Virus record (IMG/VR): IMGVR_UViG_3300046522_000170
Location: 1-34,007 of that record
From: a virus
Length of the DNA stretch: 34,007 bases
Strand: one strand, 5' to 3'
Of this stretch, positions 1-34,007 are shown piece by piece (within the stretch, counting starts at the first letter, position 1; each line of letters begins with the position of its first letter). The notes beneath the pieces are model-generated. The model searched no databases. It was not told the origin of the DNA and worked only from the letters and a program-made list of their open reading frames with translations. Position numbers and translations under genes: made by a program.

Positions 1-44
1 CACCGAGCTGTTTTGTGCTGGGCCTGAAAATCGGCCAAAACCCT

Positions 45-101
45 TGGTGCCCGGAGCCGGAATCGAACCGGCATGGGGTTGCCCCCGGCGGATTTTAAGT
101 C
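45..101 (-). other. attL: 3' fragment of tRNA-Leu(TAA)
   Basis: Read on the minus strand, this stretch carries an anticodon loop CTTAAAA, the 3' anticodon strand, a long class II variable arm, a T arm with GGTTCGATTCC, the acceptor 3' strand and CCA. The bases upstream (from 102 rightwards) do not form the 5' anticodon strand, D arm or 5' acceptor strand, so the tRNA is only its 3' part. The integrase starts its 3' end about 90 bases away. This is the pattern of phage integration into the 3' end of a tRNA gene; the intact tRNA should be at the other prophage end. Bases 1-44 are bacterial flank and 102-194 hold no gene that I can see, probably arm-type integrase sites. Confidence 0.8.
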
Positions 102-194
102 ACCTGCATATGCGCAAGTGACTGATTCTATAGGGCCTGTGCAGGACTGAAATGCACACTTCCGACGCATCCACTGCACAAAAGCTGCACCGAT

Positions 195-1124
195 TTACGC
201 CAGCTTTTTGATGGCCTCGGCGAGGTGATCCGGCGCCAGATGCGCGTACCGCCGCGTCATCGCCATGGAGCTGTGGCCCAGCACCTCCGACACCGTGTGC
301 AGCGACACGCCGGCCTGCACCAGCCACGACGCGCACGTGTGCCTCAGATCGTGCCAGCGCACATGCTGCAGCCCGCACGCCTCGCGCGCCTTGGCCCATG
401 AATCGCGCACCTGGTCGTCGGACACCCCCAGCGGCAGCCGCGCGGCAATACCCAGCACTCGAGGGTGCAGCGGCACCAGCTGCAGGGTCTTCGTCTTGCT
501 GGTTCGGTCCAGGTGGAGGAACCCGCCGCGCACCTCGTGGGCGGTCAGCCGCAGCAGGTGGCCACGCCGAATGCCGGTGTACGCCGCCAGCCGCACGTAG
601 TCGCCCGCCGCCGGGTTGGGGCAGGCCCTCGCCAGCGCTTCGACCTGCTCGGTCGTCAGGAACGTCTCGCGCGGCTTCTCGGGCAGCAAGGCGATCACCG
701 CAGGCCGCTCCAGCCACCCCCATTCCCGCCACGCCATCCGCGTCACCTGGCGCAGGATGCGGCCCTTGTGGTTGACCGTTGCCGGCGCCTTTCCGATCTC
801 GGCCGCCTTGATCTCGGCCCAGACCTGCGACACCTCCGACAGCTTCCGCCCGGCGATGTACGGGAACAGTGCCCGGACGTGCGCAGCGGTCTTCACCGCC
901 GAGCGCAGCCGCGGAACGTGGTCCACCATCCACTTCTTCACCGCATCGGCGATCAGTCTTTCCGGCTGGCGACCAGCCGCAATGTCCCGGACCGAGGCGA
1001 GCATCTTGCGCTCGTACTCTTTGGCGTCCTTGAACGACCAATGCCGAGAAGACTTGCGAGCTGTTCGTCCGCCGATGCTGACGGTAACTTGGTAGTGTCC
1101 ATTGGGACGCTTGGTGACGGGCAT
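195..1124 (-). CDS. int: Tyrosine recombinase integrase
   Basis: A 309-residue site-specific recombinase that would integrate and excise the phage at the neighbouring tRNA-Leu site. The C-terminal catalytic domain shows the first Arg in TGIRRGHLLRL, the HDLRHTCASW box (H-x-x-R), and LGHSS followed by the Tyr nucleophile in TRRYAHL. The N-terminal part (PNGHYQVTVSIGGR) resembles the arm-binding region of phage integrases. The start at 1124 is chosen because AAGGTAAGGAC precedes that ATG; the frame stays open upstream to 1259, but that extension overlaps the excisionase out of frame and reads like non-coding residues. Last gene of the leftward early operon. Function is secure; only the start is slightly uncertain. 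Confidence 0.95.
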   Translation of the reverse strand: MPVTKRPNGHYQVTVSIGGRTARKSSRHWSFKDAKEYERKMLASVRDIAAGRQPERLIADAVKKWMVDHVPRLRSAVKTAAHVRALFPYIAGRKLSEVSQVWAEIKAAEIGKAPATVNHKGRILRQVTRMAWREWGWLERPAVIALLPEKPRETFLTTEQVEALARACPNPAAGDYVRLAAYTGIRRGHLLRLTAHEVRGGFLHLDRTSKTKTLQLVPLHPRVLGIAARLPLGVSDDQVRDSWAKAREACGLQHVRWHDLRHTCASWLVQAGVSLHTVSEVLGHSSMAMTRRYAHLAPDHLAEAIKKLA

Positions 1125-1312
1125 GTCCTTACCTTGCATTTTGCCCACCAGGCATTCAGGTCGGCGGGGTGAATTCTGTCGGATTTTGGACCCTGACCGA
1201 GCCGGCAGGCGGCCAGCTCGCCGGCATCGATAGCGCGGCGCAGGGTCTTCGTGGAGCACTCGCAGCGGTCGGCCGCCTGCGCCAGGGTCATCAGTTTTTC
1301 AGCTGCCGACAC
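953..1312 (-). CDS. xis: Excisionase-like MerR/AlpA-type HTH protein
   Basis: Residues 6-58 form a winged-helix DNA-binding domain of the excisionase/HTH_17 type (TLAQAADRCECSTKTLRRAI, then a basic wing and HPADLNAWW). It probably directs excision with the integrase immediately downstream. The GTG at 1312 is chosen because AAAGGAGG lies six bases upstream; this gives 119 residues. After about residue 62 the sequence (TCPSPSVPMDTTK...) runs for 172 bases out of frame across the start of int and loses domain character. This tail is longer than usual for such small proteins. Its start overlaps the end of the preceding 68-aa gene. Confidence 0.8.
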   Translation of the reverse strand: MSAAEKLMTLAQAADRCECSTKTLRRAIDAGELAACRLGQGPKSDRIHPADLNAWWAKCKVRTCPSPSVPMDTTKLPSASADEQLASLLGIGRSRTPKSTSARCSPRSGTLRLVASRKD

Positions 1313-1505
1313 GGCAACCCTCCTTTCGCCCACCAGCGTGGGCCATGATCTTCTCGGCCCCGGCCATGTCGCCCCGGGCCAGCGCCTGCAGCGCCAACCC
1401 GCGCGCCGCCCACTGCTGGGCTGCGGCCGTGCCGAGCTTCGCCGGATCCCGGCCCGACAAGCGGGCCAGGTCCATGCCGATTTCGTGGTGGTTGGGCTGC
1501 AGCAT
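1299..1505 (-). CDS. Small phage protein (68 aa), unknown
   Basis: A 68-residue protein whose ATG overlaps the methyltransferase stop as ATGA, so it is probably translated by reinitiation. It is predicted helical (ARLSGRDPAKLGTAAAQQW, then LALQALARGDMAGAEKIMA), without membrane segments or recognisable motifs. Its stop lies 14 bases inside the excisionase start. I do not recognise a family. Being wedged between the methyltransferase and xis with coupled translation supports it as a real gene. Confidence 0.6.
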   Translation of the reverse strand: MLQPNHHEIGMDLARLSGRDPAKLGTAAAQQWAARGLALQALARGDMAGAEKIMAHAGGRKEGCRVGS

Positions 1506-3487
1506 CAGGCCGCCTCTGCCAACGGCATTGCCACCGGGTCAAGATTGGCCTCGGCCAATGCGCGCAGCGGCGGGGGGCTGACGCTGTTGCCCACCATGCG
1601 CACCGCGGCGCTGGTGGTGAGCGGCGTCCCGTTGGCGGTGCGATCGATGATGTAGCCCACGGGGAAGCCCTGCGCCCGGTACAGCTCGTGCGGCTTGAGC
1701 ATGCGCAGGCCGATATCCACGATGACGTAGGGCGTGCCTCTGATCACCACCGTGACCAGCGCCAGTCGGTCCCTGGTGGTGACGGTGTCGACCGGATCGG
1801 CGAGGCTCGGTACGTTGGCGCCGGTGCCGTAGTACTTCACCAAGAAGGCGGCCACACGCAGCGCACCGGCCTCCTGCTCTGGGCTGAGGGTGCATTCCAC
1901 AAGGGTCTGGTTGCCCGCGCTGGTTATCGTCGGCACCTGGTCTGCGACGCCTGCGCCGCAATGCGCGCTGGTGTTGGTCATCAGGTGCGCGGTTACCAGG
2001 CGCTGCTGGCTGCCGCTGGCGGTGATGGTGCTGACCGGGTCGCGGGCATCGTTGCCGGCACCCTGATAGAACCCTCCGTTGGCCTGCTCAAGGAAGGCCG
2101 TCGCCAGTGCGTGGTGCTCGCCCTGCGCAGCGATTGTGGACAGCGGCTGCTGCGGATCTGCGCCTGCCATGTTGTTTCGCAGGGTGACCAGGCTTGCTGC
2201 GGAAAGGCCGAGAGCATGCGCGGCACCAGCCGGACGCGCCGCACCGGCGCCGGAGGTGATGGTCGGCACAGGCTCAGTTGCGGGGGTGCCGATGCTGTCG
2301 CCTCGGAATTTGACCAGGTGCGGCGCCACCAGCGCTGTGTCCGCCTTGGTCGTCATGGTGTAGAGCGGTTCGCCACCCGAACGCGGCTCCGACTGCCCGG
2401 CGCGGCCGCCGACGCCGGCAAGGATCGGAGTGACCACCGAAAAGTGGCCGCCCTTGACCCCGGCGCATACCGTGCGGAGGGGCTCGTCGCCGGCCATGGT
2501 GCGCTGGTTGCTCGCATTGGCATGCTCCGCGATGAAGGCGGCTGCGGCGATGCTGTTGTCGCTGCAAGTCGCCGGCGCCGGTACGACGAACGGGTCAGCG
2601 GCCTGCAGCACATGGCGCATCACACCCTTTGCGACCCGTCGCATGGTGGCGTCTGCGAGGTCGCGCTTACGGCCGAAGATGGACGGGCAGGGGATGCTGA
2701 AGTCCAGGCAGTCGGCGGCGCTGACGCGGCGCTGCTGGCCAGACGCGGTGCCGTGGGTGGGCGCTGGCCACACGATCGCCTCGCCATCCCGGCGGCCCAG
2801 CAGGAACAGCCGCTCGCGGCTGGTGCCGGCGCCGTAATCGCTGGCGATCAGCTTGCGCCATTCGACCTGGTAGCCCTTTGAGCGCAGCGCCGCGACGAAC
2901 TGCAGCCATGTGCGGCCTTTGTGGCGCTTGTCCGGCACCAGCTGCTGGTTGCTGATCGGGACCTGCTCGCCGCGCTCGGCTACGGTGCCGTCCATCTTCA
3001 GTACTCGCCCGGTCTTCTTGCAGCGCTTCGCGACCAGTGGCCCCCACGTCAGGATCTGCCAGACGTTCTCCAGGCTGATGATGCGCGGCGCATTGCCAGT
3101 GCGCGCCAGCTGCCCGACCCACTTCAGCACCACCCACGACAGAGCGCGGGTCTTCCGGCTGCGCGGCTGGCCGCCCTTGGCCTGGCTAAAGTGGGTGCAG
3201 TCCGGCGAAGCATGGAACCAGCCGACTGCTCGGCCGGCGACGTCCACGCACGGGTCCGCGTGCCAGATGTCCTCGCGGTGGTGCTGGGTGAGCGGGTGGT
3301 TCGCCGCGTGCATACCGATCGCAAGCTCGTCGTGGTTGTAGGCCAGGGCAGGGTCGATGCCCAGTGCCTGCTTCAGGCCCTCGCTGGCCCCGCCGCCGCC
3401 GGCGAAGAGGTCGACCACGATTTCACCGGGGCGCAGGCGCGAGCGCTGCGGGGCGGGGAAGTTGAAGGAGCGGGAGCCGTCAGCCAT
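1505..3487 (-). CDS. C5 cytosine DNA methyltransferase with repeated recognition region
   Basis: A 660-residue DNA (cytosine-5) methyltransferase, expected to transfer a methyl group from S-adenosylmethionine to cytosine in phage or host DNA. Motif I is DLFAGGGGASEGL (about 26-38); the catalytic Cys is in SPDCTHFS (Cys97), ENV is at 140-142 and RERLFLLG at 224-231. Motifs IX/X are near the C-terminus (LYRAQGFPVGYI and VGNSVSPPP). Between about 335 and 572 there are seven copies of a unit of the form (D/E)PxxTITxx, usually followed by ALV or RLV. This makes the protein much longer than common single-target enzymes. ATG 3487 has AAGGA upstream. No restriction endonuclease gene is adjacent, so it is probably an orphan anti-restriction or regulatory enzyme. 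Confidence 0.95.
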   Translation of the reverse strand: MADGSRSFNFPAPQRSRLRPGEIVVDLFAGGGGASEGLKQALGIDPALAYNHDELAIGMHAANHPLTQHHREDIWHADPCVDVAGRAVGWFHASPDCTHFSQAKGGQPRSRKTRALSWVVLKWVGQLARTGNAPRIISLENVWQILTWGPLVAKRCKKTGRVLKMDGTVAERGEQVPISNQQLVPDKRHKGRTWLQFVAALRSKGYQVEWRKLIASDYGAGTSRERLFLLGRRDGEAIVWPAPTHGTASGQQRRVSAADCLDFSIPCPSIFGRKRDLADATMRRVAKGVMRHVLQAADPFVVPAPATCSDNSIAAAAFIAEHANASNQRTMAGDEPLRTVCAGVKGGHFSVVTPILAGVGGRAGQSEPRSGGEPLYTMTTKADTALVAPHLVKFRGDSIGTPATEPVPTITSGAGAARPAGAAHALGLSAASLVTLRNNMAGADPQQPLSTIAAQGEHHALATAFLEQANGGFYQGAGNDARDPVSTITASGSQQRLVTAHLMTNTSAHCGAGVADQVPTITSAGNQTLVECTLSPEQEAGALRVAAFLVKYYGTGANVPSLADPVDTVTTRDRLALVTVVIRGTPYVIVDIGLRMLKPHELYRAQGFPVGYIIDRTANGTPLTTSAAVRMVGNSVSPPPLRALAEANLDPVAMPLAEAA

Positions 3488-4643
3488 TGTTGGAGTCCTT
3501 GTTTTCGGGGCGAACCTGGGTGCGAAGGTCGCGCGGCGGCTGGATGTTCCCCACCCCCGTCCCTGCATCGCGCCCGTCGATCAGGGCCAGCAGGCGGTCA
3601 CGCTTCTGCTCTGCGGCCAGGTATTCGTCGTAGGTCATCAGATCGCCCTGCCACTCCGCATGGGCACGCAGGCACTCATGGATCACCGAGTCGCGGAACT
3701 GCCCAAGGTCGATGCCCTGCGCGGGCGGGGCGGCGTAGAGCAGGCTTCCACGTTTGAGGCCGTGGCGCTCCACCATCGGCGCAATCGGACCCGACCCCGC
3801 CCACAGCAGGGTGAAGTCAGACCCGACCACGGCCACTGCCTCCTGCGCCCCCGGCTGGCAGGCGGCGAGGGCCTCACGCTCTATGACTGCGCGCTTGATT
3901 TCGTCCAGCCCATGCAGGTAGTCGCTGATCTGCTGCGGAGTCGGGACTACCCGCTGGCGGGCGGCGAGGGCAGGGATTGGGTCGTCCTCCATAACGACGG
4001 CTTCCAGTTGCGCCGAAACAATGGCTTCAAGGTCGTTGACGTTGATGCAAACCGTATCGGCATGATCGGGGTCGCTGGGTTCGGATTCGCAGCAGTTCCT
4101 CACGATCAAAGCGACCAGCTGTGTCCGATCAACCTGCACCTCCCCAACCTGCTGCTTGCCAGTTGCGGCGAGGGCGGCAAGGAGATTCACGGTGTGATTG
4201 CACTCGTTGCAAACGGCGATAGGTTCGCCAGCGTTCCAGTGAATGACAAAGCACCCGCAGCAATGCGGCTCGCGCTCATGGTTGATCCAGGTGCCAAATG
4301 CCATATTCACATCGCCCAGCTCTCCGGAATTTCCGGACACCTCGCTCAGCTCTGCGGGCTGCGGGTGGAGGTAGACTTTTGTCCCGGGCTGGATTGGGGC
4401 GGGCGACTGGAACTGCACCATGAATCCGCCAAAGTTCATTGGCGAGTAGTACGACACGGTGAATGCTTCCGCCTGCGCCACCGGCACCCCCTCGCCCTGG
4501 AGGTGGGGTAGGGCTGCTTCGAGGGCTGCACGCGCTTCTTTCTCGCACTCGTGCCGATAGTCTTTCTTGCCAGTGACGTACCCGTGATAGATGACGGCAC
4601 ACGCAGCCTCAACCGCCGCCTCACTGATCTTGTTATCGCCCAT
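3480..4643 (-). CDS. Large unknown early protein with zinc-ribbon-like cysteines
   Basis: A 387-residue soluble protein of unknown function. It looks mosaic. Residues 1-50 are helical (ARAALEAALPHLQ). A middle part holds a possible zinc site, CCGC at 128-131 and CNEC at 145-148. A C-terminal part (DSVIHECLRAHAEWQGD, then MTYDEYLAAEQKRDRLLALI) looks like an independent helical module of the kind swapped among phage early proteins. Its start overlaps the end of the gene before it, and GGGAGAGGG precedes the ATG at 4643. It ends 8 bases into the methyltransferase start. No catalytic motif is visible, so I assign no function. Confidence 0.7.
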   Translation of the reverse strand: MGDNKISEAAVEAACAVIYHGYVTGKKDYRHECEKEARAALEAALPHLQGEGVPVAQAEAFTVSYYSPMNFGGFMVQFQSPAPIQPGTKVYLHPQPAELSEVSGNSGELGDVNMAFGTWINHEREPHCCGCFVIHWNAGEPIAVCNECNHTVNLLAALAATGKQQVGEVQVDRTQLVALIVRNCCESEPSDPDHADTVCINVNDLEAIVSAQLEAVVMEDDPIPALAARQRVVPTPQQISDYLHGLDEIKRAVIEREALAACQPGAQEAVAVVGSDFTLLWAGSGPIAPMVERHGLKRGSLLYAAPPAQGIDLGQFRDSVIHECLRAHAEWQGDLMTYDEYLAAEQKRDRLLALIDGRDAGTGVGNIQPPRDLRTQVRPENKDSNNG

Positions 4644-4953
4644 TTCCCTCTCCCAGCAAGTAGTTCGTGTCGATCTGCCAGCCAGCCTCGCGGGCGGCGA
4701 TCAGGCGGATTTCGTTGGCGTCGAACTCGTCCAGCTCCAGAGCGGTGATGGCGAGCTCTACGTGGTGCGGTTGCAGGTGGCGGTCGGTGCGCTGGAACAC
4801 GCGCCAGACGCTGAAGGCTTGGCAGCCCCACACGCCGGCCAGCCACTTCAGGTCGTGCCGCGCTTCGTGCAAGTGCCGGCGCAGGGTGTCCCGAGCGGTG
4901 ATGTGCGCGGGTGCTGCGCGGCGCAGACTGGACTTCCCTGCGAAAGCCTTCAT
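4633..4953 (-). CDS. Unknown early protein (106 aa)
   Basis: A 106-residue basic protein with an Arg/His-rich N-terminus (LRRHLHEARHDLKWLAGVW) and a helical C-terminal half. The stretch FSVWRVFQRTDRHLQPHHVE could be a helix-turn-helix, but the match is weak. Its ATG overlaps the stop of the upstream gene (ATGA), and it overlaps the next gene by 11 bases. No family is recognised. Confidence 0.6.
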   Translation of the reverse strand: MKAFAGKSSLRRAAPAHITARDTLRRHLHEARHDLKWLAGVWGCQAFSVWRVFQRTDRHLQPHHVELAITALELDEFDANEIRLIAAREAGWQIDTNYLLGEGNGR

Positions 4954-5135
4954 GCAGCCACCTGCATAGCCGCCAGCCGCTCCAGGCGCTCGGCCTCGGC
5001 GTTGAGGTAGTCGTAGCGCTCCTGGGCGGTGAAGTAGCCCTGATCGCCCGAGGTGAGCGCGAACTGCGCGGCCTCGCGGTGCTTGGCTGCCAGTACCGCC
5101 GGGTCGTGGTCGAAGATGTCGAGCTGGTTTTGCAT
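4950..5135 (-). CDS. Small unknown protein (61 aa)
   Basis: A 61-residue acidic, helical protein (MQNQLDIFDHDPAVLAAKHR...). The ATG at 5135 is preceded by CGGAG at a good distance; the frame is open further upstream, but the extra residues are low-complexity and have no ribosome site. It follows the exonuclease after an 85-base gap containing a hairpin and is coupled to the next gene by ATGA. Function unknown. Confidence 0.65.
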   Translation of the reverse strand: MQNQLDIFDHDPAVLAAKHREAAQFALTSGDQGYFTAQERYDYLNAEAERLERLAAMQVAA

Positions 5136-5191
5136 GCTGGACTCCGTGGATGAGGTTGCCGGCTTGGGGAACCCGGGTGGCGCGGGTGGCG

Positions 5192-5212
5192 CTGCCCGTG
5201 GGGAGCGGGCAG
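5192..5212. repeat. Inverted repeat between exonuclease and 61-aa gene
   Basis: Perfect 7-bp stem (CTGCCCG / CGGGCAG) with a 7-base loop, in the only gap of this size inside the leftward operon (5136-5220). There is no T run after it on either strand, so it is more likely an mRNA processing or stabilising hairpin than a terminator. Confidence 0.4.
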
Positions 5213-5220
5213 CTGGGGAG

Positions 5221-5991
5221 TTAGGCTGCGAGCGGCTGCTGCAGCTGGTGGTGGAAGGTGTCGACCAGCTCGGCGAAGGCGCGCAGGTCCTGCTCCATGG
5301 CGGCGATGAACGCGTCATCGCGCTGGAACACGCGCCACCACAGGTGCCGGTCGCAGTTGACCAGGGCGGGGCAGTACAGGCCGACGTGCCATTCCTTCCG
5401 GCCCGTGATCCACATGCAGCCCTGTACCTGCTCGAAGATCGCGCTGGCGTCGTTGTCGATGTGGAAGGAGCGCAGCAGGGCCGGGTCTGTGAAACACTTG
5501 TACTCAGAGCCGCTGTCGTCGCCGATTAGGCCGTCAGCCGACGCCCCGAACACGCCGTCATCGGTCAGCACGAAACCGGCACGCTTCACGATCAGGCCGG
5601 ACTGCACCTCATGCTCGGCGCGCGCCATCGGCTCCAGGTCGTGGCCGCGCTTCATGGCCCACGTCTGGAATCCTTCGTCCAGCGGCTCGCCGTTGATCCG
5701 CTCGACAGCCAGGCGGAATGCGTAGTTCTTGGCCTCCTCGCTGTAGTCGCCGACCGGTTCGCCGCGCAGAGCTTTTTCGATGATCGCGGACTTGGGCTGC
5801 ACCTTGTAGCCAGCGTGTTCTGCCGCAACCTTCGGCGTGTTGCCAGCCAGCACCGCGTCCACATAGGCCCGCTGGCGCTCGTCCAGCTCGCCGACACGCT
5901 TCCGGGCGATGCCGAACATGCTGGCGGTAATCACGCCTGCCCTGGCATTCAGCCAGGCATCGCTCCCTTGCTCGCAGGTAATGACGCGCAT
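5221..5991 (-). CDS. YqaJ/lambda Exo-family recombination exonuclease
   Basis: A 256-residue nuclease of the lambda exonuclease/YqaJ fold. It should resect DNA ends 5'-3' to make single strands for the RecT annealing protein encoded just before it. Visible signature: WLNARAGVITAS near the N-terminus, Glu120 in RGHDLEPMARAEHE, Asp153 in SADGLIG and E163-x-K165 in SEYKC. A later Gln-containing helix (IFEQVQGCMWITG) is followed by EWHVGLY. Residues about 35-80 look like an insertion compared with compact YqaJ proteins. ATG 5991 overlaps the recT stop (ATGA), so the pair is made together. Confidence 0.92.
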   Translation of the reverse strand: MRVITCEQGSDAWLNARAGVITASMFGIARKRVGELDERQRAYVDAVLAGNTPKVAAEHAGYKVQPKSAIIEKALRGEPVGDYSEEAKNYAFRLAVERINGEPLDEGFQTWAMKRGHDLEPMARAEHEVQSGLIVKRAGFVLTDDGVFGASADGLIGDDSGSEYKCFTDPALLRSFHIDNDASAIFEQVQGCMWITGRKEWHVGLYCPALVNCDRHLWWRVFQRDDAFIAAMEQDLRAFAELVDTFHHQLQQPLAA

Positions 5992-6914
5992 CAGACGACA
6001 TCCTCTGCGCCGGCCTTCTCGGCCGCAGCCTTGAGGACTTCGTGGGCAGCCTGGCCGACCATCTTCCGCTCGGCAGCCGAGAGCGCCTTCCAAGCAGCCT
6101 CGTAGGCCTCCATGCCGCCCGTGGCAATGTCCTGCAGTCGCAGATACAGCGCGTCACGCTCAGGGCTGTCGGCCGGCGGTGGCAGCGCCCCACGCTGAAC
6201 CGGCTGGCCCACAAGGGTTTCCAAGCCCTCGCCGGTTTCGGTGTTGAGGTGGTGGATAGCGGTGGCCAGACGCTCGGTCTTCGGCCAATACTTGTATTCA
6301 CGCTTGACCACCGTCTTCTTCGCCATCTCGCCCCAATCGGTAAGCCACGGGCACGATGTCTTCTTCGCGATGTACGCCTTCCAGGCAGCGGAGCGGTCGC
6401 GAATGGCGTTGACCGCATCGACAGGCATCGCCCCGGTCAGGTAGTCGCCGTCGGCGGTCTTCACCACCACATAGACGCCCACCACCTCTCCTCGTTCCTT
6501 TGCGAACGGTTCCCGCAGGTGGGTCGGCTGTTGGTCTACTCCGTTGAGCCTGAAGGTGTCGGCCTCGTAGACCAGCTCCGCCTGCCCCCAGCGGATAGAC
6601 CCTGAGTCGATGGCGATGTGCAGCAGGCCCATGTAGCTGATGTCCAGGCAAATCTTGCCGTCGCGCGGCACCAGGTACGCCTGCTTCTTTGCCGGGTTCA
6701 GACTGATGCCGATGGCCGCGATGTTCACGACAGCGGCAATGAGCGAATCGCGGTTCTGCCGCGCGATCTTCATCGCGAAATCGTTGTTGTAGAGCGCCTG
6801 CAGGGCGAACTCGCACTCGCGGTCGAAGTTGATGGAGCGGTCGGTCAGAACCGACGCGAACACGTCCTTCGTGCCGTATACCGAGTCTTCGATGGTCACA
6901 AGCTGGGTAGTCAT
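5991..6914 (-). CDS. recT: RecT single-strand annealing protein
   Basis: A 307-residue RecT-family recombinase that anneals complementary single strands. It shows the family core: FALQALYNNDFAMKIA, LIAAVVNIAAIGISLNPAKK, then QAYLVPRDGKICLDISYMGL, and a later KTVVKREYKYWPK region. The C-terminal ~70 residues are variable, as usual. It is coupled to the exonuclease downstream by ATGA. The start at 6914 lies just after the stop of the 35-aa remnant, whose last codons supply the GAGAG ribosome site. Together these two genes form the phage Red-type recombination pair. Confidence 0.95.
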   Translation of the reverse strand: MTTQLVTIEDSVYGTKDVFASVLTDRSINFDRECEFALQALYNNDFAMKIARQNRDSLIAAVVNIAAIGISLNPAKKQAYLVPRDGKICLDISYMGLLHIAIDSGSIRWGQAELVYEADTFRLNGVDQQPTHLREPFAKERGEVVGVYVVVKTADGDYLTGAMPVDAVNAIRDRSAAWKAYIAKKTSCPWLTDWGEMAKKTVVKREYKYWPKTERLATAIHHLNTETGEGLETLVGQPVQRGALPPPADSPERDALYLRLQDIATGGMEAYEAAWKALSAAERKMVGQAAHEVLKAAAEKAGAEDVV

Positions 6915-6922
6915 GGCAGCTC

Positions 6923-7030
6923 TCAGTACTTGATGGAAACGGCGCGGATGCGGGCCAGCAGATCGTCCAGGCCGTTGCCGGTGAACACCTCAATGGCGTT
7001 TACGGATTCGATAGGGATCAGGTCGCTCAT
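6923..7030 (-). pseudogene. 35-aa N-terminal remnant of a phage gene upstream of recT
   Basis: The sequence MSDLIPIESVNAIEVFTGNG continues with LDDLLARIRAVSIKY and stops. From memory, the first ~30 residues match the N-terminus of a much longer coiled-coil phage protein usually encoded in front of recT or exonuclease genes, where the sequence runs on into helices rich in Lys and Ala. Here it ends after 35 residues, right at the recT ribosome site. Its ATG still overlaps the upstream stop (ATGA). It is therefore either a deletion remnant kept as a translated leader that couples recT, or a genuine small peptide. The family link is recollection, not a search result. Confidence 0.6.
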
Positions 7031-7284
7031 TGCACATCGTCCTTGTGGAGGTTGATCCGGATCACCGGCGGCGACAGGCGCATCTCGCGGCGTCGTGCCA
7101 GGTGGCGGGTGAAGGAGGGCCAGGCGCGGCGGGTTTCGACCACGGCGCGGTAGGCGAAGAAGGCGATGCCGGCCATTGCGATCAGCACGAAGCTGGCGGC
7201 GTCGGTGCGGAGGGCGCGCATCAGCAGGGCCACGAACAGGCCGACAGCCAGCGCGCAGAAGAACGGGGCGATCAGGTGGCGCAT
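7027..7284 (-). CDS. Small two-TM membrane protein (85 aa)
   Basis: An 85-residue protein with two hydrophobic segments (LIAPFFCALAVGLFVALLM and ASFVLIAMAGIAFFAYR) and then a strongly basic C-terminal tail of about 35 residues, predicted to lie in the cytoplasm. Both ends are coupled to neighbours by ATGA overlaps. Function unknown; small early membrane proteins of this kind sometimes affect host envelope or superinfection, but nothing in the sequence proves that here. Confidence 0.65.
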   Translation of the reverse strand: MRHLIAPFFCALAVGLFVALLMRALRTDAASFVLIAMAGIAFFAYRAVVETRRAWPSFTRHLARRREMRLSPPVIRINLHKDDVQ

Positions 7285-7652
7285 CAGGCTTCTCCCGTGG
7301 CTTTGGCGATGGCGGCATGCGCAGACTCGACGGCCGCATCAAGGCCGCAACCGCACGACGGTACTTCTGCGTTGTTGTAGGAGTCGCTATCACCGCAGCT
7401 GTCTGCATGCGCATGCTCGACATGCGGTAGCAGAAAACGCAGCGCCTCCAGCAGCTCCGGCGCGGCGGCGATCAGGCGGGCGTTGGCCTCGCTGGGCATC
7501 TGCGTCGCTGGGTCAACGATGTCTGCGGCAATTGCCACGTCGTCGGCTAGGGTGCGATTCAGCACGTAGTACTCATCGATTACGAACCCGTGCGGGCTGC
7601 CATGGCCTCCATGGGAAACTCCCCACGGCCCCGGAGTGTGCTTACTGGTCAT
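7284..7652 (-). CDS. HTPGPW-type phage protein (122 aa), unknown
   Basis: A 122-residue protein that begins MTSKHTPGPW and contains EANARLIAAAPELLEALRFL. I recognise this pair of motifs as a widespread phage early protein family of unknown function. A Cys/His-rich patch follows (HVEHAHADSCGDSDS, then PSCGCGLDAA), possibly metal-binding. The ATG at 7652 has AAGGAG eight bases upstream and overlaps the end of the preceding 49-aa gene. The HTPGPW family is found across many phages, so gene reality is well supported. Confidence 0.75.
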   Translation of the reverse strand: MTSKHTPGPWGVSHGGHGSPHGFVIDEYYVLNRTLADDVAIAADIVDPATQMPSEANARLIAAAPELLEALRFLLPHVEHAHADSCGDSDSYNNAEVPSCGCGLDAAVESAHAAIAKATGEA

Positions 7653-7791
7653 CGCTGCAATCTCCTTGCACGCAGACGCCGTGCACTGCTTCGTCGGCGT
7701 CTACCGGGTCGATGGGCGCCAGCGGGGCCGGCTTCGGGATAGCGCGCAGCTCCTGGGCGAAGAGGCGGTCCAGCTCGCTGCCGGGCGTCAC
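7642..7791 (-). CDS. Small acidic protein (49 aa, GTG start)
   Basis: GTG at 7791 overlaps the upstream stop as GTGA and opens a 49-residue frame (starting MTPGSELDRLFAQELRAIPK and ending VQGDCSDDQ) that closes with TAA just inside the next gene. It fills what would otherwise be a 136-base gap in a gapless operon. Acidic, two cysteines near the C-terminus, no recognised family. Confidence 0.55.
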   Translation of the reverse strand: MTPGSELDRLFAQELRAIPKPAPLAPIDPVDADEAVHGVCVQGDCSDDQ

Positions 7792-8201
7792 GGTTGCACC
7801 CCGTCAACCAGCGCCTGGACCTCGGCAAGCATCTTCTTGGCCGCCGCCAGACCTTCCTCAGCCCGGCGCACACCCTCATTACGGTTGCGCAGAATCTTCT
7901 GCAGGCCTTCCTGCTTCGCCTGCTCGACAGAGGGCCAGAAGTGGAACCCCTCGTTCCCGTGCCAGCGGCGCTGCGGCTCGTCCTCGTCCTCATTGAGCAT
8001 GTGGACGGCGATGACCTTTCCGTAGTCGTTCTGCGCCAGCAGCAGCTGGCACTGCCAGCCGTGGCTGCAGGTTTTGCATTCGACCTCCAGCTGCACCTCA
8101 TCCTGGTACTCGCGGCGACCGGTCACCACGTAGCGGAAGACACCGGCCATTTCGACGTAGCGGAACAGCTCGTCGCCGATCTTGTAGCCCTTGATGCTCA
8201 C
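7788..8201 (-). CDS. Unknown early protein (137 aa)
   Basis: A 137-residue protein. The GTG at 8201 is chosen because AAGGAG lies seven bases upstream and the GTG overlaps the stop of the 39-aa gene (GTGA). The N-terminal half looks like beta strands (GYKIGDELFRYVEMAG, RYVVTGRREYQDEV) with a CxxC (CKTC) in the middle; the C-terminal third is a long charged helix (RRAEEGLAAAKKMLAEVQAL). No family recognised. The helix may mediate oligomerisation. Confidence 0.65.
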   Translation of the reverse strand: MSIKGYKIGDELFRYVEMAGVFRYVVTGRREYQDEVQLEVECKTCSHGWQCQLLLAQNDYGKVIAVHMLNEDEDEPQRRWHGNEGFHFWPSVEQAKQEGLQKILRNRNEGVRRAEEGLAAAKKMLAEVQALVDGVQP

Positions 8202-8317
8202 GACACAGCTCCTTGAATCAGCAGGGAGACGACCGCGCCGAAGGCCATGCATAGCAGCGCTCCAACGACGGCCAGCGCGGTATCGATCAGCGCCTCGCGG
8301 TAGGGGTTGACGGTCAC
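8198..8317 (-). CDS. Tiny single-TM membrane protein (39 aa, GTG start)
   Basis: GTG at 8317, with AAAGGAG upstream and a GTGA overlap with the preceding stop, opens 39 codons ending in a GTGA overlap with the next gene. After a short polar start (MTVNPYREALIDT) almost the whole remainder is hydrophobic (ALAVVGALLCMAFGAVVSLL). It is a predicted single-span membrane peptide. Both overlaps and the good ribosome site support translation. Function unknown. Confidence 0.6.
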   Translation of the reverse strand: MTVNPYREALIDTALAVVGALLCMAFGAVVSLLIQGAVS

Positions 8318-8586
8318 GCGCGCTCTCCTTTGACTCGGCGTAGAGCGGCGGCCACGTTAGCCATCGGATCCATTAGCTCGGGCGCTGAATAGCCGTTGTA
8401 GTAGAAGCATCCTTCCTCCCAAGCCCCGTGGAGACACAAGCGCACGCTCAACGCGGCTGAAGCCTCGATCAGCTCGACGACTGCGACGCGGGCTTCGATC
8501 AGTTCGCGTCCATCCTGGTAAGAAGCGCCACCAGCACGTGCGACTTCACGATCCATCACCGTCAACACATTGATCGCAGCGTTCAT
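8314..8586 (-). CDS. Unknown early protein (90 aa)
   Basis: A 90-residue protein (MNAAINVLTVMDREVARAGG...) with a helical N-terminal half and an aromatic segment (GCFYYNGYSAPELMDP). ATG 8586 overlaps the preceding stop (ATGA); the open frame upstream of it is not credible coding sequence. No family recognised. Confidence 0.6.
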   Translation of the reverse strand: MNAAINVLTVMDREVARAGGASYQDGRELIEARVAVVELIEASAALSVRLCLHGAWEEGCFYYNGYSAPELMDPMANVAAALRRVKGERA

Positions 8587-8783
8587 GCGGCACCCTTCGG
8601 GTCGATCTCGTCGCGGAACTGGCGGTTCAGGCGCTGCGAGGCAGCCACCACGGAATTGCCCCTCTGGCCGGACTGCTGTGCCACGCGCAACTGCGAGAAC
8701 AGCGGAGTGGGGTTGAGGCCAGCGGCGCGCACGTTGTCGCGCACGGTCTGGAACGAGCGGAAGTCGTAGATCACGGCGTCCAT
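8583..8783 (-). CDS. Unknown small protein (66 aa)
   Basis: A 66-residue protein (MDAVIYDFRSFQTVRDNVRA...). GAGGA precedes the ATG at 8783, and its start overlaps the preceding gene by 13 bases. The Gln/Arg-rich C-terminal half (RVAQQSGQRGNSVVAASQRL) is polar and possibly nucleic-acid-binding, but there is no clear motif. Coupled downstream by ATGA. Confidence 0.6.
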   Translation of the reverse strand: MDAVIYDFRSFQTVRDNVRAAGLNPTPLFSQLRVAQQSGQRGNSVVAASQRLNRQFRDEIDPKGAA

Positions 8784-8965
8784 GTGAAATCCTCATCGCT
8801 GATGGAGTTGTCGTAGGTCGGGGCAGGGCGCTGGGCGTTCAGCCGGCGCAGACGGGCGAGGTTCTCGTGGCGGATGCGCTCGACCTGGGCCGGGTCCACC
8901 GGGGTGAACTCCACGGACGGGAACGGCGGCTCTGCCGGGCGGTCGGTTTCGGTGACGAACTTCAT
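8771..8965 (-). CDS. Unknown small protein (64 aa)
   Basis: A 64-residue protein starting MKFVTETDRPAEPPFPSVEF and ending with an acidic tail (NSISDEDFTWTP). It has one central basic helix (ERIRHENLARLRRLNAQR). ATG 8965 overlaps the previous stop as ATGA. No family recognised; the charge pattern suggests a small binding protein, without further support. Confidence 0.6.
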   Translation of the reverse strand: MKFVTETDRPAEPPFPSVEFTPVDPAQVERIRHENLARLRRLNAQRPAPTYDNSISDEDFTWTP

Positions 8966-9321
8966 GCGGCAGCCCTCTCGGCTTCCGCGCTGGCGGCGGT
9001 TTCCATCTGGTCCCACTCGGCGCGGGCGGCGTCCTCGGCGTATTCCTTGAGGATCGGCGCGATGCCCTGCTTCAGCTGGTCGTGCAGCTCGAAGCCAGCG
9101 CGACGGCTGTCCATCCAGCGCAGATAGAACGCGGTCAGGTTCGGGACCAGCACGCCGTCGTCGGCCAGAAAGAAGTCGGCCACCGCCTCGCCGACCTTCT
9201 TCGCGTCGCTGCCGAACTGCAGCTCCAGCGCGGCGGCGCGCTCCTCGATCCACTCCGAACGGGCGCTGTCGGCCCGGTCGGCTTCGTCGTCGTTACGGCT
9301 GGGGATGCGGTCGGTCGCCAT
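8962..9321 (-). CDS. First gene of the leftward early operon (119 aa), unknown
   Basis: A 119-residue acidic, helical protein (SEWIEERAAALELQFGSDAK..., LHDQLKQGIAPILKEYAEDA). It is the promoter-proximal gene after PL, about 45 bases from the predicted transcription start, with GGAG before the ATG. In lambda this place is held by the antiterminator N, but there is no Arg-rich RNA-binding N-terminus here, so I do not call it N. Function unknown. Confidence 0.65.
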   Translation of the reverse strand: MATDRIPSRNDDEADRADSARSEWIEERAAALELQFGSDAKKVGEAVADFFLADDGVLVPNLTAFYLRWMDSRRAGFELHDQLKQGIAPILKEYAEDAARAEWDQMETAASAEAERAAA

Positions 9322-9371
9322 CTCGTCTCCTGCCCCTGGCCCGGAAGTGGGTGGTGTGGGGCGATGGGAAG

Positions 9372-9400
9372 ACGATATTCCGAACCGAATTCTCAGTCAA
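9372..9400 (-). promoter_or_regulatory. PL: sigma70 promoter of the leftward early operon
   Basis: On the minus strand, TTGACT (9395-9400, five of six consensus) is followed after exactly 17 bases by TATCGT (9372-9377, four of six). The predicted start near 9365 gives a ~45-base leader to the first gene. A repressor-type operator occupies the spacer and a second lies just upstream of the -35 box, so repression by a CI-like protein should block this promoter. Confidence 0.75.
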
Positions 9401-9423
9401 TACAGAACCGAATAATTATTCGG
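9377..9423. promoter_or_regulatory. OL: operator cluster at PL
   Basis: On the minus strand, ATTCGGTTCGGAAT (9377-9390) lies in the PL spacer and ATTCGGTTCTGTAT (9400-9413) lies 23 bp away. A perfect 16-bp palindrome CCGAATAATTATTCGG covers 9408-9423. The same 14-bp motif in a pair with the same 23-bp spacing occurs at 10855-10891, between the repressor and Cro-like genes. These are the expected binding sites of the phage repressor. Confidence 0.7.
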
Positions 9424-9437
9424 ATTGGCCGACGAAC

Positions 9438-9460
9438 GGTAGGTAGGACGTCTACCTACC
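9438..9460. terminator. Inverted repeat after the immunity operon
   Basis: Nine-bp perfect stem (GGTAGGTAG / CTACCTACC) with a five-base loop, ten bases after the stop of the membrane-protein gene ending at 9470 and before PL. It has no T run on the minus strand, so it is either a weak or factor-assisted terminator for the repressor operon, or a protein-binding site. Confidence 0.45.
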
Positions 9461-9469
9461 GCTGTGAAG

Positions 9470-9979
9470 TCAGCGGACGAGCTTGGCCTTTGGGCCGTGA
9501 GCCACGTACAGCAACAGGCTCCAGATGCCGTAGGCGATACCAACGTAGAGCAGGAAGGCCATGAAGGCCGTTCCCAATGAGGTCCACATGCGCGTCTTGG
9601 AGAACTCGCTACCGGACCAGTACTGTTGCGGTTGACGCGTAAGCGTGGCGTCCATAGCCAGCCCCTGGCGATACTCGCTCTGGCGGGGGAAGTCAGGATT
9701 GGCCTGGATCACCCGCGCGGCAACCATCGCGTTATACACATCGATGGGCTTGAAAAGCCCGCCGCAGTACGCGCCGGCTCCAACCTCCTCGGAATACAAG
9801 GTGATTGTGCAATCCTGCGCCGGCAGTGACGGGTCCCAGTCGGCGTCCCAGGTGTGGCGCTCCCGATACTCATTCCATGTGGTCGAGCCCACCGCAACCG
9901 TGAGAAGTGAAGCCAGTACCACTGCACCAGCCAGCGTAATTTTGGCGAGGCGGTGCCACCACTTTTCTTGGACGTCCAT
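9470..9979 (-). CDS. Two-TM membrane protein of the immunity operon
   Basis: A 169-residue membrane protein. TM1 is LAGAVVLASLLTVAVGS (about 16-32); TM2 is LGTAFMAFLLYVGIAYGIWSL (about 135-155). Between them is a ~100-residue, probably periplasmic, domain with two cysteines (PAQDCTITLYSEEVGAGAYC) that could form a disulfide; a short basic tail follows. ATG 9979 follows the upstream stop by two bases, with GGGGTGA as ribosome site. It is the last gene of the repressor operon, so it is probably made in the lysogen. That position suits a superinfection-exclusion or lysogenic-conversion protein; this role is inference. Confidence 0.7.
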   Translation of the reverse strand: MDVQEKWWHRLAKITLAGAVVLASLLTVAVGSTTWNEYRERHTWDADWDPSLPAQDCTITLYSEEVGAGAYCGGLFKPIDVYNAMVAARVIQANPDFPRQSEYRQGLAMDATLTRQPQQYWSGSEFSKTRMWTSLGTAFMAFLLYVGIAYGIWSLLLYVAHGPKAKLVR

Positions 9980-9981
9980 GT

Positions 9982-10347
9982 TCACCCCAGTTGTTGTTCG
10001 CGAACCAACCCGGCCTCGTCGAAGCCGATGCCTTCCACCCGGCACTCCCGGGCACGTTCCATCTTGTCCTTCAGCTCCAGCAGTGCCTCGTCAGTCAGGC
10101 ACTCGATCACGCCCCGGACATGGGCGGTCTCCTGACGGATCAGCCACGCCAGCCAGTACATGCGGGCCAGATCGCGGATGCGGGCATAGATGATGTCGCG
10201 GGTGGCCCCGTCCATACCGGAACGCTGGAAGGCGATCACCTGACCGCCACGCACGAGGGTAGGGCCTGTCGGCGCCTTCGGCTTCATGCCCATTGCCTGC
10301 GCCATCTCGGTGGCCAGTTCCTTCAGTCGCTCGTCGCTGATCGTCAT
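9982..10347 (-). CDS. Unknown protein of the immunity operon (121 aa)
   Basis: A 121-residue mostly helical, soluble protein (MTISDERLKELATEMAQAMG; LARMYWLAWLIRQETAHVRG; ECLTDEALLELKDKMERARE). GGAGAG precedes the ATG at 10347, which is ten bases after the repressor stop, so it is co-transcribed with the repressor. No recognised domain. It could assist the repressor or the downstream membrane protein; nothing in the sequence decides this. Confidence 0.65.
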   Translation of the reverse strand: MTISDERLKELATEMAQAMGMKPKAPTGPTLVRGGQVIAFQRSGMDGATRDIIYARIRDLARMYWLAWLIRQETAHVRGVIECLTDEALLELKDKMERARECRVEGIGFDEAGLVREQQLG

Positions 10348-10357
10348 CCCGCTCTCC

Positions 10358-10819
10358 TCACCCAGTTTTACGAAGCTCTGCGGCAAAGCGACGTAGGGCA
10401 ACGATCACGTTGCTATCGTCCAGGACCCCGCTGGCGCCTTCCTCCTGCACCACCTTCATGGCGACGTAGAGGCGCTCGGCGTAGGTCTCCTGGGGCAGCG
10501 GCTCGGGGGACATCGCCTCCATTTCGCTGACCAGCTTCACCGCGGCTGCGACTATCTCGCGTTCCGATCCCACAGGCTGAGACGCTGGGGCAGGGCGGGT
10601 GCCGGCCATGTCCTTGAAGGCCAGATCGCTGGCAGTAACGCCGAATGCCTTGGCCAGCAGGCCGAGCTTTTCCTGGTTCGGCTTCTTGATGTCCTTGCGC
10701 AGGAATCGGTTGAGCCAGGGCTGGTTGATGCCGGCGCGGTCTGCCGCCTCGGCCTCGGTGAGGCGCAGTGCGTTGAGAAGGTGCCGGATATTGCTCCGGA
10801 TCAGGTCGGCATCATGCAT
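10358..10819 (-). CDS. CI-like phage repressor (HTH, no visible peptidase domain)
   Basis: About 153 residues. The N-terminal HTH_3/XRE domain reads LIRSNIRHLLNALRLTEAEA, AADRAGINQPWLNRFLRK, then KLGLLAKAFGVTASDLAF. The rest is a helical region without the Ala-Gly cleavage site or Ser/Lys residues expected of an S24 (LexA/CI) autopeptidase. It should occupy the operators at PL and at the rightward promoter and hold the lysogenic state. Several ATGs are possible (10873, 10837, 10819); none has a good ribosome site. I chose 10819, just before the conserved domain. It is divergent from the Cro-like gene, as in lambdoid phages. Confidence 0.85.
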   Translation of the reverse strand: MHDADLIRSNIRHLLNALRLTEAEAADRAGINQPWLNRFLRKDIKKPNQEKLGLLAKAFGVTASDLAFKDMAGTRPAPASQPVGSEREIVAAAVKLVSEMEAMSPEPLPQETYAERLYVAMKVVQEEGASGVLDDSNVIVALRRFAAELRKTG

Positions 10820-10854
10820 ACCGGAATGATCCGGCATACCGTTCGTCGGACAAA

Positions 10855-10896
10855 ATTCGGAAAGGCATTCCATTCCAATTCGGAACGGAATAATCT
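10855..10896 (+). promoter_or_regulatory. OR and rightward promoter region
   Basis: ATTCGGAAAGGCAT (10855-10868) and ATTCGGAACGGAAT (10878-10891) form an operator pair 23 bp apart, matching the pair at PL. AATAAT (10889-10894) is a good -10 box for rightward transcription and overlaps the second operator; no good -35 box is visible 16-18 bases upstream. With this -10 the Cro-like mRNA would start only a few bases before its ATG at 10905, which also lacks a ribosome site. On the minus strand, TTGGAA and TTTTGT spaced by 17 bases could drive the repressor, but weakly. Confidence 0.6.
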
Positions 10897-10904
10897 CTGC
10901 GGTC

Positions 10905-11108
10905 ATGAACCCATCAACCGCCATTGAGACCCTCCGCAAGGCTGGAATGACTGAGCAGGCCATCGGGTCTGCCGTCGGTGTGACCCAGCCGACCATCAAC
11001 CGTATTCGCCGGGACCTGATGCAGCCGACCTACGAGGTGGGCAAGGCGTTGGTGGACCTGGCCGCTTCCGAGGCGCGCAAGGCCGCCCGGCGCAAGAAGG
11101 CTGCGTGA
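10905..11108 (+). CDS. Cro-like HTH protein
   Basis: A 67-residue DNA-binding protein with a compact helix-turn-helix (GMTEQAIGSAVGVTQPTINR) and a very basic tail (ASEARKAARRKKAA). It is the first gene of the rightward operon and divergent from the repressor, the exact position of Cro. It should bind the same operators and shut down repressor synthesis in lytic growth. ATG 10905 lacks a ribosome site, and the predicted transcript start is very close, so the mRNA may be nearly leaderless. Confidence 0.8.
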   Translation: MNPSTAIETLRKAGMTEQAIGSAVGVTQPTINRIRRDLMQPTYEVGKALVDLAASEARKAARRKKAA

Positions 11109-11116
11109 CATGACCA

Positions 11117-11189
11117 GCTCTTCCCTGATCTGAATTTCTTCCATCGGCTCAATCCTTCGGGGTTGGGCCTTTATTCCGCCCGAAAGGGC
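11117..11189 (+). promoter_or_regulatory. Possible nut-like elements (boxA-like, boxB-like)
   Basis: GCTCTTCC at 11117-11124 resembles a boxA (lambda CGCTCTTA), and GCCCGAAAGGGC at 11178-11189 would form a 4-bp stem with a GNRA tetraloop like a small boxB. They bracket the terminator after cro. The order differs from lambda (boxA, boxB, terminator), and no N-like protein is identified, so this is tentative. Confidence 0.3.
11146..11175 (+). terminator. tR1-like terminator after the Cro-like gene
   Basis: Ten-bp stem GGCTCAATCC / GGGTTGGGCC (with G-U pairs) closed by a UUCG tetraloop at 11156-11159, followed by TTTATT. It sits between the Cro-like gene and the next HTH gene, as tR1 does in lambda. 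Rightward transcription past this point would need antitermination or partial read-through. Confidence 0.7.
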
Positions 11190-11209
11190 TTGGCAACGAT
11201 AGGTAATTT

Positions 11210-11713
11210 GTGGAAACCACTGGAAACCAAACGGAATTGAAGCTGGCGTGGGGCGTGCACAACGCCGCCAAGGACGCCCCCGCGCAGGTCGTGCGCCAGA
11301 TCGAAAGTGCGGCGCAAGCCCTGGCCGTCTCGATCCGCGCCGGCCACCACAAGCTCGAATACGTGGCTGCCTGCATTGGCAAGTCAAAGTCCTACGTCTC
11401 CCGGATGCAGAACGGCGTCCGACCCATCCCCGAGAAGCTGATCGGGCCGCTCTGCGCGGCGACCGGCTCCAACCTCCTGCGCCAGTTCATCGCCTTGCAA
11501 ACCGCCCTGGAAGGCGCGTGCGAGGTCGACCGCCTGGCTGACCTGATGAGGCAGCATGAATCGCACCGAGACAATCCAGCGGCTGCAGCAGTGCGTGCAG
11601 GTGGCCGAGCAGTCCCCGCCGCTCAGCGAGTCGGAGCGGGCCGAGCATCTCTCCCGATGCGCGCGCGAGCAGGCCAGGGCGGAAGCCCGGCGCCATACCT
11701 CGCCGCAGCTTGA
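11210..11713 (+). CDS. HTH regulator in the CII position
   Basis: Starts with GTG at 11210 after TAGG. Residues about 30-105 form a clear regulatory domain: AAQALAVSIRAGHHKLEYVA, ACIGKSKSYVSRMQNGVRPI, then a helical part ending EVDRLADLMRQ. I recognise the phage family, which normally ends near there. Here the frame continues about 52 more residues (AAAAVRAGGRAVPAAQRVGA...), out of frame over the next gene, with no domain character. This suggests a lost stop or a small frameshift near 11550. By position after cro and a terminator it may do the job of lambda CII or a replication regulator; that is inference. Confidence 0.7.
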   Translation: METTGNQTELKLAWGVHNAAKDAPAQVVRQIESAAQALAVSIRAGHHKLEYVAACIGKSKSYVSRMQNGVRPIPEKLIGPLCAATGSNLLRQFIALQTALEGACEVDRLADLMRQHESHRDNPAAAAVRAGGRAVPAAQRVGAGRASLPMRARAGQGGSPAPYLAAA

Positions 11714-11732
11714 TCTGAGAGAGGTGGCGTAG
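11556..11732 (+). CDS. Small protein (58 aa) ahead of the O-like gene
   Basis: ATG at 11556 opens 58 codons, starting MNRTETIQRLQQCVQVAEQS and ending PQLDLREVA, and closes with a TAG that overlaps the GTG of the replication gene (TAGTG). Its charged helical sequence is more protein-like than the competing frame of the upstream gene over the same bases. A purine-rich GAGGCAGC precedes the ATG. No family recognised. Confidence 0.6.
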   Translation: MNRTETIQRLQQCVQVAEQSPPLSESERAEHLSRCAREQARAEARRHTSPQLDLREVA

Positions 11733-12550
11733 TGGCCCGTATCCGCACCATCAAGCCGGAGTTCTTCACCAGCGAGGACATCTGCGGCCTGTCGCCCATG
11801 GCGCGACTGCTGTACATCGCCCTGTGGTGTGAGGCCGACCGGGAAGGGCGCCTGTCGTGGAAGCCGCGCACGTTCAAGCTGCGCTACTTCCCGGCGGACG
11901 ACTGCGACATTGACGCGTTGGCACGCGAGATTGTCGCGTCAGGACTCGTCATTCCCTACGGTGACGCGCTCGCCTACATCCCTCAGTTCCAGAAGCACCA
12001 GCACGTGAACCCCCGGGAATCGGCCTCAACCCTCCCGGAACCTCCCGTCAGTAACGCAAGCGCACGCGTAACTGACGCGTCAGCACGCGTCACTGACGCA
12101 CAGGGAGGAAGGGAAGGGAAGGGAAAGGAAGGGAAAGATAAAAGCCCCCCTAACCCCCCACAGGGGGGAACTCACGATGGCGTAGGTCAGCAGAGGCAGA
12201 AGCCCACAGCGAAGATCGGGCTGGACGAATTCCTCCTCGCCTGCCGTGCTGTGGACGAGCGGGCAATCCCCGAAGACGACGCCGTGTTCGCCTACGCCGA
12301 CAGCATCGGCCTGCCGCACGACTTCGTGGGCCTGGCCTGGAGCCAGTGGTTCAAGCCGCACTACGCCGCGAAGAAGCAGGCCGGGGTGCGCGGCTGGCGT
12401 CAGACGTTCCGCAATGCGGTGGAGGGCAACTGGCCGAAGTTCTGGTACTCCGGCGCCGGCGGCGAGTGGCTGCTGACCACGGCGGGGAAGCAGGCGCAGC
12501 TGGCCCGTGAAGCCCAGCACGCCCAGCCGCAGTTCGGAGTGGCAGCATGA
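11732..12550 (+). CDS. O-like replication organizer
   Basis: A 272-residue protein, GTG start at 11732. The N-terminal winged-helix part (ARIRTIKPEFFTSEDICGLS, then PMARLLYIALWCEADREGRL and WKPRTFKLRYFPADDCDIDA) is the familiar phage replisome-organizer domain. A linker (about 105-150) carries two SARVTDA repeats and a Gly/Lys/Glu run. The C-terminal helical domain (RGWRQTFRNAVEGNWPKFWY) probably loads the DnaB helicase encoded next. As in lambda O, the linker DNA itself looks like the origin. It ends with an ATGA overlap with dnaB. Confidence 0.88.
   Translation: MARIRTIKPEFFTSEDICGLSPMARLLYIALWCEADREGRLSWKPRTFKLRYFPADDCDIDALAREIVASGLVIPYGDALAYIPQFQKHQHVNPRESASTLPEPPVSNASARVTDASARVTDAQGGREGKGKEGKDKSPPNPPQGGTHDGVGQQRQKPTAKIGLDEFLLACRAVDERAIPEDDAVFAYADSIGLPHDFVGLAWSQWFKPHYAAKKQAGVRGWRQTFRNAVEGNWPKFWYSGAGGEWLLTTAGKQAQLAREAQHAQPQFGVAA
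12047..12168. other. Candidate phage replication origin inside the O-like gene
   Basis: Two direct repeats CACGCGTnACTGACGC (12063-12078 and 12084-12099, 15 of 16 bases identical) are spaced by exactly 21 bp, two helical turns, after a more degenerate copy near 12048. A purine-only G-rich tract at 12103-12138 follows, with five GGG runs capable of a G-quadruplex, then AAAGATAAAAG and a six-bp C/G hairpin (12154-12168). In lambda the iterons lie in the middle of O next to a strand-asymmetric tract, so this arrangement fits an origin. It has not been tested. Confidence 0.6.
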
Positions 12551-13950
12551 ACGCGAACGTCGCTGAATTCCCACTGGAATCGCTCCGCACGCTGCCGCAG
12601 TCCATCGAGGCCGAGCAATCGGTGCTGGGCAGCCTGATGCTCGACAACGCCTGCCTGCCGCGCGTGGCCGACTGGCTCAAGGTCGAGGACTTCCTCTCCC
12701 GCAAGCACCAGGTGATCTACGAGGCGATCCTGCGGCTGGCAGCGGAGGCCAAGCCCTTCGATGCGGTCACGGTCGCCGACCAGTTCGACGCCGGCGAGGA
12801 GGGCGCTCCGGATCTCACCGACGTGGTTGAGCTGGCCAGCTCAGCGTTCAGCGCCGCCAACGTGGTGGCCTACGCAGAGATCGTGAAGGGGAAGGCCACG
12901 CAGCGCCGCCTGATCGAGATCGGCAACGAGCTGGCCGGCAAGGGATTCAACCCGGAAGGCGAGGACGCATCGGTCATCGTCGCCGAGGCCACCCATGCGC
13001 TGGCAGAGATCGCCAGCATCCGGCGCGGCTCGGTGAAGGGCGCCAAGGAGATCGGCAGCCGATGGTTCGCGGAGCTGCAGCGCCGGTTCGAGAACGACGG
13101 CGCGCCGCTGGGCCTGCTGACGCCGTGGGCCGGCTTCAACCGCATGACCAATGGCCTGAAGCCCGGCGAGCTGATCATCGTCGCCGGACGCCCCAGCATG
13201 GGCAAGTCGGCATGGGCGGTAAACGTTGCCGTCTGCAACGCACTGCGCGGCAAGCGGGCTCTGGTGTTCAACCTCGAAATGACCGACACCAGCATCTACA
13301 ACCGCGGCATCGCCTCGCTGGCTGATGTCCCGCTGTCCTGGCTGCAGAAGCCTGACCAGGAGCACGAGCAGTACTGGTCCCGCGTGTCGGTGGCTACGAA
13401 GGAGCTGAACGCCTCGGGCCTGCTGATCGACGACACCGCCGGGCTGAGCGAGCACCAGGTAGTGGCGCGCTGCCGGCGCGAGCGGATGAAAGGGCCGGTC
13501 GATCTGGTGGTGATCGACCACCTGCACCTGATGCCGCTACCGGGCAAGACCCGCGAAACGGTGGAGATCGGCAACATCACCGCCGGTCTGAAGAAGCTGG
13601 CGAAGGAGCTCAACTGCCCCGTGGTTCTGCTGTCGCAGCTCAATCGTGCGCTGGAGAGCCGGCAGAACAAACGCCCGCAGATGTCGGACCTGCGCGAATC
13701 CGGAAACATCGAGCAGGACGCCGACCTGATCGTGTTCCTGTACCGCGACGACTACTACAGCGAGCGCGAGGGTGTGCATTCCCCGCTCGACGGCTTCGTG
13801 GAAATGATCATCGCCAAGCAGCGCGAGGGCGAGACGGGCCGCGCCTGGGGCCGCAACGGCCTGGCCTTCGGGCGGATTGACGACTACGACGGCCCCGAGC
13901 CGGTAATCCAGCAGGCCAAGCCTGCTGGGCGTCGCGGGGGGCTGGACTGA
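12547..13950 (+). CDS. dnaB: DnaB-family replicative helicase
   Basis: A 467-residue hexameric helicase. The N-terminal DnaB domain is clear (LPQSIEAEQSVLGSLMLDNA at 16-35). Walker A is GRPSMGKSA, with FNLEMTDTSI (H1a region) and Walker B near LVVIDHLHLM. The later VVLLSQLNRALESR and RESGNIEQDADLIVFLYRDD boxes are those of the DnaB C-terminal domain. It should unwind the phage origin after recruitment by the O-like protein, whose gene overlaps its start by ATGA. It is a complete phage copy, so the phage need not steal the host helicase. Confidence 0.97.
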   Translation: MNANVAEFPLESLRTLPQSIEAEQSVLGSLMLDNACLPRVADWLKVEDFLSRKHQVIYEAILRLAAEAKPFDAVTVADQFDAGEEGAPDLTDVVELASSAFSAANVVAYAEIVKGKATQRRLIEIGNELAGKGFNPEGEDASVIVAEATHALAEIASIRRGSVKGAKEIGSRWFAELQRRFENDGAPLGLLTPWAGFNRMTNGLKPGELIIVAGRPSMGKSAWAVNVAVCNALRGKRALVFNLEMTDTSIYNRGIASLADVPLSWLQKPDQEHEQYWSRVSVATKELNASGLLIDDTAGLSEHQVVARCRRERMKGPVDLVVIDHLHLMPLPGKTRETVEIGNITAGLKKLAKELNCPVVLLSQLNRALESRQNKRPQMSDLRESGNIEQDADLIVFLYRDDYYSEREGVHSPLDGFVEMIIAKQREGETGRAWGRNGLAFGRIDDYDGPEPVIQQAKPAGRRGGLD

Positions 13951-14129
13951 TGGCCACCACTGACGAACTGACCCGCGCCCACCAGGCCGGCCGAAACATG
14001 CGGGAAGGGCACAAGGACCGCGCGTCGGTCCCGATGTTCGAAATGGGTCCAGACGGCCACGAGCTGCGCAAGGCATGGCAGGCCGGCTGGGACGAGCGAG
14101 ACGGCGAGATCAAGGGGAAAGCCACATGA
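13950..14129 (+). CDS. Small protein (59 aa), weakly RMF/CrpP-like
   Basis: ATG 13950 overlaps the dnaB stop (TGATG). The 59 residues begin MATTDELTRAHQAGRNMREG and end with ELRKAWQAGWDERDGEI. The spacing of an Ala/Gly-rich first helix, a short Pro turn and a final AWxxGW helix resembles the ribosome modulation factor/CrpP family of small phage and bacterial proteins. The similarity is weak and from memory. Its stop overlaps the phosphatase start (ATGA). Confidence 0.6.
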   Translation: MATTDELTRAHQAGRNMREGHKDRASVPMFEMGPDGHELRKAWQAGWDERDGEIKGKAT

Positions 14130-14824
14130 GCATGGTGCAGCGATTCGACATGAACCGGCTGGGCAGGGACTTCGTTGTGGGTGACATCCACGGCTGCTTC
14201 GACGCCCTCAGTGACCGGATGGAAGAGGTCGGCTTCAATCCCCGTACCGACCGCATCTTCTCTGTCGGCGATCTGGTTGACCGTGGCGAGCAGTCGAAGG
14301 ATGCGGTCAACTGGATCCAGCAGCCGTGGTTCCACGCTGTGCGTGGCAACCACGAACAGATGGCGATCGGTGTAGCCGCTGGGCGACATGACCTTGCCAA
14401 CTACCTGCAGAACGGTGGGGCGTGGTTCCTGGAGATGTCCGACGAGCGGCAGCAGCAGGTGGCCGCCGTGCTGGACACGTTGCCGCTCTGCATCGAGGTT
14501 CAGACCGCAGAAGGGCTGGTCGGACTGGTGCACGCCGAGATCGTAGGCGGCGACTGGGCCGCATTCGTTGAGCAGGTCGAAAACCCACGCTCCAACAATC
14601 ACGCGAAGGCTCTTGCCGAAACGGCGCTCTGGTCTCGTGACCGCATCAGGTTCGGCGATGACACGGATGTGGCCGGGGTTGCCTGGCTCTTCGTGGGACA
14701 TACGCCGGTGAACGCCCCAACCCGACTAGGGAATGTCCTCTACATCGACACCGGCTGCGTGTTCGGGCGTCAGCTCACCCTGCTGGCCATCCACGACCAC
14801 CGGCTCATTCAGGAGGCAGCATGA
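14126..14824 (+). CDS. PP1-type serine/threonine protein phosphatase (NinI/PP-lambda-like)
   Basis: A 232-residue metallophosphatase. The metal and catalytic motifs are all present: VGDIHGCFD (about 19-27), VGDLVDRGEQ (about 49-58), VRGNHEQM (about 74-81), a His in LVHAE (about 137), and the last His in FVGHTPV. This is the lambda phosphatase family found in the nin region of lambdoid phages, where its substrate is unclear. ATG 14126 overlaps the preceding stop; the open frame upstream is not used. It is coupled to ninB by ATGA. Confidence 0.93.
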   Translation: MSMVQRFDMNRLGRDFVVGDIHGCFDALSDRMEEVGFNPRTDRIFSVGDLVDRGEQSKDAVNWIQQPWFHAVRGNHEQMAIGVAAGRHDLANYLQNGGAWFLEMSDERQQQVAAVLDTLPLCIEVQTAEGLVGLVHAEIVGGDWAAFVEQVENPRSNNHAKALAETALWSRDRIRFGDDTDVAGVAWLFVGHTPVNAPTRLGNVLYIDTGCVFGRQLTLLAIHDHRLIQEAA

Positions 14825-15303
14825 CGGACAAGCGCCTATTCGCGGTGCGCCGCGACAACCCCCGCCTGCCGCTGGTGATCGACGGGGCGATATCGGAAAT
14901 CCGGCATCGGGCCGCCGCCGGCGAGCAGTTCGACATCGAGGTCCGCGAGCCGAAGCGGACGCTGGATTCGAACGCCTGCATGTGGGCCACGCTGGCCGAC
15001 ATTGCGCGCCAGGTCGAGTGGCCACACACGGACGCCGCCGGCAACTGGAAGATCGGCCTGATGTCGTCGGACGCCTGGAAGGCCATCCTCACCGCTGGGT
15101 TCGAGCAGGAGGTGCGCCAAGCCCAGGGCATCGGAGGCGGCACGGTGATGCTCGGCGCGCGCACCAGCCAGTACAGCCGCCGGAAGATGGGCGACTTCCT
15201 CGAATTCACCCACGCATGGGGCGCCGAGAAGGGCGTGAAGTGGTCTGCCCGCGCGCAGGACGAGCTGGCCGACTTCGGGCCGGTGCGGAGGGCTGCGGCA
15301 TGA
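14821..15303 (+). CDS. ninB: NinB/Orf-family recombination mediator
   Basis: A 160-residue NinB protein (lambda Orf), which binds single-stranded DNA and helps load recombination proteins in place of RecFOR. The match rests on the family pattern KRTLDSNACMWATLADIARQ, then GNWKIGLMSSDAWKAILTAG, and TSQYSRRKMGDFLEFTHAWG near the C-terminus. It starts as ATGA on the phosphatase stop and ends in ATGA with the next gene, inside a nin-like block. Confidence 0.93.
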   Translation: MTDKRLFAVRRDNPRLPLVIDGAISEIRHRAAAGEQFDIEVREPKRTLDSNACMWATLADIARQVEWPHTDAAGNWKIGLMSSDAWKAILTAGFEQEVRQAQGIGGGTVMLGARTSQYSRRKMGDFLEFTHAWGAEKGVKWSARAQDELADFGPVRRAAA

Positions 15304-15560
15304 GCATTCCCTACTGGTCCCCGCTGGCTGGCGCTATCCAGTTGCAAGCCCTGCACATGCAGGAAGTGGCCGCCGCACGAAAGGCCGGCGAGGCCCAGTT
15401 ACGGGAATTGGCCCTTGCGGCATCACGCCCGAAACAGCCGGCCACCCGCCACGTCGAACAGGCGAAGAAATGCCCCGGCTGCGGCTCGCACACGTACGCG
15501 GTAACCCTCCGGGGCCGCATCTGCAGCTACTGCCGCACGCCTGAAGGAGAAGGCGCATGA
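15300..15560 (+). CDS. Zinc-ribbon protein (86 aa)
   Basis: An 86-residue protein. The N-terminal ~55 residues are helical (AIQLQALHMQEVAAARKAGE). The C-terminus is a zinc ribbon with CPGCGSH and, 20 residues later, CSYC. The ribbon may bind DNA, RNA or a partner protein. ATGA overlaps on both sides, and it sits between ninB and a nuclease gene, so a role in late DNA processing is plausible but unproven. Confidence 0.75.
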   Translation: MSIPYWSPLAGAIQLQALHMQEVAAARKAGEAQLRELALAASRPKQPATRHVEQAKKCPGCGSHTYAVTLRGRICSYCRTPEGEGA

Positions 15561-15865
15561 ACGGCTACTACCGCGACCGCGCCCTGCTGGACGCCGTGTA
15601 CCAGATCGACTGCACGCTGCAGATCCCGGACGTGTGCGAGGGAGGCCCGGGCGAGCCGGCGCACAGCAACCAAGGGCGGCACGGCAAGGGCGGGTCGATC
15701 AAGGCGCACGACTGCTTCGTGGCGGCAGGTTGCCGGGCATGCCACCGCGAGCTCGACCAGGGCAAGCGCTTCACCCGCGAGGAGAAGGCCGAAATCTGGC
15801 AGCGCGCCCACGAGCAGACGCTGCTGCAGCTGTTCCAGCAGGGCCTCATCAGGGTGGCGGCATGA
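15557..15865 (+). CDS. YbcO/DUF1364-type putative nuclease
   Basis: A 102-residue protein. DCTLQIPDVCEGGPGEPAHS, then the HGKGGSIKAHDCFVAAGCRA segment and CHRELDQGKRF, match the YbcO (DUF1364) family of lambdoid nin regions, recalled from E. coli prophages. The conserved Cys, His and Asp residues suggest a metal-bound HNH-like nuclease fold. It should cut branched or specific DNA, but the substrate of the family is not known to me. Coupled to both neighbours by ATGA. Confidence 0.8.
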   Translation: MNGYYRDRALLDAVYQIDCTLQIPDVCEGGPGEPAHSNQGRHGKGGSIKAHDCFVAAGCRACHRELDQGKRFTREEKAEIWQRAHEQTLLQLFQQGLIRVAA

Positions 15866-16200
15866 AGCACTACGCGCTCGGCCGGCTCAAGCCAGGCCAG
15901 ATGAACAAGACCGAGGCGGCCTACGACGCGCACCTGGGCCTGCTGCAGGCCGCCGGCGAGATCCAGTGGCGCCGGTTCGAGGGCGTGAAGCTGCGCCTGG
16001 CCGACAAGACCTTCTACACCCCGGACTTCGCTGTCATGGCCGCCGATGGTGTGATGGAGATGCACGAGGTGAAGGGCTTCTGGGAAGACGACGCCCGGGC
16101 AAAGATCAAGATCGCCGCCGACCAGTACCCGTTCCGGTTCCGCGCGGTAATGGCGCGGGCGAAGGGGAAGGGCGGCGGCTGGGTGGAGGAGCTGCTTTGA
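15862..16200 (+). CDS. DUF1064-type endonuclease-like protein
   Basis: A 112-residue protein with the core of the DUF1064 phage family. It has MNKTEAAYDAHL at the N-terminus, WRRFEGVKLRLADKTFYTPD, then a metal-site pattern of Asp in PDFAVM and E-x-K in HEVKGFW. This is a PD-(D/E)xK-like arrangement of the kind seen in resolvases. Probable role: processing of branched phage DNA before packaging. ATGA overlap with the YbcO-like gene; its own TGA overlaps the TTG start of the next gene. Confidence 0.8.
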   Translation: MKHYALGRLKPGQMNKTEAAYDAHLGLLQAAGEIQWRRFEGVKLRLADKTFYTPDFAVMAADGVMEMHEVKGFWEDDARAKIKIAADQYPFRFRAVMARAKGKGGGWVEELL

Positions 16201-16445
16201 CCCGCGCGGCACAGATCCGGAAGTGGCTGGCCGAGCACCGCGGCTGGCACTTCATGGGCGACATCTGCGAAGGCATGGGCGCCAGCGGCGGCTCTGCGAG
16301 GATTCTGGTATCCGCCGACGTTGGCCAGATGGCGCGCCGGGGGCTGATCCAGATGGTAGGCAGGCACGGCAGTAAGCGGTACGCCTTCGGGCGCGCGGCC
16401 CGGAAGTACACGACACAGAAACAGGGGGAGCCCCATGCAAGTTGA
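16197..16445 (+). CDS. Small winged-helix-like protein (82 aa, TTG start)
   Basis: TTG at 16197 overlaps the preceding stop (TTGA) and opens 82 codons: TRAAQIRKWLAEHRGWHFMG, then GSARILVSADVGQMARRGLI and a basic RHGSKRYAFGRAARKY tail. The pattern of helix, helix, MARRGLI and a strand pair looks like a winged-helix DNA-binding domain. It overlaps the Q-position gene by 11 bases. No family named. Confidence 0.65.
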   Translation: MTRAAQIRKWLAEHRGWHFMGDICEGMGASGGSARILVSADVGQMARRGLIQMVGRHGSKRYAFGRAARKYTTQKQGEPHAS

Positions 16446-16869
16446 CACCTTTGGCGCCTACGCGCGAGCGGAGCTGGAGCACTGGGGCAGGGAGTTCGCC
16501 CTCCACCGGGATTGCGAGTACTTGGGCCACCAGTCGAAGAACCTGCTGGCGGTCCTGATCGAGCACCAGGGAGAGATGCCCGGGCGAGTGCAGGGGTTCA
16601 AGCCGCTGGAGACGGACATCCGGGCTCAGCGGATCGAGGACATCGTGGCCAGCATCGCCCGCGACCAGGTGGGCCTGACGTGCGTGCTGCGCGCCTACTA
16701 CTGCGGCATGGGCCGGCGGAAGGTCGAGCGCTGGGAGACGGCGAACCTACTGCTGGCATACGTCGGGCAGAAGCCGGTGAGCCAGCGGCACTACCTCACG
16801 CTGCACGACATCGCGTTCTCCGAAGTGAAGGGTGCGCTGCGCGGTATTTCGATGGCGATCGCCGCGTGA
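16435..16869 (+). CDS. Q-position protein, candidate late antiterminator
   Basis: A 144-residue basic helical protein. The C-terminal half (TCVLRAYYCGMGRRKVERWE, then GQKPVSQRHYLTLHDIAFSE) looks like a sigma-region-4-type helix-turn-helix and resembles the antitermination/Q-like proteins of other phages. It is the last gene before a promoter-terminator pair that precedes the lysis genes, which is the exact site of Q in lambda and gene 23 in P22. I therefore infer late-gene antitermination; the sequence match alone would not prove it. Confidence 0.7.
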   Translation: MQVDTFGAYARAELEHWGREFALHRDCEYLGHQSKNLLAVLIEHQGEMPGRVQGFKPLETDIRAQRIEDIVASIARDQVGLTCVLRAYYCGMGRRKVERWETANLLLAYVGQKPVSQRHYLTLHDIAFSEVKGALRGISMAIAA

Positions 16870-16895
16870 TTTGATTCGAGTTCCATGCGCCTTCG

Positions 16896-16925
16896 TTGAC
16901 GAGGTGCGCACCTATAACTTACATT
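16896..16925 (+). promoter_or_regulatory. pR'-like late promoter
   Basis: TTGACG (16896-16901, five of six) and TACATT (16920-16925, four of six) are 18 bases apart. A perfect 12-bp palindrome AGGTGCGCACCT (16902-16913) fills the upstream half of the spacer and could be a regulator site. A terminator follows about 20 bases after the predicted start, as at lambda pR'-tR'. Confidence 0.55.
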
Positions 16926-16946
16926 TTCAGGCACTGTGACATAGAA

Positions 16947-16977
16947 GCCTCCGGACCTCCGGGGGCTTTTTCTTTTT
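16947..16977 (+). terminator. tR'-like terminator before the lysis genes
   Basis: Eight-bp GC-rich stem GCCTCCGG / CCGGGGGC, four-base loop, then TTTTTCTTTTT. It should stop transcripts from the late promoter unless the Q-position protein acts. The ribosome site of the endolysin follows directly after it. Confidence 0.88.
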
Positions 16978-16988
16978 CCGGAGTCCGA

Positions 16989-17435
16989 ATGTCCGCCCTC
17001 GCGCATGCCGTCTCACTGATAAAGCGGTGGGAGGGGTGCCGTCTGGAGGCGTACCCGGATCCGGCCACCGGTGGCGACCCCTGGACCATCGGCTGGGGCT
17101 CCACCGGCCCCGGCATCAAGAAGGGCGTCCGCTGGAGTCAGGCGCAGGCCGACGACCGGCTGGCCATCGATGTGGATCGCTTCATGAAGGGCGTCCGGTC
17201 CGTGCTGCGCAAGCCGGCCACCGACGCCCAGCTCGGCGCCATGACCAGCTTGGCCTACAACATCGGCGTCGGCGCGTTCAAGGATTCGACCCTGCTGCGC
17301 AAGTTCAACGCTGGCGACATCGCCGGCGCCGCGGCGGAGTTCCCGAAGTGGCGCCGCGCCAATGGCAAGGTCATGCAAGGCCTGGTCAACCGGCGCGCCG
17401 ACGAGCAGAAGGTCTTCCGTGAGGGGGCGGCATGA
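16989..17435 (+). CDS. Endolysin, GH24 (T4/P22-type) lysozyme
   Basis: A 148-residue muramidase that cleaves peptidoglycan at the end of infection. The GH24 triad is visible as Glu15 (RWEGC), Asp24 (YPDP) and Thr33 (WTIGWG). The later segments AQLGAMTSLAYNIGVGAFKD and FPKWRRANGKVMQGLVNRRA are typical. There is no signal peptide or signal-anchor segment, so it needs a holin to cross the inner membrane. The ATG at 16989 has CCGGAG upstream; reading frame further upstream runs through the terminator and is rejected. ATGA overlap with the next gene. Confidence 0.96.
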   Translation: MSALAHAVSLIKRWEGCRLEAYPDPATGGDPWTIGWGSTGPGIKKGVRWSQAQADDRLAIDVDRFMKGVRSVLRKPATDAQLGAMTSLAYNIGVGAFKDSTLLRKFNAGDIAGAAAEFPKWRRANGKVMQGLVNRRADEQKVFREGAA

Positions 17436-17728
17436 CGATGGAAGCCCAGTCGAGCCAGGACGGCCGCACCCGAATTTCCCTCGGCCCCGTAGAGCGCTGG
17501 ATCGTCACGATCTTGGCCGGCGCGCTGGTGGGGGGCGGCTACTGGCTGGTCACGTCCGTCCAGTCGATCCTCACCCAGCAGCAGGTGACCAACCAACAGC
17601 TGCAGACCATCAACGTCCAGATGGCTGACGTGCCGGCGCTGAAGATCGAGCTGGCAAAGCAGGCCGTGCAGGTCGAGCAGAACAAGCAGGACATTCGCGA
17701 GCTGAAGCAGCTCAGGGGGCTGAAATGA
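17432..17728 (+). CDS. Single-TM protein with coiled coil, lysis cassette
   Basis: A 98-residue protein: cytoplasmic start, one TM (WIVTILAGALVGGGYWLVT, about 23-41), then a long Gln-rich helix predicted to coil (IKIELAKQ-type region ending KQDIRELKQL). Its place between endolysin and a two-TM holin candidate suggests a holin, an antiholin or a holin-like membrane partner. It overlaps both neighbours by ATGA. The exact lysis role cannot be read from the sequence. Confidence 0.7.
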   Translation: MTMEAQSSQDGRTRISLGPVERWIVTILAGALVGGGYWLVTSVQSILTQQQVTNQQLQTINVQMADVPALKIELAKQAVQVEQNKQDIRELKQLRGLK

Positions 17729-18036
17729 AGGATCGATTCAACTGGCAGGGGCTGGCTGGCCGCGCAAGCACGCGCCTGGCTGTCCTCGCCGCGAGCGCCA
17801 CTGCGGCGCTGGGCGCCTACGCGCTGACCCCCGAGCGGGCGCAGCTGCTGGTCCCGGACTGGCTGATCGGCGGACTGGCCGGCATCGCGATCGTTTCCGC
17901 CGGGCTGATCCCGGTGGCCACCAGCTTCCGCCAGAAGGCGAAGGGGCCGGTGGCGCTGACCGAGGCGGACTCGCTGGCCGATCTGGCTGGCGTGCCGCGC
18001 CCCGATAACCCGGGCCGTGCCTGTGCTGATCCCTGA
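17725..18036 (+). CDS. Two-TM holin candidate
   Basis: A 103-residue membrane protein. TM1 is STRLAVLAASATAALGAYAL (about 15-34) and TM2 is LIGGLAGIAIVSAGLIPVAT (about 47-66). A basic cytoplasmic segment (SFRQKAKG) and a polar tail follow. Size, topology and place next to endolysin and spanins fit a class II holin that opens the membrane for the endolysin. Confidence 0.78.
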   Translation: MKDRFNWQGLAGRASTRLAVLAASATAALGAYALTPERAQLLVPDWLIGGLAGIAIVSAGLIPVATSFRQKAKGPVALTEADSLADLAGVPRPDNPGRACADP

Positions 18037-18457
18037 TCCACTGCGCCCGTACGCTCAGCTGATCCGCTGGGGCCTATGGGCTCTGCTCGCGGGCGGCCTG
18101 TTCGTGACCGGCTGCAATCACGGCAAGGACCGGCAGGTAGCCAGGGACCAGGAGCGCATCGACAACCTGGCCAAGGCGCGTGATAGCGCCCAGGCCGACG
18201 CGGCCGAGAACCTGCGCGCAGCCAACGCCTGCGGCCAGCTGCTGAGCGACGTGAACGATGAAACCCTGCGGCAGGTCGAAGAGGCCAAGCGCGCCAAGGC
18301 GGCAGCAGAGCAGGCGGCCAGCCGGGCACAAGCGGCAGCCGCCGCCGGCCAGCGCCGCGCCGTGGCAGCCGAGAAGGCGCTGCAGGACGCGAAATCCACA
18401 CCGGCGTGCCGGTCCCAGCTGGAGATGCCGCTTTGCGACGCCATTCCGCTGCTCTGA
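18017..18457 (+). CDS. Inner-membrane spanin (Rz-like)
   Basis: A 146-residue protein with an N-terminal membrane segment (LIRWGLWALLAGGLFVTGC, about 15-33) and then a long periplasmic, Ala/Glu/Gln-rich coiled coil with three cysteines (two of them at ACR and LCD near the end). This is the i-spanin design, which fuses inner and outer membrane together with the lipoprotein spanin encoded over its 3' end. GTG at 18017 (or 18023) is the start; both lie inside the end of the holin gene. The membrane segment ends in VTGC, which looks like a lipobox and is unusual for an i-spanin. Confidence 0.82.
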   Translation: MPVLIPDPLRPYAQLIRWGLWALLAGGLFVTGCNHGKDRQVARDQERIDNLAKARDSAQADAAENLRAANACGQLLSDVNDETLRQVEEAKRAKAAAEQAASRAQAAAAAGQRRAVAAEKALQDAKSTPACRSQLEMPLCDAIPLL

Positions 18458-18699
18458 TCGCCCTGGGCCTGCTGGCCGGCTGCGCGCACGAACCCGAGAA
18501 GCCCCGGCTTCCCGAGGTGGTGCACGTGACCGTCGAGAAGCTGGTGCCGGTCGATGAGCGCCTCACCAAGCCGTGTCCGGCCAAGCGTGCTGCCTCGCGC
18601 ACGGTGGAAGCCGTCGTGGCCGCCTACAACGCCAACATCGCGACCCTTGAGGACTGCGACGGGCGCATGGGCGAGATCCGGGCGCTCGGCCGTGAGTGA
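18433..18699 (+). CDS. Outer-membrane lipoprotein spanin (Rz1-like)
   Basis: An 88-residue predicted lipoprotein: MRRHSAALIALGLLAGCAHE has a basic start, a short hydrophobic stretch and the lipobox LAGC, with the lipidated Cys at 17. The mature part begins with a Pro-rich stretch (HEPEKPRLPEVV), as in o-spanins. The TTG at 18433 is chosen because GGAG stands upstream; the frame opens earlier, but that would put the signal too far inside. It overlaps the i-spanin gene by 25 bases in another frame, the usual Rz/Rz1 layout. Confidence 0.82.
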   Translation: MRRHSAALIALGLLAGCAHEPEKPRLPEVVHVTVEKLVPVDERLTKPCPAKRAASRTVEAVVAAYNANIATLEDCDGRMGEIRALGRE

Positions 18700-19084
18700 C
18701 ATGGGGCGCGTCACCAAGTGTCTGGTATCGGCGTTCAACCGGGACCGTGTGCACTACGGGCAGATCTACAGCCCGGAGCGCCGGCAGCTGCTGACCGATT
18801 TCAATGGCGCGATCCCGCCCGGCGTGACGATCACCAAGGCCACCTGGAACACGCAGGACGGCTACAACGCCACGATGTCCGCCCCCGTGGTTCAGGGGCG
18901 CAAGGCGTGGGTCATGCTGGCCGCTCAGTACGAGGGCTACTGCTGCATCCGCCTGGACGTGGACCTGAGCAATGGCGAGCGCTACTGCGTGTGGCACGTC
19001 ATGCGTATTCATCCGGCGCGGATCATGGCCGGCGACACCTACCAGAACGGGCCGTCGCAGCTGGTTGCGCTGCCCGCTCCCTGA
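18692..19084 (+). CDS. Unknown protein between spanins and terminase (130 aa)
   Basis: About 130 residues, beta-rich with many aromatic residues (VHYGQIYSPERRQLLTDFNG; KAWVMLAAQYEGYCCIRLDV; LSNGERYCVWHVMRIHPARI). I recall similar proteins just upstream of terminase in related phages, without a known function; the strand-rich sequence could be a small virion or Ig-like fold. The start may be GTG 18692 or ATG 18701; neither has a strong ribosome site. Confidence 0.65.
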   Translation: MSDMGRVTKCLVSAFNRDRVHYGQIYSPERRQLLTDFNGAIPPGVTITKATWNTQDGYNATMSAPVVQGRKAWVMLAAQYEGYCCIRLDVDLSNGERYCVWHVMRIHPARIMAGDTYQNGPSQLVALPAP

Positions 19085-19106
19085 ATAAGAATCAGAGGAT
19101 TCAGTT

Positions 19107-19361
19107 ATGGCAGTCGGAGGCAAGCGTGCCGGCGCGGGCCGTCCGAAGGGCTCGCTGGACAAGAACAACAAGCAGCTCCGGGAGATGATCCTGGAGGCGC
19201 TGGAGCGGAACGGCGGCGTCGACTACTTGGCCGCCCAGGCGGTCGCTGAGCCGAAGGCCTTCCTGAGCCTGCTGGCCCGTGTGCTGCCCATGCAGGTGAC
19301 GGGCGAGGGCGGTGGTCCTGTTGAAACGGTGACCTCGTTCAAGCTCGTGCCCATGAAATGA
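19107..19361 (+). CDS. terS: Terminase small subunit (short form)
   Basis: An 84-residue protein with a basic start (KRAGAGRPKGSLDKNNKQLR) and a helical core (EMILEALERNGGVDYLAAQA), typical of short phage TerS proteins that recognise the pac site. It is far shorter than P22 gp3 (162 residues). AGAGGA precedes the ATG, and the gene ends ATGA into TerL. The assignment rests on the N-terminal AGRPKGS-type motif and on position. Confidence 0.85.
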   Translation: MAVGGKRAGAGRPKGSLDKNNKQLREMILEALERNGGVDYLAAQAVAEPKAFLSLLARVLPMQVTGEGGGPVETVTSFKLVPMK

Positions 19362-20710
19362 GCGAGATGCGGATCGAGCTTCCCCCGAAGCTCATCCCGG
19401 TGTTTCAGGGGCGTGCGGACGTTCGCGGCGCATATGGCGGTCGCGGCTCCGGCAAGACCCGATCGTTCGCCACCATGGCGGCTGTGCAGGGCATGCGGTT
19501 CGGCCAGGCGGGCATTCGAGGGCAGATCCTCTGCGCCCGCCAGTTCATGAACTCGCTGGACGACTCCTCGCTGGAGGAGGTCAAGCGGGGGATCGAGGGC
19601 GATCCGATGCTGTCGCGGTACTGGAACGTCGGCGAGAAGTTCATCAAGAGCCATGACGGCCGGGTGTGGTTCTCCTTCGCCGGTCTGGATCGCAACATCG
19701 GATCGGTGAAGTCGAAGGGCCGCATCCTGCTGTGCTGGGTCGATGAGGCCGAGCCGGTGACAGATACCGCATTCGACACACTGGGCCCGACCCTTCGCGA
19801 GGAGGGCGACGAATGGAACGCTGAGCTCTGGATAACCTGGAACCCGGCGCGCAAGTCGGCGGCAGTTGAGAGGTTCCGGCGCTCGACCGACCCGCTGGTG
19901 AAGGTCGTCGAGATCAACTGGCACGACAACCTGAAGTTCCCTGAGGTGCTGAAGCGTAAGCGCCTGCGGGACTTCGAAGAGAAGCCCGACCAGTACGCCC
20001 ACATCTGGGACGGTGCCTACCTCATCGCGGTGGCCGGCGCGTATTTCGCGAAGGACCTGGCCGCGGCGAAGGAGCAGGGCCGGATCAGCCGGGTTGCTGC
20101 CGACCCCCTGATGACGCTGCGGGCGTACTGGGACATCGGCGGCACCGGCGCCAAGGCTGACGCATGCGCCATCTGGATCGTCCAGTTCATCGGGCGCGAG
20201 GTGCGCGTGCTGCGTTACTACGAGGCTGTCGGCCAGCCCCTGGCGACCCACGTGGACTTCCTGCGGCGGAATGGCTTCAGCAGCGCCATGTGCGTGCTGC
20301 CTCACGACGGCGCGGCGCACGACAAGGTGTTTGCGGTCAGCTACGAGAGCGAGCTGCGCAAGGCGGGGTTCGAGGTGAGGGTGATCCCGAACATGGGCCA
20401 GGGCGCGGCGATGACCCGCGTCGAGGCTGCGCGCCGGGTGCTCCCCAGCGTCTGGTTCAACGACACACCGGTGAAGGACGCCCGCAAGGGCGAAGACGCC
20501 GAGGCCTTGGACGCGACCGAAGCGGGTCGCGATGCGCTGGGCTGGTATCACGAGAAGCGCGACGAGAAACGAAACATTGGCTTCGGCCCCAACCACGACT
20601 GGGCCAGCCATGGCGCTGACTCGTTCGGGATGATGGCCGTGGACTACCTGAGCACCAACCACGACGCGGCGGATCACTCCGCCCTCGACGACTACACGAC
20701 GGATTACTGA
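19358..20710 (+). CDS. terL: Terminase large subunit
   Basis: A 450-residue packaging motor. The ATPase part has Walker A GGRGSGKT (27-34) and Walker B ILLCWVDEAE (about 123-132), with the coupling region WITWNPAR near 165. The nuclease part starts at YWDIGGTGAKADACAIW (about 257-273), whose first Asp is a metal ligand, and a later acidic cluster (EDAEALDATEAGRD). It is of the PBSX/P22-like Terminase_3/6 type, expected to package from a concatemer. The start overlaps TerS by ATGA. Confidence 0.96.
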   Translation: MSEMRIELPPKLIPVFQGRADVRGAYGGRGSGKTRSFATMAAVQGMRFGQAGIRGQILCARQFMNSLDDSSLEEVKRGIEGDPMLSRYWNVGEKFIKSHDGRVWFSFAGLDRNIGSVKSKGRILLCWVDEAEPVTDTAFDTLGPTLREEGDEWNAELWITWNPARKSAAVERFRRSTDPLVKVVEINWHDNLKFPEVLKRKRLRDFEEKPDQYAHIWDGAYLIAVAGAYFAKDLAAAKEQGRISRVAADPLMTLRAYWDIGGTGAKADACAIWIVQFIGREVRVLRYYEAVGQPLATHVDFLRRNGFSSAMCVLPHDGAAHDKVFAVSYESELRKAGFEVRVIPNMGQGAAMTRVEAARRVLPSVWFNDTPVKDARKGEDAEALDATEAGRDALGWYHEKRDEKRNIGFGPNHDWASHGADSFGMMAVDYLSTNHDAADHSALDDYTTDY

Positions 20711-22728
20711 TGGCCGATAAGAAGCGAGATGGGCTGGAGCTGATGCTGCAGCGCAGGGATCTTGCGTCCGACGGTTGCCGGGACCTGTACGACCAGGCCA
20801 GTGACGACGTGAAGTTCGTGACCGTGCCCGGCGCCCAGTGGGACCAGAAGCTGAAGGCCCGCCGCGGCGACCGCCCGACCTACGAGTTCCCGAAGCTCGG
20901 CCCGCACTGCCGGCAGGTCGTGAACGAGATGCGCCAGGGCCGGCCGCAGGGCAAGGTGCGCGGCACGGAGGAGGGCGATAAGGGCCTGGCCGAGATCATG
21001 CAGGGCATGTGCCGCAACATCGAGTCGGTGAGCAATGCCGACCAGGCGTATGACATCGCCTACGACTTCGCGGTGAAGGGTGGTGTGGGCTATTGGCGCA
21101 TCTGCACCGACTACGCCAATCAGGACGATTTCGAGCAGGACATCTACATCAAGCCGATTCGGAACCCGTTCTCGGTAAAGCCAGACCCGGCTGCCATCGA
21201 GATTGACCGTTCTGACATGGAGTTCTGCTTCGTTGAGGAGCTGGTGTCGAAATCCGAGTTCGAGCGCCGGTGGCCGGATGCGAGCGTCAGCGACTGGGAA
21301 GACGACAGCAACTGCACAGACTGGCGCGAGAAGGGCCAGGTCCGCATCGCGGAATACTTCTACAAGGAGCCCAAGAAGGTCGAAATCTGGGCCCTTTCGA
21401 CCGGCGAGGTGGTATCGGTCGAGGAGCTGGAGGGCCGCTTCAAGCAGGCTGGCGTCGACATCAGCGAGATTGGGCTGGAGGACGCGCTGGCGCAGCAGGG
21501 CGTGACCGTGGAGAAGCGCCGCGAGGTGCAGTCGCACGTCGTCATGTCGCGCCTGACCAATGGGCACGAATGGCTGGAGCCGGCTCACGAATTCCCGTCG
21601 AAGTTCATTCCGGTGGTTCCGGTCTACGGGAACATCACCACGATCGACGGCCAGGACTACTGGTTCGGCATGGTCCGCCAGAGCAAGGACCAGCAGCGCC
21701 TGCACAATGTGCACCGCACTGCTGCCATTGAGGCGGTGGCGAAGTCTCCGAAGGCCCCGTTCATCGTCAAAATGAGCTGGATCAAGGGCCTTGAGCGGTT
21801 CTGGAAGAACGCCAACGCGGAGGACTACCCCTACCTCCCGGTGAACGATGAGGCGAATGGGATCCCGGTACGTGCTCAACAGGCAGAAATTCCCGCCGCG
21901 CTGCTGCAGCTGGGTGCCCTCGATAACGAGGACATCAAGGCCGGCACCGGCATGTACAACCCCAGCCTGGGCGCTCAATCCAACGAAACGAGCGGCCGGG
22001 CGATTCTGGCCAGGAGCCAGCAGGGCGCCACCGCAACCTTCAACTACATCGACAACCTGGGCTACGCGATTCGCCACACCTACCGGATCCTGGGCGACAT
22101 GATCCCGCGCGTGTACGACACGCCGCGCGCGGTGCGCGTACTCGGACCAGATGGCGGCGAGAAGTGGAAGAAGCTGTACCAGGAGGTCACCGACCCGGCT
22201 ACCGGCCAGAAGGTCGTGCTGAACGACATCAGCAAGGGCAAGTACGACTACACCGTTACGGTGGGGCCGAGCTTCGCCACGCAGCGCATGGAGGCCGTGG
22301 ACGCCTTTACCAGCATGCTTGGCCAGATGGGGCCGGGATTGCCGCCGGCAATCGCCGCGCTCATGTCCTACAGCGCCATCAAGAACATGGATCTCCCGGG
22401 TTCGGAGGAGGTCGACGCCGCATTCCGCAAGCTGCTGGTCGCGCAGGGCGCGCTGCCGCCGAAGGAGGGCGAGGAAGCTCCGCAGCCGCAGCAGCCTGAC
22501 CCGAAGGCCATGGCGGACGCGAAGAAGTCCGATGCCGATGCCGAGAAGTCCGCTGCCCAGGCCCAGCTCTACCAGGCACAGACCCTGTCGCAGAACATCG
22601 AAAACGCCACAGGAATGGCGTTGCTGAGCGCGAGTGCGGCACCACCCCAATTTCCGGCAATGCCGGTCGATCAGCCGCCACAGGGCGGCTTTTTTGTATC
22701 CGAAACCCCAGGCGGATTCCCGACCTGA
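20710..22728 (+). CDS. P22-like portal protein
   Basis: A 672-residue portal, the dodecameric ring through which DNA enters and leaves the head. Typical P22-portal stretches include KLGPHCRQVVNEMRQGRPQG, IAYDFAVKGGVGYWRI and SNETSGRAILARSQQGATAT. A Gln/Ala-rich helical region near the C-terminus (AEKSAAQAQLYQAQTLSQNI) may form the barrel. The last 18 codons pass through a strong terminator hairpin and read PPQGGFFVSETPGGFPT. The start is TGATG on the TerL stop. Confidence 0.95.
   Translation: MADKKRDGLELMLQRRDLASDGCRDLYDQASDDVKFVTVPGAQWDQKLKARRGDRPTYEFPKLGPHCRQVVNEMRQGRPQGKVRGTEEGDKGLAEIMQGMCRNIESVSNADQAYDIAYDFAVKGGVGYWRICTDYANQDDFEQDIYIKPIRNPFSVKPDPAAIEIDRSDMEFCFVEELVSKSEFERRWPDASVSDWEDDSNCTDWREKGQVRIAEYFYKEPKKVEIWALSTGEVVSVEELEGRFKQAGVDISEIGLEDALAQQGVTVEKRREVQSHVVMSRLTNGHEWLEPAHEFPSKFIPVVPVYGNITTIDGQDYWFGMVRQSKDQQRLHNVHRTAAIEAVAKSPKAPFIVKMSWIKGLERFWKNANAEDYPYLPVNDEANGIPVRAQQAEIPAALLQLGALDNEDIKAGTGMYNPSLGAQSNETSGRAILARSQQGATATFNYIDNLGYAIRHTYRILGDMIPRVYDTPRAVRVLGPDGGEKWKKLYQEVTDPATGQKVVLNDISKGKYDYTVTVGPSFATQRMEAVDAFTSMLGQMGPGLPPAIAALMSYSAIKNMDLPGSEEVDAAFRKLLVAQGALPPKEGEEAPQPQQPDPKAMADAKKSDADAEKSAAQAQLYQAQTLSQNIENATGMALLSASAAPPQFPAMPVDQPPQGGFFVSETPGGFPT
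22673..22695 (+). terminator. Intrinsic terminator inside the 3' end of the portal gene
   Basis: Perfect stem AGCCGCC / GGCGGCT (22673-22679 and 22684-22690), loop ACAG, followed at once by a run of T. It lies 33 bases before the portal stop codon. Scaffold, coat and all tail genes lie downstream, so most late transcripts must read through it, which fits an antiterminated polymerase. Confidence 0.85.
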
Positions 22729-22767
22729 CCGCATCGGCCCGGACTGGCCGAAACCCGAGAGGACGTC

Positions 22768-23631
22768 ATGAGCACTGAAGGAAACGCCCTGGACCAGGGC
22801 GGCGGCGAAGCGCTGCCTGCAACCCCGCCCCGCAACGACGCTGAAGCCGCTGTCATCGAGCAGACGGCCACGCAGGAAACCGACCAGGCCAAGGAGGCCG
22901 AGGCGAAGAAGGCGGAGGAGGAGGCCGCAAAGCGCAAGAACCGCACCAGCCAGTACATCGACCGGCTGAAGGGTGACGCCGACACGGCGCGCCGCGAAAA
23001 CGCCGAGCTGCGCAAGCGACTCGACGCGATCGAAACCCGCTTCCCGAAACAGGAAGCCAAGCCGCCCACTTTCGAAGGTGCGAACTTCGACCCCGAAGAG
23101 CTGGCCCGCCAGACGGCCCGCTACGAGCTCGAACAAGCCCGGAAGACGTGGGACGAGCAGCAGAAATCCGAGGCTGCAGCCCGCTCGGAACAGGAAAAGG
23201 TGATGGCCTACCAGGGCCGCGCCCAGCAGTTCGCGGTGTCGAACCCCGACTTCGAGGAAGTCGTCGGCTCGATCCCGGTGCAACTCCTGCCCGCAGAGCT
23301 GCAGAAGGCGATCATGGCCCACGAGAAGGGGCCGGAAATTGCCTACAAGCTCGCCCAGAACGAGGACGAGCTGTTCCAACTGGCCTCCACCCGGCCGGAC
23401 CTGATCGAGCTGGCACTGACCCGCTACGCATCGCGCCTGGAAGCAGCGCCCGCGACCGCCGAGCCCCCGCTGGCTCCGGTCCTTGCTCCGACCCAACCGC
23501 AGAAACCCATCTCGCAGGCTCCCGCCCCCGCGCCGCGCGTCGGCGGTCGTTCTCCCGTGGAAACCCCGCCGGAGAAGCTGACCGATGACGAGTGGTACGC
23601 GAAGGACCGTGAGCTGCGCCGCAAACGCTGA
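22768..23631 (+). CDS. Scaffolding protein
   Basis: A 287-residue, highly charged, mostly helical protein. The N-terminal half is Glu/Lys/Ala-rich and coiled (EAEAKKAEEEAAKRKNRTSQ). The middle is helical (YELEQARKTWDEQQKSEAAA). A Pro/Ala-rich linker follows, and a short basic C-terminus (DDEWYAKDRELRRKR) is of the kind that binds coat subunits in P22 gp8. Position between portal and coat is that of P22 gene 8. GAGAGGA precedes the ATG. Confidence 0.88.
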   Translation: MSTEGNALDQGGGEALPATPPRNDAEAAVIEQTATQETDQAKEAEAKKAEEEAAKRKNRTSQYIDRLKGDADTARRENAELRKRLDAIETRFPKQEAKPPTFEGANFDPEELARQTARYELEQARKTWDEQQKSEAAARSEQEKVMAYQGRAQQFAVSNPDFEEVVGSIPVQLLPAELQKAIMAHEKGPEIAYKLAQNEDELFQLASTRPDLIELALTRYASRLEAAPATAEPPLAPVLAPTQPQKPISQAPAPAPRVGGRSPVETPPEKLTDDEWYAKDRELRRKR

Positions 23632-23649
23632 TTACCAGGAGTTACTCAC

Positions 23650-24858
23650 ATGGCAAACGTAGGCCAGGCACTCACCCACCAGATGATCGCCCGCGAGGCG
23701 GCCAAGATGCTGGTCGAGGAAAACCCCGTCGTCGCCAACATCAACACCAACCGATCGGTGGAGTTCGGCGAAGAAGTCGTGGGTTATGGCAAGGGCGACA
23801 CCGTCCGCGTCATGATCCCGCCCACCCCGGTCGTGTACGACGGCGCCGTGTTCGCCGGCGGCAGCCCGACCGCCCCGGCCGTCAAGGAAACCTCGGTCGA
23901 TCTGACCCTGGACACCCAGAAGCACGTCGGCCTGACCTTCGGCGCGAAGGAAAAGAAGCTCGAGCTGACCGACTTCAGGAAGCGCTTCCTGCGTCCGGCG
24001 ATGAACGCGCTCAGCGCCAAGGTCAACGCGGACCTGCTGAACCGCATGCGTTACCAGACCGCCAACGTCGTCGGCACCTGGGGCACCATCCCGGCGACCC
24101 GCACCCCGTACCGCCAGGCAGCCTCCACGCTGAACCGCTTCCTGGCACCGGCGGAGGATCGCAGCATCCACTTCTCGTCCGACGCGAACATCGCGCTGGC
24201 CGAGGCGAATGCGACGCTGTTCCACACCTCGGAAGAGCTGCGCGCGGAGTTCAGCAAGAACGCCGTGGGCATGTTCGCCGGTCTGGAGTTCTACGAGCAG
24301 CAGGGCCTGTCGGTGCAGACCAACGGCGCCGGCACCGGCTATGTGGTCAACGCTGCCGGCCAGACCGGCTCCAGCCTGGCGGTCATCACCGGCACGGGCA
24401 TTCTGACCCGGGGCACGGTGTTCACCATCGCTGGCGTCAACGCGGTGCACCCGATCACCGGAGCGGACCAGGGCGTTCTGCGCCAGTTCGTGGTCACGGC
24501 CGATTACGCCGGCGGCGCGGGCAATGTGCAGATCTACCCGGCGATCATCCCGACCTCGGCCACCGTGATCGGCACCGTGACCGCTTCGCCGGCCGCGTCC
24601 GCCGCCATCACCGTGTTCGGCACGGCCAGCCAGGCCAAGCGCCAGGGCATCGCGTTCCACAAGGACGCCTTCGCTGCCGCCTTCGCCCCGCTGCCGGTGC
24701 TCGCTTCGTGCGAGGGCTACACGGCCACCATCGGGAAGGTCAGCGTCCGCGTGATGTCGTTCGGCGACGGCTACAACGACCGCGAGAACACCCGTATCGA
24801 CGTGCTCTACGGCGAAGTTGCTGTTCGCCCGGACCACTCGGTGCGCGTGACCGAGTAA
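23650..24858 (+). CDS. Major capsid protein (P22 coat-like)
   Basis: A 402-residue coat protein of the P22 gp5 type. The start (MANVGQALTHQMIAREAAKM) and EFGEEVVGYGKGDTVRVMIPP with VGLTFGAKEKKLELTDF fit that family. A variable middle (about 220-320, many TG, TGAG and ASPAAS runs) corresponds to the inserted domain of P22-like coats. It ends with SFGDGYNDRENTRIDVLYG, which is typical of the fold. GGAG precedes the ATG; a terminator follows 8 bases after the stop. Confidence 0.95.
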   Translation: MANVGQALTHQMIAREAAKMLVEENPVVANINTNRSVEFGEEVVGYGKGDTVRVMIPPTPVVYDGAVFAGGSPTAPAVKETSVDLTLDTQKHVGLTFGAKEKKLELTDFRKRFLRPAMNALSAKVNADLLNRMRYQTANVVGTWGTIPATRTPYRQAASTLNRFLAPAEDRSIHFSSDANIALAEANATLFHTSEELRAEFSKNAVGMFAGLEFYEQQGLSVQTNGAGTGYVVNAAGQTGSSLAVITGTGILTRGTVFTIAGVNAVHPITGADQGVLRQFVVTADYAGGAGNVQIYPAIIPTSATVIGTVTASPAASAAITVFGTASQAKRQGIAFHKDAFAAAFAPLPVLASCEGYTATIGKVSVRVMSFGDGYNDRENTRIDVLYGEVAVRPDHSVRVTE

Positions 24859-24866
24859 CGCCCATT

Positions 24867-24897
24867 GGGGCCGGCCGTCTGGTCGGCCCCTCTTTTT
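24867..24897 (+). terminator. Terminator after the coat gene
   Basis: Stem GGGGCCG / CGGCCCC with a small inner bulge and loop, followed by TCTTTTT. It lies just before the ribosome site of the next gene and would lower expression of the tail genes relative to coat. Confidence 0.85.
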
Positions 24898-24911
24898 CCC
24901 TGGAGCAACCC

Positions 24912-25160
24912 ATGGATTACCCCCGAATGATCTACCTCGGCGGCGATACGTCCGCCGAGTACCGCATCGTGGCGGACGCGGAAGAGCTGGCAGCCGCGGC
25001 GAAAGACGGCTTCCTGCCGCATGACCACAAGGGAGCCGCCCCGAAGAAAGCCGCAGCCGACCCGGAAGCCACTGCCGCGCCGGCAGACCCGGACGCTGAA
25101 GCGACCCCGGCTCCTGCCACGCAGAAGAACAAGGGCGGTCGCCCGAAGAAGGCCTCCTGA
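24912..25160 (+). CDS. Small protein after coat (82 aa)
   Basis: An 82-residue protein: an N-terminal folded part (MDYPRMIYLGGDTSAEYRIV, then ADAEELAAAAKDGF) and a long Pro/Ala/Lys tail that ends KNKGGRPKKAS, similar to an AT-hook. TGGAGC precedes the ATG. P22-like phages often carry a small gene here; a head-decoration or DNA-binding role is possible, but there is no direct evidence. Confidence 0.75.
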   Translation: MDYPRMIYLGGDTSAEYRIVADAEELAAAAKDGFLPHDHKGAAPKKAAADPEATAAPADPDAEATPAPATQKNKGGRPKKAS

Positions 25161-25161
25161 C

Positions 25162-25575
25162 ATGACGGCCGTTGCTCAGATCGTCCGTGACGCGCTGCAG
25201 ATCCTGCGCGTTGTCGATGCCAACGAGGCGCCGGAGGCAGAAGACGAGCAGGACGCTATCCGCTCGCTCAACCTGATGATGCGCGCCCTCGAGGCTGACA
25301 GCCTGAGCCTCGGCTGGTCCGATGTTTCCACCGGCGCAGACGAGATCCCGATTCCGCCCGAGAACGAGGAGGCGGTGACCTACAACCTGGCCAAGCGGCT
25401 TCGCGGCCGCTACGGCGTGGCCATGGATGAGGATTCCCTGGAGATCGCCCGGCAGGGCATGGCCTCCCTATCCGCCCAGGTGGCCACCGCCGATTACGCG
25501 CGCCTCGAATACCCGGACCTTCCGGCCGGGCAGGGCCAGCGTGTCGGCTCCTGGCGTGACGGGTTCTCGAACTGA
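25162..25575 (+). CDS. P22 gp4-like tail accessory (head-completion) protein
   Basis: A 137-residue helical protein. AVAQIVRDALQILRVVDANE, DAIRSLNLMMRALEADSLSL and EAVTYNLAKRLRGRYGVAMD are the pattern of the gp4 family, which binds under the portal after packaging and extends the tail. Position between coat and gp10-like gene is that of P22 gene 4. The ATG at 25162 follows the preceding stop by one base; it ends on a TGATG overlap. Confidence 0.88.
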   Translation: MTAVAQIVRDALQILRVVDANEAPEAEDEQDAIRSLNLMMRALEADSLSLGWSDVSTGADEIPIPPENEEAVTYNLAKRLRGRYGVAMDEDSLEIARQGMASLSAQVATADYARLEYPDLPAGQGQRVGSWRDGFSN

Positions 25576-27974
25576 TGCGCGCCCAGCCCGTTGACCTGAT
25601 CGGCGGCTTCTACACCGACGACGCGCTGCCATGGGCGCGGCAGGACACGGTGAACTGGCTGCCTGTGGCGGCGGAAGTGGCCGGCACTCTCACGGTGAAG
25701 TACCTCAAGACGCCGCCGGGTCTGAAGCCGTATCAGAACGTCGGCACCGGGCCGATTCGCGGTGTGCACGACATGGAGGGCGTGCAGTTCGTCGTGTCCG
25801 GGCGCTACCTGTACCGGATCTCGCCGGCGGGTGTCGGCATCCAGGTCGGGGTGATCCCGGGCGTCGGCCGCGTCAGCATGAACCACAACCAGTTCAAGAC
25901 CGGGTATCAGCTACTGGTCGAAAACGGGCTGGGTGGCGGCGGGTACGTCTACGACTCCACCACGCAGCTGATGTCGCGCATCACCGACCCTGGCTATCCG
26001 GGGTCGATCTCGTCGGACTACCTGGACTCCTATTTCCTGGGTGTCGAGCCGAAGGGCCGGTTCTGGTTCCACTCCAACCTGGCCGATGCGACCGACTTCA
26101 ACACGCTGGACCGCTACGAGTCGGAGGCTTCGCCTGACCGCATTGTCGGCCTGGCCGTGAGCCAGTTCGAAGTGGTGGTGTTCAACCAGCGCACGATCGA
26201 GTTCTTCTACAACAGCGGCGCTCAAACCGGCACGTTCCAGAACCGCCGGCAGACCATCACCCGCGGCTGCGCTTCCCGGCACACCATCGCCAAGCTGGAT
26301 AACACCCTGTTCTGGCTCGGTGACGACGGCATCGTGTACCGCATGGCGGGCTACTCGGCCCAACCGGTGTCCACCGGACCCATGCACCGCGCCTTTGCTG
26401 GCCTGAACTGGGCCGAGGCATCGGCCTTCGTGTGGGAGGACGAGGGGTTCAAGGTCTACTACCTGACCTTCCCCGACGGGCGCACCTGGGGCTACGACGT
26501 GGTGTCGGGCCTGTGGACCCGCCGCGAGTCGTACGGCCTGGACCGCTGGCGCGTCGCCAACACGGTGAAGTGGGCCAGCAAGTGGTATGCCGGCGACTAC
26601 CGCGGCGGCCAGCTCTGGGAGCTGAACTGGGATTACGTCCTGGAGGGCGACCAGGAGTTCGTCTCCACGCGCATCTCGCCGGTCATGTCCGACAACCAGT
26701 CGCGGCTGATCGTGAACTCGGCCGAGCTGATCTTCGACACCGGCCAAGGCCCGCTCACCGAGCCGATCGCATTCCCGATCCAGCCTGATCCGCCCGCCAT
26801 TTCCGGTGATGCGCCCAATGGCATCACCGGGTTCCCCTACGGGCCGTATGCATACACCATCACCGCTGGAAGCAACCCGATCGTGTCCGTGAAGGTCGTC
26901 TCGGGCGCGCTCCCGGCAGGGATGGCCCTCAGCAATGCTGGGGTGCTCAGTGCCACCATGCTCACGGAGAACTCGGAAAGCACCTTCACGGTGCGGGTCA
27001 CCGATTCGGTCGGGATGTACGCCGACATCCAGGACAAGATCACGGTCCGAGTCGCAATCGTTGGCGACGTGTTCCAGGTGAACCTCTATACGGGCAATGG
27101 GGTCCAGCCCCGCGCTCTAACTACCTTGGACTTCAGTCGGGGCGGCTCGTACCTGGTGCGGCCGCGCGCAGTGGGTTGGTCACACATGATGTGGGCGAAT
27201 GCTCCTGGCCCTGCGAACATGAAATCCTTCGCCGGATCGGCCACGGAAGGCCCATCAATAAATCAGATCACAGCCAATGGTGTAACGATCAATACGGCAC
27301 TCCTGAACACCCTTGGGACCAACTATTTCGGATACTCGTTCGCCAACTTCGCGAAATTCGCCAAGACGGTCACCTGGGTCGGCGACGGGAACACAACAAA
27401 GGACATTGCGCACGGGCTTGGCATCGTGCCCGGAGCGATCCTTGTCATTCATCCGGCGAACGCCAACTACATCGACATGTACCACAGGAGCCTGGGGCCG
27501 ACTCAGTACCTTCCGATGAACAGCGGGAACACGCTGACAACGACCCCGACTGCGTGGGGCGACACCGCACCCAATGCGACTACGTTCCGCGTAGGGAGCC
27601 GGTACAACGCCACATCAGTCGTTTACACCGCGCTTGTTCTTGCGCATGACGACACTGCAACAGGGATGATTCAGTGCGGCAGCTACGTTGGAAATGGGGC
27701 GGCGGCGGGCCCGGCTGTTTCTCTCGGCTGGCAACCGCAGATGCTGCTGGTCAAGGCAATTACCGGCGGAGCCACCCAATTCATGACTGACACTACGCGA
27801 AGCCCTGGGTTCACGGGGAACGATGAGCTCGCGTACATTTCGGTAAGCAACAACGTAAGCAACAATTTCAACCTGTATGAACTCATCCCAGGCGGGTTCC
27901 GCCCTGGCAGCACCTTCAGCGAGTCCAATGCCAATGGCGCAACCCATATCTACATTGCGGTGAGGGCGCCCTGA
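25575..27974 (+). CDS. gp10-like tail protein fused to Ig-like and DUF7483-like modules
   Basis: 799 residues; P22 gp10 is 472. Residues 1-395 are gp10-like (beta-propeller tail protein that plugs packaged DNA): LPVAAEVAGTLTVKYLKTPP, GRFWFHSNLADATDFNTLDR, FWLGDDGIVYRMAGYSAQPV. At about 390 (NSAELIFDTGQGPL), where gp10 should go on to its last ~70 residues, a putative-Ig domain starts (PPAISGDAPNG... VSGALPAGMALSNAG, about 404-490). A ~300-residue module follows (VTWVGDGNTTKDIAHGLGIV; IQCGSYVGNGAAAGPAVSLG; ending THIYIAVRAP) that I recall as the DUF7483 fold of phage structural proteins. Codon use over 27060-27970 is visibly less GC-biased. The missing gp10 end appears in the next gene. Confidence 0.85.
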   Translation: MRAQPVDLIGGFYTDDALPWARQDTVNWLPVAAEVAGTLTVKYLKTPPGLKPYQNVGTGPIRGVHDMEGVQFVVSGRYLYRISPAGVGIQVGVIPGVGRVSMNHNQFKTGYQLLVENGLGGGGYVYDSTTQLMSRITDPGYPGSISSDYLDSYFLGVEPKGRFWFHSNLADATDFNTLDRYESEASPDRIVGLAVSQFEVVVFNQRTIEFFYNSGAQTGTFQNRRQTITRGCASRHTIAKLDNTLFWLGDDGIVYRMAGYSAQPVSTGPMHRAFAGLNWAEASAFVWEDEGFKVYYLTFPDGRTWGYDVVSGLWTRRESYGLDRWRVANTVKWASKWYAGDYRGGQLWELNWDYVLEGDQEFVSTRISPVMSDNQSRLIVNSAELIFDTGQGPLTEPIAFPIQPDPPAISGDAPNGITGFPYGPYAYTITAGSNPIVSVKVVSGALPAGMALSNAGVLSATMLTENSESTFTVRVTDSVGMYADIQDKITVRVAIVGDVFQVNLYTGNGVQPRALTTLDFSRGGSYLVRPRAVGWSHMMWANAPGPANMKSFAGSATEGPSINQITANGVTINTALLNTLGTNYFGYSFANFAKFAKTVTWVGDGNTTKDIAHGLGIVPGAILVIHPANANYIDMYHRSLGPTQYLPMNSGNTLTTTPTAWGDTAPNATTFRVGSRYNATSVVYTALVLAHDDTATGMIQCGSYVGNGAAAGPAVSLGWQPQMLLVKAITGGATQFMTDTTRSPGFTGNDELAYISVSNNVSNNFNLYELIPGGFRPGSTFSESNANGATHIYIAVRAP

Positions 27975-28201
27975 TGGCCGACACCGACCACTACGCCTTC
28001 ATCGACTACAGCAAGGACGGCGGGCGCAACTGGTGCAACCGCAAGCAGCGCTCCATCGGCAAGGTGGGGCAGTACGAGCAACGGATCAAGCTGATGCGCA
28101 TGGGCACCGGCCGCACCTGGATCTTCCGCATTTCCGTCTCCTCGGCCCGGAAGCGCGACCTGCTCGGCGCCGTGGTGTCGGTAGAGCCGACGGAGGGCTG
28201 A
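27974..28201 (+). CDS. Detached C-terminal segment of the gp10-like tail protein (75 aa)
   Basis: A 75-residue protein beginning on a TGATG overlap. HYAFIDYSKDGGRNWCNRKQ, then GQYEQRIKLMRMGTGRTWIF, can be aligned by eye with the last ~68 residues of P22 gp10 as I remember it, which has a strand with TTDG, then YDKRVLWKRVGRIR. In gp10 that part follows directly on the segment matching residue ~390 of the upstream protein. The simplest reading is that a module entered the gp10 gene and the displaced end is now translated separately and joins the fold in trans. That it is a coding gene is likely; the trans-assembly is inference. Confidence 0.75.
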   Translation: MADTDHYAFIDYSKDGGRNWCNRKQRSIGKVGQYEQRIKLMRMGTGRTWIFRISVSSARKRDLLGAVVSVEPTEG

Positions 28202-28752
28202 TGTCTCCCATCATCGTTGACGATGCAATCCCGGATGCGCAGGCAGTCCGGGAGGCGGGCCTGCGCGCCCAGTACGTGGATTGGCCCGCCCACGACGGCG
28301 AGGTCTACAAGCGCGTGTGCCTGGAGCCTGTGCCGGGCCTGCAGGAGGCTATTGAGGCGCGCTTGGGCCCGGTCGAGATGCTGGGCATGGGCTACCGGCT
28401 CAACTTCAACGGCGAGCTGCCCAATGCAGCCATCCATTCGGACATGGGCTGGGGCACGCACGCCGCGGTGCTGTACCTGAGCGAGGGCGAGGGCGGAACC
28501 GCCTTCTGGAAGCACTTGGCCACCGGCGCGCACCGGATCGACCCGGGCGACATGGAGCTGTTCGAGCAGATCAAGGACGACTGGGACGCCGCCGATCGCT
28601 GGGAGCAGATCGCCCTGGCCGAGATGAAGCTCGGCCGCCTGCTGATCTACGAATCGGCGCTGTTCCACAGCCGCTGGCCGTTCAAAGCCTTCGGCACCGA
28701 CTACGACACCGGCCGCCTGATCGCGGTTGCCTTCTTCACGCCGAGGGGCTGA
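28201..28752 (+). CDS. Fe(II)/2-oxoglutarate oxygenase-like protein (DUF6445-like)
   Basis: A 183-residue protein with the residues of an Fe(II)/2OG dioxygenase: H79-x-D81 (IHSDMGWGTHAAVLYLSEGE), a distal His156 (FHSRWPFKAF) and Arg172 (GRLIAVAFFTP) for 2-oxoglutarate. It would hydroxylate or oxidise a protein or nucleic-acid target. I recall the DUF6445 family as similar. It is overlapped by TGATG at both ends, between the gp10 fragment and an acetyltransferase, within the virion operon. No such gene is present in P22. Confidence 0.78.
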   Translation: MSPIIVDDAIPDAQAVREAGLRAQYVDWPAHDGEVYKRVCLEPVPGLQEAIEARLGPVEMLGMGYRLNFNGELPNAAIHSDMGWGTHAAVLYLSEGEGGTAFWKHLATGAHRIDPGDMELFEQIKDDWDAADRWEQIALAEMKLGRLLIYESALFHSRWPFKAFGTDYDTGRLIAVAFFTPRG

Positions 28753-29201
28753 TGACCACCATTCGCAAAGGAACTCTGGCCGACGTGCCGGAGATCGTCC
28801 GCATGTCCGCAGCTTTCTACCCGACCACGCACTACGCGCAGTGGTGCGACATGGACGAGGACACGGTGGCTGATCTGGCCACGAACCTCATCGAGAACCA
28901 CATCTTCCTGGTCGCCGAGAACGAGGGGCGGCTGGTGGGGATGGTCGGCATCTTCCTGGCGCCGTTCCTGTTCAACCGCCACGCCTGTTTCGGCGTAGAG
29001 GTCGTGTGGTGGGTCGACCCGGCCGCGCGCGGCTCGCACGTCGCCGCATCCCTGCTGCAGGCCATTGAGCAGCCCGCGCGCGATGCCGGCGCCGACCGCA
29101 TCCAGATGGTCCACATGCCCAACAGCCCGCCGCAGGCAGCTGCTCTCTACGAGCGCCTGGGCTATTCCCGCTCCGAAGTGAGCTACACCAAGGACATCTG
29201 A
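28752..29201 (+). CDS. GNAT-family N-acetyltransferase
   Basis: A 149-residue GNAT protein. Visible are the N-terminal TIRKGTLADVPEIVRM, FLVAENEGRLVGMVGIFLAP (strands 2-4), VEVVWWVDPAARGSHVAASL with the acetyl-CoA pyrophosphate loop in a degenerate RGSHVA form, and the end ALYERLGYSRSEV. It should transfer acetyl groups to an amine. Substrate unknown; it may act on a virion or host protein. Translationally coupled to the oxygenase (TGATG). Confidence 0.88.
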   Translation: MTTIRKGTLADVPEIVRMSAAFYPTTHYAQWCDMDEDTVADLATNLIENHIFLVAENEGRLVGMVGIFLAPFLFNRHACFGVEVVWWVDPAARGSHVAASLLQAIEQPARDAGADRIQMVHMPNSPPQAAALYERLGYSRSEVSYTKDI

Positions 29202-29202
29202 C

Positions 29203-29916
29203 ATGGCTGCGATTACCGCTGCAGTAGTTGTGGGCGCCGGCATGGCCTACTCGGCCAACCGGCAGGGCGCGGCCCAGAAGAAGGCCGGACGTGCGCAGGC
29301 CAGCGCCGCCCAGCAGACGCTGGATACCCAGCAGGGCATCTACAACCAGTCGCGCGAAGACGCGATGCCGTTCTACAACGCCGGAACCAATGCACTGGGC
29401 CAGCTGGAGGCCGTCAACCGCGGCGACTACTCCGGCTTCGAGAACAGCCCGGACTACCTCTACGCGCGCGGCCAGACTCAGCAGGGTGTGGAGCGCGGCG
29501 CGTCGGCCCGGGGCAGCCTGTACGCCGGCGGCACCAACGTGGATCTCGCCAACGCTCTCAACGGCATCGCCAGCCAGAACCTGGGCAACTACACCAACCG
29601 GCTGACTGGCCTGGCACAGATGGGACAGGGCCAGTCGCAGTACCTGGGTCAGCTCGGGCAGAACTATGGCAACCAGTTCGCCAATGCGATGGGCATCAAG
29701 GGCAACGCCAACGCACAGATCGCATCTGCCGGGCCGATGACGCAGGCCGGCTACGGCAATGCGCTGGCCTCGGCGGCGAGCACCTATCTGGGTGCGTCCG
29801 GCGGCGGCGGGAACAGCCTCGGAAGCCTGCAGGGCTTCGGCAACAACATGGACGGCCTGATGGCCCAGCCCGGCGCCCAGCGCCAGTCCAGCTTCAACTT
29901 TCTGGGGCGCGTGTAA
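29203..29916 (+). CDS. Ejection-type virion protein 1 (P22 gp7-like position)
   Basis: A 237-residue protein with an N-terminal hydrophobic stretch (AAITAAVVVGAGMAYSANRQ) and then Ala/Gln/Gly/Asn-rich repeats (GQSQYLGQLGQNYGNQFANA; a GASGGGGNSLGSL linker). Such low-complexity sequence and the position after the tail accessory genes fit the internal proteins that P22 ejects with DNA (gp7, gp16, gp20). AAGGA stands eight bases before the ATG. Confidence 0.78.
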   Translation: MAAITAAVVVGAGMAYSANRQGAAQKKAGRAQASAAQQTLDTQQGIYNQSREDAMPFYNAGTNALGQLEAVNRGDYSGFENSPDYLYARGQTQQGVERGASARGSLYAGGTNVDLANALNGIASQNLGNYTNRLTGLAQMGQGQSQYLGQLGQNYGNQFANAMGIKGNANAQIASAGPMTQAGYGNALASAASTYLGASGGGGNSLGSLQGFGNNMDGLMAQPGAQRQSSFNFLGRV

Positions 29917-29919
29917 GCC

Positions 29920-31356
29920 ATGGACAACTACCAGCAGAATTTCCTCAGCAGTCTGGCCGGCGGCTACCAGTTCGGCCAGCAGATCAAGAAGCAGCGCGAC
30001 AACAACCAGCTGAACCAGCTGGCGCAGACGGCGTACGCCGCGCCGCCAGAGCAGCAGCAGGCGCTGATCGGGCAGGCGATGGGTATCGATCGCACCGCAG
30101 GCGCAGCGCTGGAGAAGCAGGCGGCTACGTCGGAGGAGCAGCGCACCACCTCCATGGTCAACATGGCGAAAATGCTGATGTCAGTTCCTCCGGAGGCACG
30201 CCAGGGGCTTTACGACAATCGGATGCTCCCCGCTTTGCGCAGCCTTGGAGTTCAGGCTCCGCAATGGTCCCCGGAATCCGAGCCCATCATCATGAAGAGC
30301 GCTCAGGACATCTACTCTGCCTCCATGGGTGGTGGCCAGACGCCGACGGATGTCCGTTCGTTCCAGATGATGACGAAGGGCATGAGTCCGGAGGACATCG
30401 AACGAGCCCGTCGCATCAACCTTGGCCTGGACGGGCGCGCCTCCTCGTCTGGTTTTACCGCCGTCAAGTTCACCGGGCCGGATGGCCGCGAACGCGTCGG
30501 GTCCTTCAATGGCCGGACGGGCCAGATCGATCTGCCGGACGGCACCAGCTTCAACCCGCAGACCGGGGCGCTCTCGCAGACCGCAGGCATGCCGCAGGGG
30601 GCAGCTCAGCCCTCAGTGCAGGCCACCGTTTTCCGCGCCCCCAATGGCGAAGTGATCGATGTTTCCCAGATCACCGAGCCGGGGCTGCGCGAGTCGATCA
30701 TGCAGAACGCGGGTCAGTGGGGGCTGGTGCCGGATGGAGGCAGCGCACAACTACCGGCGCGCAACGTGTCGCCGGCGCAGGCAGGGGGCGGCATGTTTGT
30801 CGGCCGGGCCCCGGAAGAGCAGGCCGCTGCAACCGAGGCTGCGAAGCTCGGCGTGCAGGCTCAGTACCTGCCGCAGGAGCTGCAGGCCCGAACTCAGGCG
30901 GCCCTGGCCCAGAAGGCAGGTGAGGCGCAGGTTTCTGCGCAGGCAGATCAGGCGACGAGGGACCGGTCCAACTCCTCTGCATCGCAGGTCTACGAGACGG
31001 GCATGTCCGGTGTTTACGAGGGCATGCGGGGAACCGATACCGGCCCCATCGCCGGGCGACTGCCGGCTGTGACTACCGGGCAGCAGATCGCTCAAGGTGC
31101 AACGGCGGCGATGGCTCCCGTGCTGAAGCAGATGTTCAGGACGGCCGGCGAGGGCACCTTTACCGACAAGGACCAGGACCTGCTCATGCAGATGGTCCCG
31201 ACGCGCACCGACACGCCAGCTGCGCGCGAGGCAAAAATGGCGAACGTGGACAACATCGTGCGCGCGAAACTGGGCATGCCCCCGCCCAAGAAGGCGGTGA
31301 ACCCGCAGACCGGTGAAACCCTCTACCTCCGCTTCGGCCAGTGGGTGAAGAAATAA
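29920..31356 (+). CDS. Ejection-type virion protein 2
   Basis: A 478-residue soluble, Gln/Ala-rich protein: coiled N-terminus (FGQQIKKQRDNNQLNQLAQT), a small beta-domain (TAVKFTGPDGRERVGSFNGR) and a helical C-terminus that ends LYLRFGQWVKK. Position and composition suit P22 gp20 or gp16. ATG 29920 follows the previous stop by three bases; a TAATG overlap joins it to the next gene. Confidence 0.75.
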   Translation: MDNYQQNFLSSLAGGYQFGQQIKKQRDNNQLNQLAQTAYAAPPEQQQALIGQAMGIDRTAGAALEKQAATSEEQRTTSMVNMAKMLMSVPPEARQGLYDNRMLPALRSLGVQAPQWSPESEPIIMKSAQDIYSASMGGGQTPTDVRSFQMMTKGMSPEDIERARRINLGLDGRASSSGFTAVKFTGPDGRERVGSFNGRTGQIDLPDGTSFNPQTGALSQTAGMPQGAAQPSVQATVFRAPNGEVIDVSQITEPGLRESIMQNAGQWGLVPDGGSAQLPARNVSPAQAGGGMFVGRAPEEQAAATEAAKLGVQAQYLPQELQARTQAALAQKAGEAQVSAQADQATRDRSNSSASQVYETGMSGVYEGMRGTDTGPIAGRLPAVTTGQQIAQGATAAMAPVLKQMFRTAGEGTFTDKDQDLLMQMVPTRTDTPAAREAKMANVDNIVRAKLGMPPPKKAVNPQTGETLYLRFGQWVKK

Positions 31357-33041
31357 TGGCTACCCCTCCGCTTCCTCCCGGCTTCCAGCTGGAAGACGCC
31401 GGCCAGAATGACCAGCAGGCGAGTTCGGCCGTGCCCGCACTCCCGCCAGGGTTCGTCCTTGAAGGTGCTCAGGCCGATGCGGCTCCGCCGCAGTCTGCCT
31501 ATTCGCAGCCCGTCAGAACCCCGGAGGCGAGTTCGCTCTTCGGTAGGCTGATTAACCTGGCTTCCGGGCCTGCGCCGCTGCAGGGAAGCACGCCGGAGGA
31601 GCGGCGCGCAGATTACGAGAGCCGCCCCGCGTTGGTTCGCGCCGCTACCGGTGTCGGTCAGTTCGTGGACAGCAACATCCAGGGCATCTCGCAGCTGACC
31701 GGCACGCAGACGCCGGGGATGGCCGACAAGGGCGCGTTTACAGGTGGCGTGGCTGACAGCGATCTCGTCACTGGGGCCGCGCGCATCGGATCCGAGCTGG
31801 GTGCGTGGGCGCTGCCCTTCTCCAAGGTCGCAAAAATCCCATCGATTGCTGGCCGGATTGCAGCAAGTGGCGCGCTCGGAGCCGGTTCGAGCGGGATTCG
31901 AGAGGCGGACTCGACTGAAGGCCGGCTCGGCAATATTGCAGCCGGAGCGCTAGGTGGTGGGTTGGGCGAGGCGGGCGGCAGCGCGCTCCGGGCCTTGGGC
32001 GCCAGAGCCACTCCAGCGATGACCGCGCTCTACAACGACGCCAAGAAGTTCGGGATTCAGCTGACGCCGGCGCAGCTATCGAACAGCCAGTTCGTGAAAC
32101 GCGCGCAAAACATCCTCTCGAACCTCCCGTTCTCTGGTGCCACGCGCACCTGGGAAAATCAGGTCGATCAGTTCAATCGCGCCGTTTCTCGCGAGTTCGG
32201 CGAGGATGCCCCCAAGATTACGCCCGAGGTGTTCGCCAGTGCCAAGTCTCGGATCGGTGCGGAGTTTGACGAGCTTTCGGGCAAGAGCACCTTGACGATC
32301 GGCGATGCGCTTTTGGACCGTCTGGGGTCTATCCAGAAGGATGCGCAGGAAATCGCAGACGATGGTGTGATTCGGGCTGTCGGTGGAGTTATCGACCGCA
32401 TGTTTCGGCAGTCGAAAGACGGGCAGCTCCCGGGGGCTGCCTATAAGTCGCTCGACAGCCAGCTCGGCAAGATCATGAAGGCCGGCGGCGAGAAGGCCCA
32501 CTACATCGGCGAGGTGCGTGACGCCATTCGTGAAGCGATGGACGAATCTATCGACCCGGCGATGCGCCAAGCATGGCAGCAGGCAAGGTCGCAGTATCGG
32601 GCGCTCAAGACCGTGGAGCCGTTGGTCGCCAAGAGTGCAGACGGATCGCTCTCGCCGGCGCAGCTCATGGGCCGTGTTACTGCAAACAATGCCGGCAAGT
32701 CAGCAATGGCGTCCGGACGAGGCGGCAATCTTGGCGAGCTCGCCAGAGTTGGCCAGGCTATGAAGTCGCCGACCAGCTCGGGCACCGTGGAAAACATGCT
32801 CGCCGCTCAATCGCTCAACCCGCTTGCATGGCCGCTGATTCTGGCGCGGGGCGCCGTAGGCGCTACTGCGGGGCGCGCCGGCAACAGCAACGCGCTTGCC
32901 AGGCTGATGGCCGACCCCGGGAGCCGTATCCCGGTGGCCAACATGCTTTCAAGGCTGATGGGGCCCAGCGGAGCTCTCTCCGCTCCCGCTGTCGCCGCTC
33001 CGGTCGTGGGTGATGAGCCGCGGAGGAACAACGGCCGCTGA
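31356..33041 (+). CDS. Ejection-type virion protein 3 (P22 gp16-like position)
   Basis: A 561-residue protein. It starts with two PPLPPGF/ALPPGFVLE repeats. A Gly/Ala-rich, membrane-seeking stretch follows (SIAGRIAASGALGAGSSGIR ... NIAAGALGGGLGEAGGSALR, about 165-220), then a long helical region (FDELSGKSTLTIGDALLDRL). The C-terminus is again Ala/Gly-rich (WPLILARGAVGATAGRAGNS). It probably forms part of the channel through which DNA enters the cell. Last gene before the P22 immI-like gap. The minus-strand gene overlaps its 3' end. Confidence 0.78.
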   Translation: MATPPLPPGFQLEDAGQNDQQASSAVPALPPGFVLEGAQADAAPPQSAYSQPVRTPEASSLFGRLINLASGPAPLQGSTPEERRADYESRPALVRAATGVGQFVDSNIQGISQLTGTQTPGMADKGAFTGGVADSDLVTGAARIGSELGAWALPFSKVAKIPSIAGRIAASGALGAGSSGIREADSTEGRLGNIAAGALGGGLGEAGGSALRALGARATPAMTALYNDAKKFGIQLTPAQLSNSQFVKRAQNILSNLPFSGATRTWENQVDQFNRAVSREFGEDAPKITPEVFASAKSRIGAEFDELSGKSTLTIGDALLDRLGSIQKDAQEIADDGVIRAVGGVIDRMFRQSKDGQLPGAAYKSLDSQLGKIMKAGGEKAHYIGEVRDAIREAMDESIDPAMRQAWQQARSQYRALKTVEPLVAKSADGSLSPAQLMGRVTANNAGKSAMASGRGGNLGELARVGQAMKSPTSSGTVENMLAAQSLNPLAWPLILARGAVGATAGRAGNSNALARLMADPGSRIPVANMLSRLMGPSGALSAPAVAAPVVGDEPRRNNGR

Positions 33042-33230
33042 CGTGTAGTACGGGCCAAGTTTGGCGGCTTTCCGAGCCGCTCGGGCCTCCTTCTTCAGCC
33101 GCGCCTTTTCATCTCGGCGCTCGTCGAATCGCTCGACAGCATCCCAGAACTGGCCGATTTTTTTGACTATCCAGGGGCTGAGCGCCGCAATGAACGCGAC
33201 GACAAAAAGTTGCTCCCAGTTGATGCTCAT
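32949..33230 (-). CDS. Minus-strand small membrane protein (93 aa)
   Basis: A 93-residue protein: an N-terminal membrane segment (LFVVAFIAALSPWIVKKIG, about 8-26), a highly charged helix (DAVERFDERRDEKARLKKEA) and a Pro/Ser tail that runs antisense over the end of the ejection gene. It lies where P22 has the minus-strand sieA/immI genes. There is no strong ribosome site before ATG 33230, and the last 30 codons overlap coding DNA, so the gene is probable rather than certain. Confidence 0.5.
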   Translation of the reverse strand: MSINWEQLFVVAFIAALSPWIVKKIGQFWDAVERFDERRDEKARLKKEARAARKAAKLGPYYTSAAVVPPRLITHDRSGDSGSGESSAGPHQP

Positions 33231-33385
33231 GGCCGGCGGCCCAGGTCGTCAGATGCCCGAATCCTACCACCGAACCCAGCCAGCCAATTCCGGAACCTAT
33301 TAGAAGGGGCCTGGCGATTCGGTACACAGACAGCAGAAAGTCGGGAAACCGACCGGCTGCCAGCTACACCATCCCCGGGGAGGGT

Positions 33386-33419
33386 TCAACGGAGGAGTTC
33401 CGTCACAGGCCTCCGTTGA
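33386..33419. repeat. Perfect 10-bp inverted repeat overlapping the moron -35 box
   Basis: TCAACGGAGG (33386-33395) and CCTCCGTTGA (33410-33419) are perfectly complementary with 14 bases between. The right arm runs into the TTGACG -35 box. This is a good candidate operator. Bases 33231-33385 hold no gene or further motif that I can see. Confidence 0.55.
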
Positions 33420-33443
33420 CGGTCCCGGCAGATGGCGTGTAAT
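33416..33443 (+). promoter_or_regulatory. Independent promoter of the 51-aa gene unit
   Basis: TTGACG (33416-33421, five of six) and TGTAAT (33438-33443, five of six) are 16 bases apart. The predicted start near 33450 gives a ~70-base leader with a hairpin, then the 51-aa gene. A promoter of this quality inside a late operon marks a separately expressed unit, probably active in the lysogen. Confidence 0.65.
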
Positions 33444-33455
33444 GCCCCAAAAGGC

Positions 33456-33488
33456 GAAGGGCCACCAGTTCGCACCTGGTAGCCCTTC
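33456..33488 (+). repeat. Thirteen-bp hairpin in the leader of the 51-aa gene
   Basis: GAAGGGCCACCAG and CTGGTAGCCCTTC pair over 13 positions with one mismatch around the loop TTCGCAC. It begins about six bases after the predicted transcript start and has no T run, so it is a leader hairpin (mRNA stability or regulation) and not a simple terminator. Confidence 0.55.
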
Positions 33489-33520
33489 AATGATCCACAC
33501 GTGTCGTACCACGGAGGACT

Positions 33521-33676
33521 ATGAACAATCGTACACCCAAAACGCACCTTGGAGTTAAAGGGGCCATGAGCGAAGAAGGCGCAGACCGGGCCGGCAACAA
33601 GCTGGCCCACGCGGCAGTGATTCTGGCCTACGGGCTGGCGATCGCCGCCGTCATCGCGGCTATCAAATGGTGGTAG
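33521..33676 (+). CDS. Small single-TM protein (51 aa), moron candidate
   Basis: ATG 33521 follows GGAGGACT. The 51 residues have a polar, basic start (MNNRTPKTHLGVKGAMSEEG) and one membrane segment (HAAVILAYGLAIAAVIAAIK) that ends in WW, so the N-terminus is in the cytoplasm or periplasm and the C-terminus just past the membrane. An internal ATG at 33566 is possible. It has its own promoter and terminator and lies between virion genes, the definition of a phage moron; envelope or superinfection effects are plausible, but there is no direct evidence. Confidence 0.7.
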   Translation: MNNRTPKTHLGVKGAMSEEGADRAGNKLAHAAVILAYGLAIAAVIAAIKWW

Positions 33677-33706
33677 CCGCCACCCGAACAACCCGAACCC
33701 ATAAGG

Positions 33707-33730
33707 CCCGCCTCGAGCGGGTTTCTTTTT
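33707..33730 (+). terminator. Terminator before the tail fibre gene
   Basis: Stem CCCGC / GCGGG around CTCGA, then TTTCTTTTT. It closes the 51-aa unit, 14 bases before the tail fibre ATG, and would also reduce read-through from the ejection genes. Confidence 0.85.
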
Positions 33731-33743
33731 GCCCGGAGATCCC

Positions 33744-34007
33744 ATGACCGCCTTCCGCTTCTACAACCCGGCCCCCGTGTTCTTCGACCTGCTCGGGCTG
33801 AAGCCGTGCGCCGGCGGGAGCCTGACGTTCTACGACAAGGGCACCACCACGCCGAAGATGACGTGGAGCGACCAGGGCATGACCATCCCGAACACCAATC
33901 CGGTGGCTCTGGACAGCGCTGGCCGGTCGAACACGAACATCTGGCTCGACGGCGGTTACACGGTGGTGCTGAAGGATTCGGCGAACGTCGTGATCTTCAC
34001 GCGCGAC
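33744..34007 (+). CDS. Tail fibre/tailspike, N-terminal part (cut by window edge)
   Basis: 88 codons are visible. FYNPAPVFFDLLGLKPCAGG, SLTFYDKGTTTPKMTWSDQG and NPVALDSAGRSNTNIWLDGG, then YTVVLKDSANVVIFTRD, are the typical N-terminal head/tail-binding domain of tailspikes and fibres (pattern GGxLxFYxxGTTTP...NPVxLDxxGR). It should attach the receptor-binding protein to the gp4/gp10-type tail. CCCGGAG precedes the ATG. The receptor-binding part is outside the window. Confidence 0.85.
   Translation, partial: MTAFRFYNPAPVFFDLLGLKPCAGGSLTFYDKGTTTPKMTWSDQGMTIPNTNPVALDSAGRSNTNIWLDGGYTVVLKDSANVVIFTRD

Follow-up and report, generated by a model that had tools for sequence, protein, structure and literature searches.

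Background

Tail-tube proteins are regarded as the constant part of a phage and fibres as its variable part. In the nozzles of phages T7 (gp12) and SU10 (gp17), a platform and a propeller are supplemented by further domains, which serve as docks for fibres or lengthen the tail; in SU10, blades 2 and 3 of the propeller flank the nozzle domains, and blade 1 is extended by the fibre dock (PMC6702177, PMC9509320). Ig-like domains are added to phage virion proteins by programmed frameshift and have spread by recombination (PMC5009743). The T5-like phages DT57C and DT571/2 carry a split adhesin made of two proteins, LtfA and LtfB, with differing recognition parts (PMC4728585), and tail fibres exchange their C-termini, keeping a constant anchor while the distal part is swapped (PMC10386132).

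Here we analyse a window, the whole stretch of 34,007 nucleotides that forms positions 1-34,007 of the IMG/VR record IMGVR_UViG_3300046522_000170 (one strand), in which a gp10-type nozzle gene of known kind shows a split and cassette layout that was previously undescribed as far as the literature was searched. No description of a split nozzle or gp10 gene appeared in the titles and abstract starts of that literature, outside which most subscription journals lay, and DUF7483, a domain of the cassette, gave no match in it.

Results

Two cistrons of the window share one gp10 profile

The first ORF (25575-27974) encodes a protein of 799 aa, and the second, which begins at the TGATG junction, one of 75 aa (Table 1). 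Against PHROG_578 (gp10-type head closure Hc3), a profile of 486 positions, the larger protein matches with residues 1-394 at positions 1-402 (E 1.8e-107) and the smaller with residues 8-73 at positions 408-472 (E 1.2e-9); both cistrons thus tile one gp10 profile. Given the two ORFs, the -1 frame and the TGATG, no single polypeptide holds the fold, and we therefore call the locus a split gp10 rather than a standard gp10. Its upstream part, gp10N, corresponds to a P22 gp10-type nozzle protein from the N-terminal platform strands through the beta-propeller to the first of the C-terminal platform strands; the 75-aa product, gp10C, carries an Asp-box-like YSKDGGRNW close to its N-terminus. The gene order gp4-like adaptor then gp10N, a criterion of P22 gp10-type proteins, is met in the window, where a TGATG overlap joins these two genes and the gp4-like ORF ends at the gp10N start.

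Codon use changes along the locus: from 0.91 in gp10N, GC3 falls to 0.81 in the Ig-like stretch and 0.72 in the distal one, then rises to 0.96 in gp10C, with CAI-like values of 0.76, 0.62, 0.47 and 0.81, respectively. The initial annotation had claimed that the first protein is gp10-like to about residue 395 and continues into a module with different codon use, and that the expected end of gp10 is a separate 75-aa gene starting on TGATG. All of this held. Its central reading, a module that entered a structural gene whose remainder is made by a coupled second cistron, is supported, with the coupling of translation inferred.

Table 1. Features of the split gp10 locus and its surroundings, in window coordinates
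Feature	Position	Strand	Basis or remark
gp4-like head-tail adaptor gene, upstream of gp10N	25021..25575	+	P22_Tail-4 PF11650; PHROG_637 head-tail adaptor Ad3; actual start somewhere downstream of 25021
gp10N, residues 1-392	25575..26750	+	PHROG_578; Phage_stabilise PF11134; PDB sequence match 9vyg_M, E 1.4e-20
Ig-like (He_PIG-like) domain, first part of the cassette, residues about 393-497	26751..27065	+	Alignment to relatives' cassettes; pLDDT
Distal cassette part with DUF7483	27066..27971	+	PF24299; L008 relative; PHROG families; GC3 0.72
Shine-Dalgarno-like stretch GGTGAGGG preceding the gp10C start	27959..27966	+	Read from sequence
TGATG overlap between the gp10N-module ORF stop and the gp10C start, -1 frame	27972..27976	+	Sequence
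gp10C, separate cistron, 75 aa, end of the gp10 sequence	27974..28201	+	PHROG_578 profile 408-472; PHROG_19101 profile 528-595
Start of the PHROG_26190 gene, truncated by the record end	33744..34007	+	PHROG_26190 positions 1-87, E 1.5e-33

The window cassette joins an Ig-like domain to a DUF7483 module

DUF7483 (PF24299) was found by Pfam at residues 599-795 (E 7.1e-27, 94.8 bits against a cut-off of 27, profile positions 131-325 of 330). The distal part aligns to that of locus L008 at 56% over 301 aa, its only relative among the 36 split rows compared, and the DUF7483-bearing region matches PHROG families of tail fibre and virion structural proteins. Scanning viral contigs with DUF7483 only yielded nine stretches, none of them confirmed. 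He_PIG (PF05345) was not reported by the Pfam scan in the window's own protein; its Ig-like domain aligns to relatives with He_PIG calls (45% identity over 99 aa to L012) and, in many other cassettes, to roughly the initial 100 residues. He_PIG was called in 15 of the 20 relatives' modules scanned with Pfam, 14 of them above cut-off. The Ig part shares the reading frame of gp10N, and no frameshift is needed to reach it.

The structural model of the 799-aa protein was poor (mean pLDDT 50) and could not support a fold search. Confidence was confined to part of the propeller and the Ig-like domain, predicted at residues 401-490 with pLDDT 75-88. The platform strands (1-26, 357-394) fell below 50, which fits a missing partner yet is weak evidence because a propeller stretch (139-186) was equally low.

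The break maps to a short platform loop in the model of an unsplit relative

Locus L034 is unsplit and 48% identical to the window's gp10N. Its model (mean pLDDT 89) has a platform-plus-propeller fold and aligns to P22 gp10 (8eap_D) with Z 39.0 and an rmsd of 2.2 A over 439 residues. On this predicted structure, the break maps to the loop 393-401, between strands 382-392 and 402-408 of the last domain, and gp10C corresponds to platform strands. The loop at the break point is short: among 15 unsplit relatives, 13 have 4-8 residues there.

The initial annotation had called for a search for uninterrupted relatives, which L034 and others provide, and had named as refutation a complete gp10 C-terminus within the first ORF of broken relatives, which was not found; its sequence-based refuting condition is thus not met. 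It had also placed the module on the tail tip, which is doubtful, since comparison with T7 and SU10 puts the broken platform domain at the adaptor end. By analogy with these two phages, the cassette probably sits on the tail side, although its position in the virion is an inference.

The split recurs in viral contigs and bacterial genomes

Because the first set of loci had been gp10C-seeded, we repeated the search with a gp10N seed (best 80 of 123 plus the window, not de-duplicated, with many contigs shared between the sets). Among the resulting 81 rows, 56 were split, 17 unsplit, two had a glycosyltransferase-like gene between the halves, and six ended too early; gp10C was retained downstream in 58/58 informative broken genes. 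The split was also present in named bacterial genomes, Stenotrophomonas sp. BIGb0135 and [Pseudomonas] hibiscicola ATCC 19867, and in six of the ten genomes with a hit within the family of the latter. In annotated phage records with a gp10C match (n=31), the profile matches of gp10N and gp10C were separated by at most about 150 bases, leaving no space for a comparable cassette. The split of the gp10 gene is confirmed and general, and a chance origin is excluded because relatives show the same split.

gp10C is a separate cistron under purifying selection

Relative to the first ORF, gp10C of 33 split loci lies in the -1 frame in 24, the +1 frame in six and the same frame in three; with all three relations seen, the halves are separate proteins. 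Stop-start offsets ranged from -5 to +27 (-1 in ten loci, +2 in nine, -5 in three; the gp10C start of L059 was assigned by hand). Shine-Dalgarno-like matches of at least 4 bases accompanied 22/33 gp10C starts, compared with 22% of 518 control ATGs. Length was 71-75 aa in 32 of the 33, the remaining one being truncated at a contig end. Purifying selection on gp10C was evident from a median dN/dS of 0.27 and a maximum of 0.50 (23 equal-length genes, 184/253 pairs usable), and its identities followed those of gp10N (Mantel r 0.88, 0/2000 permutations, 37 split rows).

Modules are exchanged at the break

The sequences show that the break serves as a cassette site whose modules are exchanged between close relatives. 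L008 and L012 have gp10N 96% identical, aligned gp10C 100% identical and unrelated distal modules. Of 43 close pairs (gp10N at least 80% identical), 28 differed in distal-module cluster and 15 shared one; the clusters come from a simple BLAST rule, and the figure of 15 is a rough guide only. Cassette borders are abrupt at the DNA level, and distal GC3 was below gp10N GC3 in 29/31 loci. The Ig/distal boundary, set at 105 residues for both the clustering and the GC3 comparison, is arbitrary. The single insertion event implied by the initial annotation must accordingly be corrected: cassettes recur at this site in several layouts, and many of their modules are unrelated to one another.

A frequent cassette consists of an Ig-like domain followed by a propeller-like, lectin-like or DUF7483 module. 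Other layouts include a fusion of gp10C to a GTA tail-tip TIM barrel (GTA_TIM), whose match to the LucasX "host specificity protein" is 59%, and siphophage-type fibre genes, in an order also found in siphophage Pfeifenkraut. The intervening glycosyltransferase-like gene occurs in L028 and L032, with Pfam support only for L028. In these two loci and in L159 and L161, gp10C forms the C-terminal end of a fusion partner. The second cistron of L161, GTA_TIM plus gp10C, matches PHROG_19101 (595 positions, "unknown function") over positions 1-595 with 1435.9 bits, which explains this family as a layout that the broken gp10 locus can take. Some part of PHROG_19101 was matched in 64 of 398 genomes in the phylum of genome G022, mostly positions 1-517 and in a few cases only the gp10C part; the 1-517 matches lie within long ORFs, many of about 1300 aa.

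Two other ideas were rejected. DGR-driven diversification found little support, with RVT_1 in 1/17 records (G002) and none in the window record, which is incomplete. A module that replaces missing fibres was set aside, a separate PHROG_26190 gene being found in 26/26 chosen records searched. This conserved gene is distinct from the gp10 locus and of unknown function in PHROGs; its product is likely a tail fibre, and two relatives' genes gave a weak Gp53-like_C match, below cut-off.

Repeated gain or loss of the break

Trees were built from the gp10C-seeded set plus two phage and eight genome loci, leaving out L003 (interrupted gp10N), L038 and L054 (both partial) and six duplicates; the second tree also omitted ten long-branch rows. 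Split and unsplit states interleave on the first tree (55 rows), where supported branches force at least five changes. On the second (45 rows), a single clade of all broken genes was rejected (AU p 6e-5), in a test carried out after the first tree was known. The supported branches and the AU test show that gain or loss of the break has happened more than once. The split label was nonetheless clustered on the 45-row tree, only 1/500 shuffles being equally low, so the state is mostly inherited and not freely flipped.

Discussion

We propose that, in a group of short-tailed phages, the gene for the gp10-type nozzle protein (tail hub) is interrupted at a constant position, a short loop between adjacent strands of the C-terminal platform domain. 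The first cistron would produce gp10N, comprising the propeller and some of the platform, and the cassette would follow at its C-terminus (Ig-like plus DUF7483 in the window); a second, closely coupled cistron would supply gp10C with the remaining platform strands, and the two chains would complete one fold in the tail. That two cistrons make the halves of one fold, as the initial annotation had it, remains inferred as regards two-chain assembly, with no docking, protein or virion data. Modules of diverse size and shape could be accommodated because the cassette would be tethered at a single end and the two ends need not meet, and the conserved flanks would make cassettes exchangeable by recombination. 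Most likely, the cassettes would recognise host surface structures or carry fibres that do. Host recognition is itself inferred without binding data, the resemblance of modules and their diversification supporting it only indirectly; to our knowledge, no ligand has been identified for any cassette module, and the modules are of many kinds. As the PHROG_26190 gene is present in all 26 records, the main adhesin may lie outside the cassette. We judge the whole split-nozzle cassette reading likely, with a probability of roughly 0.68.

Frameshifting, readthrough or re-initiation could yield some full-length gp10N-module-gp10C protein. The stop/start overlap in many loci speaks for this, as do the Ig-like extensions of phage structural proteins made through -1 and +1 frameshifts (PMC5009743). 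Against it stand the mixed frames and offsets across the 33 loci, which make a programmed frameshift unlikely, the fusion of gp10C to another protein in L161 and L159, the whole gene between the halves in L028, and the enrichment of SD-like sites at gp10C starts; no scan for slippery sites was made, and we hold this explanation to be very improbable. It is less remote, but still unlikely, that gp10N with its module alone replaces gp10 and that gp10C is either a remnant or a small protein in its own right. The gp10N profile match does span the entire propeller region, and there is no evidence that the chains meet; however, gp10C is kept in every informative broken gene, is under purifying selection, co-varies with gp10N, takes the C-terminal place in all four fusions and equals platform strands in the unsplit model.

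An assembly or annotation artefact can be all but ruled out: the loci are mostly uncultivated viral contigs, and the interrupted gp10N of L003 may be an assembly error, but the split also occurs in named bacterial genomes, with three frames and many junctions. A more serious possibility accepts the split and the two-chain platform and assigns the cassettes to another end, such as virion stability, shielding or the binding of surfaces that would hold phage close to hosts. Ig-like, lectin-like and SPRY-like folds have many binding partners, and the separate PHROG_26190 gene and the glycosyltransferase-like gene of L028 and L032 also favour it. On the other side, the same site carries modules that look like the fibres and tail tips of other phages, and near-identical phages differ in module, as recognition predicts. 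A protective or stabilising role nevertheless remains conceivable and would leave an identical sequence picture.

Under the split-nozzle cassette reading, it is a broken tube protein that receives the variable part, and the end of this protein survives as a second cistron. This accounts for PHROG_19101, a PHROG without assigned function, and identifies a place where a well-studied fold is naturally split. It also suggests where the prophages of Stenotrophomonas and its relatives may carry determinants of host range, and makes it testable how a virion can gain a new recognition device while the tail is retained. A bolder version, which may as easily be wrong as right, sees a lineage-wide mounting socket: the platform throughout one lineage of P22-like phages would be obligately two-chain, and recognition devices open to exchange would be borne by its free ends, either on the first chain, on the second (GTA tail-tip barrel-gp10C) or as fibre genes anchored by gp10N repeats, with siphovirus-type fibres on a podovirus nozzle.

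Among the closest known systems, P22 gp10 (PHROG_578, PF11134; packaged DNA stabilisation protein, tail hub) is alike in profile, gp4-like neighbour and the fold of an unsplit relative; it differs in being one polypeptide, whereas the locus studied here has two cistrons with a cassette between them. In T7 gp12 and SU10 gp17, the extra domains are in frame within one chain, while the present gene is broken in a platform loop and its insert is swapped among close relatives. Programmed-frameshift extensions share the Ig-like domain on a virion protein; here, however, the Ig domain is in frame with gp10N, the cassette is larger, gp10C occurs in any frame, and the recipient gene is cut. LtfA/LtfB divides a fibre, whereas this split divides the body of a tail tube protein. 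Finally, in contrast to the C-terminal exchange of tail fibres, the anchor here is a tail-tube protein whose own last part is encoded past the exchange site.

A gp10-type nozzle gene in two parts

The 34,007-base virus record carries P22-type genes, and its end cuts a later gene. The initial annotation had aligned the two products of a broken gene to gp10 by eye, and profile searches supported this part of the claim. PHROG_578 (gp10-type head closure family, 486 positions) matched the 799-aa protein over profile positions 1–402 (E 1.8e-107) and the 75-aa protein over positions 408–472 (E 1.2e-9). We refer to these parts as gp10N, which is fused to the inserted module, and gp10C. Among solved structures, the 799-aa protein matched gp10-type stabilisation and needle-head proteins (top 9vyg_M, E 1.4e-20). 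The 75-aa protein matched none significantly (best E 0.67); its non-significant matches included the needle-head protein 7eeq_1 (E 1.1), aligned near the C-terminus of that protein (372–408 of 442). GC3 is 0.91 in gp10N, drops to 0.72 across the distal module and recovers to 0.96 in gp10C.

Coordinates of the features at the window locus and in relatives (L-numbers, relative loci; G002, phage record)
Feature	Location	Strand	Size	Remark
gp10N-module ORF	window 25575-27974		799 aa	TGATG junction with next ORF
gp10C ORF	window 27974-28201		75 aa	TGATG junction with preceding ORF
DUF7483	residues 599-795 of 799-aa protein			
DUF6445/2OG-oxygenase-like gene and GNAT acetyltransferase gene	window 28213-29201			between gp10C and gp7-like ejection gene
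Open frame antisense to portal and scaffold genes	window 20704-23496	minus	930 aa	
Glycosyltransferase-like gene inside broken gp10 locus	L028:4937-5566			Pfam below cut-off
GTA_TIM part with gp10C	L161:6632-8419		595 aa	
Unsplit gp10 with a longer loop	L005:3998-5473			MW202483
Interruption in gp10N	L003:6440-6481			by eye
Reverse transcriptase	G002:C1:34581-35273			RVT_1, E 7.5e-17

P22 has its needle gene at the position of the oxygenase-like and acetyltransferase gene pair, and look-alikes of both genes lie downstream of gp10C in L028 (by eye). The long antisense frame is probably an effect of high GC3 rather than a gene.

Alignment of unsplit and split proteins placed the break in one short loop. 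The strand before it mostly ends in D-T-G or similar, and YSKDGGxNW or similar follows. For 43 of 45 rows the profile match of gp10N stops at residue 389–398, and for the remaining two it stops at 379 and 404. The loop is 4–8 residues long in 13 of the 15 unsplit rows; the other two have loops of 15 and 45 residues. The 45-residue stretch, in L005, is conceivably an in-frame intermediate. In a model of the unsplit relative L034 (mean pLDDT 89, pTM 0.89), the loop is flanked by strands 382–392 and 402–408. This model matched P22 gp10 (8eap_D; Z 39.0, rmsd 2.2 Å, 439 aligned, 21% identity) as well as other nozzle proteins (Foldseek, VIA-align). In T7 and SU10, the post-propeller part and N-terminal residues form a platform domain that contacts the adaptor (PMC6702177, PMC9509320). 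The model of the window protein (mean pLDDT 50) built the Ig domain and a large part of the propeller and left the platform strands unbuilt. This prediction is compatible with a missing partner but is no proof of one, because residues 139–186 are poorly modelled too.

We examined the cistrons in 33 distinct split loci, leaving out 7 of 40 as duplicates or other layouts. gp10C starts with ATG in 31 and GTG in 2, at −5 to +27 bases from the module stop, and in frame −1 (24), +1 (6) or the same frame (3) relative to the module. Shine–Dalgarno-like matches of at least 4 bases preceded 22 of the 33 starts versus 22% of 518 ATGs inside module regions; with at least 3 bases, the figures were 31 of 33 versus 75%. 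Among 23 equal-length gp10C genes, dS was usable in 184 of 253 pairs and dN/dS had a median of 0.27 and a maximum of 0.50; gp10N and gp10C identities were correlated across 37 split rows (Mantel r 0.88, 0/2000 permutations). At the sequence level, gp10N-module and gp10C are thus separate cistrons, both under selection.

Generality of the split among relatives

Using a three-sequence alignment of the 75-aa family as the query, a scan returned 50 viral contigs (from 73 pattern matches), together with 3 contigs of bacterial genomes (from 43); bacterial genome matches include Stenotrophomonas sp. BIGb0135 and [Pseudomonas] hibiscicola ATCC 19867. Profile classification found both whole and broken gp10 genes in this set. 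Because it had been seeded by gp10C, we repeated the scan with a gp10N query (18-sequence alignment), taking the best 80 of 123 relatives plus the window (81 rows, duplicates not removed). Fifty-six rows were split, 17 were unsplit, two had a glycosyltransferase-like ORF between the halves, and six had no visible gp10C. Five of these six reach the contig end, and in the sixth (L173) only ~40 bases follow the module; since all six run out of sequence, the informative broken gp10N genes number 58, and gp10C lies downstream of every one.

Each of the 31 annotated phage records that match gp10C (E up to 1) also had a gp10N match, at most ~150 bases away, so no cassette of the observed size fits in them; gp10 was a single ORF in both of the two that we inspected. 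Four further phage records with a gp10N match and none to gp10C hold gp10N inside one annotated gene extending ~70 to 95 codons beyond it. The gp10N comparison covers only part of the records that match the 799-aa protein. Compared with L002, the gp10N of L003 lacks a short piece, an interruption that may be an assembly error; intact copies exist.

On a gp10N tree of 55 rows (37 split, 15 unsplit, 3 of other layout; some long-branched), the split label required six changes, five of them forced by supported branches. Removing ten long-branch rows left three changes, all forced, and a single clade of all broken genes was rejected on this 45-row tree (AU p 6e-5), with the caveat that the first tree was already known when the group was picked. 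Strong clustering of the label on the tree indicates that the state is mostly inherited. The unsplit state is inferred to be the likely ancestor, because six distant rows and P22 gp10 are unsplit; gains and losses of the split cannot be distinguished.

Cassette exchange at the break

In the 36 split rows whose modules exceed 150 aa, the distal parts formed 15 BLAST clusters. L008 and L012 are 96% identical in gp10N and 100% across the portion of gp10C that aligns. They have related Ig parts, and their distal modules have no BLAST match to each other, being DUF7483 in L008 and propeller-like in L012 (by eye; Pfam gave only DUF6242, below cut-off). L043/L045, L011/L020 and L049/L053 are similar pairs. 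Identity in gp10N reaches 80% or more in 43 pairs; the distal cluster differs in 28 of them and is the same in 15. The nearest gp10N to that of the window (L002, 81%) carries a distal module without a match to the window's, whose sole relative among the compared rows is that of L008 (56% over 301 aa; gp10N 74%).

We compared the borders at the DNA level in five pairs. Between L008 and L012, identity falls from ~97% to background within 30–60 bases past the break and is back at 90% at the start of gp10C; L043/L045 and L049/L053 are similar. The drop begins ~100 bases upstream of the break in L011/L020 and lies past the Ig domain in L021/L022. Of 20 modules searched with Pfam, 15 gave He_PIG, 14 of them above cut-off; distal parts were named as WD40-like, BNR, SPRY and laminin-G-like, mostly by matches below cut-off. 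Distal GC3 was below that of gp10N in 29 of 31 loci. Separately, one of 17 records searched, a split-gp10 phage, encodes a reverse transcriptase.

Other layouts at the same break

In L028 and L032, gp10N is followed by a glycosyltransferase-like ORF (identified in L028 by Pfam matches below cut-off and in L032 by eye) and then by a domain, beta-rich by eye, that is fused to gp10C; L030 has the same spacing. In L161, gp10N has a 155-aa tail and precedes a protein comprising GTA_TIM (E 1e-106) and gp10C. This protein matches PHROG_19101 over profile positions 1–595 (1435.9 bits), and its GTA_TIM part shares 59% identity with a protein of Xanthomonas phage LucasX named 'gene transfer agent host specificity protein'. 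PHROG_19101, listed as 'unknown function', thus combines in one protein a TIM-barrel domain of the GTA tail-tip type and the C-terminal end of a split gp10. It matches in 10 of 297 genomes of the bacterial family of the L058 genome, which we take to be Xanthomonadaceae; six of the ten, the L058 genome included, are split.

Repeats (by eye) form the end of gp10N in L159, L169, L175 and L176, the last being a near-copy of L175. The ORF that follows in the first three of these loci matches the tail-fibre protein Pf_3955 of siphophage Pfeifenkraut at 25–29% identity (E 4e-19, 2e-16 and 2e-31, respectively; six-protein database), and the next ORF in L159 and L169 matches the start of the following protein, Pf_5001 (42% and 48%), being fused to gp10C in L159. 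PHROG assignments were tail fibre for the L169 middle ORF (PHROG_4176) and for the L159 last ORF (PHROG_4950, with gp10C). Pf_3047, which precedes these Pfeifenkraut proteins, ends in repeats too; it matched L169 weakly (E 5e-4, without composition correction) and did not match L159 or L175.

Proposed working and known systems

We propose that one platform domain would be completed by two chains, their docking being inferred. The module would lie on the outer side of the tail, tethered to the first chain or in some cases to the second, a placement also inferred. With a one-ended tether, the two ends of the insert need not meet, and conserved gp10N and gp10C would serve as exchange flanks. Host recognition is the likely role of the modules and our best guess, with the ligand inferred, because some resemble fibre or tail-tip genes, because they diversify among near-identical phages, and because tail tubular proteins elsewhere are linked to receptors and host range (PMC7241545, PMC10904470), TTPB and gp10 being counterparts (PMC10386132). 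All 26 records searched also carry PHROG_26190 as a gene of its own, probably for a fibre; the cassette would therefore act in addition to it.

Exchangeable adhesin ends, in-frame nozzle-protein insertions, frameshifted Ig domains and split fibres are already known. Our literature search turned up no tail-tube gene that is interrupted at a fixed loop, retains both halves and has the gap serving as an exchange site; as far as that search shows, this arrangement is what is new here.

Follow-up and report, generated by a model that had tools for sequence, protein, structure and literature searches.

The immI region of phage P22 carries arc, ant, mnt and sieA. In restriction-modification systems, the controller (C) proteins act as dimers that bind dyads near the -35 position. 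In Lactococcus, phage-triggered suicide cassettes have been engineered in which a phage promoter drives a lethal restriction gene. Small membrane proteins with a dual start are typical of holins and exclusion proteins. In the helper-satellite pair P2 and P4, P2 Ogr and P4 delta each promote late-gene expression of both P2 and P4 (PMC8628076). Finally, gp15 of HK97 is a superinfection-exclusion moron according to the title of Cumby et al. 2012, as cited in PMC11436027.

The locus described here lies in an IMG/VR record of a virus, 34,007 bases long, the whole of which was analysed and is called the window hereafter. By PHROG profiles the window encodes P22-type portal, needle/head-closure and ejection proteins, and with these genes of its own it differs from capsid-less satellites of the P4 type. 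Its ejection protein was searched in 61 Stenotrophomonas-group genomes, which gave one distant match (34% identity).

The slot and its 51-aa gene

The interval between the last ejection gene and the tail-fibre gene had been described in the first-pass annotation as a self-contained moron unit at the P22 immI position, whose strong promoter near 33450 would be active in the lysogen. ORF coordinates bear out the slot, and the perfect inverted repeat, the ribosome site, the terminator and a divergent small membrane protein with a hydrophobic N-terminus were all recovered (Table 1). The leader hairpin, given as 13 bp, does exist and has 12 pairs with one bulge. When the slot was compared across relatives, the 51-aa frame was kept and the divergent small genes were variable. 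A moron, or cargo, unit at an immI-like position is therefore upheld by the conserved frame, its own terminator and these variable neighbours; it is an extra gene among late genes, at differing positions in related phages. The claim that none of the proteins is recognisable fails for the 51-aa product, which belongs to PHROG_12997, and holds for P22-type homologues, as neither the 51-aa nor the 93-aa protein gave a Pfam, PADLOC or PHROG match to Arc, Ant, Mnt or SieA.

Table 1. Coordinates of the slot features in the window, followed by those of the predicted activator and its sites in phage YeP5
Feature	Position	Strand	Basis or remark
Slot	flanked by last ejection gene 31341-33041 and tail-fibre-like gene from about 33753		
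93-aa divergent small membrane protein	32949-33230	-	ORF; overlaps the 3' end of the ejection gene
Leftward extended -10 (TGGTAGGAT) of the divergent cargo gene	33261-33269	-	conserved in relatives
AGTCGGGAAACCGAC, dyad TCGGGAnnCCGA, putative epsilon15-like late-activator site	33339-33353	+	exact core match
CACCAT, weak -10 (xAxxxT)	33367-33372	+	conserved spacing; start predicted near 33379
Perfect 10-bp inverted repeat, TCAACGGAGG / CCTCCGTTGA	33386-33419 (arms 33386-33395 and 33410-33419)	+	sequence
TTGACG-16-TGTAAT, weak candidate second promoter	33416-33443	+	sequence only
Leader hairpin GAAGGGCCACCAG...CTGGTAGCCCTTC	33456-33488	+	kept in L002, L003, L004
Ribosome binding site GGAGG	33513-33517	+	sequence, Shine-Dalgarno comparison
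51-aa single-membrane-span protein	33521-33676	+	PHROG_12997; hydrophobic segment residues 30-48
Predicted short form, 36 aa, from internal ATG (M16)	33566-33676	+	start-codon comparison
Intrinsic-terminator-like hairpin with T-rich tail	33704-33731	+	terminator scan
YeP5 (L227): predicted late activator	17540-17776		sites at 1939, 17979, 21373, 21485, 33046

The 51-aa frame proved to be a genuine gene, as had been proposed. Its product matches PHROG_12997, a family annotated without function, at 2e-14 (residues 1-47 of 51 against profile positions 1-47 of 52). Iterated searches brought together relatives from 52 IMG/VR loci, in phages of several bacterial groups, and others from Stenotrophomonas-like, Rodentibacter and Acinetobacter genomes and from Pasteurella phage Pmp14. 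These relatives, which match the profile too, show 43-90% identity across all or most of the length and share the core N(Y/H)TPKxxLKVxGxMSEKGADRAG, followed by a single hydrophobic segment, whose mean KD value is 2.29 in the window protein. Pfam, NCBIfam and PADLOC models gave no match to the 51-aa protein. With this protein as tblastn query no named phage was retrieved, the Pmp14 copy being detected with a relative as query.

Among 19 compared sequences, the first start codon is ATG, GTG or TTG, and an internal methionine at codon 15 or 16 is encoded by ATG in all 19. A Shine-Dalgarno-like AAGG, AGGTG or GGAG precedes this internal ATG. Moreover, some relatives exist in the short form only (L031-L033, L035, L062), a part of them behind another small membrane-protein frame. 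Because of the invariant internal start with its ribosome site, the variable first start and the short-form-only relatives, the gene likely has two products of 51 and 36 aa. In L031-L033 and L062 the short-form gene stands in tandem after the other frame, which in L031 has a similar N-terminal motif and a possible second start of its own. Of the traits of holins, a dual start and one membrane span are likely for the 51-aa protein; the locus lies outside the lysis cassette (lysozyme gene 16896-17435), and one relative adjoins an endolysin gene.

The PHROG_12997 unit was found at at least nine kinds of late-gene position. The gene 3' of it may encode a portal (in Pmp14), a head scaffold, another virion structural protein, a tape measure, a head decoration protein, a minor tail protein, an endolysin, a J tail protein or a tail fibre. 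The part common to these insertions starts at a G+C-rich hairpin some 30-60 nt 5' of the start codon, and the sequence further upstream differs from one insertion to the next. Judging from this distribution, the unit is a movable late-operon cassette. In the window, folding of 33450-33520 gave a z score of -2.85, and the leader hairpin of the window group has no T run. Equivalent leader hairpins of Pseudomonas-like, Acinetobacter and Pasteurellaceae phages, at the same place, are terminator-like (AAAACCCC..GGGGTTTT). Relatives also have terminators comparable to that of the window 3' of the ORF.

The leftward half of the slot shows a common start and different contents. TGGTAGGATTCGGGC is shared by the window, L002, L003 and L004 and has the counterpart TGGTAGGATTCGGCG in G018, with different small genes behind; L034 has no such leftward extended -10 and carries in its slot a 97-aa lipoprotein-like frame. 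Leftward genes of the relatives are unrelated to the 93-aa gene of the window and include the MTWLYAIGLK family of 50-52 aa in L002 and L004 and a family of 62-63 aa in L003 and G018. The 93-aa protein of the window reaches a KD19 maximum of 1.75 and gave no Pfam, no PADLOC and no significant PHROG match. Leftward slot genes mostly encode membrane proteins, and this half is a variable cargo slot beside the ejection gene. The leftward gene is more likely than the 51-aa gene to be the lysogenic-conversion gene of the locus.

Candidate promoters and their podophage relatives

The strong promoter that had been proposed, TTGACG-16-TGTAAT with the inverted repeat as operator, would make the locus a lysogenic-conversion unit transcribed from near 33450. 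Its -35, -10 and inverted repeat are indeed present and kept in L002 (as TTGACC-16-TGTAAT). Nevertheless, the -10 lacks the near-obligatory A at position 2, a promoter scan reported none in 32000-34007, and L003, L004 and L034 keep the gene and not the promoter, which recurs in the nearest relative L002 only. As a promoter it is weak and poorly conserved, and lysogenic expression of the 51-aa gene from it is very unlikely. The 51-aa protein may still act in exclusion or lysogenic conversion. The inverted repeat folds at -17.9 kcal/mol and is retained in L002, where one G-C pair has become G-U. Rather than serving the downstream promoter as an operator, it most likely forms a hairpin close to the 5' end of the leader RNA.

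An element further upstream, at 33339-33372, had been overlooked. It consists of AGTCGGGAAACCGAC, 13 bp and CACCAT, and matches exactly the AGTCGGGAnnCCGAC core of the epsilon15-like late promoter. The full promoter pattern has one match in the 34 kb of the window, where 9e-5 are expected by chance. The flank of the site is only partly kept (AGAA versus the usual AAAT), and the AAGTCGGG variant also occurs in natural late promoters of G701, G759, G762, G764, G765 and G768. A scan of viral contigs for ATAGTCGGGAAACCGAC gave at least 120 IMG/VR stretches. In a logo of 31 non-redundant copies only AAATAGTCGGGAAACCGAC and a hexamer are conserved, with 13-14 variable bases between them, and within the hexamer 30 of 31 copies have A at position 2 and 30 of 31 have T at position 6. 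In the same way, across 17 scanned records the site and the hexamer were found in nearly all strong matches and in every multi-copy one. Taken from this alignment, the element is in its form an activator-dependent promoter, with a weak -10 and a dyad whose centre lies near -32, and its identity in the window as a late promoter of the epsilon15-like type is well supported by sequence comparison.

The -10 hexamer and its spacing are identical in the close relative L002/G001, and G018, a contig that stops just after the promoter and does not cover the cargo gene, has GACCAT. (A)AGTCGGGAAACCGAC is present in the slot of the window, L002 and G018 and in the lambda-like G007, G008, G009 and G024. 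Between single-copy relatives the 15-bp site is 93-100% identical and the adjoining 36 bp upstream about 22-64%; because the site was kept while its flanks diverged, it is under selection. Three matches were counted in 668 host genomes, about the chance expectation, which places the motif outside any host regulon; a host-encoded regulator was rejected on this count.

AGTCGGGAAACCGAC can also be drawn as a perfect hairpin of the GNRA type (GTCGG-GAAA-CCGAC), and it is strand-specific, so that it could work as RNA, in a leader element or sRNA, or else as another kind of DNA site. The stem is, however, conserved in sequence without covariation, the changes falling in the loop; A and T of the -10 stand at a fixed spacing across unconserved bases; some copies upstream of late genes are embedded in coding sequence; and Rfam gave no matching family. 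A structured RNA was dropped for these reasons, the fixed -10 having pointed to a promoter, and we hold such a function to be highly improbable.

Genomes of about 35-38 kb carry the promoter pattern in 2-5 copies on one strand, ahead of genes for coat, tail, ejection and lysis. The portal of these phages has relatives in Yersinia phages YeP4-6 and in Alcaligenes phage Piluca, whose record notes several relatives of epsilon15 gp15-gp17. Owing to this portal kinship, the multi-copy phages are taken to be temperate epsilon15-like podophages. Their first late promoter has a small HTH gene (phrog_16553) close upstream, placed at 1113-1370 in L107. In L104 and L107 a strong terminator-like hairpin was observed after the first late promoter and ahead of the first late gene, which recalls Q-type antitermination; lambda-like cargo units show the same order of promoter, terminator and gene.

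An HTH gene of the phrog_16553 type was found in all 26 multi-copy records (G012-G017, G020-G022, G700-G705, G759, G761, G762, G764, G765, G768-G770, G775, G777 and G778). Of 26 single-copy records, none gave a strong match of this type; 18 of these records span 30-83 kb, and absence says little in the short records G693, G697 and G698. The window is among the sequences without this gene according to HTH profile searches, and G755 and G760 gave a weak generic HTH match only (1e-5), inside a 304-aa frame. The single-copy list leaves out G699 and G758 as short epsilon15-like fragments, G756 as off-consensus and G019 for want of a -10; it includes G772, about the same phage as G018, and G694, whose opposite strand bears an additional imperfect match. 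For the co-occurrence, a nominal Fisher p of 8e-15 was obtained with 24 single-copy records; it ignores phage relatedness and is not a true probability, since the records are related.

Yersinia phage YeP5, an isolate, has an HTH homologue with 46% identity. Five variant sites (for example AGTCGGGAAACCGAA and GGTCAGGATTCCGAC) lie on one strand of its genome, each with xAxxxT at the same spacing, and precede the lysis gene, the first late gene right after the HTH gene, the coat gene (two sites) and one more gene. An AlphaFold model of the HTH protein has a pLDDT of 86.5, and its nearest PDB folds are of the Xre type, including C proteins, with E values of 0.03-0.1 that indicate fold type only. 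A lambda CII-like activator, suggested by a likeness seen by eye, was set aside after Pfam and PDB searches gave weak generic HTH matches and the fold search gave Xre and C-protein types. A short literature search returned no description of an epsilon15-like late activator or its late promoters, and nothing relevant on the motif or on prophage genes under a foreign late promoter.

Single copies ahead of cargo genes

With one site in 34 kb, the window differs from the multi-copy genomes, and its promoter is therefore a copy in a different phage rather than part of the epsilon15-like regulon. At least four different small genes were seen behind single copies. The cargo is the PHROG_12997 cassette in the window, G001, G007, G008 and G009; a 47-aa membrane protein of phrog_6632 in G024, at the same gpI-J slot; another 47-aa protein in L089; and, in about 17 siphophage loci such as one close to the right end of G023, a basic protein of 61 aa. 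In G007, G008, G009 and G024 the promoter is separated from the ORF by a terminator. The 61-aa family (MRAFAQAIIAIAPV.SRKSRNRFLRECDRWTNRL..) was observed directly behind the promoter in L074, L078, L103, L125, L130, L145, L162, L174, L231, L235, L242, L244 and L245, with a hairpin around the ribosome site and no PHROG match. L102 (G025) has a single-copy late promoter on the minus strand around 3209, with CACCTT as -10, ahead of a possible small membrane-protein frame (MAEALWNLVAALAVAVAPIILTEYFRRRRC..) that has no clear ribosome site.

These arrangements suggest that the 51-aa cargo gene stands behind a copy of the epsilon15-like late promoter and would be switched on in trans by the activator of a competitor, a reading to which we give about even chances. 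Having no good -35, the promoter would give no transcript as long as the lysogen is quiet. Upon infection of the cell by an epsilon15-like phage, or induction of a resident one, the small HTH late activator would be made, bind the dyad around -32 and recruit RNA polymerase to the weak -10. The 51-aa membrane protein would then be produced during the late phase of the competitor and disturb the membrane or block further entry, so that the competitor pays. We infer that the podophage HTH protein activates the site, that it would act in trans on the window copy, and that harm to the competitor would be the outcome. The weakest step is the effect of the protein itself: membrane disturbance is favoured, given the dual start, the single span and the holin-like form, and also because the trigger would come late, when a block to entry would no longer stop the genome concerned and its benefit would be questionable.

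The window phage could alternatively encode an activator of its own, unrelated in sequence, that serves the cargo gene alone, and single-copy phages in general may hold an unrelated activator of the same specificity. Activators can diverge past detection, and the window record may be a fragment. HTH profiles nevertheless gave no strong match, either in the window or in 17 further single-copy records of at least 30 kb, and the window's own late genes do not use the site, as there is just one. A 144-aa gene at 16435-16869 was seen right before the lysozyme gene, is 85-88% identical in G002, G003 and G018, and is a candidate late regulator of the window phage itself; G002 and G003 are both without the site, which argues against this gene as its activator. 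Control encoded in cis by the window phage is distinctly unlikely.

A trigger from a competitor does not account for the whole family. Most 51-aa relatives (those of Acinetobacter and Pasteurellaceae phages, L003, L004 and L034) lie inside late operons and do not have the epsilon15-like promoter, and therefore the gene must also work under other control. No promoter of the AGTCGGG type was found in the Acinetobacter or Pasteurellaceae cassettes, where the unit begins at the leader hairpin. In phages without this promoter the gene presumably follows their own late transcription, so that its product would not be strongly harmful to its owner or would be held down by the leader hairpin or terminator. 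These relatives, standing in sense orientation at many positions of late operons and mostly without the site, speak for an ordinary late-operon moron, as does the small dual-start form of the protein. The 51-aa protein would then serve exclusion or lysis timing, in the phage's own late phase or at a low level in the lysogen, and the AGTCGGG site would be a relic of mosaic exchange with epsilon15-like phages. A relic is at odds with the seven P22-like and lambda-like carriers that keep both site and -10 amid diverged flanks, a sign of selection; moreover, no epsilon15-like genes lie beside the site, and siphophage single copies precede unrelated cargo genes. This explanation by an ordinary moron is considered unlikely.

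Going back to activation by a competitor, it is proposed more tentatively, at somewhat less than even confidence, that unrelated prophages have copied the late promoter of a rival in front of interchangeable effectors, which would be made only in its late phase, as a natural tripwire. The cargo gene of the window would possibly be an abortive or exclusion tripwire of this kind. If true, intact prophages listen in on the late-gene activator of a rival and answer with small membrane or basic proteins. Such a transcriptional anti-phage trigger would differ from defences that sense proteins and from exclusion genes that are expressed constitutively. The orphan families PHROG_12997, phrog_6632 and the 61-aa family would also gain a condition under which they can be tested. 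In addition, the reading predicts a late activator and late promoters for epsilon15-like phages.

Comparison with described systems

The locus resembles P22 immI in its position between ejection and tail genes and in its divergent transcription; it differs in a slot without recognised homologues of the immI proteins and in its regulation. Morons such as HK97 gp15 and the window gene alike are small membrane-protein genes inserted among late genes with a terminator of their own, and the window protein is set apart by its assignment to the family PHROG_12997, its probable dual start and its late promoter of a foreign type.

The pair P2/P4 offers a parallel, in that the late activator made by one phage turns on genes of another element in the same cell. 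Unlike the P4 satellite, the carrier in the window is apparently a complete phage that brings head and tail genes of its own; a single promoter stands ahead of a single small cargo gene, and the carrier has no homologue of the activator. The arrangement in the podophages, with several activator-dependent late promoters on one strand and the activator gene just upstream of the first, recalls Mu-like phages with C/Mor (PF08765). Such phages were rejected as the source, as PF08765 was found in 0 of 20 records and the virion genes are epsilon15-like; the podophage regulator is an unrelated HTH. C proteins such as C.BclI and C.Esp1396I are likewise small Xre-fold activators and the best structural neighbours of the podophage HTH protein, which differs from them in having no sequence family match and in being a phage-encoded putative late activator. 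Finally, the Lactococcus cassettes share with the window a cargo gene under the promoter of an invading phage. They are laboratory constructs, and the system of the window would be a natural, repeatedly evolved version.
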